Origin: an uncultured Opitutales bacterium
Lineage (GTDB): Bacteria > Verrucomicrobiota > Verrucomicrobiia > Opitutales > Intestinicryptomonadaceae
Direction: 5' to 3'
Length of the DNA stretch: 64,000 nucleotides
Assembly (NCBI GenBank): GCA_944389195.1
Contig: CALXLM010000026.1
Coordinates: 116,199-180,198 of the forward strand
A program made the position numbers and the translations under genes. The notes under the pieces were generated by a model. The model had not been told where the DNA came from and searched no databases. It saw only the letters and a list, made by a program, of their open reading frames with translations. Numbering within the stretch: position 1 is the first letter of the stretch; every line of letters begins with the position of its first letter. Shown in pieces: positions 1 through 64,000 of this stretch.

Positions 1-1
1 A

Positions 2-235
2 AAACAATTCGTCGAGGCATTCGAAAAGCTCGGCTTGGAATATTTCTCCGACGGAGCGAATTTCGTGATGGTGAAAGTTCACGACGCCCCGAACGCGTTT
101 GTTCAAATGCAGAAAAACGGCGTTATCGTGCGTCCGAACGTCGGATACGGACTGCCCGATTGGCTTAGAATAACCATCGGAAAACCCGAGCAAAACGACC
201 GCTGCATAGGTGAGCTTTCAAAGATAGCAAAATAG
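2..235 (+). CDS. hisC: Histidinol-phosphate aminotransferase, C-terminal fragment
   Basis: Only the last ~77 residues are in the window; the gene enters from the left edge. The visible end carries the RPNVGYGLPDWLRITIG block, which matches the C-terminal substrate-binding arginine region of class II PLP aminotransferases of the HisC type (usual pattern R-P-x-x-x-Y-G-x-P-x-x-L-R-I-T-x-G). HisC converts imidazole-acetol phosphate to histidinol phosphate in histidine synthesis. It ends 9 bp before the CBS-domain gene, so the two may be cotranscribed. The PLP lysine lies outside the window, so a related aminotransferase cannot be fully excluded. Confidence 0.8.
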   Translation, partial: KQFVEAFEKLGLEYFSDGANFVMVKVHDAPNAFVQMQKNGVIVRPNVGYGLPDWLRITIGKPEQNDRCIGELSKIAK

Positions 236-244
236 AAAGCCGTA

Positions 245-1561
245 ATGTCTCCGCTCTGGCAAACAACCGCATGCGCACTTTGCGCGCTCGCCGCGGCAAC
301 GGCCGGTTCAATGCTGGCCGCGGCGTCGTTTGCGATAGCGACGCTCAGGTTCCTCAACCTAAAAAACGGCGGCGGCGAAAAGCCTAAGCTTGGCGGGGCG
401 GCAAAATTCTGCGTTTACAACTCGGAAAAAATGGCGGCCGTCATATCCCTCGGCAGGCGCTTTTTCTTTGCTGTAGGGGCTATCATGACGTATTTTGCAA
501 TCGACGCCCTCGACTCGTTTTTTGGCGTAGAACCAGGCGCGTTTGCGGAAATAGCGACGGCGCTAGCCGCGGCTGCCGCGGTCCTGCTTGTCCAGTACGC
601 CCTCTTCGACATTCCCGCCGCGCGCATCGGCAGGAACTACCCCGTCCAAACCGTTTCAAAGCTCGGAACATTGATGTACGCGGCGTTTGTGGTATTCGCC
701 CCGCTCGAATTTGCCGCGCGCTGCATCGGGCAGAAATTCCTGCCTAAAAACATGCGCAAACTTGAATCGGGCTTCGACTACATAGACGTCGAAATGATGC
801 TTAGAGCCGACGAAAACGACGCCGATTCCATAACGCCGTACACCGGAAAAATCGTCAAAAACGCATTCAAGCTGCAGGAGCTCGACGTAAGCGACGTCAT
901 GCTGCCAAGGAGCGGCGTGGTGTATTTCGACACCGAATGCCCGAACTCGGAAAATATAAAGCGCGCCCTCGACTCGAACCACACGAGATACCCGCTCTGC
1001 AGGGAGGGATTGGACAACTGCTTCGGCATAGTGCATATCAAGGACATATTCCTAAACGGCGGTGTTGAAAATCCAGATTCGATAGACCTGATGAAGCTGC
1101 GGCGCGAAACCTTCCGGGTAAGGGAGAGCGACAAGCTTGAAAGCGCGCTGGCAAAACTCTTAAAATACAGGCTCCACATGGCGCTTGTCGAGGACGAATT
1201 CGGCGGCGTGATAGGCGTGCTTACCCTCGACGCGGCGCTCGGGGAGCTTGTCGGGCAGATACGCGACGAATTCGACGTCGCCAGGAAGCGCGACATAAAG
1301 GTACTGGGAAGGAAAAAGTACAAGGTGAGCGGCCGCGCCACGCTAAGGCGCGTGGAGGATTTTCTCGACGTGGATTTCGACACCGACGAAGTGTCTACTT
1401 TCGGCGGATTGGTCACTTTTTTGCTTGGCAGATTCCCCGAAAAAGGAGAACGTCTATATCTTAAGAAACAGCGAATAAGAATCGTCGTCGACAACGTCGA
1501 GGACAGGTTGGTCGGCGAATGCACCGTCGAGCTGGAAAGTTCCGACAAGAATTCTAAATGA
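245..1561 (+). CDS. CNNM/HlyC-CorC family membrane protein with CBS domains
   Basis: 438 aa. The first ~160 residues hold about four hydrophobic segments (roughly 5-35, 66-86, 100-122, 138-158), as in the DUF21/CNNM membrane domain. A CBS pair follows at ~215-345 (starting VSDVMLPRSG), then a C-terminal CorC/HlyC domain at ~350-432 with the usual VSTFGGLV...LGRFPEKGE signature. Family members are linked to Mg2+/Co2+ efflux, and gliding protein GldE is a relative. The substrate here is not visible. The ATG is 9 bp after hisC and the stop is 9 bp before aconitase, which suggests an operon. Confidence 0.85.
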   Translation: MSPLWQTTACALCALAAATAGSMLAAASFAIATLRFLNLKNGGGEKPKLGGAAKFCVYNSEKMAAVISLGRRFFFAVGAIMTYFAIDALDSFFGVEPGAFAEIATALAAAAAVLLVQYALFDIPAARIGRNYPVQTVSKLGTLMYAAFVVFAPLEFAARCIGQKFLPKNMRKLESGFDYIDVEMMLRADENDADSITPYTGKIVKNAFKLQELDVSDVMLPRSGVVYFDTECPNSENIKRALDSNHTRYPLCREGLDNCFGIVHIKDIFLNGGVENPDSIDLMKLRRETFRVRESDKLESALAKLLKYRLHMALVEDEFGGVIGVLTLDAALGELVGQIRDEFDVARKRDIKVLGRKKYKVSGRATLRRVEDFLDVDFDTDEVSTFGGLVTFLLGRFPEKGERLYLKKQRIRIVVDNVEDRLVGECTVELESSDKNSK

Positions 1562-1570
1562 CGGCAATTT

Positions 1571-4231
1571 ATGATTATGAACAACCCACTTGGCACACTA
1601 AAAAAATTCGAATCTAAAGACGGCGGGGCCAGCGGCCTGATATACAGCCTGAAGGCTCTTGAAAAATCGGGCTTCAACGTGTCCCGCCTTCCCGTGAGCA
1701 TAAGGATAGTGCTTGAAAGCGTGCTCAGAAACTGCGACGGCGTGCGCGCAACGGAAGGCGACGTAAAAAGGCTCGCATCTTGGAATGCGGCCGCTCCCGG
1801 AAACTACGAAGTGCCGTTTGTGGTTTCGCGCATCATTTTGCAGGACTTTACCGGCGTGCCGCTTCTCGTTGATTTAGCGGCAATGCGCGACGCCGCCGCC
1901 GCGCAGGGCAAAGATCCGTCCGCGGTTGAACCTCTCGTGCCTGTGGACCTTGTTGTGGACCACTCTGTGCAAATGGACTACGCTGGAACCCCTTCGGCTT
2001 TCGAAAAAAATCTCGAAACGGAGTTCGGGCGCAACCGCGAAAGATACGAATTTCTAAAATGGGGGCAGCAGGCGTTTAAGACGTTTTCAGTGGTTCCTCC
2101 GTCCACCGGAATCATACACCAGGTAAACATGGAATATCTTGCGCGCCTCGTGTTCGAGGCAGAATGCGGCGGCGGCAAGGTTTTCTATCCCGACACTCTC
2201 GTGGGCACAGATTCGCACACGACGATGATAAACGGAATGGGCGTTGTCGGCTGGGGCGTCGGAGGAATTGAGGCCGAAGCCGGCATGCTCGGGCAGCCCG
2301 TATGTTTCAAAGTTCCGGAAGTCGTAGGGGTACATATGACTGGCAGGCTCTCGGAAGGCGCGACGTCAACCGATTTGGCCCTGTTTGTCACGCAAATGCT
2401 GCGCCGCGAAAAAGTGGTGGGGAAATTCGTGGAATTTTTCGGGGAAGGAGCGCGGGATTTATCCCTTGCAGACAGAACGACAGTCGCAAACATGGCTCCT
2501 GAATACGGGGCTACGATGGGCTATTTCCCGGTTGACGAAACCACTCTCGACTACCTGCGCCTAAGCGGAAGAAGCGAAAGGCTCATAGCGCTTGCTCGCG
2601 ACTATTTCACTGAACAAGGCATATTCGGCATTCCCGCGGCCGGGCAGTGCGACTATACGAAAGTGCTCGAGCTCGACCTTTCGTCGGTGCGCCCGTCGAT
2701 AGCCGGCCCGAAGCGCCCGCAGGACAGAATAGAGCTTCCGGACGTAAAGGCGTCATTCGAAGAACTGCTCTCTGGCAGCGGCAAAAGCGTGAAGTCGTCC
2801 GCCGAAACAAAAAAGGGCGCCGTTTCAGACGGAAGCATACTGATTGCGGCGATAACAAGCTGCACAAACACGTCCAATCCGTCCGTGATGGTCGCGGCGG
2901 GTCTTGTGGCAAAAAAGGCCGCTCTGCTAGGCATCAGGCCCCCCGAATATGTAAAGACAACCATAGCGCCCGGATCGCGCGTGGTAAGCGACTATCTCGA
3001 ATCCGCAGGGCTGCAAAAATACCTCGATAAAATCGGGTTCAACCTTGCCGGATACGGCTGCGCGACGTGCATAGGAAATTCTGGCCCTTTGGATGCCGAA
3101 ATAGCCGAAGCCGTAAAATCAAAAGACCTCCTGTGCGCAAGCGTGCTGTCCGGGAACAGGAATTTTGAAGCGCGCGTCCACCCGCTGCTGAAGGCCAACT
3201 ACCTAATGAGCCCGCCGCTCGTTGTCGTTTACGCTCTCGCGGGAAGGATAGACATCGATCTGCTCAAAGAGCCTGTCGCAAAAGCCCCCGACGGAACCGA
3301 CGTATATCTAAAGGATATATGGCCCACCTCCGCAGAGGTATCCGAAACGGTGGCCTCCAACGTCAAAAGCGAAATGTTTAGAAACCGCTACGCCGACATG
3401 GGTGGGCCCGAACAGTGGAGAAGCATAGAGAGTTCGTCAGGCAGCCTGTATAAATGGAATCCCGAAAGCACCTACATACAGAACCCTCCGTTTTTTGATG
3501 GATTCTCAATGGACACCCCCAAAACCGCTCCGCTCGAAAATCTGCGGCCCCTCGCGATATTGGGAGACTCCGTGACAACGGACCACATATCGCCAGCGGG
3601 TTCGATACTCCCGAACGGCCCGGCAGGGAAATACCTCATAAGCCGCGGTGTCGGGCAGAAAGACTTCAACTCCTACGGTTCGAGGCGCGGCAACGACAGG
3701 GTTATGACCCGCGGAACGTTCGCAAACGTAAGGATAAAAAATAAAATGGCAGCGGGGGCCGAAGGGGGATACACAAAAATAGACGGCTCCGGAGAAAATG
3801 TATTTATTTTCGACGCAGCCGAAGAATACAAAAAACGAGGAGAGGGGCTGATAGTATTCGGCGGATCCGACTACGGCATGGGAAGCTCGCGCGACTGGGC
3901 CGCCAAGGGAACAAAATTGCTCGGAGTGCGCGCAGTGGTTGCGAAGTCATTTGAAAGGATACACCGCAGCAACCTCGTAGGCATGGGCGTTCTCCCATAC
4001 GAATTCTCTGAAGGCGAAGACGCCGAATCGCTCGGAATAGACGGAACCGAAACATTTTCCATAGAGGGCGATATCGCACCGAACGGCAAAGCGGTAATGA
4101 CGATTAAAAGGAGGGACGGAACCGAAAAAAAGGCCTCCCTTCTGCTCCGCATAGACACTCCCGCCGAGGTCGAATATTACCGGGAGTCGGGAATATTGCC
4201 GTATGTGCTAAAAAAGATTTTAAACAAATAA
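1571..4231 (+). CDS. acnA: Aconitate hydratase (AcnA/IRP1 type)
   Basis: 886 aa, normal for AcnA. It isomerises citrate to isocitrate through a [4Fe-4S] cluster in the TCA cycle. The three cluster cysteines are visible: C431 in [10 protein letters not shown], and C497 and C500 in [14 protein letters not shown]. The [27 protein letters not shown] block of the catalytic domain is intact. The swivel domain (from about residue 655) carries [16 protein letters not shown] and later [16 protein letters not shown]. An in-frame second Met (residue 3) is an equally plausible start. Malate dehydrogenase at 17.2 kb is another TCA enzyme in this window. Confidence 0.96.
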
Positions 4232-4253
4232 TCCGCACCACACGCTGAAAATC

Positions 4254-4727
4254 ATGCGGGAAGAAACAAAATATCTCGTAAAAATATGCGGCGACACCGC
4301 AATACTCGCAGTCGTCGGAAAGGCAGGATACCTTAATTGCAGAAGCGCCGGAGAATTCTTCTCCGCCGCCGTGGAAAAGGGATGCACAAAAATGCTCGTG
4401 CAGCTGAAGGACTGCACGGGCATGGACAGCACGTTCCTCGGCATGATTGCGGGCGTGGCGCTCAAGCTGAAAAAAGTCGGGGGGGAACTCGTCATTTTAA
4501 ACCCGGGGGAGAGGAACCTCGAACTTGTCGAAAATTTGGGCATCACAAAACTGATAAAAATCTCGAACGAGGCAAAAGAGGGAACCCCGGAGGATTCCCT
4601 GCCGACGTCGTCCGCGCCGGTATCGGCCATCTTGGACGCGCACGAAAACCTCGTAGAGGCCGACTCGTCCAACCTCGTAAAATTTGAAGACGTAATAAGC
4701 TTTTTAAAAAAAGAGAAGGACGCATAA
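4254..4727 (+). CDS. STAS-domain anti-sigma factor antagonist-like protein
   Basis: 157 aa. Residues ~5-105 form a STAS fold with the hallmark CTGMDSTFLGMIAG loop. S59 in D-S-T sits where SpoIIAA/RsbV proteins are phosphorylated by their kinase partner. A ~50-residue tail follows and is unlike the minimal ~110-aa antagonists. The SpoIIE-type phosphatase starts 7 bp downstream and is the obvious enzyme to dephosphorylate S59. No RsbW/SpoIIAB-like kinase lies nearby. The target (sigma factor or other partner) cannot be read from sequence. Confidence 0.85.
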   Translation: MREETKYLVKICGDTAILAVVGKAGYLNCRSAGEFFSAAVEKGCTKMLVQLKDCTGMDSTFLGMIAGVALKLKKVGGELVILNPGERNLELVENLGITKLIKISNEAKEGTPEDSLPTSSAPVSAILDAHENLVEADSSNLVKFEDVISFLKKEKDA

Positions 4728-4734
4728 ACTCAGT

Positions 4735-6168
4735 ATGATTTATACGATATTGACAGTTATATGCACCGCCCTCCTTGCGACGGCATTTTTGCTCTGTATC
4801 CGCGGCAGGCGCGAATATCTGGCTGCGCGGGAAGAAATAGACAGAACCCGCGAGGAAAAATACATAATCATAGAATTTCTGCACAAAACAGCCGAGGACA
4901 TAGGCGCCTCCGACAGGCGCAAACTTTACAAGCGCATAGTTCGCGCAACCGCCCTATCATGCGGGGCCATGAGCGCTTGCGTTTACGAAAAAGACTCCGA
5001 TGGCAGACTCCGCGCAAGGGCCATTGAAGGTCTGTTTCCGCCGCAATCGAGAAAAGTGCGACGACAAAATCACGAAGAACCGCGTTCAAAATTCCTTGAA
5101 AACGCCGTTTCTGAAGAAGTTCTCGAATGCAACGAGGGCGTCGTGGGGGCAGTGGCCACCGACGCAAAAGGCGTTCTCATAAAAAATGCCGAAAAAGACC
5201 CTCGCATAATAAAACACGACGACGACTCACTGAAAGTAAGAAGCCTTATGGCGGTTCCGGTCGTTTTTTCAGGGCGCCTTTACGGCGTACTTGTCGCTGT
5301 CAACCCGATATCCGGAAAATCGTTTACTGAAACTGATTTTTCGCTGGCATCGTCGCTGGGGGAACAAGCCGGCCTGGCGTTGCACAATATTGAATCGGTG
5401 TCAGACCTCATATTGAAAAACAAGATGGAATTCGACCTGCGCCTGGCAAGCAGCGTTCAGCAGTATCTGTTGCCATCGAAACTTACCAACACAGAAAATC
5501 TCGAATTCGCGGTAAAATATTTTCCGCAACAGCTCATTGGAGGCGACTTTTACGATTTTTTTAAATTGAACGACGGCAAATTCGGTATAGTCGTCGGCGA
5601 CGTATCAGGCAAGGGTGTTTCGGCGGCGATAATCATGGCGATATGCCAAACAAAACTGCGCTATATAGCGCAGGAAAACGCATCTCCCTCGGAAACGCTG
5701 AAAAGACTCAACGCCGAAATGGTCGTATCTATGAGGACCGACATGTTTATAACCTTAATATACGCAGTAATCGACGCGGACGCTTCAAAAATAACACTGG
5801 CCCGGGCCGGACATGAACCCGCGCTACTGTATCGCCAAAACAAGAAAACGCTTCCGGCCGAAAAGATTAAAAGCGGGGGAATGGCACTCGGAATGGTCTC
5901 CCCAGACATATTCGACGAAACGATAGTAGATACGTCTTTTGATTTTAACAAAGGAGACATCTTAATCCTGTACACCGACGGCATTACCGAGGCGACGAAT
6001 CCTGACGGTGATGAATATTCTGCCTCAAGGCTCGCCTCCGCCATAGCGGCCCTATCTTCAAGAAACGCCTCCGACCTCAACGACGAACTTATCCGGGGAC
6101 TCGAAAATTTTACAAAAAACTCAACCTATCAGGACGATCTTACTCTCGTCACAATAAAGCACGTTTAA
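4735..6168 (+). CDS. GAF-SpoIIE (PP2C-type) serine phosphatase
   Basis: 477 aa. One N-terminal membrane segment (about 2-22) is followed by a charged, probably coiled-coil linker, a GAF domain (~55-215) and a SpoIIE/RsbU-type PPM phosphatase domain (~240-476). Metal-binding acidic motifs are present: GGDFYDFF with D271, VVGDVSGKGVSAA, LYTDGITEATNPDG and QDDLTLV. It likely dephosphorylates the STAS protein encoded immediately upstream, with the GAF domain sensing a small ligand or redox state (inferred). The membrane anchor places the catalytic part in the cytoplasm. Together the pair forms the antagonist-phosphatase half of a partner-switching system. Confidence 0.9.
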   Translation: MIYTILTVICTALLATAFLLCIRGRREYLAAREEIDRTREEKYIIIEFLHKTAEDIGASDRRKLYKRIVRATALSCGAMSACVYEKDSDGRLRARAIEGLFPPQSRKVRRQNHEEPRSKFLENAVSEEVLECNEGVVGAVATDAKGVLIKNAEKDPRIIKHDDDSLKVRSLMAVPVVFSGRLYGVLVAVNPISGKSFTETDFSLASSLGEQAGLALHNIESVSDLILKNKMEFDLRLASSVQQYLLPSKLTNTENLEFAVKYFPQQLIGGDFYDFFKLNDGKFGIVVGDVSGKGVSAAIIMAICQTKLRYIAQENASPSETLKRLNAEMVVSMRTDMFITLIYAVIDADASKITLARAGHEPALLYRQNKKTLPAEKIKSGGMALGMVSPDIFDETIVDTSFDFNKGDILILYTDGITEATNPDGDEYSASRLASAIAALSSRNASDLNDELIRGLENFTKNSTYQDDLTLVTIKHV

Positions 6169-6202
6169 CATAAACACCACATACAATAAAGAGGAAAACG
6201 AT

Positions 6203-6505
6203 ATGCCAGGAGTCGGTAAACTGCTCAAACAAGCACAAAAAATGCAAAAGGCGATGGAAGCCGCGCAAAGCGAGCTCGAAACTTTGGAAATCGAAGGTTC
6301 AGCCGCAGGCGGAGCCGTAAAGGCCGTAGTTAACGGCCAAGGCGCGCTCAAATCCATAAAAATCGACCCGGAATTTCTAAAGGAAAACGTTTCGGACGTC
6401 GAAACATCGATTGTGGCGGCCGTACAGGACGCCGCGGCGAAGGCAAAACAGACCAGTGAAGAAAAAATGTCGTCGATAACCGGCGGATTCTCGCTTCCCT
6501 TCTGA
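6203..6505 (+). CDS. ybaB: YbaB/EbfC family nucleoid-associated protein
   Basis: 100 aa, the usual size. It begins PGVGKLLKQAQKMQKAMEAAQSEL, the typical amphipathic helix of the family, followed by a short beta region and VETSIVAAVQDAAAKAKQTSEEKMSSITGGF. YbaB dimers bind DNA and are often encoded near dnaX and recR; that context is not seen here. A GAGG ribosome-binding site (aaagaggaaaac) sits just before the ATG. It is separated from the phosphatase by 34 bp. Confidence 0.9.
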   Translation: MPGVGKLLKQAQKMQKAMEAAQSELETLEIEGSAAGGAVKAVVNGQGALKSIKIDPEFLKENVSDVETSIVAAVQDAAAKAKQTSEEKMSSITGGFSLPF

Positions 6506-7328
6506 CAATTACTCAGCCCAAGCAAGATGCCTAATAGAGGGTCTGCCGTCTTTAGGCTTTCCCAAATACCGTTATGCGGTTGCATTTTTAAATTTTTAAC
6601 GGCGCAATTCGCTTTATAATGCGTTTTAGGCGCGCTTTGGCGATTCGCAGAAATTAGCGTATGGTTTTCGGCACACCCTAAACTGCCGCTGTGCTTTTAA
6701 AATATGGGGCGGCATCAAAGGTGCGGAATAAGCTGCTTGCAGTTTGAGGTTTTCATAGTTTGTCAACGCGCTGCATATGCTTCCCACATACTGCCGTTAA
6801 ACATTCCCGTTCGCACGCACGCCCCGTTTTAATTTTATTTTTCCATAGAAGCCCTCCGCTGTCACGCCGTTTTGCGGGGCTTAACTTTCGCAGCAAAAAA
6901 CCTTAGTCTGTTCAATCCTCAAGATTCTTCGTTTATTAAATTTTCTAAACTGCGCATTAAATATCGCGATCCTTTTGCCTTTTTAGCCTCCATCTTTTTT
7001 ATCAATTCCGTAACCATGGCGGAAAACGTAAAATTTTTTCGCTGTTTTCCCGAAACGATCACCTGCCCCTATCTTAAAATTCCCTCTTGCTTTTTTAGCC
7101 ATTCGGCTGTTTATTTCATGCGGCGCGAAGCGCGAATATGCGATATGGATGTTCCCGCACCGCGGTGCGGTAGAAAATCCAGAACGAACATATATTCAAG
7201 CCGCAAAACAGGACTGAACAAAGCGTTAAAAAACTAAGCCTCTGCTTCGATGTAAAATTTTAGCGAAAAAAACATATTCACGCTTTCGCGAACGGATCGC
7301 CGCCTCCGCAGAGTTAACAGTTCCGTCC
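6506..7328. other. Gene-poor intergenic region (~820 bp)
   Basis: No reading frame here has a convincing start, ribosome site or recognisable protein content. A 121-codon frame at 6872-7237 on + has irregular composition and no domain, so I do not call it. The one clear structure is a perfect 16-bp palindrome, CCGCACCGCGGTGCGG, at 7155-7170. The stretch separates the housekeeping block from the surface-protein island. Confidence 0.5.
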
Positions 7329-7661
7329 TTAATATGCAAAATGCCAACGAATAAGTTCCGGATTCAGTCTCAATGCAAAAATCACGCTATAAACTGCGGC
7401 GCTTATAAGGAAAACCGCACATATAAAAACGTTCCCCCAGAATTTTCTAAATTTTATATATTCACCCACATTTTCCCCATCGGCTCCGCCAAACTCCTTA
7501 TATCTAAATTCTTCGTATTCGTCCGAACTAAAGTTTAATTTAAAGAAGATATACAGCAAATATATTGAAAATACGACGAAAGATACCGATATGAGAAAAT
7601 CTATGGAAAATATTATTTCAAAAAATTCCAATCCATCGGAAATGTTTTCTATCTCTTCCAT
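7329..7661 (-). CDS. Small uncharacterised membrane protein
   Basis: 110 aa, family not recognised. It has two hydrophobic segments (about 17-41 and 74-97) with an acidic, aromatic-rich segment between them (SSDEYEEFRYKEFGGADGEN). The sequence is AT-rich relative to the flanking housekeeping genes. The start (ATG at 7659-7661) has only a weak ribosome-binding sequence. It sits 42 bp downstream of the 481-aa PEP-CTERM gene on the same strand and could be cotranscribed. Confidence 0.55.
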   Translation of the reverse strand: MEEIENISDGLEFFEIIFSIDFLISVSFVVFSIYLLYIFFKLNFSSDEYEEFRYKEFGGADGENVGEYIKFRKFWGNVFICAVFLISAAVYSVIFALRLNPELIRWHFAY

Positions 7662-7703
7662 TATGCGCCTGGCTTAGCAAAAGATATTTCCGATATTATA
7701 AAA

Positions 7704-9149
7704 TTATCTTTTCCGGCGGCGAACTGCAAAGACTACAGCAAGCACACATAAAGTCAAAGCACAGAACGATGGTTCCGGAACAGACGCCCCCGCAACGACA
7801 AAATCGGACACAGTCTCTGGATTCCAATCGACGCCATTGCCGTTAGAATCGTGAAACAGCCCGACAAACGCAGCACGCGCGTCTTTGTCGCTATCATATC
7901 CTGACATAACGACAGTTGTTCCCTCTCCGAGAACCAAAATATCGTTCACGCCTTCGGCCGCGCCTGCGTCAAATACGAAGTTTACTCTGTCACTGAGCGT
8001 CAGAGTGACGTTGTCGGCTATTTCAAATATACCGCCGTCTTTTATATCAATTGTCCCGCCGGTCAAAATGGAATCCACTGTCAATTTGGCAGAGATTTCA
8101 TGCGCCAATACTGTAAAAATTTCGCCCTCAGACAAGACAAGTCCGCGATTTGAATTGCTGTCTCCGTTGTTAAAAGAGTAAATGACCCCGTCTCCCACCA
8201 TGGAATTTTCAACGTTTCTAAACGAAACGTCGTCGATTGTAATCGTTTTTACATCGGAGGTGCCGAAATACGCCACGGTAGAACCTCTGAGATCTATGGA
8301 TTTTAATGTTTGGGTATCCGAATTTGCCCTCTGTCCCATGGCTTTGGCAAACATCTCGGCGTTAACGTTTATAAACTTAACGTCGTGGGCAATCAGCGTA
8401 TCTACCGACGTTTTCGCGTTTATGTCTATGCCGCTCCATGAATTTACTGTGGAACCGCTTATGTTTATATTTTTTACAGTATTTCCCTTTAAGCAAAGTG
8501 CCGAAGCCATCGTCGCTCCGTCGAACTCGTATCCGGCCATCGAATCGATACATCCCTTAAAGGTAGAATTTGAAAAATCGATATTTTCTACATTGCCAGA
8601 CAGCGTGACATTGCCGTCGATGGCTCCGAAGGAAACAAACGTACTGCCCGAAAAGTTTACATTTTTCAAAAAGCCGTTTGATACAACTGCGGAACTTCTT
8701 ACCGCGCTTGACGTGGCGCTGAAACTGCTTCCCGAAAAATCGACATTTTCAAGGCTTGAATCTTCCGAAATATAAAAACCGTATAAATCATAGTTGGAGG
8801 TTCCCGATATCTTCAGATTGCGAAAATCGGAATCGATAATCGAGCTTTTTTCAATTGAAAGAACGCTTGGAGCATAAGCCGTCAAACCCAACTCGGATTT
8901 CATTATCGGGAACCTGTCGGCATGGACGGTATTTACCGATACGCTTTCCATTCCGGAATAGTTTGCACCGTCCAAATTCAAGCTGCTAAATGCGGAGAAG
9001 CCCCTGCTATCCGTATAGACGCCGTTTGCGTCGTAGGAATACCCCTCACCGTCCGCTGTTGCATACTGCCATTCTTGAGCCGCCAAAATTCCCGGGAAAA
9101 AAGCCGCCATGAAAGCTGTTAAAAATATTTTTATGATAATTCTCATCAT
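7704..9149 (-). CDS. PEP-CTERM surface protein, beta-helix-like repeats
   Basis: 481 aa. Signal peptide at ~1-24 (IIIKIFLTAFMAAFFPGILA). The body is Ser/Asn/Gly-rich with loose repeats of the form NVxFSGSxF / IDFSNSTF / IDLRGSTV, consistent with a right-handed beta-helix. The C-terminus is a PEP-CTERM tag: VPEPS, a hydrophobic stretch, then RRRKR. PEP-CTERM proteins are processed by an exosortase and sent to the cell surface or matrix; no exosortase is in this window. Two adjacent ATGs exist (9149, 9146). It lies 99 bp downstream of the giant surface gene on the same strand, possibly in one operon. Confidence 0.85.
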   Translation of the reverse strand: MMRIIIKIFLTAFMAAFFPGILAAQEWQYATADGEGYSYDANGVYTDSRGFSAFSSLNLDGANYSGMESVSVNTVHADRFPIMKSELGLTAYAPSVLSIEKSSIIDSDFRNLKISGTSNYDLYGFYISEDSSLENVDFSGSSFSATSSAVRSSAVVSNGFLKNVNFSGSTFVSFGAIDGNVTLSGNVENIDFSNSTFKGCIDSMAGYEFDGATMASALCLKGNTVKNINISGSTVNSWSGIDINAKTSVDTLIAHDVKFINVNAEMFAKAMGQRANSDTQTLKSIDLRGSTVAYFGTSDVKTITIDDVSFRNVENSMVGDGVIYSFNNGDSNSNRGLVLSEGEIFTVLAHEISAKLTVDSILTGGTIDIKDGGIFEIADNVTLTLSDRVNFVFDAGAAEGVNDILVLGEGTTVVMSGYDSDKDARAAFVGLFHDSNGNGVDWNPETVSDFVVAGASVPEPSFCALTLCVLAVVFAVRRRKR

Positions 9150-9248
9150 ATACTATTCTTTATAAATAAAAATCATGAAGCTATTTTTCCCGAAAAATTT
9201 TCTATTTGCCAGTCCGCCTATCCGCTTGCGAACCGGTAGATACCGGAT

Positions 9249-12200
9249 TTACTTGCGCCTTCTGCATGCGGCAAATGCAAGCGAAATTGCGCCGAGCAGA
9301 GCCGCATAAACGGACGGCTCAGGAATCGCCAACGCGAAATTGCCGACTTCCCCAGTAATTGTATTCAGCGACCCGTCCTCAAGCCACGAGTCAAGCTTCG
9401 ACCATACGCCGGTTTCCCCCATATAATATAGGTTCACTCCGGACATATCCGCGTCCAAGGAGAAGCTCAGCACGACGGTTTCCTCGCTTTCATAGTTGAC
9501 ATTCCACGCCGCAAGCAGATTTGCGCCGAATACGTCGGCCGCCACAGAATCGTTCCTCACGTTCTCGCCAAAAGCGGTATCGCCTTGGGTCACTACCGTG
9601 ATTGAAGATGTGTCATCGCTGAATTTCATTGTCCCTGCGCCGGACGTCGTCGCCATGCCCATGTCGCCATAATTTGTTTCGGTGACGTATCCGTTTGTGA
9701 ACATGCCGCTTGAGGCGTCAAAAGTACCGCCGTACGCCTTCACATTCCCGAAATCCAATCCCGAAGCCGCGGCAATCTTACCCGACGAAGAATTTTTCGC
9801 TATAAGGGCAAGGGTTCCGCTGTTCGAGAAGCTAAGGTTTTCGTTTGTAAGGACAGGCTCTTCACCGACAGTCAAATGCAACGTGGCATCGCTGGAGATG
9901 CTAATTGAACTTGCTCCGAGCTTGTTCGTCACGCTCATCTCGCCCTGGTTTACCGCCAATGAACCCGTATAATGCTCCATCGACGAGTTCACGGTAAGAA
10001 TACCGAGGCCATTCTTTGCAATGCTTGCGGTGTTGTCGCTCGAAGCAATGGAGTCACGCCCGCTCGTTCCGTCGCCTATTGTCATGCTTGCATTGGAGGC
10101 TATATTAAAGTAGGCGGTTGAACGGCTTCCTTCGTCCTGGAATGAAGTGTCGTTGTACATGTACAGGAAGCCTCCATTGGCGTCGCTCGCCACGCCGTCC
10201 ACAATGGCCAAGTTCCCCGTGTTCACGATATTCTTTCCCTCTGAAACCTCAAATGTCACGTCGGCGCGGCGCGAGCCTACTGCCCCGCCAAACGCGTTTC
10301 CGGAAGCGGATGTGGCTTCTACGGTGTTATCAGTGAATACGGTATCCTTAAAGGTCATAGAACCGTTGTTGGCTTTTGCGAAACTTATTTGCACTGCGCC
10401 GCCCCATGCGTCGCTCTGCGACACGGCCTTGTTGTTCGAGAATACGGAATCCGACACAGTTATGATTGTCCCGTTTTCGGTTTGCGCATAATTGTCTCCG
10501 TAGAGAGCCCCTCCGCGCGCCATGGCGTCGCTATTTGCGATGTTGCCGTCGAATGTAGTGCCCGAAATTGTGAGGTTGCCACCATAAGTCGTGACGGCTG
10601 CCCCCGTTGTGTTTACGCCCCCGTTTCCTTTATTGCCGACAAAGCTTGAAGATTCAATTTCCATGCTGCCGCCGCTTAGATATACTATGCCTTGAACTTG
10701 GGCGGTTGTGGAGTTTGTGTTGCCTTCAAAAACCGTATTTTTAATCTGCGTATTAGAATCTGTAGAGGATATTACGGAACCGTAAACGCCATTGACGTCG
10801 CTTAAAGTGTATTCCGCGGAATTATTGGAATATTTGGAATCGGAAATCGTAAGTTGGGCGTTGTTTCGGGCTTCAACCAGAGCCAGCCTGGATCCGTATT
10901 CTCCCTGGCTTACATAGTTTTGACCCGACAAATCCGCGCCAGATATGTTGGCAGCCGAGTTGTCAACGACGGTTTTTGTCGCCCCCAACCCGTTGTTTAC
11001 GTTTATTGTGCCTTCCGAAACGTTAAGCGTTCCGGAGAAGCCCGACATCGAGCCGTTTACCGTAAGCGTACCTGCGCCGCTTTTGTTAACAACCGCCGTC
11101 GTATCCGTAGAAGCTATCGAATCGCTTCCGGCGGTACCGTCACCTATTGTCAGCGTAGCGCTTTCCGAAACGTTGAACGACGCGCTCGAAGCAGATCCGT
11201 TGTAATTTGAAAGACGCATAAATCCTCCGAGTTCGTCGTTTTTCTGCCCGTTTACGGAAACATAGTTTCCGGATATCACCGCGTCTTTTGTCACGTTAAA
11301 CTCAACATCCGTGGCGTTTGCATAAATTGCCCCACCGCCGTTTCTCGACATATCCGTCGGCGATTCAACCTCCACCGCATTATTCACAAAAGATACATCG
11401 TTAAGCACGACCTTTTCGGAAGTCGAAGTGGTGAACAAGCGCATTGCGCCGCCCTCGGCCCTCGTTTCCCCGATGGCCTTATTGCCGCTAAACACGGTGT
11501 CGCTTACGGTAAGATTTGAGCCTTCTTTGTACGATTCGTATATAATCGCGCCGGCGTTGGCTATATACCCTTCAGCCGTATTGTCGCTAAAAGTCGCATT
11601 GGAAATATCGATATTCAACGTTCCATCGCTCCAATTATCCGTCATATACATGACACCTCCGCTAATCGACGAAGTTGACCCCTCGAGCGTAGCCGCCTTG
11701 TTGCCTGTAAACGACGTTCCGTCCTTAAACTCATATTTTCCGCCGAACGCCGCGATAACACCGCCCTGAACGTTAACGGAAGTTGCGGAATTATTTGAAA
11801 ATTGCACGTTGGAGAATGTCCCCGAACTGGTTGCGCCGTTAAAGAGAATGGCCCCGCCCTGCGAATTCGGCGTGCTATTCCAAGACGCCTTGTCTCCCGG
11901 ATTGGTGACGGAAACGGTACCGTCCACGACCGAATCGGTCATTGTAAGCCGGCCGCCGTTAACCCAAATCGCGCCTTTGGTGCCTACTCCCGAGGCGAGG
12001 GAGCCGTTATGGGTTAAAGCGTTATTCTCGAATGTGGCATTGTCCAAATTTAACGTTCCGCCCGCCGCGACTTCGGCGATGGGATCGGGATAATATTCCA
12101 AATTGGACCAAGACGCCGTTTTCTGAATATTTGTCCACTTTCCGCCGTCGGAATTCAGCGTAGCGCCGCCGGCGACATTTATATCGTTTGCGCCCAACCC

Positions 12201-14381
12201 CTTGTTCGCATTCATTGTGCCTTCCGAAACGTTAAGCGTTCCGGAGAAGCCCGACATCGAGCCGTTTACCGTAAGCGTGCCTGCGCCGCTTTTGTTTATT
12301 ACCGCTTTTTCATCGCGCGAAGCGATAGAATCATACCCATCACGGCCGTCGCCTATCGTGAGCGTGGCGTTCTCGGAAATGTTAAAAGACGTGTCAGAGG
12401 AAACATTCTTTGAATTTATAAACAAGAACCCCCCTCTGGAATCGTCGGCAACCCCGTTTACAATCGCCTGGTTGCCGGCATAAGTCATATCTTTGGTGAC
12501 GTTTATGTTTACCTTCTGGTCTTGAACGGATATCGCTCCGCCCGCAACATAGCTGTCCCCTTTTGCGACGTTGTTTGTAAACGAGCTGTCGGTAATATTG
12601 ACAACCAGCGTATTCGGATTGTCCCCTCCGGCAAACACCGCGCCCCGGGCGATAGACGTCCCCTCGGATACGTTCCCTTCAAAAGTCGAATTTGAAATGT
12701 TCACAGTCGAGGGGTTTGCGCCTCCCCAGTCGTTGCCTGCCGCATATACAGCCGAACCGTCGGCACTGTCGCCCTTGACGCTATTGCCGACAAAATCGGT
12801 TTTTTCTATGCTCAAATTGGAACCGAAAGACGAAACGGCGCCACCCAACGCGTATCCGTCGGAAACCGACTTATTGCCGGTAAAGTTCGAGTCTTTTATT
12901 GTTGTCTGTTCCGAAACCGTAAGATACACCACACCCTGGCTCATCAAAGAGCCGGTGGAAATGTTCGTATTATTTTCAAAAACGGTGCCTTCTATCGTCG
13001 CGTTCGAGGAGTTTATTCCAACCGCCACTCCGTATGTGCCATTTGCAGTGCCCGTCGTGCTTACGGTGTTATTTTTAAACGAAGAATTTTTCAATGAAAG
13101 TTCGGCGTTGTTTGTGGCGTTTACGATCGCAGTCGGAGAACCGTTCGCCGCCTTTTCCAAAACGATGCCGTCGTAATTTGCGTTCGCAATATTTAATGCG
13201 CTGTTGTTGGCGTTGGCTTCTCCGCCCAGCCCGTTGTTCACATTCATTGTGCCTTCCGAAACGTTAAGCGTCCCGGTGAAGCCCGACATCGAGCCGTTTA
13301 CGGTGAGCGTGCCCGCGCCGGTTTTCGTTATCGTGGATTTAGAATCGTTTGAAGCGATGGAATCTTGCCCGGCGGTTCCGTCGCCAATGGTAAGCGTGGC
13401 ATTTTCGGCCACGGCAAACTCGGTGGACGGGGCGCCGTTCGCCTCCTCTCCGCTGTACATGTAAAGGAATCCTCCCCTAGAATCGTCGTTTTTCCCTCCG
13501 ACTACCGCCGCATTTCCGACATTTGTTATATCTTTGGTCGCGGTGATTTTTAATTGGGAATTTTCGTTGTATATGGCGCCTCCTCCCTGGTCACCGTAGG
13601 CGTTTTCGGCGTCGGTAGTCACCGATTTGTTATCGGTGAACACGGTATCCGTCACTTCGGAATTGATAGCGTTCGTATTAGCCTCCGACTTTAGGAAAAG
13701 CGCACCTCCCCTTGAGGAAGTGGAAGACTCTATCGTATTGGACGCAAACGTGCTGTCTTTTATATGCAGCACCGACGGTTCATAACCGCCCCATGTCGCA
13801 CCGCGGGCATATACCGCGCCGCCGTCTCCCCAGTCGGCCCCTTTTGCGACATTATTCTCAAACTTGGTATTTTCTATCGTCGTCGACTTGTTGCCCCAAA
13901 GCGAAAGCGCGCCGCCGGCGGAATATGAAGTTCCGCTTTCGGCTCCGGCCTTGTTGGAAATAAATTCAGAATTCTTTACGGACACGTTTTGGCTTCCGCT
14001 CGAATAAACCGTGCCCTGAGTCATGTTTTCAGATTCAACCTGATTAAAATTGAACTTTACATTGTCTATCGAAACCGTGTTTGCGGCCGTTGCCGAAACC
14101 GCAACGCCGTAAGTGCCGTTGGCGGTATTGTTAGATTTCGCATAGTTGTTTAGAAAATCCGAATTTGTAATGTTTAGTATGGAATCGGCAGTAGCCTGAA
14201 CCAACGCCAAAGAAGCTCCGTAATTGTCAGACACTACTTTTTGGCCGCTATATTCCTTCCCGTCTATATTAATTGCATTATTACCATCATTCGACAGATC
14301 TTCCGCCATTACCAATGCGCCTATGCACAAGTTAAGAAGAATTATATTTGTTATTTTTAATCCTACGTATTTATTTTTCAT
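9249..14381 (-). CDS. Giant PEP-CTERM surface protein with Pmp-like GGA[ILV]/FxxN repeats
   Basis: 1710 aa. It has an N-terminal hydrophobic signal (about 9-27) and ends in a PEP-CTERM tag (IPEPS, hydrophobic segment, CRRRK). The body is made of GGA[ILV] and FxxN tetrapeptides, more than ten and about twenty copies respectively (for example GGAVYARG, GGAIYNEN, FENN, FASN, FTDN), the pattern that defines chlamydial polymorphic membrane proteins. Four larger modules each end with a passenger-associated repeat of the type TLTIGDGTAGxDSIAS...GAGTLTVNGSMSGFSGTLNVSEG. No C-terminal autotransporter barrel is present; the PEP-CTERM tail takes its place. Likely a beta-helical adhesin (inferred). Its start faces an AT-rich interval bounded by inverted repeats and a divergent recombinase gene. 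Confidence 0.9.
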   Translation of the reverse strand: MKNKYVGLKITNIILLNLCIGALVMAEDLSNDGNNAINIDGKEYSGQKVVSDNYGASLALVQATADSILNITNSDFLNNYAKSNNTANGTYGVAVSATAANTVSIDNVKFNFNQVESENMTQGTVYSSGSQNVSVKNSEFISNKAGAESGTSYSAGGALSLWGNKSTTIENTKFENNVAKGADWGDGGAVYARGATWGGYEPSVLHIKDSTFASNTIESSTSSRGGALFLKSEANTNAINSEVTDTVFTDNKSVTTDAENAYGDQGGGAIYNENSQLKITATKDITNVGNAAVVGGKNDDSRGGFLYMYSGEEANGAPSTEFAVAENATLTIGDGTAGQDSIASNDSKSTITKTGAGTLTVNGSMSGFTGTLNVSEGTMNVNNGLGGEANANNSALNIANANYDGIVLEKAANGSPTAIVNATNNAELSLKNSSFKNNTVSTTGTANGTYGVAVGINSSNATIEGTVFENNTNISTGSLMSQGVVYLTVSEQTTIKDSNFTGNKSVSDGYALGGAVSSFGSNLSIEKTDFVGNSVKGDSADGSAVYAAGNDWGGANPSTVNISNSTFEGNVSEGTSIARGAVFAGGDNPNTLVVNITDSSFTNNVAKGDSYVAGGAISVQDQKVNINVTKDMTYAGNQAIVNGVADDSRGGFLFINSKNVSSDTSFNISENATLTIGDGRDGYDSIASRDEKAVINKSGAGTLTVNGSMSGFSGTLNVSEGTMNANKGLGANDINVAGGATLNSDGGKWTNIQKTASWSNLEYYPDPIAEVAAGGTLNLDNATFENNALTHNGSLASGVGTKGAIWVNGGRLTMTDSVVDGTVSVTNPGDKASWNSTPNSQGGAILFNGATSSGTFSNVQFSNNSATSVNVQGGVIAAFGGKYEFKDGTSFTGNKAATLEGSTSSISGGVMYMTDNWSDGTLNIDISNATFSDNTAEGYIANAGAIIYESYKEGSNLTVSDTVFSGNKAIGETRAEGGAMRLFTTSTSEKVVLNDVSFVNNAVEVESPTDMSRNGGGAIYANATDVEFNVTKDAVISGNYVSVNGQKNDELGGFMRLSNYNGSASSASFNVSESATLTIGDGTAGSDSIASTDTTAVVNKSGAGTLTVNGSMSGFSGTLNVSEGTINVNNGLGATKTVVDNSAANISGADLSGQNYVSQGEYGSRLALVEARNNAQLTISDSKYSNNSAEYTLSDVNGVYGSVISSTDSNTQIKNTVFEGNTNSTTAQVQGIVYLSGGSMEIESSSFVGNKGNGGVNTTGAAVTTYGGNLTISGTTFDGNIANSDAMARGGALYGDNYAQTENGTIITVSDSVFSNNKAVSQSDAWGGAVQISFAKANNGSMTFKDTVFTDNTVEATSASGNAFGGAVGSRRADVTFEVSEGKNIVNTGNLAIVDGVASDANGGFLYMYNDTSFQDEGSRSTAYFNIASNASMTIGDGTSGRDSIASSDNTASIAKNGLGILTVNSSMEHYTGSLAVNQGEMSVTNKLGASSISISSDATLHLTVGEEPVLTNENLSFSNSGTLALIAKNSSSGKIAAASGLDFGNVKAYGGTFDASSGMFTNGYVTETNYGDMGMATTSGAGTMKFSDDTSSITVVTQGDTAFGENVRNDSVAADVFGANLLAAWNVNYESEETVVLSFSLDADMSGVNLYYMGETGVWSKLDSWLEDGSLNTITGEVGNFALAIPEPSVYAALLGAISLAFAACRRRK
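9936..10016 (-). repeat. Passenger-associated repeat block, copy 4 (diverged)
   Basis: Encodes a diverged version of the conserved module end (GLGILTVNSSMEHYTGSLAVNQGEM). It aligns with the blocks at 11005, 12214 and 13246 at protein level but differs much more at DNA level. It is the copy nearest the C-terminus. Confidence 0.6.
11005..11085 (-). repeat. Passenger-associated repeat block, copy 3
   Basis: An 81-bp block encoding SGAGTLTVNGSMSGFSGTLNVSEGTI. By eye it differs from the block at 12214-12294 at a single base. The spacing between successive blocks is about 1.0-1.2 kb. Confidence 0.85.
12214..12294 (-). repeat. Passenger-associated repeat block, copy 2
   Basis: An 81-bp block differing by one base from copy 3. 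Such identity inside otherwise divergent modules points to recent duplication or gene conversion within the gene. Confidence 0.85.
13246..13326 (-). repeat. Passenger-associated repeat block, copy 1
   Basis: Same block near the N-terminal third of the giant protein, with several base changes from copies 2 and 3 but almost the same protein sequence (TGAGTLTVNGSMSGFTGTLNVSEG). Confidence 0.8.
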
Positions 14382-14472
14382 ATGCCTAATTCTAATGAAA
14401 ATGTTATTAAAAAATTAAATGCATATTTGAAGAATGGTATTGAGAATACTATACCACCAAAATTGCCTTAAC

Positions 14473-14492
14473 TTATTGTTATAGAACAATAA
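14473..14492. promoter_or_regulatory. Palindrome inside the candidate switch
   Basis: TTATTGTT-atag-AACAATAA: perfect 8-bp arms with a 4-bp centre. It could be a protein-binding site or a small hairpin in either leader. No regulator is assigned. Confidence 0.4.
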
Positions 14493-14571
14493 ATTATTAA
14501 ATAAGTTTTTTATATAGATAAAAAATCTAAAAGTTATTACTTATCGATTGATATATGATTATTTTTTTATC

Positions 14572-14590
14572 AAATACTTACAAAGTATTT
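14572..14590. promoter_or_regulatory. Second palindrome inside the candidate switch
   Basis: AAATACTT-aca-AAGTATTT: perfect 8-bp arms with a 3-bp centre, 22 bp before the right inverted-repeat arm. Possible operator or accessory site for the recombinase; function unknown. Confidence 0.4.
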
Positions 14591-14626
14591 TTGAATTTTG
14601 TTATTGACATTGGTATTCTCAATACC

Positions 14627-15634
14627 ATGACAGATGAAACAAATTTTGCTCAGGATCTGCTCGCAAAGAGCGGAATTTCACTTATAGATGCCGTAAGGCT
14701 AATATTAAACGCTCTCGATTCCTTCCCGCAAGGTTCGCACCTTAGCCCAATTCAGTTTTGTTCAAAGATAATAGAAACGGGCAAACGGCACATGCGCACA
14801 AAGGAAATGTCGGTTAAAGACGGGTTTTACCTGTATCTCGGCTCAAAAAGCGACTTGCGGCAAGAATCCCTGCAAAACATACGCTATCTTGGAAACAGGC
14901 TATTAAAATCAAATCCGGAGTTTGCCAACCGCAACTTTTCGGACTTGTCCGTCCTGGAATGCCAAATGTGGCTATCCGAAGGTTTTCGGACGCCATGCCA
15001 ATACAACAAGGCAAGAACAATGCTGCATGGTCTGTTTGAATTTGCAATGCGAATGGAATGGTGCGAAAAGAATATGGTTAAGCTTGTCCAACGCCGCAAA
15101 GTTGTAGAAAAGGAAATTCTACCTTTAAACATCTCGGAAACCAGGCGCCTTTTAAAAACCTCCCAAACATTAAAAAAAGGAATTTGTTTTCCCGGAACGG
15201 CAATACTTACGCTCGCAGGAATACGGCCACGCGAAGTTATGCGCTTGGAGTGGAAGGATATCGACCTCGCAGAAGGCGTAATAACAATACGCTCCAAATG
15301 CTCCAAAACGGGAGGAACGCGCCAAGTGGAAATATCGCCGGCTTTGAAGCATATCTTGGAAGACAGAAAACCTAAAATAAATTCGCATGTATGCCCCACA
15401 GATTGGAAGAAATACTGGCGCAAAATACGCGACACTTCCGGTTTTAAAGGCTGTTGGGTCCAGGACGTATTGCGCCACACATACGCGAGCTTCTTCGCCA
15501 AGCACTACCGGGACCTTCCACGCCTGCAGCTTAACATGGGACACCGCGACTTGTCGCTTCTGCGCTCGCGTTATATCAACATGCGGGGAATATCCTCCGC
15601 CGACGCAAAAATATTTTTCATACGCATTTTTTAA
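14627..15634 (+). CDS. Tyrosine recombinase/integrase
   Basis: 335 aa from the ATG at 14627; the frame is open to an ATG at 14555, but that extension (24 residues, hydrophobic) looks non-coding. Residues ~1-165 are the SAM-like core-binding region and ~170-335 the catalytic domain. Catalytic candidates are R200 (AGIRPRE), K227 (SKTGGTR), R283 (VLRHTYAS), H306 (MGHRD) and Y316 (RSRYINM). The position normally His three residues before R283 is D280. No phage or transposon genes are nearby, so it is a stand-alone recombinase beside a surface gene. Cotranscription with other genes is unlikely because the next gene is convergent. Confidence 0.88.
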   Translation: MTDETNFAQDLLAKSGISLIDAVRLILNALDSFPQGSHLSPIQFCSKIIETGKRHMRTKEMSVKDGFYLYLGSKSDLRQESLQNIRYLGNRLLKSNPEFANRNFSDLSVLECQMWLSEGFRTPCQYNKARTMLHGLFEFAMRMEWCEKNMVKLVQRRKVVEKEILPLNISETRRLLKTSQTLKKGICFPGTAILTLAGIRPREVMRLEWKDIDLAEGVITIRSKCSKTGGTRQVEISPALKHILEDRKPKINSHVCPTDWKKYWRKIRDTSGFKGCWVQDVLRHTYASFFAKHYRDLPRLQLNMGHRDLSLLRSRYINMRGISSADAKIFFIRIF

Positions 15635-15907
15635 CCGAATCAAAAACTAAAATTTAATAATAGCACATAAAAGCCTACCAAGACTTTCCACGCCTTAGAA
15701 GGTATTGGATTTATTCTGTCCAAACGCGCATCCACCACGCCTAAATGTTTAAACGGACATGCGTTTTTTTTAAGTCTGGCCGCCTGCATCGCCGGCGTAG
15801 CAACCGCGCGCCGTTAAAATGCTTGCCGCGCGATTTAATCGGGCACCCACATGGAGGTTTCCCAAATCCGCCAAACCGCCAGGAAAATCTCCACGCGCCG
15901 GAAATTG

Positions 15908-16882
15908 CTATTCCAAATTTTTATCCTCGACGCCCTCCATATCAACCCGCTCTTGCCTTTTACCGCCCTTCGTCAGCACCGTCCCTCTGGGCAGAATCAA
16001 CGGGCGGAATTTTCCGGCTTCATCAGGAACTATCCACCCAGCGCGAATGTCGGAAAACACTTCAGTCTTAACGTTGCACCGTTGGCCGTCGTTCAAATAA
16101 GAATAATAATTTACAACAATTTTTTTAGGAAAAACTCTTCCCATACATATTGGGCCGTATTCGCAATCAATTTTCCAAAGGGATATGGCGCTACCGTCCT
16201 GCGAACTTTTATGAAAATATTTTACGGGCATAAACGCACTCCCAAACCGCCTTAAATGTATTACTATAAAATAGGGAAGATTCCTCTGAAAGGGAACGGA
16301 AATTTCCAAAACCATTTCGGTATCGGAAATGGAAAGCGTCTTTACGGCGCCCCTCCCTTCCAACGCGTCGCGTATAACGTCTTTGTAAGTCTTCCACAAG
16401 CGCGGCAAGTCTTGCCAAAAATCGGGAACCCTGCACAAATAGTCGTATATCTTGGGCACGGAACTTTCAGTATCGTAATTAAGATAGTCGATTACCGCGC
16501 GTTTTTCCTTGTTGTCGTAAAAAATATTCCTACCGCCTTCACACAATATTGCTTTGTAATCGGACGGATCAGAATACGGAGAATACTTCCAAAAAACGGA
16601 ATTGCCGTAAAGACCCAATTCGACCAACAAATCGTATTTTGCCGAAGGGTATTTTTTTACGGCAATATCCATCGGCACGTTAAAAAGTTTTGAATAATAT
16701 GATACCTTATTTTCATCGTCGGCCGTTTGCCTATAAGATATCGATAATTTTTGCGACGAATAATAATCCAAATATAGCGGAGCCAAGTGCGGTTCGATTT
16801 TGGAGAACTCCGAAGAATCCATTCCGAACGCCCGCAAAAACAGCGCGCCAACAACCGATATAAAAAAAAAGCTATTCTTCAT
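15908..16882 (-). CDS. Uncharacterised secreted protein
   Basis: 324 aa from the ATG at 16882, chosen because it starts a clean signal peptide (MKNSFFFISVVGALFLRAFG) after a purine-rich GAGAGAAAAGA leader; a longer frame reaches 16957. The mature part is rich in Tyr, Lys and Asp, with no family I recognise. It ends in a charged, Gly-containing tail without a PEP-CTERM tag. Gene order suggests it belongs to the accessory surface island rather than to mdh downstream. Confidence 0.65.
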   Translation of the reverse strand: MKNSFFFISVVGALFLRAFGMDSSEFSKIEPHLAPLYLDYYSSQKLSISYRQTADDENKVSYYSKLFNVPMDIAVKKYPSAKYDLLVELGLYGNSVFWKYSPYSDPSDYKAILCEGGRNIFYDNKEKRAVIDYLNYDTESSVPKIYDYLCRVPDFWQDLPRLWKTYKDVIRDALEGRGAVKTLSISDTEMVLEISVPFQRNLPYFIVIHLRRFGSAFMPVKYFHKSSQDGSAISLWKIDCEYGPICMGRVFPKKIVVNYYSYLNDGQRCNVKTEVFSDIRAGWIVPDEAGKFRPLILPRGTVLTKGGKRQERVDMEGVEDKNLE

Positions 16883-17060
16883 TTGCCGTCTTTTCTCTCT
16901 GCCAAAGTATTGCGCGCGCGCAGAAATGCAAGAATTAAATCCGACATGTGCCGGCATTCATAATAACCTATCCCGTCCCGGAATTACTGCCAAACAGACT
17001 ATCCAATAGCGTATTGTTAAGACAAAAAACGCACGCGCACTGTTGCGGACCCCGTGCGCA

Positions 17061-17093
17061 TAAAAAAAGGCCGGCGGCGAAAAACCGCCGCCG
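17061..17093 (-). terminator. Rho-independent terminator after mdh
   Basis: Eight-bp GC stem (17072-17079 with 17086-17093) and a 6-nt A-rich loop, followed on the minus strand by a run of seven T (17062-17068). It lies about 80 bp past the mdh stop. Confidence 0.85.
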
Positions 17094-17170
17094 ACCCTCC
17101 CAAAGCCGCAGATAAACTGCCCTATACGTCCGAAATCCGGACGTAAATGCCGCAACAAAGCGAAAGCCGA

Positions 17171-18151
17171 TTAGAACAGCTTTGAAATCTCAGCCTGTTC
17201 CTCGAGAAGCTCCGCATTGGAAGCGGCTATTTTTTCCTTCGAGAATTCGTTAATTTCCAAGCCCTTGACAATCTCCCAATCTTTGCCGTTAGAGCGGACC
17301 GGAAGCGATGTAATGATTCCAGGCGTTGTTCCGTAGCTGCCGTCCGAACACACGCCTACGCTGAACCAGTCTCCCTCATTGGTCGGGGTGACAAGGGAGC
17401 GGACCGTGTCTATGGCCGCATTTGCGGCGCTTGCCGCGCTTGAGAGTCCGCGGGCGGCGATGATGGCAGCTCCGCGTTTTTGCACTGTCGGAATGAAGTA
17501 ATCCTTAAACCAAGCTTCGTCTCCGATTACGTCGAGCGCCGGCTTTCCGCGTATCTTGGCGTTATAGAAGTCCGGATATTGAGTTGACGAATGGTTGCCC
17601 CAAATCGTCATATTCGTCACGTCGTTGACATGGACGCCCGCTTTTTCGGCCAACTGAGATTTCGCGCGGTTTTCGTCAAGGCGCGTCATAGAAAACCACC
17701 TATTGGACGGTATCTTCGAAGCATTTTTCATGGCGGTCCAGCAGTTTGTGTTGCACGGATTCCCGACCACAAGCACGCGGATATCGGAAGCCGCATTGGC
17801 TTCGATTGCCTTGCCCTGCCCGATGAAAATTTTGCCGTTTATACCAAGCAAATCTCCGCGCTCCATTCCGGCTTTTCTCGGAACGCTTCCGACAAGAAGC
17901 GCCCAGTTTGCGCCGTAAAAGCCCTCATTCATGTCGCTTGTGGTGACCACCTTGTTTAAAAGCGGGAAAGCGCAGTCGTCGAGCTCCATCTTGACTCCGG
18001 CAAGAGCCTTCATACCGGGCTCTATTTCAATAAGGTTCAGATCCACCGGCTGGTCCGGCCCGAAAATTGCGCCGCTTGCTATGCGGAAAAGAAGGGAGTA
18101 GCCTATTTGACCGGCTGCGCCCGTTATTGCGATTTTTATAGGTTCTTTCAT
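17171..18151 (-). CDS. mdh: Malate dehydrogenase
   Basis: 326 aa, of the longer (~325-330 aa) NAD-dependent group. It interconverts malate and oxaloacetate in the TCA cycle. The N-terminal nucleotide-binding motif is [17 protein letters not shown]; catalytic features are [15 protein letters not shown] (substrate Arg) and [14 protein letters not shown] (catalytic His), plus VVGNPCNTN. It starts at the ATG at 18151 with DUF481 gene 38 bp upstream on the same strand, and has its own terminator downstream. Confidence 0.95.
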
Positions 18152-18189
18152 GATGTTTATTTTACTGGTTAATTTTTGAGTAAATTATT

Positions 18190-19248
18190 CTATTTCCAAT
18201 TGAACGGAGCCTCAAAGGAAAGCATAAGCCTTTGTTCCTCTTTTTGCGCGGCGTCCGCATTGACGGCGTCGTAATCGTAAGAATAGCGAAGCGCTATGTC
18301 TATGACATCGGTGGCCTTTATCACCAATCCCAGTCTCAAATAAGCCGAATACTGGTTGACATTGGTGACGTTCATGCCGACATAACCGTTCTGTTCAAAC
18401 CTCAAAAGCTTGTTTATCTCCCACACAAGATCTTCGGCGACAACCGCCATGAACGCCCATTTCGTATTAAAGTCGTAAGCGTTTATGTAGCGCACGGCGG
18501 GACCGGGCGCTATGTCTATCGTCAGATCGTAGCGCTCGAACTCAAATCTGTAGCCGAGAGTGACTGCTTCGTCAACCTGGTCTTTTATGCCTTTCACCAT
18601 ATCGCGCTTATATGCGAGTATGTTTTGCACGTACCAATGGCTGGTCTCGTCGAAATCGCGGCGGAAATTTGTATCTATTCCCCATTTGTCCAAAGTTGTA
18701 CTCGTCACGTTGTCAACGCTCGTTTCAGAGGTATAATTGTAATATGCAGTCGCCGAAAACTTGTTCAAATCCCACTCTTTTTTGACGTCGAAAGCCGCGT
18801 AAACCGAAAATACCGAAGAAGTCGTCTGGCGGTATTCAAGCCCTCCGCGAAGCCTAAACTGCCAGCCTTCGGGGAAGTTTTCCTTCACAAAATTGCGGTA
18901 GTCTGTGACCCACTCGGGTTCCTTCCCGACTGCGGGCGGAGCAGACGGATCAGATTCGGGAGCCTCGGCGGCGGCATTGTCGGAAGAAGAATCGGCCGCG
19001 CCCTGCCCCGCCTGTAAATTCTCCTGGGATACGGTCGCGGAATTTACATCGGCGCTGATGCCGCTTATTGCGGAGCGCGGAATGGTTATGTCGCCGAACT
19101 GGGTTTCAAGAACTATCTGGGCGTCGTTCGACTGCGATATCTTCCCGGATATCCTGTCTCCGTTGGAAAGGGTAAGAATATCCGCTCCCGCGAAATGCGA
19201 ATACAAAAGCGACAACGTCAGCACCGCAAATATTTTGCCGATTTTCAT
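18190..19248 (-). CDS. DUF481 outer-membrane protein (YdiY-like)
   Basis: 352 aa. Signal peptide at 1-22 (ending SHFAGA). Residues ~23-70 form a small beta domain (LTLSNGDRISGKI...FGDITIPRSAI), then an Ala/Ser/Pro-rich linker (~75-110). The C-terminal ~230 residues are alternating aromatic/polar strands typical of the DUF481 barrel, ending in FNWK. Family members such as E. coli YdiY are salt- or acid-induced outer-membrane proteins. The role here is unknown. It is divergent from the HpnH-like gene. Confidence 0.82.
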   Translation of the reverse strand: MKIGKIFAVLTLSLLYSHFAGADILTLSNGDRISGKISQSNDAQIVLETQFGDITIPRSAISGISADVNSATVSQENLQAGQGAADSSSDNAAAEAPESDPSAPPAVGKEPEWVTDYRNFVKENFPEGWQFRLRGGLEYRQTTSSVFSVYAAFDVKKEWDLNKFSATAYYNYTSETSVDNVTSTTLDKWGIDTNFRRDFDETSHWYVQNILAYKRDMVKGIKDQVDEAVTLGYRFEFERYDLTIDIAPGPAVRYINAYDFNTKWAFMAVVAEDLVWEINKLLRFEQNGYVGMNVTNVNQYSAYLRLGLVIKATDVIDIALRYSYDYDAVNADAAQKEEQRLMLSFEAPFNWK

Positions 19249-19263
19249 TTTTTTATAGAATTA

Positions 19264-19397
19264 AAGCCGATAAGAATGCAGCTTCCGAACATACTGTCCC
19301 GCGTTAGCCTTCTTACAAGCATTTTTTATAATTATATCATAAAGCCGTTTAAAAAAATGTTGAAGAAGCCCGGAATAAATGCAATATTTATCGGCTT
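19264..19397. repeat. 10-bp inverted repeat flanking the DUF481/hpnH intergenic region
   Basis: AAGCCGATAA (19264-19273) and its reverse complement TTATCGGCTT (19388-19397) bracket most of the divergent promoter region. It may be a regulator site pair; no regulator is known. Confidence 0.35.
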
Positions 19398-19426
19398 AAC
19401 AATATTAGTTTTTAGGAGATTTATTT

Positions 19427-20452
19427 ATGGCAGTGCCGTTGTCGCAAGTTCTAACAGTAGCAAAATACGCCCTTGGCAAGTCGCTTAAGGGGCAGAAGCG
19501 CTATCCATTGGTAATGATGCTCGAACCCCTGTTTCAATGCAACCTGGCATGCTCCGGCTGCGGCAAAATACAATACCCGAAACACATTCTGGACATGAGA
19601 ATGCCCAAGGAGAAAGCATGGGCGGCGCTGGAGGAATGCGGGGCCCCCATCGTAAGCATTGCCGGCGGCGAGCCACTGCTCCATCCCGAAATGCCGGAAA
19701 TGATCGACGGCTTCGTGAAGCGCAAGAAGTATATTTACATGTGCACGAACGCCCAAATACTGCTGCGCAAAATAGATCTCTACAAACCCAGCAAATATTT
19801 GTCATTAAGCGTCCACCTCGACGGCACAAAAGAAATGCACGACCGCAGCGTAAACCGCGAAGGCGCATACGACACGGCCGTGAGCGGAATCAAGGAGGCC
19901 CTCAAGCGCGGCTTCCGAGTGACGACAAACACCACCATATTCAACAACGCCGACCCCGAAAAAGTGCGTAAATTTTTCGACGACGCAATGGACCTCGGAG
20001 TCGAGGGCATGATGATATCCCCCGGCTTCCCGTACGACAAGGCGCCGAACCAGGATATTTTTCTCGAACGGAACAAAACGGTCGAGCTTTTCAAAAAAAT
20101 ACTCGGCAACCCGCATAAAAAATGGGTTTTCAACCATTCTCCGGGCTTTTTGGCGTTCTTAAAGGGCGAGCAGGACTACGACTGCACCCCGTGGGGAAAC
20201 CCGACCTATTCCATAATGGGTTGGCAAAAGCCCTGCTACCTTATCAACGACGGCTATTGCGAAACATTCGCCAAACTAATGGAGGAAATAGACAAATACG
20301 GCCTCGGCAAAAACGGCAGCCGTCCCGAATGCAAGGACTGCATGCTTCATAGCGGATACGAGGCCAGCGCTGTCTGCGACATATTTGGAACATGGGGCGG
20401 CGTATTTAGGGCGGTTAAACACATGCGCAATTTCGGCGGGAAGTCGAAATAG
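19427..20452 (+). CDS. hpnH: HpnH-like radical SAM protein (adenosyl-hopene transferase family)
   Basis: 341 aa. The radical SAM cluster motif is CNLACSGCGKIQYP (C-x3-C-x2-C), followed by SIAGGEPLLHPEM (SAM-binding GGE). A C-terminal region with PECKDCMLHSGYEASA matches the DUF3463 extension of HpnH. HpnH adds a 5'-deoxyadenosyl group to diploptene, the first side-chain step in hopanoid synthesis. No squalene-hopene cyclase or other hpn gene is visible here, so the substrate is inferred from family only. A TAGGAGA ribosome site precedes the ATG. Confidence 0.85.
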   Translation: MAVPLSQVLTVAKYALGKSLKGQKRYPLVMMLEPLFQCNLACSGCGKIQYPKHILDMRMPKEKAWAALEECGAPIVSIAGGEPLLHPEMPEMIDGFVKRKKYIYMCTNAQILLRKIDLYKPSKYLSLSVHLDGTKEMHDRSVNREGAYDTAVSGIKEALKRGFRVTTNTTIFNNADPEKVRKFFDDAMDLGVEGMMISPGFPYDKAPNQDIFLERNKTVELFKKILGNPHKKWVFNHSPGFLAFLKGEQDYDCTPWGNPTYSIMGWQKPCYLINDGYCETFAKLMEEIDKYGLGKNGSRPECKDCMLHSGYEASAVCDIFGTWGGVFRAVKHMRNFGGKSK

Positions 20453-20468
20453 CCGTACTGCAAACAAA

Positions 20469-22553
20469 GTGCCGGGAAGCGACGAGGAAAAATTCCGTTT
20501 TCCAAACCTTTGCAACAAGGTGTTCGGGAAGGGCGGCTATGCGTCGATTCTTCCAAATTTCGAATACCGCCCGGAACAGGAAAAAATGGCGTATTGCTGC
20601 GCGCAGGCGTTTTCATCCGACATTCCAATACTGTTTGAAGCCGGAACCGGCGTAGGCAAAAGCCTGGCGTATCTCGTTCCCGGAATAATCGCCGCCGTAA
20701 GATTCAACCGCCAGCTCGTCGTGGCGACACACACGATAGCCCTCCAGCAGCAAATAATAGAAAAAGACCTGCCGCGAATCGAAATGATGTTTGAAAACTG
20801 CGGCGCGCTTGGCGACTGCGCCAATTTTAAGTCGGCTCTGTTGCTCGGGCGCGGAAACTATCTTTGCACAAACAGGCTGAAGCGGGCACTTGCCGAAAGG
20901 AGGGAACTTTTTAATTCAGAGGAGTCGAAAGAGCTCGATAGAATAGCCGACTGGGCTGTCACTACGCGAACGGGCATTGCCGAAGAATTAAACCCTCCGC
21001 CCAATCCTGAAGTTTGGAATTGGGTCAATGCCGACGCTTCGTCGTGCACCGCCAACAGCTGTACCGACGGCACTTGTTTCTACCAAAACGCACGGAGGGA
21101 AATAGCATCGGCGGACATTGTAATACTCAACCACAGCCTGTTGTTCGCCATGCTTGCCGCCGGATTGGGAGCCGAAGACGGACAAGACGGCGCAGGGGGC
21201 GTGCTTTTCCCGAACGACATGCTTGTTCTCGACGAGGCGCATCTCGTACCAAACGTCGCAAGCGACGCATTCGGGTCCTCGCTAAGTTGCGCCGGCATCA
21301 TGCGCGAGCTCAGGCGAATCTACGATCCGAAAAAACGGAAGGGACTGATCGCCCGCGGCGGAATGGCCGAACACTGCGATAAACTTGCCGTATCTGACAC
21401 TATGGCCGCATGCGAGGATTTTTTTGCCCGCGTAAAAAAAGATTTCCTCCTATGCCGCGACACCGTGCGAATTACGTCTCCGAATTGGATAGACTGCGAG
21501 TTTCCGCAAAAGCTCGAAGCCCTCGCAGAACTGCTCGACTCTTTCGCCATGAACGCCAAAACCGACCGGCTCGCGGCCGAAATAAGAGACTACAAACGAC
21601 GTATATTGTCGTTTAAGAACACCCTTGAAAACTGCATATTTCTCGGCGACGCCGAAAACTCGGTTTACTGGGCGGAGCGCGCCGGCAGGGACGAAAGGGA
21701 TGCCCGGATCAATTCGGCGCCGCTGAAAGTTTCCGAAATTCTAAGGCGGGCACTATTTTCGCGCAAGTCCCCCGTTGTAATGACCTCCGCAACGCTTGCG
21801 GTAGGCGGAAGCATGGAGGGTTTCGTATCCAAAACCGGCGCCGAAAACGCCGAATGCTTCATATGCGACTCCCCCTTCGACTACGACAAAAACATGCGCG
21901 CCTTTATCGCCACTGACGCCCCCGATATAGAAAAATCCACCGGGCGCCTCGATTCCGAATATATATCCAGGGTATGTAAAAAACTTTGCGAAAAAGTCCG
22001 CGGAGGAACCCTTATTCTCTTTACAAGTTACGCCGACTTAAACATGGCGGCGAAATATCTCGAGGAAAACCTTTCCGAAAGAAAAATATTCGTGCAGGGC
22101 AGAATGCCGCGCAACGAAACCGTCCGCGCCTTCGCCGATGCGGGCGACGCCGTGCTGCTTGGAACGGATACGTTTTGGACGGGCATAGACCTTCCCGGTG
22201 AGAAGCTGTCGCAGGTGATAATAACGAGACTTCCATTCGAAAACCACAGGCACCCCCTGCTTCAGGCGAGGCTCGACAGAATACAAATGGAAGGCGGAAA
22301 CCCATTCAGGGAGCTGTCGCTTCCGGCGGCCGTCATAAAATTCAGGCAAGGCATAGGACGGTTGATCCGCAGCGCCTCCGACAAGGGCATAGCGGTCGTT
22401 CTCGATTCGAGAATCGCATCAAGGCCATACGGCATGAATTTTATCGACGCCATACCGACAAACCGCGTAGAACGGTTTTGCGAAAGCGACATAGACGGAT
22501 TTGTTTCCGACTGCATAAACGAACTCGGCCTCGCCCCTAAATCGAAATCTTGA
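20469..22553 (+). CDS. dinG: DinG/XPD-type superfamily 2 DNA helicase
   Basis: 694 aa from the GTG at 20469; an in-frame ATG at 20385 would overlap hpnH by 68 bp, and homology-like sequence (PNFEYRPEQEKMA) begins only after the GTG. Walker A is EAGTGVGKSLAYL; Walker B is LDEAHLVPN. Cysteines between them (NYLC..., SSCTANSCTDGTCFYQNAR) can hold the [4Fe-4S] cluster of this family. C-terminal motifs include LFTSYADL, GTDTFWTGIDLPGE and RQGIGRLIRS. Such 5'-3' helicases resolve R-loops or damaged DNA. Confidence 0.9.
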   Translation: MPGSDEEKFRFPNLCNKVFGKGGYASILPNFEYRPEQEKMAYCCAQAFSSDIPILFEAGTGVGKSLAYLVPGIIAAVRFNRQLVVATHTIALQQQIIEKDLPRIEMMFENCGALGDCANFKSALLLGRGNYLCTNRLKRALAERRELFNSEESKELDRIADWAVTTRTGIAEELNPPPNPEVWNWVNADASSCTANSCTDGTCFYQNARREIASADIVILNHSLLFAMLAAGLGAEDGQDGAGGVLFPNDMLVLDEAHLVPNVASDAFGSSLSCAGIMRELRRIYDPKKRKGLIARGGMAEHCDKLAVSDTMAACEDFFARVKKDFLLCRDTVRITSPNWIDCEFPQKLEALAELLDSFAMNAKTDRLAAEIRDYKRRILSFKNTLENCIFLGDAENSVYWAERAGRDERDARINSAPLKVSEILRRALFSRKSPVVMTSATLAVGGSMEGFVSKTGAENAECFICDSPFDYDKNMRAFIATDAPDIEKSTGRLDSEYISRVCKKLCEKVRGGTLILFTSYADLNMAAKYLEENLSERKIFVQGRMPRNETVRAFADAGDAVLLGTDTFWTGIDLPGEKLSQVIITRLPFENHRHPLLQARLDRIQMEGGNPFRELSLPAAVIKFRQGIGRLIRSASDKGIAVVLDSRIASRPYGMNFIDAIPTNRVERFCESDIDGFVSDCINELGLAPKSKS

Positions 22554-22587
22554 CTGCCATATAAAACAGTGTAGCCTCTCCCCCATT

Positions 22588-22959
22588 ATGGATAAACTCG
22601 AAGAAATTTTCAAGATGCAGTACGAGCTCAACAAGCGCATCGGCGTCGATACCGCCAACATGAGCGACGACGAAAAAATCAAGTGGGTTCTAAACTACAG
22701 CCGCGCCATGCAGCAGGAGAACGCCGAGCTGATAGACTCGGTACCGTGGAAATGGTGGGCGAAATACCAAAAATTCGACCAGCAAAACGCGCGCGTGGAA
22801 GTGGTCGACATGCTACATTTTCTCGTGTCAATGGCGCAGGTTCTCGGCATGACGGCGGAGGATTTTTACAGCGCCTACGCCAAGAAAAACCACATCAACC
22901 ACGACCGGCAGGACTCCGGGTATTCCGAAAAAAACGAAGACGACTGCCGCTCGATTTGA
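22588..22959 (+). CDS. Dimeric (all-alpha) dUTP diphosphatase
   Basis: 123 aa. The all-alpha NTP-pyrophosphohydrolase signature is clear: QQENAELIDSVPWKWW followed by NARVEVVDMLHFLVSMAQ, where the Glu/Asp residues bind Mg2+. This arrangement is that of the dimeric dUTPases (kinetoplastid and phage type, MazG-related), not the trimeric Dut. It hydrolyses dUTP to dUMP, limiting uracil in DNA. It follows the dinG-like helicase by 34 bp and may share its transcript. Confidence 0.82.
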   Translation: MDKLEEIFKMQYELNKRIGVDTANMSDDEKIKWVLNYSRAMQQENAELIDSVPWKWWAKYQKFDQQNARVEVVDMLHFLVSMAQVLGMTAEDFYSAYAKKNHINHDRQDSGYSEKNEDDCRSI

Positions 22960-22966
22960 CACGCAC

Positions 22967-22997
22967 GCAAAAACGGCGCGGATGCAAAAACGGCGCG
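22967..22997. repeat. 14-bp tandem direct repeat between convergent genes
   Basis: GCAAAAACGGCGCG occurs at 22967-22980 and again at 22984-22997, three bases apart, just after the dUTPase stop. Confidence 0.6.
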
Positions 22998-23030
22998 CCG
23001 CGCTCCATGTTCCGCGCCGAAACGCTTTTT
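22991..23030 (+). terminator. Possible terminator after the dUTPase
   Basis: CGGCGCG (22991-22997) pairs with CGCGCCG (23013-23019), followed by a T run at 23026-23030. The 15-nt loop is large and the T run is separated by several bases, so this is tentative. Confidence 0.35.
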
Positions 23031-23043
23031 GCAGGCAATGCTG

Positions 23044-24054
23044 CTATTTTGAAGCAACCAATATTCCCAAGCCCGCCAGGAAAAATACAAACATCATGCC
23101 CAAGAGCGTGTTCGTTCCTTTGGGCGCGTTTCTAAACTCCCTCCATATAAATACGCCCCAGAACGCCGAAACCATTGTCGCTCCCTGACCCAAGCCGTAT
23201 GCGAGAGCCGCACCCGCAGCGTCGGCGGATATGAAACTGAAGCTTGTCCCCAGGCACCATATGGCACCGCCCAACATTCCTATTGCGTGGGTCTTAGCGT
23301 TCCCGTCCGAAAAATAAGATGAATACGGCACCGCCGGCCCCCCGTCCACGGGAAACTTCATGGCAAGCGTATTAAACGCGAAATTCGACAAAAATATCCC
23401 CACGGCAAAAACAACCATAGCTGTATAAGGCGATAACTTTCCAGCTTCAAGCACTGCCTTTCCCGAAGACATATCGACAGTTCCCATGGCCTCCGCAACA
23501 AAGCTGTAAAAGAACCCCATGAGCAGGCCGGCAGTTACCGACACGGCAATTCCCTTGGCAGTCGTACCTTTGCCACCGATACGCTTAAAAGCTACCGCAT
23601 CGAGTATTATGGCCACGCAGATTAATGCCACTCCCAACCCCAACATTAACGGGTCGCCCGAGGGGCGCGCTATATATGTCGTAATGACACCAAGCACGAG
23701 AGCCAGGCCGATTCCCACAGGAAACGCCACCGCAAGGCCCGCAATGTCTATTGCAATCACTAAAAGTATGTTTGAAAGGTTGAAGATAACTCCTCCTATA
23801 AATGCTGAAACCAGCCATTTAGAATCGGCTTGCAAAACGTCATCGGCAAAAGCCCTGCCCCCGTCCCCGAAAGACCCCATTGTGAATGCGAGCGCCAGCG
23901 AAAACAGTAAGACTCCTATCGAATAATCCCAATAAAAAAGCTGGAAACTCCATTTCCTGCTTGCAAGCTTTTGAGTGTTTCCCCACGAACCCCAGCATAT
24001 CATCGTGACGACGCACATTATCACAGCTGTCGTATAAGATGTTATAGTCACCAT
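23044..24054 (-). CDS. Ten-helix sugar permease (DMT superfamily, GRP/ureide-permease-like)
   Basis: 336 aa with about ten hydrophobic helices and two similar halves. It starts with TTAVIMCVVTMICWGSWGNTQKL...FQLFYWDYSIGVLL, a pattern of the GRP/RhaT/ureide-permease branch of the drug/metabolite transporter superfamily. It probably imports a sugar or related solute with protons. It resembles the RhaT-type protein at 52.6 kb only at family level. Convergent with the dUTPase gene. The substrate is not readable from sequence. Confidence 0.75.
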   Translation of the reverse strand: MVTITSYTTAVIMCVVTMICWGSWGNTQKLASRKWSFQLFYWDYSIGVLLFSLALAFTMGSFGDGGRAFADDVLQADSKWLVSAFIGGVIFNLSNILLVIAIDIAGLAVAFPVGIGLALVLGVITTYIARPSGDPLMLGLGVALICVAIILDAVAFKRIGGKGTTAKGIAVSVTAGLLMGFFYSFVAEAMGTVDMSSGKAVLEAGKLSPYTAMVVFAVGIFLSNFAFNTLAMKFPVDGGPAVPYSSYFSDGNAKTHAIGMLGGAIWCLGTSFSFISADAAGAALAYGLGQGATMVSAFWGVFIWREFRNAPKGTNTLLGMMFVFFLAGLGILVASK

Positions 24055-24136
24055 AATTAATTCCCTTTAATCAGATTGAAAAATTAACCCGAAAATACAC
24101 CATAGGGAAACTATAAATTTTTTCGTATTCGTACAG

Positions 24137-24175
24137 TAAAAAAAGAAACAACGCGGAAATAATTTCCGCGTTGTT
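24137..24175 (-). terminator. Rho-independent terminator after the CBM20-like gene
   Basis: Perfect 14-bp inverted repeat (24147-24160 with 24162-24175) containing CGCGGAAAT. On the minus strand it is followed by TTTCTTTTTTTAC. Confidence 0.88.
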
Positions 24176-24202
24176 GAAACCTAATCAGCTCTAACATTAA
24201 TA

Positions 24203-24592
24203 TTAGAGAAATGTCGGACGACAAATAACCGTATCGCCGGCCGATACCGTCAAATCCTCGCCAATCGCCCAATTTTGGTCATTGACAAGAACCTTGAAAG
24301 ACACGGTTCCTTCGGGCACTATCTGCTCCCAAAGCCATTCGTCTTCGCTTATGCTCTGCATTGGAACGCCTTTCTGCCAATCGAGGCTTCCGCCTATGCC
24401 GCGAATGTAAAGCTGATTGCCCCAACCCGCGTCAAATTTTGCAATCACTCTTGTGAGTTTAGCCTTCGACGCGCATTTGCATGAACAGGACTTACCGCTA
24501 TTCTTCTTCTGGCTTTTAACCGCAACGCGTTTTTCGGAAACCTTCTTGGCTGGCTTTGCAGTTTTAGTTGTTGTTTTCTTTGTTGTAGGCAT
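24203..24592 (-). CDS. Small CBM20/CBM48-like protein with Lys/Ala-rich tail
   Basis: 129 aa in two parts. Residues 1-45 are Lys/Ala/Thr-rich and end in a Cys cluster (SCSCKCASKAK), resembling a histone H1-like tail. Residues ~47-129 look like a starch-binding-type beta sandwich: NQLYIRGIGGSLDWQKGVPM...WLWEQIVPEGTVSFKVLVNDQNWAIGEDLTVSAG. No catalytic domain and no signal peptide are present, so it is likely cytoplasmic, perhaps binding glycogen or nucleic acid (inferred). The 119-aa protein at 31.3 kb has a similar tail. Confidence 0.72.
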   Translation of the reverse strand: MPTTKKTTTKTAKPAKKVSEKRVAVKSQKKNSGKSCSCKCASKAKLTRVIAKFDAGWGNQLYIRGIGGSLDWQKGVPMQSISEDEWLWEQIVPEGTVSFKVLVNDQNWAIGEDLTVSAGDTVICRPTFL

Positions 24593-24882
24593 TGTTTATC
24601 CTTTCGCTTTGGAACGCACGCGCATTTGACGCGTCCATTCTCATAAAATTTTATCCATTAAATTCACAATACAAGCATTTTTTGCATAAAAAATACTTAA
24701 TTGCCTCTCACATGCATATTATCGTAAAAAAAGCGCTTACATTAACGAAAAACCGGCGGCTCCTAAATAAAAACGAAACCGCGCCTGTAAGGCACTGCCA
24801 TATAAACACTTTATTTTTAAAAGGCTACTGCGGCGTCCATATTGCGGCAAGCAACATAAAAAACCGCAATAATGCCCCATAA

Positions 24883-26520
24883 CTATTCGTCGGAGAGATC
24901 TTTCTCGCCTTCGCGCAGTTTCTGGGCAATTACCGACATCGAACTTACCGCGCTGTAAATTTTTTCCATTCTGTTCTCGAGAACGGATAATTTTGAGGCG
25001 TCCGCTTTGTCGGAAGGCGGAGTAAATTTGACAAGTTCGAAAATATAGGCATTTTCTCCCTGCATTTTTACTCCTGATACACCGCCCGCCTTTAATGACG
25101 GCAATGTAGATACCAAGATTTCATACGCCCTCATCAAGGCGTCTCCCTTTGGATCTATAAAAGAAAAATCCCTTACCGCCTCGACCGAAGCTCCGCCTTC
25201 GCGCGCAACCGACGCAAAAGACTTCTTATCTGCAACCGCTTTTGCGAGAGCCGCACCCAGAGTGTTTGCGCGTTCCGAAAACAGCCGCAATTTTTCGGCC
25301 GCCACATAATTTTTCAAAACGGCGTCCTTCACTTCAGAATACTTGGGAAGATATGAGGGAAGACGCTCTGCGAGAAACACCACCCATACACCTTCGGAAG
25401 ACACAATGGGGTCTGAACAAAACTTTGTGTCGTCAAGCTTCATCGCCGCCGACGCGCACTCAACGGGGAAACCGTCGGGCAATTTGGCGTCGGTCACGCG
25501 CATAGGTTTGTTTTTCTTTAAATCAACCTTAAATTCTCCGGCAATTTTCTTAAGCTCCGCGGAACCTTTTTTGGCTTCGCTGTCGTAGATTTTGAGGACA
25601 AACTCCTCTGCTTTATGCACCGCTTTTCTAAGCGAGTTTTCGGCAGTATAGTCGGCCTTGACTTTCTCGTTTATTTCAGAAAGTTTCGGCATGTACGGTT
25701 TTCCGTCCTTTGTGGTGGCGTATTTGCGCATATTTGCCGCGTAATATGCGGAAATATCCTCCTGCCCTGGAACCGCTTCGTCGGCAAAATCCTTCGCGGG
25801 GAAATACGCCGTTTCCACCACTACTCCCTCACCCACTCTAAAGACCTCTATATTGTCTTTAAAATATTTTTCGAGCGTTTCTGCCGAAGGCTTAATCTCA
25901 GGCTTAAACGACTCCATGGAAAGAGTCGCCATATTGAAGTCCCAAAGCCCGTATGTCTGCTCGTACTCGCGCTTTACTTCAAATCCGGGAATATATCCGG
26001 GGCCGCCGAGCAACCCGGCAACCTTGTTTACGAGGGCGTTTTGCGAAAGTATTTCCGAAAGCGCCTCCTGGCTCATCCTTCCGGACGCCGTGCGCGCATC
26101 GACAAATTTCTTGAACAACTCCGAATCGAATTTCCCGTCCTTGTCGGCAAAAATCGGGGAATTTTGTATGTAGGAATTCAAATCATTCTGCGATATCTGC
26201 GTCATTCCCAATTCACTCGCGACAAACCGCAAATACGCCTGGCGCAGCATCATCTGCGTAAACTGCTCCTCAGACCTCGGCTGCTGTCCGCTAAGTATAA
26301 GCTCAAAGTAAACGCAATTCTGAAGCTGCGCCACCGAAGCCTCATTAGAAAAATCGAATCCGTAGAAAACCTTTCCCTTCTGCGCCCCCGAATGGTAGCT
26401 GTCTCCGAAGAACGGAACCGAACCTATCGTGAAAACGAAAGCGATAATTATTGCCACAAGCAATACGCCGAAAACCGACTTATGGTGTTTCTGAAGAACT
26501 ATTTGTATCCAGGTAATCAT
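24883..26520 (-). CDS. PpiD/SurA-like membrane-anchored periplasmic chaperone
   Basis: 545 aa. A single membrane segment (about 15-35, VFGVLLVAIIIAFVFTIGSVPFF) is followed by a SurA-N-like helical domain (~60-190; EEQFTQMMLRQAYLRFVASELGM, FDSELFKKFVDA). No clear PPIC rotamase motif is visible in the C-terminal half. This resembles PpiD-type chaperones that assist folding of exported proteins at the SecYEG exit. In this genome likely clients are surface and outer-membrane proteins (inferred). A 62-bp gap separates it from the methyltransferase gene that lies further downstream on the same strand only after its own stop. Confidence 0.75.
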   Translation of the reverse strand: MITWIQIVLQKHHKSVFGVLLVAIIIAFVFTIGSVPFFGDSYHSGAQKGKVFYGFDFSNEASVAQLQNCVYFELILSGQQPRSEEQFTQMMLRQAYLRFVASELGMTQISQNDLNSYIQNSPIFADKDGKFDSELFKKFVDARTASGRMSQEALSEILSQNALVNKVAGLLGGPGYIPGFEVKREYEQTYGLWDFNMATLSMESFKPEIKPSAETLEKYFKDNIEVFRVGEGVVVETAYFPAKDFADEAVPGQEDISAYYAANMRKYATTKDGKPYMPKLSEINEKVKADYTAENSLRKAVHKAEEFVLKIYDSEAKKGSAELKKIAGEFKVDLKKNKPMRVTDAKLPDGFPVECASAAMKLDDTKFCSDPIVSSEGVWVVFLAERLPSYLPKYSEVKDAVLKNYVAAEKLRLFSERANTLGAALAKAVADKKSFASVAREGGASVEAVRDFSFIDPKGDALMRAYEILVSTLPSLKAGGVSGVKMQGENAYIFELVKFTPPSDKADASKLSVLENRMEKIYSAVSSMSVIAQKLREGEKDLSDE

Positions 26521-26593
26521 ACTACTGTAAGAAATTTAAAGGCGCCATGTTAGTGAATGGGGCAAAGATGTCAATAACCGAAGACGCAAGCCG

Positions 26594-27172
26594 TCAAATT
26601 TTTTCAAAGACGTCAACGCGTGCGGGAGGAACGTTTAAATAAACGCGGTAAGCATGAACGTGGCGCATTTTGTCGGAAAATCCCACCGCTTTCGGAGATC
26701 GCGCCAAATTGTAAGTAAACTGGACGAATCTACCACCGGAAGGAAGAGAATCCTCCACCTCTTTGACGATGTTTCTGACGCATTCCTTCGGCAGGCTCAA
26801 CAGCGGAAGCCCCGAAACTATCGCCGATATCGCCCCTGCGGATTTTTCCCCCACAAGGCTCCTGATATTCTCCGCGCTTCCGTTCAGAACTGCCGCATGC
26901 GGAAATTTTTTCGATAAAATGCCGCACAGTTTTTTGTCGAATTCTATGCAAAACAGAGACGACCTATCCGCATATCCGGCCTCGACAAGCCTGGCGGTTA
27001 TGGCTCCCGTTCCGGATCCGAGCTCCACAACGGCCCCGCATTCCTCCGGGGTTCTGCCTATTGCGGACACCATCTTCCGCGCCAAAAATTTGGAACTCGG
27101 ACATACCGCGCCGGTTCTCCGCGGAGCCGACACGTATTTGCAAATCATTATTGCCGTATCTATTATTCCCAT
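26594..27172 (-). CDS. Class I SAM-dependent methyltransferase (PmtA/KsgA-like)
   Basis: 192 aa. The SAM-binding motif I is VVELGSGTGAITARLVEAG, then LFCIEFDKKLCGILSKKFP (motif II) and SAIVSGLPLLSLPKE (motif IV region). The N-terminal CPSSKFLARKMV and overall layout match phospholipid N-methyltransferase-type and rRNA adenine methyltransferase-type enzymes annotated together in many genomes. A lipid or RNA target cannot be chosen from sequence alone. It starts 8 bp after kdsD on the same strand, so it is probably in the kdsB-kdsD operon. Confidence 0.75.
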   Translation of the reverse strand: MGIIDTAIMICKYVSAPRRTGAVCPSSKFLARKMVSAIGRTPEECGAVVELGSGTGAITARLVEAGYADRSSLFCIEFDKKLCGILSKKFPHAAVLNGSAENIRSLVGEKSAGAISAIVSGLPLLSLPKECVRNIVKEVEDSLPSGGRFVQFTYNLARSPKAVGFSDKMRHVHAYRVYLNVPPARVDVFEKI

Positions 27173-27179
27173 AACGATG

Positions 27180-28151
27180 CTACTGGGGCTGGTAAACGTC
27201 GTGTATTCTTAAAAGACCGAGAAAATCCCCGCCATCGCCGACAACGGGCAAAACCGACAATCTCGACTTCCGGTTCTCCATCAATTCGACGGCCTTTCCG
27301 AGCGAAGCGTCGGGGGCAACACTCACAGGAGAACGCGTCATTACATCGCCGCACTTTACAACGTCCAAATCCACCGATTTTTGCAAAAGCCTTCTCAAAT
27401 CGCCGTCCGTGAATATGCCCATGATTTTGCCCGAAGGCGAAACGATGCAGGCGGCGCCGAGCGGTTTTCGGGTCATCTCTATCACAGCCACCCTTATTGT
27501 GTCGGAATCGTCGAGCACTGCGCAATCGCAGGCTTTGTGCATCACGTCGCCGACTTTCAGGAGCAAATTTCTGCCCAGCTGCCCCGCCGGGTGAAAACGC
27601 GCAAAATCCTCCTTTGAAAATCCCCTTGCCTTCATAAGGGCGCATGCGAGCGCGTCGCCCATGGCCATTGCAAGCGTCGTCGAATTGGTGGGAACTATTC
27701 CGAGCGGATCAGCCTCGCCATGCGAAGAAACATCTAAAACTATGTCGGATTCGCGCCCCATGGGAGAATCCGTATTGCCGACGAGCGCGATAATCGTGGA
27801 GTTGAAGTTTTTTAGAATCGGAATCAAGCGGAGGCACTCGACGGTAGATCCGCTGTTCGAAATTAGTATTGTCGGATCTCCGGGTTCGTAAACTCCCAAA
27901 TCTCCATGCACGGCGTCGCAGGCGTGCATAAACACTGCCGGCGTTCCCGTGCTTGAAAGCGTGGCCGCTATTTTAGATGCCACAAGCCCGGACTTCCCGA
28001 CCCCGCACACCAGCAGCTTGCCTCTATGCGACAGTATCGTTTCAACCGCCCTCACAAAATTCGAGTCGAGTTTTTCGACTGCGCCCAATATTGAATTAGC
28101 CTCGCATTCAAGCGTTGCCCGCGCAAGCGACAATATTTCGGAACTTTCCAT
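27180..28151 (-). CDS. kdsD: Arabinose-5-phosphate isomerase (KdsD/KpsF)
   Basis: 323 aa, the normal size. The SIS domain (~35-180) carries LLVCGVGKSGLVASKIAATLSSTGTPAVFMHACDAVHGDLG, and two CBS domains follow (~205-323; LKVGDVMHK, VKCGDVMTRSPVSV). It converts ribulose 5-phosphate to arabinose 5-phosphate, the first step to Kdo for lipopolysaccharide. It lies 4 bp after kdsB and 7 bp before the methyltransferase on the same strand, a tight operon. Confidence 0.95.
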   Translation of the reverse strand: MESSEILSLARATLECEANSILGAVEKLDSNFVRAVETILSHRGKLLVCGVGKSGLVASKIAATLSSTGTPAVFMHACDAVHGDLGVYEPGDPTILISNSGSTVECLRLIPILKNFNSTIIALVGNTDSPMGRESDIVLDVSSHGEADPLGIVPTNSTTLAMAMGDALACALMKARGFSKEDFARFHPAGQLGRNLLLKVGDVMHKACDCAVLDDSDTIRVAVIEMTRKPLGAACIVSPSGKIMGIFTDGDLRRLLQKSVDLDVVKCGDVMTRSPVSVAPDASLGKAVELMENRKSRLSVLPVVGDGGDFLGLLRIHDVYQPQ

Positions 28152-28155
28152 AACG

Positions 28156-29214
28156 TTAAATCCTGCTTAAAAACTCCTCTGCCGCGGCAAGGTCCGCGGG
28201 AGTGTCGATGCCTATCGATTCGTATTCTGTCTCAACGACGTCAAACTTGTAGCCGGCCGCTATAAACCTAAGCTGCTCGAGCATCTCGCAGCGCTCCATC
28301 GCGCTTTCCGGAAGCGCCGCATAACGGGCCACCGCCTTTGCCGAGTATCCGTATATTCCTATGTGCCTCCAATAGTCGCATCTTTTCAGCCATTCGTCCG
28401 CGTTCGGCTCCCCGCGGACGTACGGAAGCGGCGTGCGGCTAAAATATATCGCCGAGCCGTCCGCCCCCCTAAGCACCTTTACCACGTTCGGGTTGAGCAG
28501 CATCTGCCCGTCGGAAATTTTCGACACCGCCGTGACGAGATCCACCTTCGAATTTTCGTGCGCCTCTATTATGGAATCGACGAGCGCTGGAGATATAAAA
28601 GGTTCGTCGCCCTGAACGTTGACGACAAAATTCGCGTTTATTTCGTCGAAAGCCTCGACTATTCTTTCCGTGCCTGACGCGCACTTCGGTGACGTTTGAA
28701 TCGCAGGAGCGCCGATCTTATCGGCAAACTCCATAATTTCCGCGCTGTCAGTAAGTATCACTATTTTTTCGGCGCGCTCGCATTTGCGGCAGTTGTCATA
28801 AACGCGCTCCAATACGGCTTTTCCCCCGAGCATCGCCAAAGGCTTTCCTGGAAAGCGTTTCGACCCCATTCTCGCGGGAATCGCGATTGCCGCGCCGAGC
28901 ACCATCGCGGTCTTGATAGGAGATGACGACTTGTTTTCTATGTCTTTCCAGAAGTCCAGCGACTCCTGATACTCGGGGGTGGGCTCGTAAAAATAATTTC
29001 TATATATTACAAACAAGCCTACGATAAGGCATATAACGCCTATTATTCTAAAAAACGCCGAATGCTGGCTCTTGGTAAACCCCAAAAATTTCAGTTTGGA
29101 CGAATCGTAGGCCTCGTTGTACGACTCTGTGGAACGAAGAAGAAACAACATCGCCAAAAACAGCGGTATGACGAACGAACAAAGTTCGAGAATTGTCGAA
29201 ATTACCTTTACCAT
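28156..29214 (-). CDS. kdsB: CMP-Kdo synthetase with N-terminal membrane anchor
   Basis: 352 aa. Residues ~106-352 are a full KdsB: AIAIPARMGSKRFPGKPL, VVNVQGDEPFI, CDYWRHIGIYGY. KdsB links Kdo to CMP using CTP. The preceding ~103 residues are extra: two hydrophobic segments (about 8-27 and 56-73) and a linker. M104 at 28905 could start a normal-length KdsB, but there is no stop or frameshift between the parts. If translated as one, the enzyme would be tethered to the membrane, near where Kdo is used. Adjacent kdsD fits the pathway. Confidence 0.9.
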   Translation of the reverse strand: MVKVISTILELCSFVIPLFLAMLFLLRSTESYNEAYDSSKLKFLGFTKSQHSAFFRIIGVICLIVGLFVIYRNYFYEPTPEYQESLDFWKDIENKSSSPIKTAMVLGAAIAIPARMGSKRFPGKPLAMLGGKAVLERVYDNCRKCERAEKIVILTDSAEIMEFADKIGAPAIQTSPKCASGTERIVEAFDEINANFVVNVQGDEPFISPALVDSIIEAHENSKVDLVTAVSKISDGQMLLNPNVVKVLRGADGSAIYFSRTPLPYVRGEPNADEWLKRCDYWRHIGIYGYSAKAVARYAALPESAMERCEMLEQLRFIAAGYKFDVVETEYESIGIDTPADLAAAEEFLSRI

Positions 29215-29332
29215 ACAATTAAATCACCATCAAAATTGCTAAATTTGTTTGAAAAACGCCGCTGCCAGCGCACCATGCGCAATACGCCATAAAATTGCGG
29301 ACTTTCCTAATCTAAAAAATCAGGTACGTCAA

Positions 29333-30007
29333 ATGTTTTTGCTTCCATTCAAGATATCCCCGGGCGAGGAAAACATGCGCTTAGACTTGGAAATGCTGTC
29401 CGGCTGGCGCGAATTGCCCGACCGCCCGCGCCTGCGCTTTTACGGTTGGGACGGCCAATGGTTTTCTTGCGGAATATCGCAAAATCCGTCGGAGGTAAAA
29501 GAACTTCTGCCACCGGGCGCGAATTTGGTAAGGCGCCCCACGGGCGGAGGCATCGTTGACCACAGAAACGACATCACTTACGCGCTGGCCGTCGGCAGAA
29601 ACATGCCGCTAAGCGAAATGCACGCAGCGGAATCCTATAAAATAGTCCACGCCGCAATAGCCGCCGCCATGGATGAGATAGGCTTAAAGGGTGTATCGCT
29701 GGCGGGCATTCCGCCGGCCCAAAAAAACGGCCCTCTCTACTCGTGTTTCGAATGCCCGGCGCAGTTCGACGCCGTTCTTTCCGACGGTTCAAAGCTTGCG
29801 GGCGCGGCGCAAAAGCGGAATAGATTCGGAATATTATTCCAGGGTTCCCTGAAATGGCTGCCGCATTGGGGCAAAAAGCGCAGCGCCATGGACGCCGTCG
29901 CAAAAAAATTCGCCGATATTTTCCGCGAGGCCATAGAACGCGTCGACTTCCCGCATTCCATGGAAAATCCACATGCGCCGGCAGATAAAAAGGGACGGCG
30001 CGACTAA
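29333..30007 (+). CDS. LipM-like octanoyl/lipoate transferase
   Basis: 224 aa from the ATG at 29333, chosen because the family fold begins at FLLPFKISPGEENMRLDLEML; a longer frame to 29249 adds only non-family sequence. Motifs of the BPL/LplA/LipB fold are LVRRPTGGGIVDHRNDITYALAV and a CFECPAQFDAVLSDGSKLAGAAQKR block. The Cys there matches the catalytic Cys of LipM-type octanoyltransferases and the Lys the conserved lysine. GILFQGSL follows. It likely loads octanoate or lipoate on dehydrogenase subunits. Its end overlaps the convergent aminotransferase gene by 4 bp. Confidence 0.8.
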   Translation: MFLLPFKISPGEENMRLDLEMLSGWRELPDRPRLRFYGWDGQWFSCGISQNPSEVKELLPPGANLVRRPTGGGIVDHRNDITYALAVGRNMPLSEMHAAESYKIVHAAIAAAMDEIGLKGVSLAGIPPAQKNGPLYSCFECPAQFDAVLSDGSKLAGAAQKRNRFGILFQGSLKWLPHWGKKRSAMDAVAKKFADIFREAIERVDFPHSMENPHAPADKKGRRD

Positions 30008-31134
30008 CGCTTTACAAGCCCGTTTTTAACTTCGGCCACAATGTAATCCAGCTGTTCGCGCGTAAGCTCCGGATATATCGGGAGAGCCAGCGTGTGTTCC
30101 GCCGCATATTCGGCGTTGGGGAAATCGCCCTTTTTATATCCGAGCTCCGCAAAGCACTCCTGAAGGTGGAGCGGCACGGGATAATACACTTCGCAGCCGA
30201 TATCCTTTCCGCGCAAGTGCGCAAGCATCGCGTCGCGGTTAGGTACCGAAATGACATACTGGTTGTATATCGACTTGTTTCCGTCAGCTATCAGCGGAGT
30301 CTTTATTTCCTCTATACCGGAAAAGGCCTCATCGTAAACGGCGGCGTTATTTGCGCGCATGGCGCCCCACGAATCGAGATGCGGCAGCTTTACGAGCAAT
30401 CCGGCGGCCTGCAGGGCGTCGAGGCGGAAATTTCCGCCGACATGCCTGTGGTAATATTTAGGCTCCATTCCGTGGTTGCGTATTTCGCGTATTTTCACGG
30501 CAAGCTCGCCGTCGTTTGTAATGACCATTCCGCCGTCGCCGAGGCCGCCGAGATTTTTGGACGGAAAGAAACTGAGCGCGGCGCAATTTCCGAAATTTCC
30601 AACCTTCACCCCGCGCCGCGAAGCCCCAATGGCCTGCGCGCCGTCCTCTATAACCGCAAGGCCGTTCGATTCGGCTATCGCCGAAATTTTTTCCATCTCG
30701 GCGCACTGCCCGAACAGGTGCACGGGCATGACTGCCCTTGTGCGTCCGGTGATTTTTGAGGATATTTGCGAGGCGTCGATATTGTAGGTGTCGGGATCTA
30801 TGTCCGCAAAAACCGGTTTTGCACCGCAACGCCACACGCTGCCGGCGGTGGCGAAAAAAGTGTACGCCGGAAGTATGACCTCAAGGGCGGGGGAATTGTC
30901 GAGCGGTGAACGGAATATGCCGCAGCCCATAAGCGAAGCTATGAGGGCGTCGGTTCCGCTTGAAACTCCAATAGCGTGGGCCACGCCGGAATATTCCGCT
31001 ATTTTTTCCTCAAGTTCCGAAACGTAGCGGCCTCCTATGAAATGCTGGTCGTCGAGAATGTCGTTTATAACCCTCTGCGTTTCCTCCCTGAGGGGAGCGT
31101 ACTGGATTTTCAAATCTAAAAGCGGTATTTTCAT
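30004..31134 (-). CDS. DegT/DnrJ/EryC1/StrS sugar aminotransferase
   Basis: 376 aa, typical length. PLP-dependent; the internal aldimine lysine is K193 in SFFPSKNLGGLGDGG. Other family signatures are GVSSGTDALIASLMGCG, VMPVHLFGQCAEM and VIEDGAQAIGA. These enzymes aminate keto-sugars bound to nucleotides, usually for O-antigen, capsule or S-layer glycans. No other nucleotide-sugar gene is adjacent, so the exact sugar is unknown. The nearby Kdo genes fit an envelope role. Confidence 0.9.
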   Translation of the reverse strand: MKIPLLDLKIQYAPLREETQRVINDILDDQHFIGGRYVSELEEKIAEYSGVAHAIGVSSGTDALIASLMGCGIFRSPLDNSPALEVILPAYTFFATAGSVWRCGAKPVFADIDPDTYNIDASQISSKITGRTRAVMPVHLFGQCAEMEKISAIAESNGLAVIEDGAQAIGASRRGVKVGNFGNCAALSFFPSKNLGGLGDGGMVITNDGELAVKIREIRNHGMEPKYYHRHVGGNFRLDALQAAGLLVKLPHLDSWGAMRANNAAVYDEAFSGIEEIKTPLIADGNKSIYNQYVISVPNRDAMLAHLRGKDIGCEVYYPVPLHLQECFAELGYKKGDFPNAEYAAEHTLALPIYPELTREQLDYIVAEVKNGLVKR

Positions 31135-31274
31135 AATTCGCCCCCATTAGAACGCATCGGCGCAAAAATCGCAACAATATTTGCCGATACAAAAAAATGC
31201 CGATATAATAGCTTGAAAAACAGGAGCGCTGACATTAGCTTACGCGCATCAATAACAGTCCAAAAAATATCATT

Positions 31275-31634
31275 ATGAAAAAGAGCACAGAAAAAAAACA
31301 GGCGCCCGCCGCAAAAAAATCCGTTAAGAAAACCGCAAAAAAGCCGGTCGAAAGCAAGGCTAAAAAGGCCGTACAGCCGGCGTCGAAAAAGGCGGAAAAA
31401 CAGTGCGCATGCGCCCTGCGCGACGACAAAATCGAAGACGTCTGCATAAGTTCGCTGGTTTCCGAAATATTCTCGCAACTTCAGGATACCGACAATCTTT
31501 CGAACCTTATGAAAGACTATTTCTTTACCGAACTGCTAAAACGCGGCATCGCCGAAGACGATGCCAACGCAATCGCAAATAAAATCGATGTTCAAATAGA
31601 GTGCTTTGAAGCCAATATAGACTTTGCCGGTTAG
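31275..31634 (+). CDS. Small protein with Lys/Ala-rich histone-like tail
   Basis: 119 aa. Residues 1-42 are Lys/Ala-rich with AKK repeats (KKSVKKTAKKPVESKAKKA), then a short Cys-containing stretch (KQCACALRDD). The C-terminal ~70 residues are acidic and helical (LVSEIFSQLQDTDNLSNLMKDYFFTELLKRGI). No family recognised for this part. The tail resembles that of the CBM20-like protein at 24.2 kb, including the Cys cluster. It may bind nucleic acid or polyanions (inferred). Confidence 0.65.
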   Translation: MKKSTEKKQAPAAKKSVKKTAKKPVESKAKKAVQPASKKAEKQCACALRDDKIEDVCISSLVSEIFSQLQDTDNLSNLMKDYFFTELLKRGIAEDDANAIANKIDVQIECFEANIDFAG

Positions 31635-31666
31635 CAAGCTTGCCGAGAATTTTTTCCTCCTAATCC

Positions 31667-31696
31667 CGAACCCGGCGTCGAAAGATGCCGGGTTCG
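31667..31696. terminator. Strong hairpin between convergent genes
   Basis: Perfect 10-bp stem, CGAACCCGGC with GCCGGGTTCG, and a 10-nt loop, just after the 119-aa gene. There is no good T run on either side, so it may stabilise RNA ends rather than terminate alone. Confidence 0.5.
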
Positions 31697-31713
31697 GCGC
31701 ATATTGTACCCAT

Positions 31714-31750
31714 AAAAAAACGCGCCGCCTATTTTAATAGGGGCGCGTTT
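31714..31750 (-). terminator. Rho-independent terminator after GH97 gene 1
   Basis: Two stacked stems (31718-31726 with 31742-31750, and 31728-31733 with 31736-31741) followed on the minus strand by seven T. It closes the GH97 unit that ends at 31810. Confidence 0.88.
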
Positions 31751-31809
31751 CTCTCACCTGACAAATTTGCCATAAACAAGCCGACATGGCGGCCGCACGG
31801 CTATATTTT

Positions 31810-33852
31810 TTAATCTTCGGAATCGTCGTCGTCCGTAAAGAATCTTACGATATCGTCGATGACCGGAATGCGCTTAGGCGTAAGTTTCACCGCAAAGCCG
31901 CCGCCTTTTACCATATCGATTTTCAGCCTGCTTTCCGATGTGACGTCCTTTATTTCGCGCTTGTAATCGCGGGCGTTCCTGTTCGAATTTTTTGAATCCC
32001 TGATAATTTCCGCCTTGTAATCGGCGTCCTCAGGAAGGATTTTTGACAGGTCTATTTCAACGCTTCTTTCCTTCCAGTCGTTCATTCCGCCGATATACCA
32101 CGAATCGCCCTTGCGGCGGGCAACAACAACATATTCGCCGATTTTCCCCTCAAGCGCTTTGGTGTCGTCCCAGGAGGTTGGGGCGCTGGCTATGAAATGA
32201 AGGATGTCGGGATATTTTTTGTATTCGGAAGCCGAGTCGCAAAGCATTTGAAGCGGCGCGTAAAAGAGTATGTACATAGCCACCATATGAGAGCGGGTAC
32301 CTTTGGCCTGCGTAAACGAATACGACTTGAGAAAGTCCTTCTTTGTGACGTTGCGAAGCGCGCCCGGAGTGTAATCCATCGGTCCCTGAAGCATTCTCGT
32401 GAACACGAGGTCTATGTTGTGCGAAGGCTCGAGCCCGTCGGAGAATTTGTTGAATTCGCAACCGCGCACGGCCTCAAAATTCATAACGTTGGGATATGTG
32501 CGCTGCAATCCCGCCGGCTTTGCGCATCCGTGAAAATCCACTACCATTTTATGCTCTGCGGCTAAACGCGCCATTCTTTCGTAGAAATTTGAAGCCTGCT
32601 GGTCGTCGCGGTCTATAAAGTCGATTTTTGCGCCGGACGCGCCCCACGACTTCATCAGTTCAAACGCGCGCTCTCCGTACTTGTCCATAGACTGTCCGAG
32701 GCACCACAGCAATATTTTTACGTTTTTTGAGTTTGCATACTTAATCAGCCCGGGGACATCTACGGCCGTCTTGCCGCTTATCATGGCCTCGTCTATCTTG
32801 TCGTCCATTCCGCCTACATCTACGCCTGTAAGCCAGCCCGCGTCGAACAAAACGTAGGGTATGTTGTTTTCGGCGGCAAAATCTATGTAGTAGCGGTACG
32901 TCTGGTCGTTCACACCTCCTACGAAATTCACACCCTCAAGCTGGCAGTCGCTCCACCATTCCCACGCGCAAGTGCCGGGCTTTATCCACGACGTATCGGA
33001 TATGCGGGAAGCCTCCGCAAGCTTGTAAACCGTGTCGTTATCCGCCAAATCGACGTCATTGCGCGCTACTATGAAACCGCGCCATGGGAACGAACGCTTG
33101 CCTTTGGTCTTTGCTATATAGTCGTATGCCTGGTCAACCGTGCGTATGTATTTGCTTTTCTGTTTGAAGCTTTTGGGAGCCTTGGAAAACCATGACTCAG
33201 GATTTGACCCTGACGAAGCCGCAAAACGCAGCCCCGGATAATCGAAAACGTCGGCTTCCACAATAGCGACGGTATAGCCGTTCTTTAAAGCCAGAAACGG
33301 AAGGGAATACGAATGGCTGTTCTTCATGTCGGCCACGGTCTGCCTGAGGAAAAACCTCTCGAACGAGTCCTGCACCCCGTTGACGGCGTGCGCAATAATT
33401 CTGTCATTGCCCTTTATGGGAAGTTTTAAAGTCTCACCGGTGACGGTAATCTCACCGTCAAAATCTGACACAAACCTGTACGCTACGGCCTCGTCGTACG
33501 CCCTTACGACGAGTTTGTACTTGTCGAAATCGATTTCAATCTGGTTGTAATTGTCCTCCACTTTGCTGCGTATTCCGTAAACCGTATTTATTTCGCCCTT
33601 ATACGACGCTGTTGTGGAGCCCTTTGCCTTGGCGTTTTTTCCGAAATCGCCCTTATCGGTGCTCATTCCGATCGGAAAGGCATCAAAAACGCTTTTGCCG
33701 TCGGCTTTTATGGCCATGGTAAGCTGGGCTCCGTCCGAAACGACCGCCTCAAGTTTTCCGTCGGGAGATTTTACAGAAAAAGTCTCCGCCCACGAATGCG
33801 ACGCCAAAATCGACGAGAACCCAACAAGTAAAGCAATTAATTTTCTCTTCAT
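31810..33852 (-). CDS. GH97 glycoside hydrolase, copy 1
   Basis: 680 aa from the ATG at 33852, which starts a signal peptide (KRKLIALLVGFSSILASHSWA); an ATG at 33861 is also possible. GH97 layout: N-terminal beta-sandwich (VKSPDGKLEAVVSDG...), a (beta/alpha)8 barrel (~280-560) and a C-terminal beta domain. D411 in AKIDFIDRDDQ is present; in retaining GH97 enzymes an Asp there is the nucleophile, whereas SusB-type inverting enzymes have Gly. This suggests a retaining alpha-galactosidase-like activity (inferred). It is exported. Its transcript is separated from GH97 copy 2 by a terminator. Confidence 0.92.
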   Translation of the reverse strand: MKRKLIALLVGFSSILASHSWAETFSVKSPDGKLEAVVSDGAQLTMAIKADGKSVFDAFPIGMSTDKGDFGKNAKAKGSTTASYKGEINTVYGIRSKVEDNYNQIEIDFDKYKLVVRAYDEAVAYRFVSDFDGEITVTGETLKLPIKGNDRIIAHAVNGVQDSFERFFLRQTVADMKNSHSYSLPFLALKNGYTVAIVEADVFDYPGLRFAASSGSNPESWFSKAPKSFKQKSKYIRTVDQAYDYIAKTKGKRSFPWRGFIVARNDVDLADNDTVYKLAEASRISDTSWIKPGTCAWEWWSDCQLEGVNFVGGVNDQTYRYYIDFAAENNIPYVLFDAGWLTGVDVGGMDDKIDEAMISGKTAVDVPGLIKYANSKNVKILLWCLGQSMDKYGERAFELMKSWGASGAKIDFIDRDDQQASNFYERMARLAAEHKMVVDFHGCAKPAGLQRTYPNVMNFEAVRGCEFNKFSDGLEPSHNIDLVFTRMLQGPMDYTPGALRNVTKKDFLKSYSFTQAKGTRSHMVAMYILFYAPLQMLCDSASEYKKYPDILHFIASAPTSWDDTKALEGKIGEYVVVARRKGDSWYIGGMNDWKERSVEIDLSKILPEDADYKAEIIRDSKNSNRNARDYKREIKDVTSESRLKIDMVKGGGFAVKLTPKRIPVIDDIVRFFTDDDDSED

Positions 33853-33901
33853 ATTACCCATACATTTATTGTGCCTCCTATCAAGGTCAAACAATTTTAA
33901 C

Positions 33902-33930
33902 AAAAAAACGCCCGCCGAAACAGGCGGGCG
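33902..33930 (-). terminator. Rho-independent terminator after GH97 gene 2
   Basis: CGCCCGCC (33909-33916) pairs with GGCGGGCG (33923-33930), loop of 6, then seven T on the minus strand. It lies between GH97 copies 2 and 1. Confidence 0.88.
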
Positions 33931-33954
33931 CGTGCCAGAAACCCAAAGGCGTGT

Positions 33955-35955
33955 TCAATCCTTGCGGGGGGCGAGTTTTAAGACAAATCCTCCCCCGCTT
34001 TTCATGTCTATTTTTATTTTGTCCGAATGTTTCGCCCCGAATTTTGCAATTCTGAAATCAGAAGCGACAGTTCCGCTGTTGGGCGCGTCGCAGAACAGCT
34101 CGGCGTCGTAATCGCCCTCTGCAAGGAACTTTGACAAGTCGAGGTCCAAGATTTTTCCGTTGCGGTCGCACATGCCGCCCACATACCATGCGCCGCCTTT
34201 TCTTCTCGCCAAAACGACGAACTTCCCGATTTCGCCCCCGATAACTTTCGTATCGTCCCATACTGTGGGGATCGATGTTATAAATCCGAGCGTCTCGGGG
34301 CTCTCAAGGTAGAGCGACGGAGAATCGCACATCATTTGAAACGGCGCGTGGTAAACCACATACTGCGCGACGACGTGCGCTCGGGTGGCCTGTATTTGGG
34401 GAAGATTGTAGCATACGGAAAACGTCTTCACGTTTCTGTTCCGCATCGCGCCGGGAGTGTAGTCCATGGGGCCGGCAAGCATTCTTATAAAGGCCAGCGA
34501 CACATTGTGCTCGGGAGTGACGTCCTTGCGCCATTTCGTGGCTTCGCCGCCGAGAACGCCCTCGAAATTCAAAACGTTGGGATAAGTTCTCTGAAGCCCA
34601 GCCGGGGGGGTGCACCCGTGGAAATCCACAACCATTTTGTATTTTGCAGCAAGCTTTGCAAGCTCCTCCGTCATTCTATTGGCGAGCTGGTCGTCGCGGT
34701 CTATAAAGTCGATTTTCAAGCCGTCTGCCCCCCAGCCGGAAAAAATCGAAAACGCGGCGTCTCCGTATTTCGACAGCGTGCGTGCCAAAATCCACGGCAT
34801 GACCTTTACGTTTTTCGAATGCGCATATCTGATTATTTCCGGAACGTCGAGAAACATCTCTCCACGCATGAACATTTCATCGCACCCCTCGTGCGACACC
34901 CTTCCTATTTCCGCGCCGTTCAGCCACCCGGTGTCAATTACAATCCAAGGTATGGAGTGCTCGGCCGCAAAATCGACATAGTATTTATACGTCTTCATAT
35001 TTATGCCGGATTCGAAATCAACGCCCGACAACGACCAATTATTCCACCAATCCCAAAGCGACAACCCGCGCTTTATCCAAGAAACGTCGCCTATCTTCGA
35101 GGGTTCCGCAAGCCTGAACGACAAATCGTTGGCGGCAAGTTCGGCCTCGCTCCGTGCCACGACAAACGCCCTCCACGGAAATTTCCTAATGCCGTTCGTT
35201 TTCGCTATGAAATTTTCAGTTTCGGCAGCCTGCCATTCGTATTTTTTTGCGTCCGCAAACGACTTCGGATATTTCGAAAAAAAGGCCTTCGGGCAGCGCG
35301 CGCCTTCGGGATAGCAAAGGCGCATCGACGGATAGTCCCGCACGTCCGACTCAAGCAGCGCCACCGTAAAACCGCCCTTTTTAAAAACGAACGGAAGCAT
35401 CGCCGTATGCATATTTTTAATGTCGGAGATTTTTCCGAACCTGTACGGACTTTCGAACGAAACAGCTATTCCGTTGAGCGGATGCGCCACCACCGGCGTG
35501 TCGCCCGCAAGCGGAAGCGAAAATTTTTCCGTTTTGACAATCATGTCAGAATCGCCGAGCCGCGTCTCAAAACGGTACGCGACGGCGTCGTCATAGGCGC
35601 GGACTATCAACCAGCAGTTTTTCGACAAGGCAAACTTCTTTTGCAAATATTTGTCGGGAACATTGCGCCTTATGCCGTTCGGGTTTACGGCGGTTTCTTC
35701 CACCCTGTCGAAATCGGACAACTCGAGTTTCGCTCCCGCGCCGATATCGCCGAGGCTCGTATCCATGCCTATCTCGAACGGCGGCAAAATTTCCTTTCCG
35801 TCGGCAAAAACTCCGAACTTCAGCGTTCCGCCTCCGTCGGAAACGGTAGCCTCAAGCCTCCCATCGGGAGAATGAACGCTATGCGTCTCCGAAAACAGAG
35901 TTCCCGAAAATGCTGCGACAACCGCAACCGCTGAAAAATATTTTTTTAAGCTCAT
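33955..35955 (-). CDS. GH97 glycoside hydrolase, copy 2
   Basis: 666 aa from the ATG at 35955 (MSLKKYFSAVAVVAAFSGTLFS signal peptide); an ATG three codons earlier is possible. Same architecture as its neighbours, with the barrel motif LKIDFIDRDDQ (D416) and VDFHGCTPPAGLQRTYPN. It starts 13 bp after GH97 copy 3, so copies 3 and 2 are almost certainly one transcript. Divergence among the three copies is large, which points to different linkages or substrates and not to a recent duplication. Confidence 0.92.
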   Translation of the reverse strand: MSLKKYFSAVAVVAAFSGTLFSETHSVHSPDGRLEATVSDGGGTLKFGVFADGKEILPPFEIGMDTSLGDIGAGAKLELSDFDRVEETAVNPNGIRRNVPDKYLQKKFALSKNCWLIVRAYDDAVAYRFETRLGDSDMIVKTEKFSLPLAGDTPVVAHPLNGIAVSFESPYRFGKISDIKNMHTAMLPFVFKKGGFTVALLESDVRDYPSMRLCYPEGARCPKAFFSKYPKSFADAKKYEWQAAETENFIAKTNGIRKFPWRAFVVARSEAELAANDLSFRLAEPSKIGDVSWIKRGLSLWDWWNNWSLSGVDFESGINMKTYKYYVDFAAEHSIPWIVIDTGWLNGAEIGRVSHEGCDEMFMRGEMFLDVPEIIRYAHSKNVKVMPWILARTLSKYGDAAFSIFSGWGADGLKIDFIDRDDQLANRMTEELAKLAAKYKMVVDFHGCTPPAGLQRTYPNVLNFEGVLGGEATKWRKDVTPEHNVSLAFIRMLAGPMDYTPGAMRNRNVKTFSVCYNLPQIQATRAHVVAQYVVYHAPFQMMCDSPSLYLESPETLGFITSIPTVWDDTKVIGGEIGKFVVLARRKGGAWYVGGMCDRNGKILDLDLSKFLAEGDYDAELFCDAPNSGTVASDFRIAKFGAKHSDKIKIDMKSGGGFVLKLAPRKD

Positions 35956-35968
35956 ATTCCGCAAAATA

Positions 35969-37984
35969 TTACCATGGCCAAAATGAATCGGGAACGAGCT
36001 TCAACGCAAATCCTCCGCCTTTCTTCATTTCTATTTTAAGCTTGTCGGAGGATTTCACATTTTTTACCACGCGCCTGAAATCGGTGGCTATTTTATTGCT
36101 GTTGGGCGCGTCGCAGAACAATTCGGCGCAATAATCGCCCTCCGGCAGAAACTTCGACAAATCAAGCTCTACCGTTTTGCCTCCCCAGTCGCACATGCCG
36201 CCCACATACCAAACGTCGCCCTTGCGGCGAGCGACAACAACGTATTCTCCCATTTTGCCCTCTATGGCCTTTGTATCGTCCCAAGAAGTGGGGGTTTCGG
36301 CTATAAACTTCAAAATATCGGGCTGTTTGAGGTACTCGCTTGGCATGTCGCTTATCATCTGAAGCGGGCCGTAAAAGAGAATATACTGCGCAATCATATG
36401 GGCGCGCGTTCCGTTAACATTCGGAAAATCGTTCGATTTCGTCCAATTGCCGACAGCGCAGTTGCGCATTCCACCGGGGGTATAGTCCATCGGCCCCGAA
36501 AGCATTCTCGTGAACACCAAATCGACATTGTGCGACGGCGATATCGCCGGCGACCATTTGTTGACCTCGCCCCCGTAAACACCCTCGAAATTGACGGAGT
36601 TCGGATATGTGCGCTGGAACCCGGCCGGCGCGGGACACCCGTGCCAGTCTATTACCATTTTGCGGTCCGCGGCAAGTTTGGAAATGTTCTCAAAATGGCG
36701 TATCAACCACTGGTCGTCCCTGTCGCTAAAGTCGATTTTCAAGCCGTAAACCCCCCAGCTTTTAAATAAGTCGAGCGCGCGCTCGGGCTGGTCGTAAAGC
36801 ACTTTGCTGTAAACCCAAATAATGACCTTTACACCTTTGGAATTGGCGTATTTGACTATTCCGGGAATATCGACAGCCGGCTTGCCGTCGATAAAGCGTT
36901 CTGTCAAGTTATAGTATTTTTTCATCTCGGGGGAACGCCCGACGTGCCAGCCGGCATCGAACGTTACGAACGGAATATTGTTGGCGGCGGCAAAATCCAC
37001 ATAATACCTGCACATGTCGTCGTTGAAGCCCAACGGGAAATCGACGCCCTCGGTATTCCAATTAACCCACCAATCCCATACCGACGGACCGACCTTTATC
37101 CACGAAGTATCCGCAATTTTAGACGGCTCCGCCAATTTGTAAACGGTATCGTTGTCTGCAAAATCTATATCGTTCCTGCCCACGATAAACACCCTCCACG
37201 GAAACGAGCGCGAACCGTCTGTTTTTGCTATGCGGTTCTCCTCCTCTTTAACGATATACATGTGCCCGGTTTTGGTAAGCGCCAGTTTTTTGGGCTCTCT
37301 GGCAAATACCGCCCTCATGCTCTCCGACCCCTCCGGCCATGATATCCGCATGCCCGGATAATCGAACCAAGCCGACTCCAAAACCGCAACCTTCAATCCG
37401 TTTTTCTCGAAGAAGAACGGCAGCGTGGCGCTGTCAAACTCCTTTTTCTTCAAGAGACCGGCATTATCCCTCAACCACAGGCGCTCGAAAGATGTCCGCT
37501 TTGACTTCACGGCGTGGGCTACGACTTTGTCGGAGGGTTTTATTGAAGACAATTCCAAGATTTCGTCGTTCACAATAAGCGTCCCTCCGAAATCCGTCAC
37601 AAACCTGTACGCGGCTGCTTCATTGTATACCCTCACCAATAGTTTAAAGTCTTTAAACTTCAGCTCCAACTGGTTGTATTCGTCCTTTACCGTCTTTCTG
37701 ATGCCATAAACTGTTTCTATCTGTCCGCTGTGCGACGACAGCGAACTCGAAAGGGCCGAGGCGTTCCTTCCAAGATACCCCTTGTCCGTATCCATGCCTA
37801 TCGCGCAATTTTCCAACAAAACCTTTCCGTCGGCCTTGAGCGAAAACTCCAGCGTTTTACCGTCCGACACCGAAGCCACTATTTTCCCGTCCGGCGATTT
37901 TACCGTATAGACCTCTCCAAATAAATTTGCCGAAGCTGCGGCAAAAATAATCCCTCCGAACACAATGCACATTAGATTTTTCAT
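35969..37984 (-). CDS. GH97 glycoside hydrolase, copy 3
   Basis: 671 aa. Signal peptide at 1-23 (MCIVFGGIIFAAASANLFG). Barrel motif LKIDFSDRDDQ (D418), then VIDWHGCPAPAGFQRTYPN. As with its neighbours, the Asp at 418 argues for the retaining subgroup. It is the first gene of the copy 3-copy 2 pair. A terminator separates it from the upstream DUF1080-oxidoreductase unit, so it probably has its own promoter between 37985 and 38070. Confidence 0.92.
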   Translation of the reverse strand: MKNLMCIVFGGIIFAAASANLFGEVYTVKSPDGKIVASVSDGKTLEFSLKADGKVLLENCAIGMDTDKGYLGRNASALSSSLSSHSGQIETVYGIRKTVKDEYNQLELKFKDFKLLVRVYNEAAAYRFVTDFGGTLIVNDEILELSSIKPSDKVVAHAVKSKRTSFERLWLRDNAGLLKKKEFDSATLPFFFEKNGLKVAVLESAWFDYPGMRISWPEGSESMRAVFAREPKKLALTKTGHMYIVKEEENRIAKTDGSRSFPWRVFIVGRNDIDFADNDTVYKLAEPSKIADTSWIKVGPSVWDWWVNWNTEGVDFPLGFNDDMCRYYVDFAAANNIPFVTFDAGWHVGRSPEMKKYYNLTERFIDGKPAVDIPGIVKYANSKGVKVIIWVYSKVLYDQPERALDLFKSWGVYGLKIDFSDRDDQWLIRHFENISKLAADRKMVIDWHGCPAPAGFQRTYPNSVNFEGVYGGEVNKWSPAISPSHNVDLVFTRMLSGPMDYTPGGMRNCAVGNWTKSNDFPNVNGTRAHMIAQYILFYGPLQMISDMPSEYLKQPDILKFIAETPTSWDDTKAIEGKMGEYVVVARRKGDVWYVGGMCDWGGKTVELDLSKFLPEGDYCAELFCDAPNSNKIATDFRRVVKNVKSSDKLKIEMKKGGGFALKLVPDSFWPW

Positions 37985-38070
37985 AACAAAGCCAGTTTAA
38001 AAAACGCCCAAATTATAGCAATATATTTCTGCAACAATTTATTTTACAGTTTAGCTTTCTGTTTTTTGGC

Positions 38071-38101
38071 AAAAAAAAAGGTTTCGGATATTTCCGAAAC
38101 C
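38071..38101 (-). terminator. Rho-independent terminator after the DUF1080 gene
   Basis: GGTTTCGGA (38080-38088) pairs with TCCGAAACC (38093-38101), loop of 4, followed on the minus strand by about nine T. Confidence 0.9.
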
Positions 38102-38124
38102 CGCCGCGCGAGGCACGCCGAGGC

Positions 38125-40308
38125 CTATTTCAGCTCTTTTATTTTCAGATTGCGCCAAAGAATCTTACCCGTCTTGCCCATGTGCACCTGCAGCCCGAAA
38201 AATCCCGGCTTTGTCCCCTCCCAAATCAAATCCGATACGGGAACCCCGTTCAGCCATGTCTGGATTCTGTCGCCGGCGCATTTTATCGTCATTCTGTTCC
38301 AGCCGTCGAGACACACCGCATTGCGGGCGTTTTCGTGGTCTTTGCGCGAAAGCGAATATTTCCATTCTGCCCCTTCATTGTAAATACCCGCTGACCACCT
38401 GCGCTTAGGGTTGTCGTCCATCTCCGCCTGCGGGCCGACGATTTTATACCCTAAGCGCGCCGCGTTCGCCGAACTACCGTTTTTCCCTGAGTCTTCCGTT
38501 TTCTGTATCTGTCCGCGGAATATCACGCCAGAATTTCCGAACTCCTCCCATTTGAACTCGCACGTGAATATGAAATTCTCATAATCCGAACGCTCGGTCA
38601 CAAGGAAAGAGTTTTGCTTCATTTTCGGATCTGTGACGCCGTAAATACAGCCGTCCTTAACCGAGTATGCGGCGTTGCCCGTCGATGTTCTCCACCCGTC
38701 GAGGGTCTTGCCGTCGAACATGGAGGAAAATCCGCCATCGTTCAATTCCGGTTCGCGCTCTTCTGCTACTTTCATGAGAGAGTCCTCCACGGCGCGCTGG
38801 CGGTACTCGTTCTGCCACACGTCCTTACGCTTCATGGGTTTCGTTTTAAGCTTTGAAACTATGAATTTGTACTCCTTTTCGTCGGGAGAAAGGTTGTCTT
38901 TCAAAATTTCGTAGGCCGCCTCGGAAACGAACATTTTGTCGCGCGACTTTGCGAGCTTCTTTACGACAATCTTGGCTATGTCAGATCTGAGCGCCTCTTC
39001 CGCCCCGCGCATGCGCGACACAAACGCCCGCAATTTTCCGAAAGTAATGAGGTTTTCGACCATCTTGGAGATTTTTGCATCCTTGTACCCGCCGCCGAAA
39101 TACTCGTTTTCCAGCCTGTTCCACGCGTCTTCGTCGCCGCGCCTAATAAGAAACGAAAGGGCCTCGTAGTCGCCGCCGTCCGCCTTTTCTTTCAATATTC
39201 GGGCTGCCGCAAAGCTCGGATTTTCGTCGAAGACATTGCGGACATGCGAGGCCACTATCTTGTCCGAATCTTCCAGCATTGAATAAAGCTTCCTAAGGTT
39301 GGCCTCGTCGGTGCATATATAGCGCGCCATATATACTGCCTCGTCCCTTAAATCGGCGTCGTCCGAATCCAAAAGCGGCGCGACCACCGGATAAAAGCGC
39401 GTATCCCCCGAAAGCATAAAGGTCCCCATCGCGGCAAGTTTCGCCCTTTTGGAGAGTTTCGGGAAGACCGCCAATATTTCGGCTGAATCGTCAAAGCGGC
39501 GCGCGTTGTATATAAGCCTGCCCGCCTTCTCGACATTCTCGCCGTCCGCTATTATTATGGAGTCGAGATATTTTACGCGGTTCTTGCCTTCAAGTTCCGC
39601 GCGCGCGCCTATCGACATGCCGAAGTCCTCCGGCACGCACTCGAGCGCGTCCTTGGCGAGGGATTTTTCCCCGTTTTTTGCCGACCTGTATGCTATCATC
39701 GAAAGAGCGAACAAAGCCGACTGGCGGCGAAAGTCGTTTTTCATCGCAACATCGCGCAAAAATTCCACGGAATCATCATCTACAAAATTTACGAGAGAGG
39801 CCACCGCGAAAAGCGCCAGTTCCCTGTCGGGAGAATCGGCGTATTTCTTGACGGCCTCGAACCCCTCCGACGACCCGCGCGCGGCAAGCGTCGATATCAT
39901 GTCCATGCGGCATTTCGTCCCCGCCTTTTCGAGGGCCGACACAAGCGCCTTGTCGGCATCGGAAGAATCCAGCGTTATAAACACGCTGCAAACCCACGGC
40001 GTTCTGAAATCGTCGCCGAGGAACTTTTCCAAAACCGGAACGCAACGCTCGGTTGCTATGGGCTTCAGTATTTCGCACGCCCTGTCAAAGGCCGCGTCGC
40101 TTATTTTCCCCTCGGAAATTATCGACAAAAGCCTGCCTTCTATTACTGGGGCCTTAGCCGCGAACGACGAATCCCCGCGAAGCTCGTAGAACCACGCAAG
40201 GCTGTCTCCGGGCCGGTAGGACTTAAAATCCGAATAAGCGTCCGCAAACAGCGGCGACAACGCCGCCGCGCACGCCGAAACCAATATCGAAAAAACTGTC
40301 TTTTTCAT
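38125..40308 (-). CDS. HEAT-repeat protein with C-terminal DUF1080 (3-keto-glucoside hydrolase-like) domain
   Basis: 727 aa from the ATG at 40308, preceded by AGGAGG. Signal peptide at ~1-23. Residues ~25-480 are helical HEAT-like repeats (short pairs such as ELALFAVASLVNFVDDDSVEFLRDVAM). Residues ~525-727 are a DUF1080 concanavalin-like domain: FSSMFDGKTLDGWR, NSFLVTERSDYENFIFTCEFKW, GNSGVIFRGQI, and a final LRNLKIKEL. DUF1080 includes 3-keto-disaccharide hydrolases, which fits the oxidoreductase gene 14 bp upstream: oxidation of a sugar at C3, then cleavage. It is exported. Confidence 0.88.
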   Translation of the reverse strand: MKKTVFSILVSACAAALSPLFADAYSDFKSYRPGDSLAWFYELRGDSSFAAKAPVIEGRLLSIISEGKISDAAFDRACEILKPIATERCVPVLEKFLGDDFRTPWVCSVFITLDSSDADKALVSALEKAGTKCRMDMISTLAARGSSEGFEAVKKYADSPDRELALFAVASLVNFVDDDSVEFLRDVAMKNDFRRQSALFALSMIAYRSAKNGEKSLAKDALECVPEDFGMSIGARAELEGKNRVKYLDSIIIADGENVEKAGRLIYNARRFDDSAEILAVFPKLSKRAKLAAMGTFMLSGDTRFYPVVAPLLDSDDADLRDEAVYMARYICTDEANLRKLYSMLEDSDKIVASHVRNVFDENPSFAAARILKEKADGGDYEALSFLIRRGDEDAWNRLENEYFGGGYKDAKISKMVENLITFGKLRAFVSRMRGAEEALRSDIAKIVVKKLAKSRDKMFVSEAAYEILKDNLSPDEKEYKFIVSKLKTKPMKRKDVWQNEYRQRAVEDSLMKVAEEREPELNDGGFSSMFDGKTLDGWRTSTGNAAYSVKDGCIYGVTDPKMKQNSFLVTERSDYENFIFTCEFKWEEFGNSGVIFRGQIQKTEDSGKNGSSANAARLGYKIVGPQAEMDDNPKRRWSAGIYNEGAEWKYSLSRKDHENARNAVCLDGWNRMTIKCAGDRIQTWLNGVPVSDLIWEGTKPGFFGLQVHMGKTGKILWRNLKIKELK

Positions 40309-40322
40309 ATGCAAATATCCTC

Positions 40323-41639
40323 CTACGCCTTAAGTTGCCACGGCGCGCAGTACGCACGGTCGCAAAGTCTGGCGGCCTCCTCGTCGCCGACAATCTCCTC
40401 GCTTACCGGATCCCATTTGATTGGCCTGTTCAGCCTGTACGCTATCTCGGCGAGGAGGCAGCCGGTATTGGTCCTGTGCGCTATGTTAATGTCAGTCACC
40501 GCCCTGCGCCTGTCGAGTATGCTGTCGACAAACGCTGTAAAATGGTTGCCGGCGCGCACGCCGAAAAGCCTGTCCTCGGTCGGCAGTATCCTCGTTTCGG
40601 AAATCTTAATCGGGTTTGAGGATATCATGCCGCGCGAAACGAACAGCGATCCCTTCTCGCCGAAAAATTCCACGCCGTTTCTGTTCATGTCCGACATCTC
40701 GATCTCAACGCCGTTCGAGTAATAGAAAGTCACGCTGAACTTCATCGGCTGGTCCGAAAATCCGTCCTTCGGCCACTCCACAAAGTTGGGGACAATTTCA
40801 GTAGGACCGGATTCGTCAACCCCCATGGCCCAATGGGCGATGTCAAGATGGTGCGCTCCCCAGTCGGCTATTTTGCCCGCGCAGTAATTCATTATGCCGC
40901 GCCAGCGGGTAAACGTTTTGCGCGGATTGTAGTAGGCAACGCGCGGGGCGGGACCCTGCCACATTTCCCAATCCATGCCGGGCGGAACGGGGACAGGCCC
41001 CAAAACCTCGGCCTTAAAGTTTGAAGGCAGGCCTATCACAATCCGGTGGACGCGCCCGAGATACCCGTTTCTTACGATTTCAGCGGCCTTCACAAAATCG
41101 GTCAACGAACGCTGCCAAGAACCGGTCTGCCATATTATGCCTGAAGCTTCCACGGCGTCGCGCAGCACTTTGCCCTCGCGTATCGTGCGCGTAAGGGGTT
41201 TCTCACCGTAAACGTCTTTGCCCGCCGCAACGCACTCCAAAGCGACAATCGCGTGCCAATGGTCGGGAACGGCCGACATTATGAAATCGACGTCCTTTCG
41301 CGCCACCACCTCGCGAAAGTCGTTGTAGCACGGTATGTCCATGCCGTAGTTTTTGCGCGCTACCTGAAGCCCCCGCTGGTCGTTGTTGGAATACCCGTAA
41401 TATTGGCGCCCCTCGGTGGCGTTGACGTCGCACAATCCGACGAGTTGAAGGCGCTTGTCGCTCCTAAAAACGCCCGTATTCGCGCTGCCCTGCGTTCCGA
41501 GTCCTATCGATGCAAACGTTATCCTTTCGCTCGGCGCAACCGCACCGTCCCTTCCCAGCACCGACGACGGAATGATTGTGGGAAATCCGACCGCAAGCCC
41601 CGCTCCCGCTATTTTTTTTACAAACTCTCTCCTTTTCAT
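40323..41639 (-). CDS. Tat-exported Gfo/Idh/MocA oxidoreductase
   Basis: 438 aa. The N-terminus MKRREFVKKIAGAGLAVGFP is a twin-arginine signal, so the enzyme is probably exported folded with its cofactor. Rossmann domain: ITFASIGLGTQGSAN and VGLCDVNATEGR. The EKPLTRTIREGK block holds the family Lys, and HLDIAHWAMGVDE the His region. Such verrucomicrobial proteins act on sugars, and a role in making 3-keto sugars for the DUF1080 partner downstream is plausible (inferred). It is divergent from the GH50-like gene. Confidence 0.88.
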   Translation of the reverse strand: MKRREFVKKIAGAGLAVGFPTIIPSSVLGRDGAVAPSERITFASIGLGTQGSANTGVFRSDKRLQLVGLCDVNATEGRQYYGYSNNDQRGLQVARKNYGMDIPCYNDFREVVARKDVDFIMSAVPDHWHAIVALECVAAGKDVYGEKPLTRTIREGKVLRDAVEASGIIWQTGSWQRSLTDFVKAAEIVRNGYLGRVHRIVIGLPSNFKAEVLGPVPVPPGMDWEMWQGPAPRVAYYNPRKTFTRWRGIMNYCAGKIADWGAHHLDIAHWAMGVDESGPTEIVPNFVEWPKDGFSDQPMKFSVTFYYSNGVEIEMSDMNRNGVEFFGEKGSLFVSRGMISSNPIKISETRILPTEDRLFGVRAGNHFTAFVDSILDRRRAVTDINIAHRTNTGCLLAEIAYRLNRPIKWDPVSEEIVGDEEAARLCDRAYCAPWQLKA

Positions 41640-41773
41640 AAAACTTTTCCCTGAATTTTAGCGTAAACCGTTCTCAAACGAATGAGACCTTATTAAATAT
41701 CGCCCGGCATTTGTCAAGTTTTTTGCCCAATTTTTTATTGCAAGAGCTTGCCTTTCCGATAGCTTTTCAACGC

Positions 41774-43945
41774 ATGAGAACCTCTATATTGTTTGCCGCG
41801 CTTGCCGTGTTGCCGCATATCCACGCGCTTTCCGAAACCCTGTTTACCGACGGGTTTGAAAACTTCGACCAGACAAAAACCGCCGCTTATCTTGAGTTAA
41901 ATCCCGATAGGACCAAACTTATAGAGGGGGAGGAGGCTCTGTCCGGGAACGTCTCGGCGGAACTCGACACCCGCAAAGATAAATCGCCTTTCCCTCTGTC
42001 GCTAAAAATTTCCCACCCTGAAATGCTTCCGGGATTCCAATACAGGCTGTCGATGAGATACTTCGCCCCTAAAAGCCGCGACGGCAGCGCGCCGAGATAT
42101 TACGTTTACATGGAACGGAAGCCGTCTCCCCCGGAAAACCGCGACCCAGCAATAGGGGCGTTGAACAATACATACTCGTTTTTTGGGTCGGATGCGCCGC
42201 AAACCTTTTGCGGAACGTTCGTACCCGCCGCCGACGGAGACTCGCCATACATTTGCCTCACATCGGCAGGAGGGGCAAGGATAATCGTAGACGACATCAA
42301 ATTGGAAAAATCCCCGCTGCAGAAGTGCGTATGGATGCTCGAGAAAGACGCCTTTCTGTTCCTCAGAATCCCTCCGACGGGGGGATATTACTACAACGAA
42401 TCTGAGGCGATGTTCGAAATCTCAAAAAAGGATTTTTTCCCGTTTATAGACAAATACGGGCAGTTCAAACATAAGAGCTGGCCGAACAAAATAACAGCGG
42501 ACAGCGATTTCAAAAAAATGCTCGAGGCAGAACTCGCCTTTAACTCAAAGCTCGGCGGAGTGAAAAACCGCGACAAATACTTCGGGCTCGTCGCCAAAGA
42601 TAGAAAATTCAATGCCACAGGCAGATTCAGGCTTCAAAAAGTCGACGGCAAATGGTTTTTCATAACCCCCGAGGGAAACCTGTTTTGGTCGCACGGCATA
42701 GACTGCGTTGGCGGAGCCCCCTCCACTCCGACTTCAAAGCGCGAACATTATTTTGAGGACATATCCGATTCGAAATATTCCGAGACAGGCTGGTGGGCCA
42801 AAGTCTTTTACGAACCGGGAAAATTTAAAACGTTCAACTTTACCGCGCGGAACATAGACTTAAAGTACGCAGACAAAGCCCCCGACTACAAAAATGTCGC
42901 CCCCGCAAGGCTGAAGACATGGGGAATAAATACGTACGGGGCATGGACGCAAACGGACCTGCTAAAGGCGGAAAAAATACCCTACGCGCTGATATTGTCG
43001 TCGATACACCCATTGAAGCTGGAGTCGAAGAACAAGCTATACGGATATTGGAAACCTTTTCCCGACTATTTTGACCCGCGCTTTGGTGAAATGACAAAAA
43101 AAGCCGTGCTTAAATCGGCGGACTTAATAAGGTCGCCGTATTGCATCGGGGTTTTTATCGACAACGAACTTCCGTGGCAGTCGAAAACAATATCCACACC
43201 GAAAGCGGTGCTCACATGCCCAGCTGACCAGCCGTCAAAAGTCGAGTTTAAAAAATTCCTGCAAAAAAAGCGCAAAAACATAGAAAACCTCAATAATGCA
43301 TGGGCTTCGGAATATAAAGACTGGAACGAATTTCTATCGAGAACCGATTTCGTCCCCAAAACCGGCGAGGGGAAACGCGACATGCTGGAATTCGAACGCG
43401 AAATATACCGCCACTACTTTAAGACCTGCAGAGACGCCGTAAAAAACGCCGATCCAGAAGCCCTTTATTTCGGGTGCCGCCTCGCATGGACAAACGTCCT
43501 TGTTGAAAAAGTTGCATCTACATACTGCGACGCCGTAAGCTTCAACCTGTACCGCGACAGCGTCGCAGATTTCGACCTGCCTGAAGGCGCGAAAGACAAA
43601 CCTGTAATCATCGGGGAATTCCATTTCGGAAACCAGGACAGGGGAGTTTTCGGAGGCGGATTGCGGCCGTGCGCCACAATGGCCGAACGCGTAAAAAAAT
43701 ACGAAACATATCTGGACGGCGCGATAAAAAATCCGCGCATAGTAGGCGCACACTGGTTCCAATATTTCGACCAGCCGACCACCGGAAGATGCGGCGACGG
43801 CGAAAACTACAGCGTCGGATTCGTGGACGTCGCCGACACCCTGCAATACGAAATGGTCGAGGCCGCGCGCAAATTCTCCGAAGAAATGTATGAAAAGAGG
43901 CTGTCCGGCAACAGGAGCAGCTCGATAGAAAATTCAAAACGATAG
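41774..43945 (+). CDS. GH50-like (clan GH-A) glycoside hydrolase
   Basis: 723 aa from the ATG at 41774, which begins a signal peptide (RTSILFAALAVLPHIHA); an ATG at 41711 is less likely. Residues ~25-200 look like a carbohydrate-binding beta-sandwich. The catalytic part starts at DGKWFFITPEGNLFWSHGIDCV. Clan GH-A glutamates are E465 in FIDNELPW (acid/base) and E615 in IIGEFHFG (nucleophile). GEFHFGxxDRGxF is characteristic of GH50 beta-agarases and relatives. The real substrate may be another galactan. It is convergent with the GH13 gene. Confidence 0.82.
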   Translation: MRTSILFAALAVLPHIHALSETLFTDGFENFDQTKTAAYLELNPDRTKLIEGEEALSGNVSAELDTRKDKSPFPLSLKISHPEMLPGFQYRLSMRYFAPKSRDGSAPRYYVYMERKPSPPENRDPAIGALNNTYSFFGSDAPQTFCGTFVPAADGDSPYICLTSAGGARIIVDDIKLEKSPLQKCVWMLEKDAFLFLRIPPTGGYYYNESEAMFEISKKDFFPFIDKYGQFKHKSWPNKITADSDFKKMLEAELAFNSKLGGVKNRDKYFGLVAKDRKFNATGRFRLQKVDGKWFFITPEGNLFWSHGIDCVGGAPSTPTSKREHYFEDISDSKYSETGWWAKVFYEPGKFKTFNFTARNIDLKYADKAPDYKNVAPARLKTWGINTYGAWTQTDLLKAEKIPYALILSSIHPLKLESKNKLYGYWKPFPDYFDPRFGEMTKKAVLKSADLIRSPYCIGVFIDNELPWQSKTISTPKAVLTCPADQPSKVEFKKFLQKKRKNIENLNNAWASEYKDWNEFLSRTDFVPKTGEGKRDMLEFEREIYRHYFKTCRDAVKNADPEALYFGCRLAWTNVLVEKVASTYCDAVSFNLYRDSVADFDLPEGAKDKPVIIGEFHFGNQDRGVFGGGLRPCATMAERVKKYETYLDGAIKNPRIVGAHWFQYFDQPTTGRCGDGENYSVGFVDVADTLQYEMVEAARKFSEEMYEKRLSGNRSSSIENSKR

Positions 43946-43966
43946 ACTCTTTGCCCTCTTGCACAT

Positions 43967-44006
43967 AAAAATGCGGAACTTCGCGCGCAAAACGCAAAGT
44001 TCCGCA
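43967..44006 (-). terminator. Terminator between GH50-like and GH13 genes
   Basis: TGCGGAACTT (43972-43981) pairs with AAGTTCCGCA (43997-44006). The minus-strand copy is followed by five T. It ends the GH13 transcript and may also stop the GH50 one. Confidence 0.75.
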
Positions 44007-44032
44007 AGTGTGTCAACAATGGTGAGCCAGCC

Positions 44033-45475
44033 CTATTCGTATCTTAGAATAGCATACCCATACGGAGCAAGAACCACCCTGAGCGAGCCTTCTTTCTGTT
44101 TGAACTGGCACCCGTATTTTATAATGGTGGAAATCCTCGGAGACTCAAAATTGACGTTCGCCTCCACTGAGGAAGAGCTCGTATTTACGACGACAAGAAT
44201 GTTTTGCCATTTAGCGTTGCGCGTAAAGGTGAGCAACTTGTCGGAGGCCGAATTGTCGAGCCATGTGGTCGAGCCGTTCCATAGGGCCGTGTTGTCCTTG
44301 CGAATTTTTGCGAGCTTTCTTATCAGCTGCAACCTTGCCGAACCCTCTTTTGTGGCGAGCTTCTCCCAACCGACAAAAAACCTGCCGTGTTTGTTGTCGG
44401 CAAACATCGAAAACGGCGCGTCGTCGGCAAACTCGTTGCCGTTGTATAAAAACGGTATGCCGTCCATGGTAAAATTGAGGACCTGCACGGCGTCCATGCC
44501 GCGCCTACCGAACTGCTGCTCGTAGCGGGCCCCTCCCTTTTCGGGCTGGCAGGCGTCGCTTGCGGTATCGTGGTTGTCGAGAGCCCTCAACAGGCGCGAC
44601 CCCTTCGCAAACTGTTTGTTTTGCGTTTCCCATATCTCGCGGAGGGCGCTGGCGGGTTTCTTGCCGTTGAACACGTCTATAAGCCCGTACTCCCATTTAA
44701 ATGAATAATTGGCGTCGTAAACGTCGGTCTGGGCGTCTTTGCGCTCGCCCTCGGCTATCATTATCACGTCGGGTTTTATCTTAGATATGCGCTCGTAGGC
44801 CTCCCGCCAAAAATCCGCCGGAACTGACGGCTCAACATCGGTGCGGTATCCGTCAACGTCAAACTTCTCTATAAAGTGGGTCATATTCTTTATCAAATAT
44901 TCCCGCAAGCCTTTGCTCTTGAAATTAAGCTCCGGGAAATTCCACCTGCCGTTTTTCACGCTGCCGTCAGCCGCTCGGACTACGAAGTCGGGATTCGTCT
45001 TTATAAACGGAGCTTTCGGCCCGCAATGGTAATACACAAGGTCGAGAATCACCTTCAACCCGCACTTGTGGGCCTCCTCGACAAACGCCTTGAGGTCTTC
45101 GTCGGTTCCGAAACGCGGATCAATCTTAAAATAATCCTTTATCCTGTAGGGATTTCTCGGATTGTTAAGCCCCGAAGCTTTTTGGCGTTTGCTCCAAAAG
45201 CGCATGTCGGAATCGTCGTCAGATTCGACAATCGGGCACAAGTAAACTATGTCGGCCCCCACGGATTTTATGTACGGCAAAAACTCCGCCGCCTTTTTAA
45301 GCGTTCCCTCCTGCGTAAAATGCTGCGGCAATATCTGGTAAATCACCGACCTTTGGAACGCCTCCGTCGTCGGGCGCGCCTCTTTGGCGCCGCCCGATGC
45401 GCACGCGACAAAAGGCATAAGCGTAAAAGCCAATGCGAAAACCACATAACATTTTTTCATTTTATAGCTTTTCAT
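44033..45475 (-). CDS. GH13 alpha-amylase family enzyme, exported
   Basis: 480 aa from the ATG at 45475 (signal peptide KKCYVVFALAFTLMPFVACASGG); longer frames upstream lack signal character. The Cys after PFVA could be a lipoprotein site, although the lipobox is not ideal. The four GH13 regions are visible: VILDLVYYHC, FDVDGYRTDV (nucleophile Asp), MIAEGE (acid/base Glu) and LDNHDT. The C-terminal ~90 residues form the usual beta domain. Starch- or glycogen-type alpha-glucans are the expected substrates. Confidence 0.9.
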   Translation of the reverse strand: MKSYKMKKCYVVFALAFTLMPFVACASGGAKEARPTTEAFQRSVIYQILPQHFTQEGTLKKAAEFLPYIKSVGADIVYLCPIVESDDDSDMRFWSKRQKASGLNNPRNPYRIKDYFKIDPRFGTDEDLKAFVEEAHKCGLKVILDLVYYHCGPKAPFIKTNPDFVVRAADGSVKNGRWNFPELNFKSKGLREYLIKNMTHFIEKFDVDGYRTDVEPSVPADFWREAYERISKIKPDVIMIAEGERKDAQTDVYDANYSFKWEYGLIDVFNGKKPASALREIWETQNKQFAKGSRLLRALDNHDTASDACQPEKGGARYEQQFGRRGMDAVQVLNFTMDGIPFLYNGNEFADDAPFSMFADNKHGRFFVGWEKLATKEGSARLQLIRKLAKIRKDNTALWNGSTTWLDNSASDKLLTFTRNAKWQNILVVVNTSSSSVEANVNFESPRISTIIKYGCQFKQKEGSLRVVLAPYGYAILRYE

Positions 45476-45724
45476 ATATGATAAATCTCCTTTGCAAGCC
45501 ATCTTCCGCATTCGCGGCCCGTTTTCAATTTTAATTTTAAATAAATTTGCTAAACTGTACACTAATCGGCGCAATCCGACACCCGCAAAACGCAACCAGT
45601 CGGGCGCGCGTCAAAAACGGGATTTGATGCAAAGAGGCTTCAGCTTTCGTCATGGCAAAGCTAAAAAAACGGCGTAAACATCCAGCCCCGCTTTAAGGCA
45701 GCCACCCATCGCAATCCGGCCACA

Positions 45725-48476
<2,752 letters not shown>

Positions 48477-49523
48477 TTAGCGCCTTTTTAACATCGTTCC
48501 GGAATCTATCCAATCGGGAGCCACTAACGTGGCGGTCAAATATCCGCAATCGGAGGATTTTAAAAAATCTGAAAGCCGCACAACCGCGAGTTCTCCGACA
48601 ATGTCGTTGTGCTGGTTCATTCCGGACCACTCCGGCATGCCCCGCCTGCGTTCGAGCTGCACAAGCGCGACATCCTCCGGCACCCGTGCGCCGAGCGACT
48701 CAAGCCACTTTTTGGGAGAGTTGTAAAGGCATAGTATGACGTCGGGACGCACTTTCATAAACCACTTTTTAAACAGGCCCGGAACCGAGGGATCGTCGTG
48801 CCCGTGCAAAAACGGAGGTATTCTGTCGGAAGCTTTCAACTCCAATTGCGCCCTTAAAAATCCACCCGAAAAGCGCCCGTCAACTACATTGTCAATGGCG
48901 CGGTCCAGAACGAGCGCCGGCCTTGAATAGCCGCGCTTTAACGCCTCCAGAACGGCGTTGCGCGCTATGAGAAACTGGTCGGCCGCCGCATAATCAAGCG
49001 GGGGATTCGACGTTCTGAACCCCGCCGCGACAAACTTGAAATCGCGCCATATAGGCGCAAATTCCGACGGCAAGACGGCATCGTCGTATATTCCGGCGAT
49101 TATTCCGCCGCGAATGCCGCGCGACCGAAAAATTTTTGCGAGGCGCTCCGGCCCCATGCCATTTTCGTACAGCCAAAACCTGTCAACCCCGTATCCCAGA
49201 CGCTTGGCCCCCCTTTCGATTCCCCTTACGAACTCGGGAAGCGTCGGGTGTTCGTAAAAGGCGCGCGGATTCTTATTCGCGTTTAAAAGCGCTATCGTTT
49301 CGCAGAACGCGCCCCTGCGCCGAGTTTTCACAAAAGACATTGCCCTGCAAAGCGCGGCGTCGCGCCTGTAGCCTATCCTTTCCGCCTCCCTCAGAACCTC
49401 CGACCTGAGCCTTTCCGAAACGCCTCCCCTCCCCCTCAGGGCGAGGCTTACTGCCATCTTCGATACTCCCAAAGCGGAAGCTATGTGCGCCGTTGTCGGA
49501 ACTTTAACACCCTTTTCCTTCAT
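48477..49523 (-). CDS. LacI-family transcriptional regulator
   Basis: 348 aa. N-terminal helix-turn-helix at ~9-32 (TAHIASALGVSKMAVSLALRGRGGVSERLR), followed by a hinge (EAERIGYRRDAAL) and a periplasmic-binding-protein-like sensor domain. The sensor domain has diverged from sugar-binding LacI members, as is common in Verrucomicrobia. It is divergent from the Tat-lipoprotein oxidoreductase gene at 49635, and a palindrome between them is a candidate operator. The effector is unknown. Confidence 0.9.
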   Translation of the reverse strand: MKEKGVKVPTTAHIASALGVSKMAVSLALRGRGGVSERLRSEVLREAERIGYRRDAALCRAMSFVKTRRRGAFCETIALLNANKNPRAFYEHPTLPEFVRGIERGAKRLGYGVDRFWLYENGMGPERLAKIFRSRGIRGGIIAGIYDDAVLPSEFAPIWRDFKFVAAGFRTSNPPLDYAAADQFLIARNAVLEALKRGYSRPALVLDRAIDNVVDGRFSGGFLRAQLELKASDRIPPFLHGHDDPSVPGLFKKWFMKVRPDVILCLYNSPKKWLESLGARVPEDVALVQLERRRGMPEWSGMNQHNDIVGELAVVRLSDFLKSSDCGYLTATLVAPDWIDSGTMLKRR

Positions 49524-49591
49524 GGAGCATCATTGTGGGGCAACTTAGATTTACAGTAAAGTAAAATCAAAAATTTTCTGTTTGAGCCGAA

Positions 49592-49610
49592 ACATTAAAA
49601 TTCTTAATGT
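49592..49610. promoter_or_regulatory. Palindromic operator candidate between the LacI-type gene and the oxidoreductase
   Basis: ACATTAA-aattc-TTAATGT: perfect 7-bp arms, 25 bp before the ATG of the divergent oxidoreductase gene. The position suits repression or control by the LacI-type protein, but the centre lacks the CG usual for that family, so another regulator is possible. Confidence 0.5.
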
Positions 49611-49634
49611 AAAAAACTCAGAAGGGAAAATTTT

Positions 49635-51020
49635 ATGAAAAGCAAAAAAACGGAAATAAAATTCAAAAGAAGAGACTTTATAAAGGCTTCGGCCGGAGCA
49701 TTCGGATTTCTGCTGATGTCCGGCTGCCAAAGCGGTAAAAAGGCCTCATCTCCGAATGAAAAGCTGCAGGTCGCCTTCATAGGAGTGGGCGGACGCGGCT
49801 CACAGCTTGCCAGGGACCTGCTCGAATACGACCGCATGAGGGCGGTGGCATTTTGCGACGTTGACGACGCTTACGCGGCCAAGACCTACCGACGGGCTCC
49901 GGGGCTGCCGAAGTTTTCCGACTACCGCGTAATGTTTGACAAAATGGGGAAGGATATCGACGCCGTCGTAATAGCGACCCCCGACCATTCGCACTATCCT
50001 ATCGCCACATGGGCTATGCTTTCCGGAAAACACGTCTATCTCGAAAAGCCGATGACTCGGACGATCTGGGAGTCGAGAAAGCTGCGCGACGTCGCAAAAG
50101 AAACCGGAGTCGTCACACAGCTCGGCAATCAGGGCCACGGCATGACATGGTGGCGCGATGTCGCAGAGTGGTACAAGGCGGGAGTACTCGGCGAAGTCGT
50201 GGAAATGTACAACTGGACCGACAGGCCCATATGGCACCAAGGCCCGTATCCCGTGCCCGACGGAAAGGAAGAAGTTCCGCAAACGCTCGACTATAGCCTG
50301 TGGCTAAACGTCGCCCCGGACACCCCCTATTCGTCAAAAATAATTCCATTCCACTGGCGCGGATTCAGAAATTTCGGAACGGGCGCCATGGGCGACCACG
50401 CATGCCACTCATTGGACTGGTTTTATTCCCCTCTCGAATTGGGCATGCCCGTTAAAATAAAAACGGAGTCCGGCAAATACAGCGACTTCGGCTGGCCAAA
50501 ACAAACGCGCACCGTGTTTGAATTCGCCCCTAAAGGCAACCGCCCGGCGCTGCGCCTGAACTGGTACGACAACGGACAAAAGCCCAAACATGTGGAAAGG
50601 CTCGCCGACGAAGATTTGGCAAAAATAAAAAACGGCGGAGCCATTGTCGGAACCAAGGAAACAGTGATATGCAGCGACCAATTCGGCAACGGAACAATGA
50701 TAACCCCGCGCAAAAGAATGGTGGAGCTTAAGAAGTCGAACGCCCTCCCGCAAAAGACACTCCCGAGAATCAAAGAGTCTCACCCGAGAAATTTTGTCAA
50801 CGCATGCCTTGACGGTACAAAGGCGACATCCGACATAGTCGAATATGCCGAAAAGCTTAACGAACTTGTTTTGCTCGGATCGGTATCCACATTCTTTTCG
50901 GGACGCGAATTGCTCTTTGACGGCGAAAAATTCTCCAACGTTTCTGAGGCGAACGACTATTTTATGAGCCGGTACCCGTACAAAAAGGAATTTCTCATTT
51001 CGGAGAAGCTCTCGATGTAG
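49635..51020 (+). CDS. Tat-exported Gfo/Idh/MocA oxidoreductase, likely lipoprotein
   Basis: 461 aa. The N-terminus KFKRRDFIKASAGAFGFLLMSGCQSG is a twin-arginine signal with a lipobox (MSGC), so the protein is probably a Tat-exported lipoprotein. Rossmann motif VAFIGVGGRGSQLA, then VAFCDVDD and EKPMTRTIWESR with the family Lys; MGDHACHSLDW is the His region. It is a distant relative of the oxidoreductase at 40.3 kb. A GGGAAAA sequence lies upstream. A strong terminator follows. Confidence 0.9.
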   Translation: MKSKKTEIKFKRRDFIKASAGAFGFLLMSGCQSGKKASSPNEKLQVAFIGVGGRGSQLARDLLEYDRMRAVAFCDVDDAYAAKTYRRAPGLPKFSDYRVMFDKMGKDIDAVVIATPDHSHYPIATWAMLSGKHVYLEKPMTRTIWESRKLRDVAKETGVVTQLGNQGHGMTWWRDVAEWYKAGVLGEVVEMYNWTDRPIWHQGPYPVPDGKEEVPQTLDYSLWLNVAPDTPYSSKIIPFHWRGFRNFGTGAMGDHACHSLDWFYSPLELGMPVKIKTESGKYSDFGWPKQTRTVFEFAPKGNRPALRLNWYDNGQKPKHVERLADEDLAKIKNGGAIVGTKETVICSDQFGNGTMITPRKRMVELKKSNALPQKTLPRIKESHPRNFVNACLDGTKATSDIVEYAEKLNELVLLGSVSTFFSGRELLFDGEKFSNVSEANDYFMSRYPYKKEFLISEKLSM

Positions 51021-51033
51021 GCCCTACGCGCGC

Positions 51034-51065
51034 ACTGGCGCTTTAAAATAAAGCGCCAGTTTTTG
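51034..51065 (+). terminator. Rho-independent terminator after the oxidoreductase gene
   Basis: ACTGGCGCTTT (51034-51044) pairs with AAAGCGCCAGT (51050-51060), followed by five T. Confidence 0.9.
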
Positions 51066-51118
51066 CCATTGGCGGTTTGCCTTAAGCTTTATTGGATAGA
51101 CCTATGCATTTCAGCTGC

Positions 51119-51281
51119 AAAAGGCTGCAAAAATAAACCAAGTAACGCGGCTTCAAGATTGGTTTCAAATGCGCGGGCGTATCCATTTCGGCCCACGGGA
51201 CTTTTTAGGAGTTGAGTTTTAGGCTTTGTGTTAGACTATCGTTTTTCTCTGTTTCTTGCAGGCTGACTTTTGCAGCCTTTT
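51119..51281. ncRNA. Candidate structured RNA element (tentative)
   Basis: The outer arms AAAAGGCTGCAAAA and TTTTGCAGCCTTTT are exact 14-bp reverse complements 135 bp apart, and the right arm is followed by a T-rich tail (tattgttttt). The overall size (~165-180 nt) suits a closed small RNA on the + strand. No known family signature was recognised. Confidence 0.3.
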
Positions 51282-51492
51282 ATTGTTTTTAGCAAGCTTT
51301 GCCGGTTAACTTTCAATTAAACGGCGCTTAATTGTTTTGTGCGAAAGTAATTTTCAATTCCATTCGCCGTAGGGCTTTATGCCTGAAAGCTTTTTTATCG
51401 CCCGCCTAAGCGCATCAATATTCGCAGAAGACAGCAATACTTGCGTGAGGCAAAGGAATTTACGGGCTGCGCCCTCCATTTAAGCTATTTCC

Positions 51493-51540
51493 AAGAGCGG
51501 ATTTCCGCAGGGCGGAAATTTCTTTAATGCCTCCGCTCTT
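51493..51540. other. Nested double hairpin in non-coding DNA
   Basis: AAGAGCGG (51493-51500) pairs with CCGCTCTT (51533-51540), and directly inside it ATTTCCGC (51501-51508) pairs with GCGGAAAT (51512-51519). Two perfect 8-bp stems in 48 bases is more than expected by chance. Confidence 0.5.
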
Positions 51541-52627
51541 TAAATTAAGCGCTAAAATATCAAATTCCGCCGCAAGCTTATGGCTTGCCGGCTGCCCAAA
51601 ATGAGCTTTATGCGGTTTCCAAGCAAGCCCGCTTGCCGATAACCCAACCAAGCACTTTGCCCAAGCCACGGCCGGCAGCCTGCTTTAAGTGATTATCTTT
51701 TAAATTATCTCCGTCGGATTCGCACCCGGTAATATGTTCCATATATTTTTATTTTATTGCGAACCGCGAAACATCCGCGCATCGCGCATTTGTTCATAAC
51801 GTCTAAACATCCGCCGCATCCAAAGACAGCGGTAGGAACATCGGATATTACCGCTGGGGGCAGATCTGCTGAATCCTCCTGTTCACGCTATGGAGAAAGC
51901 GCTTTTTGACACTTGGCTAATCCGCCAAAAACTGCCCTGTTTTTTTGGGATACGGATATACTTTGCATCTGTTGAAGGCTTTGTTTTTGCATGCACTTTC
52001 CAACACCGTTTAAATTTAAAAAATTTTTATGATTTTAAGAATGTTTCGGCCGCCTACTGAAAAAATTTCGCCCTGTTTGCAAAACTTGCGGGAAATGCCG
52101 AAAAATTTTTACATCGGGATTTTTTAGCAAAAAACCACCCGCGACCTAAAAAAAAACGGCCGCGCACCCCGCCTAAGACGCACCACGCGCATTGGGAAAA
52201 GGCGCGGCCGGCCTTAGGGCGGCTTAACGCTGCCGGAAAGCTCAACCGAACGACGTTCGGCTGCATGCTTGCAGTTAGAAGCGATTTCGCCTCCGCGCGC
52301 TGGAAATTGCATGGGCGAACGCTCGGTTTCGCGCAGATTTTTTCAACGCAAAAAGACCGGCTTTTTACGCCGAGCCGGCCATAAAAAGCCGTCAACGAAT
52401 ACCCAAATGCCTAATGACGCACGGTTGCCGCCGCCAACTCCGCACGCCTTGAAAAAATCCGCTCCGCATACCCGCAAACGCAAAACGCCCAAATGGGGAA
52501 AGCGCCCAGGCCCCGCATAGAATGTTCAGGCACCCCAGACACCCATTAATTTGAACGGGCAAATCCGAAATCCGCGCAGCATATCCGCAAAACGCGCGCG
52601 GAGTTTTATGGATGCCGCAAAATGCGG

Positions 52628-53668
52628 TTATATCGACATTACAAATGTGGACGAAGCCAATACGAGAATGCCGAGCCACAATACCGCTTTTGTAAGTTTT
52701 GAAGACCCTTTCCACTCGCCGATAAGGAGCCCTATAACGCCCGCAAAAACAATCACGAAAGCCATAAGGATTGCCCAGCTTGCAAAAGCGTACTTCTCGG
52801 CAAGTTTAGTCTGCCCCATTCCGTAAAGGAAGAATTGGCAATACCATAACAGCCCCCCAAGGGCGCACAAAATAAAATACCCCGTGTTTTTTGCGGCGCC
52901 CGACGCTTTTAAATCGGTAAAACTTCTGTTCTTAACAGACAGGAAAAGGCACCATAAAAAGTTCGTGGCAAAGCCGCCGAGCAAGGTGACAATAAGAATT
53001 GCGCTGTTTTTAAAGAGTTCCGCCCGCGCGGGATCTATAAGCGCCAAAGCGCGGGCCTTGTCCGCAATCGGCTTTCCGGCGTCCATTGAAAGCGACATGC
53101 ACGCGCTCAATACGCCCGCGATAATAGCTACGGCGAAACCCTTTGCCAAACTAAATTCCGATGCGCCGTTGTCCCCGTCCGCAGACGTGCCGCCGTCGCG
53201 CTCCTTCATCATTCCGGCCACGCCGTTTATAGCTATTCCCAAAGCGCAAATAAAAACGCCTATCAAAACCATGAGGCCCGACCTGTCGGAGGCTATTTCA
53301 AGAATCTTTCCGGATTTAATCGGCGGTATCAGCGTTCCCACGAGCGCGCAGAATCCAAGAGCCACCGCGGTTCCCAATCCGATGCCCAAATATCGCATTG
53401 AAAGGCCGAATGTCAGGCCTCCTATTCCCCATAAGGCGCCATATACAAACGTAGAGAATATCACGTCGAATTCAACCGCTCCGACCGCCTCCCAACAGCT
53501 CGGAATTGCAAAAGATGCTATGATTGTCGGGCATAAAACAAGAGCCGACAGCGACCAAAACATCCACATAAGCTCCCATTTCCACCCGACATATTTCAGC
53601 GGCGTGTAAAATGCCGCCGAGACAAACCCGGCGAGGGCGAACAGCATTATGCCATATAGAGAATCCAT
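52628..53668 (-). CDS. rhaT: L-rhamnose/proton symporter (RhaT family)
   Basis: 346 aa with about ten hydrophobic helices. RhaT-like features: FALAGFVSAAFYTPLKYVGWKWELMW at the N-terminus, then LWGIGGLTFGLSMRYLGIGLGTAVALGFCALVGTLIPP. It imports L-rhamnose with protons. AAGGA precedes the ATG at a good distance. It is encoded just downstream of rhamnose isomerase on the same strand, which supports the substrate, although a terminator separates the two. Confidence 0.88.
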   Translation of the reverse strand: MDSLYGIMLFALAGFVSAAFYTPLKYVGWKWELMWMFWSLSALVLCPTIIASFAIPSCWEAVGAVEFDVIFSTFVYGALWGIGGLTFGLSMRYLGIGLGTAVALGFCALVGTLIPPIKSGKILEIASDRSGLMVLIGVFICALGIAINGVAGMMKERDGGTSADGDNGASEFSLAKGFAVAIIAGVLSACMSLSMDAGKPIADKARALALIDPARAELFKNSAILIVTLLGGFATNFLWCLFLSVKNRSFTDLKASGAAKNTGYFILCALGGLLWYCQFFLYGMGQTKLAEKYAFASWAILMAFVIVFAGVIGLLIGEWKGSSKLTKAVLWLGILVLASSTFVMSI

Positions 53669-53709
53669 ATTTTATCCTTTCATTAAGCAAACGCGGGCAC
53701 GCAAAACCC

Positions 53710-53744
53710 AAAAAAACGTCCGGGCCGCATGCAGCGACCCGGAC
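53710..53744 (-). terminator. Rho-independent terminator between rhamnose isomerase and rhaT
   Basis: GTCCGGG (53718-53724) pairs with CCCGGAC (53738-53744), followed on the minus strand by six or seven T. It may lower rhaT expression relative to the isomerase. Confidence 0.85.
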
Positions 53745-53755
53745 AAACATAAAAA

Positions 53756-55006
53756 CTAACGTTTCATAAGCACCTTCTGCTCGTACTTTTTCACGCCCTC
53801 GATCATCTTGAGGCCGCAAGGCTTTCCAGCCCTTTTGCAGTATTCCTGCCAAACGGCCGAGGACGGAAGGTTCCGCGCCTCCTCCATGAGCGTAAGGCGC
53901 ACGCCGTAGTCTTCGGCATTCTCGGCGTTGCGCATCAAGGCGAGAGGATCCAGAAGCGCGCAAAGCAGGCTCTTGCGCGCCGCGCGCATGCCTATAACCC
54001 ACGCGAATATGCGGTTTATAGACGCGTCGAAGAAATCCATTCCTATATGGACTTTCGCGAGCGAACCGGTGCGCACTATTTCCTGCATTATCGCCATGGT
54101 GTTGTCGTCGGATAGCACGACATGGTCGCTGTCCCACCTTACGCCGCGCGACACATGCAAAAGAATCTCGGGCACGAAAAGCAAAACAGACGAAATTTTG
54201 TCGGCTATCGTTTCGGTGGGGTGGAAGTGCCCGGAGTCGAGAGTCAGAAGTATCTTGTTTTTGACCGCATAACCCATAAAGAATTCGTGCGAACCCACGA
54301 CATAGCTTTCGCTTCCTATGCCGAAAAGTTTGCACTCTACGGAATCCTTGTTGTACTTTTTCGAGACAGGGACCTTGAATATTTTGTCGAGCGAATCGGC
54401 CATGCGCTCGCGAGGGGCGAGCCTGTCGGCGGGGAAATCCTTCATGCCGTCCGGCATCCAAAAGTTTGTCACTACCGTGTCGCCGAGTTCTTTGCCCATT
54501 TTCTCAGCTATCTTGCGGCAGGCAATGCCGTGTTCTACCCAAAACTGCCTCACCGACTTGTCGGCACTTGAAAGCGTAAATCCGTCGGCAGCAAGCGGAT
54601 GGGAGAAAAACGTCGGGTTGAAATCCATTCCCATGTTTTTGGATTTGCACCAATCCACCCAGCCTTTAAAGTGCTTGTATTCTATCTGGTTTCTGTCCGC
54701 CTTTTTGCCTCCGAACTCCCCGTATATGGCGTGCAGATTCAAGCGCGTCTTGCCAGGAATATATTTCATGGCCTCGCTTATATCCGCCCGGAGCTCGTCG
54801 GGATTGCGCGCCTTGCCCGGAAAATTTCCGGTCGCCTGTATTCCTCCGCCGGATAGTTCGGCATCGGGAGTCTCGAAGCCGCCTACATCGTCTCCCTGCC
54901 AACAATGCATCGACAGCGGTATGGAGTCGAGAACTTGAATTGCCTTTTCTGTATCTACGCCGAATTTGGCGTACATGTCTTTTGCGTCCTTATAAGTATT
55001 TGCCAT
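53756..55006 (-). CDS. rhaA: L-rhamnose isomerase
   Basis: 416 aa from the ATG at 55006 (MANTYKDAKDMYAKFGVDTEKAI); an ATG two codons earlier exists. Size and sequence match the E. coli RhaA type: SMHCWQGDDVGGFE, LNLHAIYGEFGG, MDFNPTFFSHP, LTLDSGHFHPTETIADKIS and RWDSDHVV, including metal-binding Glu, Asp and His residues. It converts L-rhamnose to L-rhamnulose. The kinase and aldolase that normally follow are not in this window. Confidence 0.96.
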   Translation of the reverse strand: MANTYKDAKDMYAKFGVDTEKAIQVLDSIPLSMHCWQGDDVGGFETPDAELSGGGIQATGNFPGKARNPDELRADISEAMKYIPGKTRLNLHAIYGEFGGKKADRNQIEYKHFKGWVDWCKSKNMGMDFNPTFFSHPLAADGFTLSSADKSVRQFWVEHGIACRKIAEKMGKELGDTVVTNFWMPDGMKDFPADRLAPRERMADSLDKIFKVPVSKKYNKDSVECKLFGIGSESYVVGSHEFFMGYAVKNKILLTLDSGHFHPTETIADKISSVLLFVPEILLHVSRGVRWDSDHVVLSDDNTMAIMQEIVRTGSLAKVHIGMDFFDASINRIFAWVIGMRAARKSLLCALLDPLALMRNAENAEDYGVRLTLMEEARNLPSSAVWQEYCKRAGKPCGLKMIEGVKKYEQKVLMKR

Positions 55007-55305
55007 ACACAACCCACACTTAGGATTTATATGATTATTTGCAAGCGTTTTTTAAAGAAATTAAACAAAAACTAAATAAATCCCAAAGCTTTTGAAATGA
55101 GCCTTTCCCGAACAAAAAAGCCGGCGATAAATAAAAATACAGATACAAAAAACGCCCCCAATAACTTAAAAATACGGTTTTATTTAAGTGAAAATCGGCT
55201 TTTCGTAAAAAAAAAATTGCCTTTTAGTGATTTTTTTGAAATCATGACGATAATGGCGGTTAATTGTGATTTCCCATAATTGCAATTTATTGGAGTATTT
55301 TTATT

Positions 55306-56436
55306 ATGAGCAAAACGTTAAAATTCTTAGTGGCACCGGACAAATTCCGCGGTTCGCTTTCCGCGAGCCAAGCGGCTCATGCAATAAAAATGGGTATCCT
55401 CGCCGAATCGAAAGACGCTCAGATTCTTGAATACACATTGACTGACGGCGGAGACGGATTTGTAGATACGATATCGAAAGCCATAAAAGGCTCTAAGGTA
55501 ATAAGGCTTAAAACTATAGACCCGACCGGACAGGTTTTGACCGCAAAATGCGCCCTGCTCGACGACAGCACCGCGCTCGTCGGCCTAACGGAAGCCTCCG
55601 GAATAAATCTCGTATCCGAGGCTGAAAGACACCCCGCGCATCTGAGCAACATAGGATCCGGACAGATTCTGGAAAAGCTCGTCGAACGCGGCTATAAAAC
55701 CATCATAGTCGGGGTTGGAGGAAGCGCCACAAACGACGGCGGCATAGGATTGCTCATTCCGCTGGGATTCAAATTTCTCGACAAGGACGGCAACGACATA
55801 GAGCCGACCGGGGCGGGGCTTGCAAAACTTGAAAAGATTGTCGCGCCGGAAAAAAAGTTTTCCACAAAATTCATAGTCGCAACCGACGTGGCAAACACGC
55901 TGCTTGGCAAAAACGGGGCTGCCCTCGGATACGCCGAGCAAAAAGGCGCCACAAAAGAGGAGGCAGAACAGCTCGAACAAAACATGAAAAGGCTCACGGA
56001 AGTGGCAAAGAAATGTTTTGGGAAAAGCGCCCACGACTCTCCCGGGGCGGGCGCCGCGGGCGGATGCGGATACGGGCTAATGACGTTCCTCGACGCAAAA
56101 CGCGTAAGCGGATTCGATTTATTTGCCAAATATGCCAATCTCGACGCCGAAATAAAAGGCTGCAGCGTCGTCATAACCGGAGAGGGCATTTTCGATTCGA
56201 CCGACACGCAGGGGAAAGGGCCGTATGCGCTCGCAAAGCTTGCGGCAAAATACAAAAAGCCCGTTTGGATTTTCTGCGGGTCGTCGCCGCTTACGCAAAA
56301 GGAAATAGACGCTATGGGCATACCGAACGCGAAAATCGGACAAATACTTCCGCTTGCGCCAAATCTTGTAGAGGCTCAAAACAGGGCTCCAAAATTTCTG
56401 TCGCACTTGGCGAAGGAATTTGTGCGCAATTTGTAG
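55306..56436 (+). CDS. glxK: Glycerate kinase (GlxK type)
   Basis: 376 aa, normal. Motifs of the glycerate kinase type I family are LVAPDKFRGSLSASQAA, TDGGDGFVDT, GVGGSATNDGGIG and SPGAGAAGGCGYG. It phosphorylates D-glycerate to 2-phosphoglycerate (GarK/GlxK group) and feeds sugar-acid breakdown into glycolysis. GGAG lies 10 bp before the ATG. It is divergent from rhaA; a shared regulatory region of ~290 bp between them is AT-rich with no operator I can assign. Confidence 0.93.
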   Translation: MSKTLKFLVAPDKFRGSLSASQAAHAIKMGILAESKDAQILEYTLTDGGDGFVDTISKAIKGSKVIRLKTIDPTGQVLTAKCALLDDSTALVGLTEASGINLVSEAERHPAHLSNIGSGQILEKLVERGYKTIIVGVGGSATNDGGIGLLIPLGFKFLDKDGNDIEPTGAGLAKLEKIVAPEKKFSTKFIVATDVANTLLGKNGAALGYAEQKGATKEEAEQLEQNMKRLTEVAKKCFGKSAHDSPGAGAAGGCGYGLMTFLDAKRVSGFDLFAKYANLDAEIKGCSVVITGEGIFDSTDTQGKGPYALAKLAAKYKKPVWIFCGSSPLTQKEIDAMGIPNAKIGQILPLAPNLVEAQNRAPKFLSHLAKEFVRNL

Positions 56437-56477
56437 CGCCGCCGTCTTTTGGCGGAGAAAACGCTTATACTTGTCAT

Positions 56478-57278
56478 ATGAAAAAATTCGGTTTTATAGG
56501 GGCCGGGAAAATGGCCGGCGCAATAATTCGCGGAATGTTGTCGAAAGGCGCGGCGACACCGTCGGACATAGTGTGTTCCTGCGGGAACGACGATACGGGA
56601 AAGACTCTTTCCGCCCAAACTTCAATATCGCTTGCACCATCTCTTGAAGGCATGTTTTCGGAATCCGAAACGATTGTTGCAGCCTGCAAGCCGCAACAGC
56701 TAAAAGATGTTGCAGCTTACGGCAAATCGGCAAAATGCGGGGTTTTGATATCGATTCTTGCGGGAACGACGATAGCCCGCCTCAGGGAGTGCTTCCCGAA
56801 TGTAAAGAAGATAATAAGGGTTATGCCCAACATGCCGGCGCAAATATCAATGGGTATTTCGTGCTACGCGCCGGAATCGCCCCTCGACGAAGCGGAAAAG
56901 CGCACGGTCGAGGCTGTTCTGTCGGCCATAGGGGAATATATGGAAGTGGGCGAAAACAGGCTCGACGCAGTCACGGCGCTTTCCGGAAGCGGCCCGGGGT
57001 ATCTGTTCGAATTTGCCGCCGCAATGATCGAGGGGGCAAAAAAATTGGGTTTTTCAGACACCGAGGCAAAAAAACTCGTGGAAAAGACGCTTACCGGTTC
57101 CGCCGCACTTCTGGAAAAGTCAGAGCTTTCGGCCGACGAGTTGCGGACTGCCGTCTCGAGCCCCGGCGGGACAACCCTTGCCGCCCTGGAAGTTTTCTCT
57201 AAAAGCGGGTTCAGAAAAACCGTTCTCGACGCGCTTGAAGCCGCAAAAAAACGCTCAGAAGAATTGTCAAAACTATAA
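56478..57278 (+). CDS. proC: Pyrroline-5-carboxylate reductase
   Basis: 266 aa from the ATG at 56478; the open frame extends far upstream, but that part overlaps glxK and is not family sequence. NAD(P)-binding start KKFGFIGAGKMAGAIIRGM, then IIRVMPNMPAQISMG and the C-terminal signature GSGPGYLFEFAAAMIEGAKKLGF...VSSPGGTTLAALE. It catalyses the last step of proline synthesis. Confidence 0.95.
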   Translation: MKKFGFIGAGKMAGAIIRGMLSKGAATPSDIVCSCGNDDTGKTLSAQTSISLAPSLEGMFSESETIVAACKPQQLKDVAAYGKSAKCGVLISILAGTTIARLRECFPNVKKIIRVMPNMPAQISMGISCYAPESPLDEAEKRTVEAVLSAIGEYMEVGENRLDAVTALSGSGPGYLFEFAAAMIEGAKKLGFSDTEAKKLVEKTLTGSAALLEKSELSADELRTAVSSPGGTTLAALEVFSKSGFRKTVLDALEAAKKRSEELSKL

Positions 57279-57401
57279 TCGGTTCAGCCAGCAAAGATTC
57301 AAATAAAGTTTTTTATTCAAAATGCTTGACTGAATTAAAAATTGGTGGCACATTGTTCGTCAATCAACAGCAAACAGAAATTTACAGTTTTAATTCTCTT
57401 T

Positions 57402-57878
57402 ATGAAAAAAATACTCCTTCTTTCGTTAGCCGCCGTATCGTTGTCGGCGTGTTCAACAATGTCGTTTAACGAAGACGTCGCAATTGATTCCATGCCCAGC
57501 GGCGCGGATATAATAGTAAACGGAGAGCTTATGGGACAGACTCCCGCCATACTCTCGCTTGATACAAACAATGTTTACGAAATAAAGTTGGCGAAAAAAG
57601 GATATAAAGACCAAACCGTCAGCTTGGCGTCGGTTCGCACAAATCCGCTTATTAAATTCGGTCCTTTGGTTGACTTGGGCTACTACAAAGAACTTACCCC
57701 CGCCCCCGTCAACGAATCGCTCAAGCCCGATTTCCTTCCCGCCACAAAAGGGCTTAACGCTTTCGGAGATATGGCGTCGAGCATAGTAAAAGTTGACCAG
57801 ATGAGAAAAGAGGGTAAAATCACCCCCGAAGAGCACAGCTATATGCTCTTCCAAATAACCGAATTTTACAGCAAATAA
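57402..57878 (+). CDS. PEGA-domain lipoprotein
   Basis: 158 aa from the ATG at 57402. Lipoprotein signal MKKILLLSLAAVSLSAC with lipobox SLSAC. A PEGA-type beta domain follows: VAIDSMPSGADIIVNGELMGQTPAILSLDTNNVYEIKLAKKGYKDQTVSL, in which the usual P-x-G-A is present. The C-terminal part is helical and lacks motifs. Likely attached to the outer membrane; role unknown. A strong terminator follows. Confidence 0.85.
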   Translation: MKKILLLSLAAVSLSACSTMSFNEDVAIDSMPSGADIIVNGELMGQTPAILSLDTNNVYEIKLAKKGYKDQTVSLASVRTNPLIKFGPLVDLGYYKELTPAPVNESLKPDFLPATKGLNAFGDMASSIVKVDQMRKEGKITPEEHSYMLFQITEFYSK

Positions 57879-57901
57879 TAAAGCTTAAATCGCATTTGCG
57901 G

Positions 57902-57938
57902 CGCGCGCGGAATCAAAAATCCGCGCGCGTTTGTTTTA
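57902..57938 (+). terminator. Rho-independent terminator after the PEGA lipoprotein gene
   Basis: Perfect 10-bp stem CGCGCGCGGA (57902-57911) with TCCGCGCGCG (57920-57929), then TTTGTTTT. Confidence 0.9.
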
Positions 57939-58105
57939 TAATTGGAAACCTATGCCAAAGGATGGGCAACAGGCATTTTTAAGTTAATTTTGCGCATGAA
58001 TTGCAAGAGCGCGCTCCAGCGGTAAATTTTAAAGTTTTTTATCTGCACTCGCGCATTTTCCGCCCCCCTCAATAACCGACGGGCAGCAAAAAGGCTTTAT
58101 ACCTA

Positions 58106-59197
58106 TTATTCGGCTATTACAGGTATTCCGTCCTTAAATTCCACTTTTATTTTAGAAATAAACCAATTTTTTCCGTTGTTATCGTTTCCCTGATAAAAGA
58201 GCCATATATTTCCGTCAGGCGCGGAAAATATATGTGGGTGTCCTGATTCACTACTGTTCCATTCCCCTTTTTTCCCGTTCGCCAAGAAGGGCTTATCCGA
58301 CAATCTTTTAAAATGTACACCGTCGCCGCTTACAGCAACCCCTATTTGTTGGGGATTGTTATTATATCCTCCTGCGTAAAACATATAAATTTTGCCGTCC
58401 CGAACTATAGCCGAGGCAGCCTCTATGCATTTTGTTTCCCATGGAAGCTCAGGCTTTAATATGGGTGCATTCTTTGAAATATGTTCCCATGTCCCGCGCG
58501 CAAAGGTGGAATCTTTGCCGGTAGATGCAACCCCCTGCATTTGTATTTTCCCCTTCTTGTCGCGAGTAGCATAATATAGAAAATATTTGTCGCCGAATTT
58601 AACGACTTCCGCATCTATTGCCCGCCCGTTGTTCCAATCTCCGTCGGGCGAAAAAATCGGATTCGAAGGATCTCTTGTAAAGTTTATTCCATCTTTTGAC
58701 CATGCGTGGCAAATTGCGTCTTTTGAAAAATTTCCATAAGTTTGATAAAACAAGTGCACAATTCCATCTCTTATGATGGCTCCAGGAGCGCAAAGGCCGT
58801 TAGCTTCGCACGGAGATTCCGGAGTAAGCTCGCCAATCTTTCTCCAGCGTTTCAAATCGAAGCTTTCAGCTATTCCTATGCCCCAGCCCTTGATCGATTT
58901 CGCCATTTTCGGATTTGTGTGTGGAGGAATGGAAAAATACATCAAGTAGCGGTCTTTTAAGTATATGACATGGGGATCCTTTGAATAGGGGAATCCCGTA
59001 CGAGAAGAATCAGCATAAATCATAGTTCCGCCTGCCGCTTTGCGCTGGGCAGCTGGATAAGCATCGAGAAAATCCAGTTCGCAATCAGACGCAAAACCAC
59101 CATTATCAGAGCATGAAGCCGCTATCAAAGCCATTGCGGCAAAATTAAACAATATTATTATTGTTTTTTTGAATGAAGAAATTGGTTTTAAATCCAT
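58106..59197 (-). CDS. GH43-like beta-propeller glycosidase, lipoprotein
   Basis: 363 aa. Lipoprotein signal with lipobox IAASC (Cys ~29). The body shows the repeated blades of the five-bladed GH43/GH32/GH117 propeller: FPYSKDPHVIYLKDRYLMYFS, LCAPGAIIRDGIVHLFYQTYG, AIDAEVVKFGDKYFLYYAT, and SAIVRDGKIYMFYAG. Asp in DPHV and Asp/Glu in IDAEV are catalytic candidates. The exact family and substrate are uncertain. It stands alone, with a palindrome ~265 bp upstream. Confidence 0.78.
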   Translation of the reverse strand: MDLKPISSFKKTIIILFNFAAMALIAASCSDNGGFASDCELDFLDAYPAAQRKAAGGTMIYADSSRTGFPYSKDPHVIYLKDRYLMYFSIPPHTNPKMAKSIKGWGIGIAESFDLKRWRKIGELTPESPCEANGLCAPGAIIRDGIVHLFYQTYGNFSKDAICHAWSKDGINFTRDPSNPIFSPDGDWNNGRAIDAEVVKFGDKYFLYYATRDKKGKIQMQGVASTGKDSTFARGTWEHISKNAPILKPELPWETKCIEAASAIVRDGKIYMFYAGGYNNNPQQIGVAVSGDGVHFKRLSDKPFLANGKKGEWNSSESGHPHIFSAPDGNIWLFYQGNDNNGKNWFISKIKVEFKDGIPVIAE

Positions 59198-59662
59198 AAA
59201 TCCTTGTTTTATAATCGATAAGTTAAGTTAAATGCGATTAATAAATAGCGCAATATAGAAAAGAAAAAAAGATTTTTTATATATGCTAAATCTTCTGCCA
59301 TAGCGTTATTTTAAATGCGAAACTGTGAAACCAATTCTAAATCCGCAAGAATACGCCCAGTTCCAAAGATTGCGTAATGGATAGCGGCAAATAATACAGA
59401 AAACTTACAACACCTATCCTCAATATATAATCTTAAAGGCAATAAACGCGTTGAGGCTAAGCGAAAACGTTTTCTCAACTATAACTATAATTGGAACCGC
59501 GCGAACGATAGCCGCCTTTGGCACATTTTGAGATTCGAGCGCGTCTTAATTCCGTTTTAAGACAGTAAATCTTTACGCAAAAAATGCGCATGGCAGATTG
59601 AGCCTCCACAGATAAAATGCTTCCGATTTGAAATAAATTCGGGGCATGTGCTGGAAAAACCG
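59198..59662. other. Intergenic region (~465 bp) with a LacI-like palindrome
   Basis: No gene seen. AT-rich near the GH43-like start. It contains the palindrome at 59463-59474 and the sequence aacgcgtt at 59446-59453, otherwise nothing distinct. It lies downstream of nadC on - and upstream of the GH43-like gene. Confidence 0.4.
59463..59474. promoter_or_regulatory. LacI-type operator candidate GAAAACGTTTTC
   Basis: Perfect 12-bp palindrome centred on CG, the shape bound by LacI/GalR regulators. It lies about 265 bp upstream of the GH43-like lipoprotein gene. Confidence 0.45.
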
Positions 59663-60598
59663 CTAAGAATCAAGACCTATGTCGATCCAGCGCCCTGAAT
59701 GTACCGGAGCCGCGGTGGAAACGAAATCGGGTCCGATTCTTCCTATTGCGCCGATGTTGTCGAGAGTTATACCGCCGGAGGCTTCGGTCCACGCGTTGTC
59801 GCCTATCATTTCAACAGCCGTGCGCAAATCCGGATACGAAAAGTTGTCCAGCATGATTACGTCGGCGTCGGCGTCGAGCACGGGTTTAATCTGCAAAATG
59901 GAATCCACCTCGACTTCCACGGCAACATCGGGATTTTTTTCTTTGGCAAGCCTTACGGCGTTGGCGAGCATGTCTCCCGTGACAGCTCGCGCGGCGACAA
60001 GATGGTTGTCTTTTAACATTACGCGGTCAAACAGGCCAATGCGGTGGTTGTACCCTCCCCCGCACGCAAAGGCGTATTTTTCGAGAACCCGCAGGCACGG
60101 AGTAGTTTTCCTCGTGTCGAGAAGCCGCGTTTTGGAGGTTCCCAAAGCCTTCACATACTCGGCAGTGACCGTTGCAACGCCCGAAAGCCTCTGTATGAAA
60201 TTCAACATAATGCGCTCCGCCTGCAATATCACGCGAGCCGAGCCCTCTATTGTTCCGATTACGCCCCCGCGTGGCAGGCGTTCCCCGTCGGCGACGTTCG
60301 GCGTAAACGCGCAGGTTTCGCCGTCGGAAGTCGATTCGTATATTTTCAAAATCATCGGAATCAAGTTCACGCCGCACATAATCATTTCACGGCGGGCGAC
60401 AAGATGGGTTTTTATTTCAGAGTGCGGGGTAATGGAAGCCGTCGTAATATCGGCGGCAATTTTCGGCAAAACTTTTAATCCGGCGCCTTCGATATCCTCG
60501 GCGCGCGCCGAACAGACAAGGTTCTGCAGGTATTTCTCGTCTAAATCGTCCCACTTTAGGCGCCTTACCAAATGCGAAATAAATCTGTGGCTTTTCAT
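59663..60598 (-). CDS. nadC: Nicotinate-nucleotide pyrophosphorylase (quinolinate phosphoribosyltransferase)
   Basis: 311 aa, slightly long for the family (~280-300). NadC condenses quinolinate with PRPP to nicotinate mononucleotide in NAD synthesis. Motifs: LLDTRKTTPCLRVLEKYAFACGGGYNHRIGLFDRVMLKDNH, VEVEVDS, MLDNF and TEASGGITLDNI. GGGAGAG precedes the ATG. It follows the inositol-phosphatase gene by 58 bp on the same strand. Confidence 0.95.
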   Translation of the reverse strand: MKSHRFISHLVRRLKWDDLDEKYLQNLVCSARAEDIEGAGLKVLPKIAADITTASITPHSEIKTHLVARREMIMCGVNLIPMILKIYESTSDGETCAFTPNVADGERLPRGGVIGTIEGSARVILQAERIMLNFIQRLSGVATVTAEYVKALGTSKTRLLDTRKTTPCLRVLEKYAFACGGGYNHRIGLFDRVMLKDNHLVAARAVTGDMLANAVRLAKEKNPDVAVEVEVDSILQIKPVLDADADVIMLDNFSYPDLRTAVEMIGDNAWTEASGGITLDNIGAIGRIGPDFVSTAAPVHSGRWIDIGLDS

Positions 60599-60656
60599 TT
60601 TTGTCTCTCCCTTGTTGCGTTTTAATCGCCGCGTCTTTTAGGCGACATTTCGATGT

Positions 60657-61418
60657 TCATGCGAAAAAACTTCTGTTTGCCGCCGCCCTAATGGATATGC
60701 AGAAGGGTTTTTCCGGCACGCGCAATGGAACGACCTCGTATTCCGCCCCCGCCGAATCCATGAGAGCCATGCCTCCCGCCACGTCCCACAAATAGAGCCT
60801 CTCCTCCCGATAGGAGTCTGCGCGCCCCGAGGCCACCCATGCCATTGCGCATGCGGCGCTGCCGCACATTCTGACCTTTTTGAAGCTTCTGACCGAATCC
60901 ACAAACCTGCGCATTCCCGCGTCCGAATAATCGGTCGCGCTGGGGAAGCCCGTCATCAATACGCCCTGTTCGGGGGTTTTAGCCCAACTGGGCTTTATTT
61001 CCACGCCGTTAAGCGCCAACGGATAGCCCTTGCCGCCGAGGAACAGCTCGTCGCGGGTGAAATCGTAAACGGCACCGACAATCGGAGACAATCCAGACAT
61101 CAACGCTATGCTTACGCATACGCCCGGCATGCCCCTGAGGAAGTTGTATGTACCGTCTATCGGGTCCACAATCCAATATAATTCTCCGGAGCTTAAGAGA
61201 CCGGCGTCGCCGCCGCGCTCCTCGCCTACGACCGGAATGCCCGTTGAAGCGAGCTGTTCCCTGATAAAATTTTCGCTATCGACGTCTTCCTGAAGTTTTA
61301 CGTCGTTGCCCGCGTCCGAATTGACGCGGCGCTCTATTATCGTTTTTAACCGGTCTCCGGCGAGCCTGGTCACAGACGAGACTATTTCATGGAAAGGTTC
61401 CGAATCGAATTTGTCCAT
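60657..61418 (-). CDS. Inositol monophosphatase family protein
   Basis: 253 aa. Metal- and phosphate-binding motifs are VVGEERGGD (Glu), WIVDPIDGTYNFLRG (DPIDGT) and LWDVAGGMALMDSAGA (WDxAGG). Members hydrolyse inositol phosphates, 3'-phosphoadenosine 5'-phosphate (CysQ) or histidinol phosphate; the choice cannot be made by eye. Its order with nadC suggests one transcript. Confidence 0.88.
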   Translation of the reverse strand: MDKFDSEPFHEIVSSVTRLAGDRLKTIIERRVNSDAGNDVKLQEDVDSENFIREQLASTGIPVVGEERGGDAGLLSSGELYWIVDPIDGTYNFLRGMPGVCVSIALMSGLSPIVGAVYDFTRDELFLGGKGYPLALNGVEIKPSWAKTPEQGVLMTGFPSATDYSDAGMRRFVDSVRSFKKVRMCGSAACAMAWVASGRADSYREERLYLWDVAGGMALMDSAGAEYEVVPLRVPEKPFCISIRAAANRSFFA

Positions 61419-61544
61419 GCCGGCATTATCGTAGAAGTCGGACTTTATTTACAAGTTTATTTTGTTCCGCAAAATCCGCATGTTTAACCGCGCCGTCCGA
61501 CCATTTTTCTTGCAAGGAGGATTTTTTTTTTAAAGATTCGGGCA

Positions 61545-62624
61545 ATGGAAGGAATACCACCCGTAAAACCTTTTCTGGACAGACTCGCCGACTTGGACAA
61601 AAAAATGGCCGAGCCGGATTTTTACGACGACCAGCGCGCGGCCAGCGCAGTTTCGCGCGAACACCAGCAGCTTTCCAAATTAAAGGAACTGTACGAACAG
61701 CTCGAAAAAGACCTTAGACAGATTGAGGAAAATAAAAAAATAATAGAGGAAAACGCCGATCCGGAGTTTGTGGAGCTTGCGCGGGAAGACGCCGCCGCCA
61801 TCGAGTCGAAAATAGAGCCTGCAAAAAATGAAATACTGAAGATGATGATTCCCGCCGATCCGACGGACTCGCGCAATACGGTCGTCGAAATACGCGCCGG
61901 GACCGGAGGCGACGAGGCATCTCTGTTTGCGGCCGACCTGTATAGAATGTACTGCAGATATGCCGATTCCCGCGGATGGAAAGTGGAAAACCTCAGTTCC
62001 AGCGAATCGCCTGCGGGAGGATTCAAGGAAATATGCTTCCTCCTCTCAGGAAACGACGTCTATCGCTCGATGAAATACGAAAGCGGAACGCACCGCGTCC
62101 AACGCGTTCCCGTAACCGAAGCTTCCGGAAGAATCCATACGTCGGCTGCGACCGTTGCGGTTCTTCCCGAAGCGGAGGACGTCGACATACATATCGACCC
62201 TAACGACATCGAAATTTCGATCGCGCGCGCAAGCGGCCCGGGAGGTCAGGGAGTAAATACGACCGACTCTGCAGTCCAGATACTGCACAAGCCGACTGGC
62301 ATGATAGTCAAGTGCGCCGACGAACGCTCGCAATTGAAGAACAAGACAAAAGCCCTCAAAGTATTGAGGTCGAGGCTTCTCGAAATGAAGCAGAGGGAGG
62401 AACATGACAAATACGCGGCAAACCGGCGCGAACAAATAGGCTCCGGAGACAGGTCCGAGCGCATCAGAACGTACAATTATCCGCAAAGCCGCATAACCGA
62501 CCACAGGATAGGCATGACAATTCATTCACTACCGCAATTTATGGACGGCGAAATCGAAGGCATGATACGCGCGCTCGAGGAAGCCGACTACGTTCAAAAG
62601 ATAAAGTCCCTCACTAAAAAGTAG
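61545..62624 (+). CDS. prfA: Peptide chain release factor 1
   Basis: 359 aa, as in E. coli. It reads UAA/UAG stop codons and releases the peptide. The GGQ motif is at 233-235 (SGPGGQGVNTTDSAVQ), and PVTEASGRIH is the codon-recognition region (PxT). An AAGGAGG lies 25 bp before the ATG, farther than usual, with ten T in between; no earlier in-frame start was seen. It is followed directly by prmC, which methylates the GGQ glutamine. Confidence 0.97.
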   Translation: MEGIPPVKPFLDRLADLDKKMAEPDFYDDQRAASAVSREHQQLSKLKELYEQLEKDLRQIEENKKIIEENADPEFVELAREDAAAIESKIEPAKNEILKMMIPADPTDSRNTVVEIRAGTGGDEASLFAADLYRMYCRYADSRGWKVENLSSSESPAGGFKEICFLLSGNDVYRSMKYESGTHRVQRVPVTEASGRIHTSAATVAVLPEAEDVDIHIDPNDIEISIARASGPGGQGVNTTDSAVQILHKPTGMIVKCADERSQLKNKTKALKVLRSRLLEMKQREEHDKYAANRREQIGSGDRSERIRTYNYPQSRITDHRIGMTIHSLPQFMDGEIEGMIRALEEADYVQKIKSLTKK

Positions 62625-62627
62625 TTT

Positions 62628-63473
62628 GTGCAAAGCGTATTGGAAATTCTGCAAAAATGCTCCGGATATTTCGCTTCCAAAGGAATCGAAACGCCGAAAC
62701 TCGACGCCGAAATATTGCTTGCGCACACATTGGGATGCAAACGCCTCGAACTTTTTTTGCGTTTCGACGAACCTCTTACGGAAGACAAGCTTGCCCCGTT
62801 CCGGGAGGCTGCAAGGCGCAGGGCAAAACGCGAACCGCTTCAGCATATAATCGGTTCGACAGAGTTTTTCGGGCTTGCAATAAAATGCGATTCGCGCGCG
62901 CTCGTCCCGAGGCACGAAACTGAAACGCTATGCGAAATAGTCGCGGAAAAAATTTTCCCGGATAAGGACGCAAGCATCGACATTCTCGATCTCGGCACGG
63001 GCGGCGGCGCCATTGCGCTTGCGATGGCGTCGGTCTATAAAAACGCGAGGATAGACGCGGTTGACGCCTCTGACGCGGCGCTTTCGCTCGCTTCCGAAAA
63101 TGCCGCGCTTCACGGGCTGAACATAAATATTTTTAAGTCCGACTGGTTTGAAAACGTAGTCAGAACGTATGACATTATACTGTCGAATCCGCCGTATCTT
63201 ACCGAAGGCGAGGTTGAAAGCGCCGCTCCGGAAGTAAGGAACTTCGATCCGATTTCCGCGCTTCTCTCCAAGGACAACGGCATGCGGGATCTCAGGACTA
63301 TATTGTCGGAAGCCATTCCAAAACTAAAAGCCGGCGGAACGATAGTATGCGAATGCGGGCTCGGGCAGGCGAAGATTTTGGCGGGCGAAGCGGTGTCAAA
63401 ATTCGGGTTTGAAAAGGCCGAAACGGCGTTTGATTTGCATAGGCGCGAAAGATTTTTAATATGCAGGAGATAA
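62628..63473 (+). CDS. prmC: Peptide chain release factor N5-glutamine methyltransferase
   Basis: 281 aa from a GTG at 62628, three bases after the prfA stop. Helical N-terminal domain (~1-90), then SAM motif ILDLGTGGGAIALAMA and the NPPY motif at 187-190 (ILSNPPYLTEGEV), which binds the glutamine side chain. It methylates Gln235 of RF1. The prfA-prmC pair is conserved. Confidence 0.95.
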   Translation: MQSVLEILQKCSGYFASKGIETPKLDAEILLAHTLGCKRLELFLRFDEPLTEDKLAPFREAARRRAKREPLQHIIGSTEFFGLAIKCDSRALVPRHETETLCEIVAEKIFPDKDASIDILDLGTGGGAIALAMASVYKNARIDAVDASDAALSLASENAALHGLNINIFKSDWFENVVRTYDIILSNPPYLTEGEVESAAPEVRNFDPISALLSKDNGMRDLRTILSEAIPKLKAGGTIVCECGLGQAKILAGEAVSKFGFEKAETAFDLHRRERFLICRR

Positions 63474-63475
63474 AT

Positions 63476-63940
63476 ATGATAAAAGACAATATAAGAAACG
63501 CCAAGCTCTACGAAAACGCTCATCCGTCATTCAAGAAAGCGTTTAAAATAATACTCGATACTCCTTATGATGCTGAAAACGGAACGGAAGAATTTGAAAA
63601 TGTAAAGCGCATAGTGCAAACCTACGAAACTTTTAAGCCGGAAGAAAAGCGCATGGAAGCCCACGAAAAATATATAGACATACAATATGTCGCAAGCGGG
63701 CGCGAAAAGTTCTTTTTTGCAGACAAAAGCCTCCTTAAAATATCAAAGCCGTACGACGCGCAAAAAGACGTTGAGTTTTACGATACCGCCGATCTCGAAA
63801 AGTCGCCAAAAGCAGAATCGGCGATTCTTGAAGCAGGCGAATTTGCGGTCTTTTTCCCTGACGATGCCCATAAGCCGAGCCTTAACGCGGGCGTACGCTG
63901 CAAAGTAAAAAAAATACTTTTAAAAATTCCCGTACTATAA
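63476..63940 (+). CDS. YhcH/YjgK/YiaL (DUF386) family protein
   Basis: 154 aa from the ATG at 63476, which has AGGAG 6 bp upstream; an ATG at 63461 would overlap prmC. Family motifs: RMEAHEKYIDIQYVASGREKFFF and EFAVFFPDDAHKPSL, with the conserved His and Glu/Asp residues of the cupin-like fold. E. coli relatives (YhcH, EbgC) accompany sugar catabolic operons, e.g. sialic acid. Here it follows prmC, a different context. Confidence 0.88.
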   Translation: MIKDNIRNAKLYENAHPSFKKAFKIILDTPYDAENGTEEFENVKRIVQTYETFKPEEKRMEAHEKYIDIQYVASGREKFFFADKSLLKISKPYDAQKDVEFYDTADLEKSPKAESAILEAGEFAVFFPDDAHKPSLNAGVRCKVKKILLKIPVL

Positions 63941-63976
63941 AAAAAACTTGCATTGCCGCCGGTTATACTCTTCAAT

Positions 63977-64000
63977 ATGACGTTTTACAATTTGTCGGCG
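63977..64000 (+). CDS. Possible start of a further gene (truncated)
   Basis: An ATG at 63977 followed by TFYNLSA reaches the window edge. Too short to identify; listed only because the preceding gene ends 36 bp earlier and the strand is continuous. Confidence 0.25.

What the first reader, a model, noticed from the sequence alone, without database searches (positions are those of the whole stretch)
14434..14628. Candidate invertible promoter between a giant surface-protein gene and a tyrosine recombinase
A 16-bp sequence, ATGGTATTGAGAATAC, recurs as an exact inverted repeat 163 bp apart. It encloses AT-rich DNA between two divergent genes: a 1710-aa Pmp-like PEP-CTERM protein and a stand-alone tyrosine recombinase. 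In gut Bacteroidetes and other bacteria this arrangement marks phase-variable promoters flipped by the recombinase. If true here, surface display would switch on and off, and the recombinase's own leader would flip too, since the right arm overlaps its ATG. The rival reading is a shared operator for one dimeric regulator, because each arm is near-palindromic.
Basis: partly seen in the sequence, partly recalled or inferred. Interest (0 to 1): 0.85.

Follow-up and report, generated by a model that had tools for sequence, protein, structure and literature searches.

The report
Flip switch for a surface protein
A 163-base DNA segment with identical 16-base mirror-image ends lies between the genes for a giant surface-type protein and a recombinase, and by comparison with 37 related loci, a few of which are found in the opposite orientation, it is likely flipped by that recombinase so as to switch the surface protein on or off.

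Summary
Confirmed and extended. The 16-bp inverted repeat is real (two exact copies in the genome) and looks like a tyrosine-recombinase site: two 5-bp half-sites around a 3-nt spacer, GTATT-NNN-AATAC. Paired sites recur 38 times in 14 of 19 genomes of the window's family and in none of 353 other genomes sampled from its order; 28 of 38 adjoin a homologous recombinase gene. In 38 of 38 pairs both arms carry the same spacer in inverted register (permuted mean 3.9, maximum 11), as strand exchange needs and a plain operator does not. A -35-like TTGAC lies exactly 3 nt inside one arm in 37 of 38. In 33 of 37 loci with an assigned target, the window included, it faces away from the target; in 3 it faces it. 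Two paralogous loci in one genome have alike flanks but opposite segments, so inversion has happened in the family. Likely mechanism: inversion carries the -35 box to a -10-like sequence outside the target-side arm. Akkermansia-like genomes show the same architecture with another half-site (CGGATT) and recombinases 39-42% identical. This is a new variant of Verrucomicrobiota invertons. Inversion of the window's own copy was not observed, and its predicted -10 is weak.

The parts
14434..14449 (+). Left (target-side) arm; core recombination site GTATT-GAG-AATAC at 14437-14449
   Evidence: exact inverted repeat; core shared by 38 pairs in the family
14613..14628 (-). Right (recombinase-side) arm; core at 14613-14625; last two bases are the A and T of the recombinase ATG
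14450..14612 (.). Predicted invertible segment, 163 bp, non-coding in the favoured gene model
   Evidence: homologous segments found in opposite orientation in relatives
14604..14609 (+). TTGACA, predicted -35 box carried by the segment, 3 nt inside the right arm (OFF position)
   Evidence: TTGAC at this exact place in 37 of 38 loci, twice elsewhere in 11,750 positions
14431..14436 (-). CATTCT, predicted weak -10 for the surface gene, 16 nt from TTGACA after inversion
   Evidence: 3 of 6 matches here; 26 of 36 target flanks have 4 or more, 0 of 37 opposite flanks; position checked
14570..14594 (.). Imperfect palindrome TCAAATACTTACAAAGTATTTTTGA, candidate regulator or accessory site; contains a perfect IHF-type consensus at 14568-14580
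   Evidence: similar block visible in the column counts of 37 segments; IHF match; coordinates
14469..14481 (-). IHF-like site with one mismatch at the family's fixed position 19 nt inside the left arm
   Evidence: 15 of 38 segments hold a perfect consensus, 10 of them at offset 19-20
14627..15634 (+). Tyrosine recombinase, 335 aa, predicted invertase
   Evidence: PF00589; R200, K227, R283, H306 and Y316 invariant in the 13 sequences aligned; homologs adjoin 28 of 38 pairs
9249..14381 (-). 1710-aa PEP-CTERM protein with autotransporter-type repeats, predicted target; start codon 55 bp from the left core site
7704..9149 (-). 481-aa protein with a PEP-CTERM-like end (VPEPS, hydrophobic stretch, RRRKR), 99 bp downstream on the same strand, possibly co-transcribed
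   Evidence: ORF and C-terminus by eye; no Pfam or NCBIfam match at 1e-3

Best explanation
The 163-bp segment at 14450-14612 is likely a site-specific inverton, which the tyrosine recombinase encoded beside it would flip at the paired GTATT-NNN-AATAC sites. The recombinase is predicted to bind the two half-sites of each arm and exchange strands across the 3-nt spacer, which must match between the arms. The segment carries a -35-like TTGACA at one end. In the assembled (OFF) state this box lies beside the recombinase start, where no -10 follows; after inversion it would lie beside the arm in front of the 1710-aa PEP-CTERM gene, so that the recombination site itself becomes the 16-18 bp spacer between the -35 box and a -10-like sequence outside the segment. 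An IHF/HU-type bending protein and a regulator of the palindromic block may help. Shown: site pairs, spacer matching, TTGAC position, recombinase linkage, and opposite orientations among relatives. Inferred: that this recombinase acts on these sites, promoter activity, the roles of the IHF-like site and palindrome, and inversion of the window's own copy.
For: 38 site pairs in 14 of 19 family genomes, none in 353 other genomes sampled from the order, reversed-pattern control none. Spacer identical in inverted register in 38 of 38, never as a direct repeat; permuted mean 3.9, maximum 11. Homologous recombinase adjacent in 28 of 38; co-occurrence by genome 13 both, 4 neither, 2 one only, P 0.006. 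TTGAC at one fixed place in 37 of 38. Sigma-70 rule met at the target-side junction in 18 of 36 loci, at the opposite junction in 0 of 36. Opposite orientations: L070 against L071, flanks 103 of 137 identical, segments align only when one is reversed (170 against 40); L055 and L093 also face their targets. IHF consensus in 15 of 38 segments, shuffled mean 1.4, maximum 5. Akkermansia-like genomes have the same layout and related recombinases; A. muciniphila invertons are reported to flip (passages of PMC11892184 and PMC13343947).
Against: No reads; the window's assembly shows one orientation only, and 33 of 37 loci are in that same orientation. The segment similarity that calls L055 reversed is modest (score 32 against 25), and the same script also flagged L052 and L053 as reversed on near-noise scores (31 against 28, 28 against 25), although their TTGAC ends place them as OFF. 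The window's own -10 is weak (CATTCT, 3 of 6) and fails the promoter rule; 18 of 36 loci fail it too. The inner end opposite TTGAC is also TA-rich (20 of 37 with 4 or more -10 matches), so part of the -10 signal may be recombinase half-site. The window's perfect IHF match is not at the family's fixed place. One locus (L069) lacks TTGAC. How the recombinase gene is transcribed in the OFF state is not explained.
Confidence: 0.82

Rival explanations
1. Shared operator: one dimeric regulator, perhaps the recombinase acting as a repressor, binds both near-palindromic arms and controls the two divergent genes; no DNA inverts.
For: The arms are palindromic around 3 nt, lie in a divergent promoter region, and the right arm covers the recombinase start.
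Against: Matched but locus-specific spacers in 38 of 38 pairs; opposite segment orientations in relatives; fixed linkage to recombinase genes.
Confidence: 0.07
2. Invertible element with a complete promoter inside the segment, as in the classical switches; the TTGAC at its end is a recombinase or accessory-protein site rather than a -35 box.
For: The segments are AT-rich; TA-rich sequence also occurs at the inner end without TTGAC; several loci, the window included, have a weak -10 outside the arm.
Against: TTGAC sits at only one end although both ends recombine, it equals the sigma-70 -35 consensus, and it has a -10-like partner at the right distance only on the target side (18 of 36 against 0 of 36). 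The promoter scan finds nothing above chance in the window's region (1 found, shuffled mean 3.1).
Confidence: 0.25
3. Relic or mobile element: the arms are the ends of an inserted element and the recombinase its integrase, without a regulatory role.
For: The recombinase belongs to the phage integrase family and is multi-copy in several relatives.
Against: The gene lies outside the repeats, the segment is short and the layout is kept across three genera with different targets. Of 48 viral-contig stretches holding the pair pattern, 2 had both a matched spacer and TTGAC; both lie on one contig and are 100% identical to the corresponding G006 loci.
Confidence: 0.03

Closest known systems
Akkermansia muciniphila invertons (motif CGGATT..AATCCG of Jiang et al. 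2019 as quoted in PMC13343947; 'inverton group 138' of PMC11892184; cps1 inverton of PMC13343947)
   Same: Two half-sites around a 3-nt spacer, spacers matched in 18 of 18 pairs examined, gap 133-155 bp, TTGAC 2-3 nt inside one arm in 14 of 18; related recombinases, best hits 39-42% identical over full length in 10 of 10 genomes tested; PEP-CTERM and autotransporter genes as neighbours (passages of PMC11892184).
   Different: Half-site GTATT/AATAC instead of CGGATT/AATCCG; another family of the class; in the window's family the recombinase gene usually begins 1 nt from the site. The published Akkermansia promoter motif could not be seen (Jiang et al. not held), so whether it too is split is open.
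Bacteroides fragilis invertible promoters IVp-I/IVp-II with tyrosine recombinase BF2766/Tsr19 (PMC4747536, passages)
   Same: Tyrosine recombinase flips promoter segments of surface-related operons beside it and at a distance.
   Different: Bacteroides-type promoter with its own -7 sequence on the invertible DNA; other sites and another phylum.
Clostridioides difficile pdcB switch (PMC9286219, passages)
   Same: 174-bp element with 19-bp imperfect inverted repeats, found in both orientations; ON/OFF expression.
   Different: Promoter reported near the centre of the element; recombinase not identified there; other phylum.
E. coli fimS switch with FimB/FimE and IHF (recalled, from no call)
   Same: Tyrosine recombinases, short arms, IHF sites, a surface structure as target.
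   Different: About 314 bp, 9-bp arms, promoter inside, two recombinases (all recalled).

Membership tests
Tyrosine-recombinase invertible promoters (invertons) in general | Short inverted repeats enclosing intergenic DNA upstream of a gene | tested here: met
Tyrosine-recombinase invertible promoters (invertons) in general | Homologous recombinase encoded nearby with catalytic residues intact | tested here: met
   PF00589; R200, K227, R283, H306, Y316 invariant in 13 aligned sequences
Tyrosine-recombinase invertible promoters (invertons) in general | Segment occurs in both orientations | tested here: inconclusive
   Met among relatives (3 of 37 loci ON; L070 against L071); not seen for the window's own copy
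Tyrosine-recombinase invertible promoters (invertons) in general | Promoter activity depends on orientation | not testable with these tools
   Only predicted: sigma-70 rule 18 of 36 against 0 of 36; the window's own junction fails the rule
Akkermansia group-138 invertons | Inverted-repeat motif CGGATT..AATCCG | tested here: not met
   The window's site is GTATT-GAG-AATAC; the Akkermansia pattern has 0 matches in G000 and G007, the two family genomes in that search
Akkermansia group-138 invertons | Architecture: 3-nt matched spacer, about 130-170 bp gap, TTGAC just inside one arm | tested here: met
Akkermansia group-138 invertons | Related recombinase | tested here: met
   10 of 10 site-rich Akkermansia-like genomes tested, best hits 39-42% identity, full length; that any one of these acts on CGGATT sites was not tested
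Shared operator of a dimeric regulator | No constraint on an asymmetric spacer between palindrome halves | tested here: not met
   Spacer matched within 38 of 38 pairs
fimS-type, IHF-assisted switch | IHF site at a defined place in the segment | tested here: inconclusive
   15 of 38 segments hold the consensus, 10 at one fixed place; the window has a one-mismatch copy there; binding not tested

The most novel reading that the evidence does not exclude
In this Verrucomicrobiota lineage the recombination site doubles as the spacer of a sigma-70 promoter: inversion moves only a -35 box, with an upstream regulator palindrome, between a parked position at the recombinase gene and a -10 fixed in front of the target. 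This split-promoter switch is a modular device reused across a family, with the recombinase beside it or elsewhere in the genome, to phase-vary giant PEP-CTERM and autotransporter proteins and also genes resembling anti-phage defence (LeoA-like dynamin, PD-T4-6-like kinase, TIR-like). The same design with another half-site runs the Akkermansia invertons.
Probability: 0.5. Interest if true: 0.75.

Novelty: new variant of a known kind. Interest (0 to 1): 0.62.

Why it matters
It gives a readable signature (paired GTATT-NNN-AATAC sites with matched spacers and TTGAC 3 nt inside) for finding likely phase-variable surface and defence-like genes in a Verrucomicrobiota lineage from assemblies alone. 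It links a recombinase family to its probable sites across two groups of the class. It also offers a testable promoter-splitting mechanism, in which the recombination site is the promoter spacer, that may explain the Akkermansia invertons too.

Tried and rejected
Rejected or left open. (1) Locus-specific spacers as a 'barcode' that keeps switches apart: within-genome coincidences (4 of 47 locus pairs) equal the permuted mean (3.7), so no sign of selection for difference. (2) Viral-contig scan: 48 stretches; most lack matched spacers. The two with matched spacer and TTGAC (L109, L118) lie on one contig, 100% identical to and in the same orientation as L062 and L061, so they add no orientation evidence; L102, L130 and one pair in L127 had matched spacers without TTGAC at its place and were not followed. 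(3) Reading orientation from N-terminal extensions of the 120 listed protein hits (of 1108): 90 uninformative, 17 OFF-type, 11 compatible with OFF, 2 unclear (P0023, P0119). (4) genome-contig scan: 3 distant loci only, not used. (6) -10 enrichment alone as proof of a promoter: not accepted, because the inner non-TTGAC end shares part of it. (7) L052 and L053 as reversed loci: flagged by weak alignment scores, not accepted because their TTGAC ends place them as OFF. (8) Literature: Jiang et al. 2019 is not held. Searches that showed no description of this family's switches or of a split promoter, listings only apart from the four papers cited; this is no proof that none exists.

Rows dropped: L073 (no target assigned) from the 38, leaving 37; L059 (contig ends at the site) from the 36 target flanks, but counted as a failure among the 36; L069 (no TTGAC); L189 and L193 (no full pair within the gap limit) from the 20 Akkermansia-like regions, leaving 18. 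These 20 regions came from 5 of the 12 site-rich genomes of that genus and were chosen from listed places; the 10 genomes were chosen among the same 12. The catalytic-residue alignment kept 13 of 38 sequences given (ORF picking failed for the rest), one of which is a different, 24% identical recombinase beside L020. PEP-CTERM ends at other loci were called by a PEP motif near the C-terminus, not by a profile. L083's neighbours were not scanned. One search ended in an error after the results quoted here; its last loop was not repeated.

Full report
Observation. The two 16-bp arms at 14434-14449 and 14613-14628 are exact inverted copies, 163 nt apart. No other exact inverted repeat of that length with a gap of 20-300 nt exists in the window, and 2 of 100 shuffles had one. 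In the genome the exact 16-mer occurs only here. The genes on either side are a 1710-aa PEP-CTERM protein with autotransporter-type repeats and a tyrosine recombinase.

What the arms are. The shared core is GTATT-NNN-AATAC. A search for two such cores 136-166 bp apart found 38 pairs in 14 of the 19 genomes of the family and none in 353 other genomes sampled from the order; the reversed-pattern control gave none (with a gap of 135-165, found 35). The recombinase is single-copy in the window's genome (one other match, 26% identical over part of the protein) and has relatives of 42-65% identity, several per genome in many cases, in the family. Recombinase and pairs co-occur by genome: both in 13, neither in 4, recombinase piece alone in 1 (G012, 79 aa), pairs alone in 1 (G017) (P 0.006). 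A recombinase gene adjoins 28 of 38 pairs, with an ATG exactly 1 nt after the site in 25 of 28; 10 pairs are orphans.

Why recombination sites rather than operators. The 3-nt centre of the core is asymmetric and varies between loci (16 kinds), yet in all 38 pairs it is the same in both arms when read in inverted register; permuting arms among loci gives a mean of 3.9 and a maximum of 11. Outside the 13-mer the arms agree at 4-26 of 38 loci per position, falling to background within a few positions. Tyrosine recombinases need such identity for strand exchange (established knowledge of the family); a dimeric regulator would not.

What the segment carries. At one end TTGAC lies exactly 3 nt from the site in 37 of 38 loci, TTGACA in 30; elsewhere in the segments TTGAC occurs twice in 11,750 positions. 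I took as target the side opposite the recombinase (28 loci) or the side of the likely exported protein (9 orphans; L073 was left out). In 33 of these 37 the TTGAC end faces away from the target, as in the window (26 with recombinase, 7 orphans); in 3 it faces the target (L055 with recombinase, orphans L070 and L093); L069 cannot be judged. Set against the target-side flank, the TTGAC end meets a standard sigma-70 rule (9 or more of 12 matches, spacer 16-18) in 18 of 36 loci; against the opposite flank in 0 of 36. The three ON loci give TATGAT, TATGCT and TATATT. Caveats: the window's own junction (TTGACA, 16 nt, CATTCT) has 3 of 6 in the -10 and fails the rule, and the inner end opposite TTGAC is also TA-rich (4 or more -10 matches in 20 of 37, against 26 of 36 target flanks), so part of the -10 signal may belong to the recombinase half-site. 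In the present orientation the promoter scan finds nothing above chance.

Accessory features. The IHF consensus (recalled: WATCAANNNNTTR) is met in 15 of 38 segments, against a shuffled mean of 1.4 and maximum of 5; 10 of the 15 lie at one fixed place, 19-20 nt inside the non-TTGAC end. The window has a one-mismatch copy there and a perfect copy elsewhere that overlaps the palindromic block. The genome has two IHF/HU-family (PF00216) genes. The palindromic block upstream of TTGACA is partly conserved by column counts; its role is unknown.

Evidence that inversion happens. In genome G008, loci L070 and L071 have like flanks towards their PEP-CTERM genes (103 of 137 identical), while their segments align only when one is reversed (score 170 against 40). 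L055 is reversed relative to its siblings: its reversed segment matches the start of L057 and the last 15 nt of L056 in register, but the scores are modest (32 against 25), and the same test flagged L052 and L053 on near-noise scores. L093 also faces its target. In the Akkermansia-like set, L195 and L201 have like flanks but opposite segments. These are differences between assemblies and paralogs, not reads of one culture.

Relation to known switches. A phylum search with a loose form of the published Akkermansia motif (CGGATT..AATCCG, as quoted in PMC13343947) matched 50 of 387 genomes; in one genus of the window's class 12 of 23 genomes had at least 7 matches per strand, 1 had 2-3, 4 had one match and 6 had none. 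Of 20 regions fetched from 5 of the 12, 18 held a full pair; 18 of 18 had matched spacers and 14 of 18 had TTGAC 2-3 nt inside. All 10 of these site-rich genomes tested encode full-length relatives of the window's recombinase, best hits 39-42% identical. From passages of PMC11892184: Akkermansia group-138 invertons are enriched for regulatable PEP-CTERM genes, and one near autotransporter genes changed orientation over mouse generations. From passages of PMC13343947: cps1 inverton orientation tracks capsule ON and OFF. The window's switch works like these, but its site motif differs, so I do not file it in that group; it is a sister type in another family of the class. That the genus is Akkermansia is inferred from its motif.

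Targets. Of 31 loci whose target could be judged, 19 have a PEP-CTERM-like protein; in three of these (L054, L064, L065) it begins 450-520 bp from the site with a shorter ORF between. Six were cut by contig ends. The other 12 include an autotransporter (L067), a sub-threshold outer-membrane-barrel match (L068), WavE (L076), a dynamin pair whose second gene matches LeoBC/LeoA models (L053), a Ser/Thr kinase matching PD-T4-6 and mad6 models (L069), a sub-threshold TIR-like protein (L055), a PDC-M57B match (L057), and five without assignment, one of them (L083) not scanned. Phage pressure as part of the selection is inference.

Verdict. Its boldest part, switching of this surface protein in living cells, remains to be shown by reads or PCR.

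Noticed in passing
L053:5601-9590, L069:7620-10238, L057:473-1243, L055:3080-3838: Four relatives of the switch stand before genes resembling anti-phage defence: a dynamin pair (LeoBC/LeoA models), a Ser/Thr kinase (PD-T4-6, mad6 models), a PDC-M57B match and a sub-threshold TIR-like protein.
   Followed up: partly
window:7704-9149: A second PEP-CTERM-like protein (481 aa) lies 99 bp downstream of the 1710-aa gene on the same strand and might share its promoter.
   Followed up: no
L084, L085 (genome G017): Two orphan switches in a genome with no close recombinase (best match a 39-residue stretch, 49% identical), perhaps locked or served by another enzyme.
   Followed up: no
L063 and L064 (genome G006, contig C2): Two nearly identical copies of switch and recombinase (spacer GAT in both) lie about 415 kb apart in opposite orientation on one contig; recombination between them could in principle invert the whole stretch.
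   Followed up: no
L109, L118 (IMGVR_UViG_2914150438_000002): A contig filed as viral carries two of these switches and is 100% identical over the stretches compared to a bacterial genome of the window's genus: host DNA or a prophage border.
   Followed up: partly
window:14656-14674: A terminator-like stem-loop lies inside the start of the recombinase gene, 27 bp after its ATG (1 found, shuffled mean 0.1).
   Followed up: no
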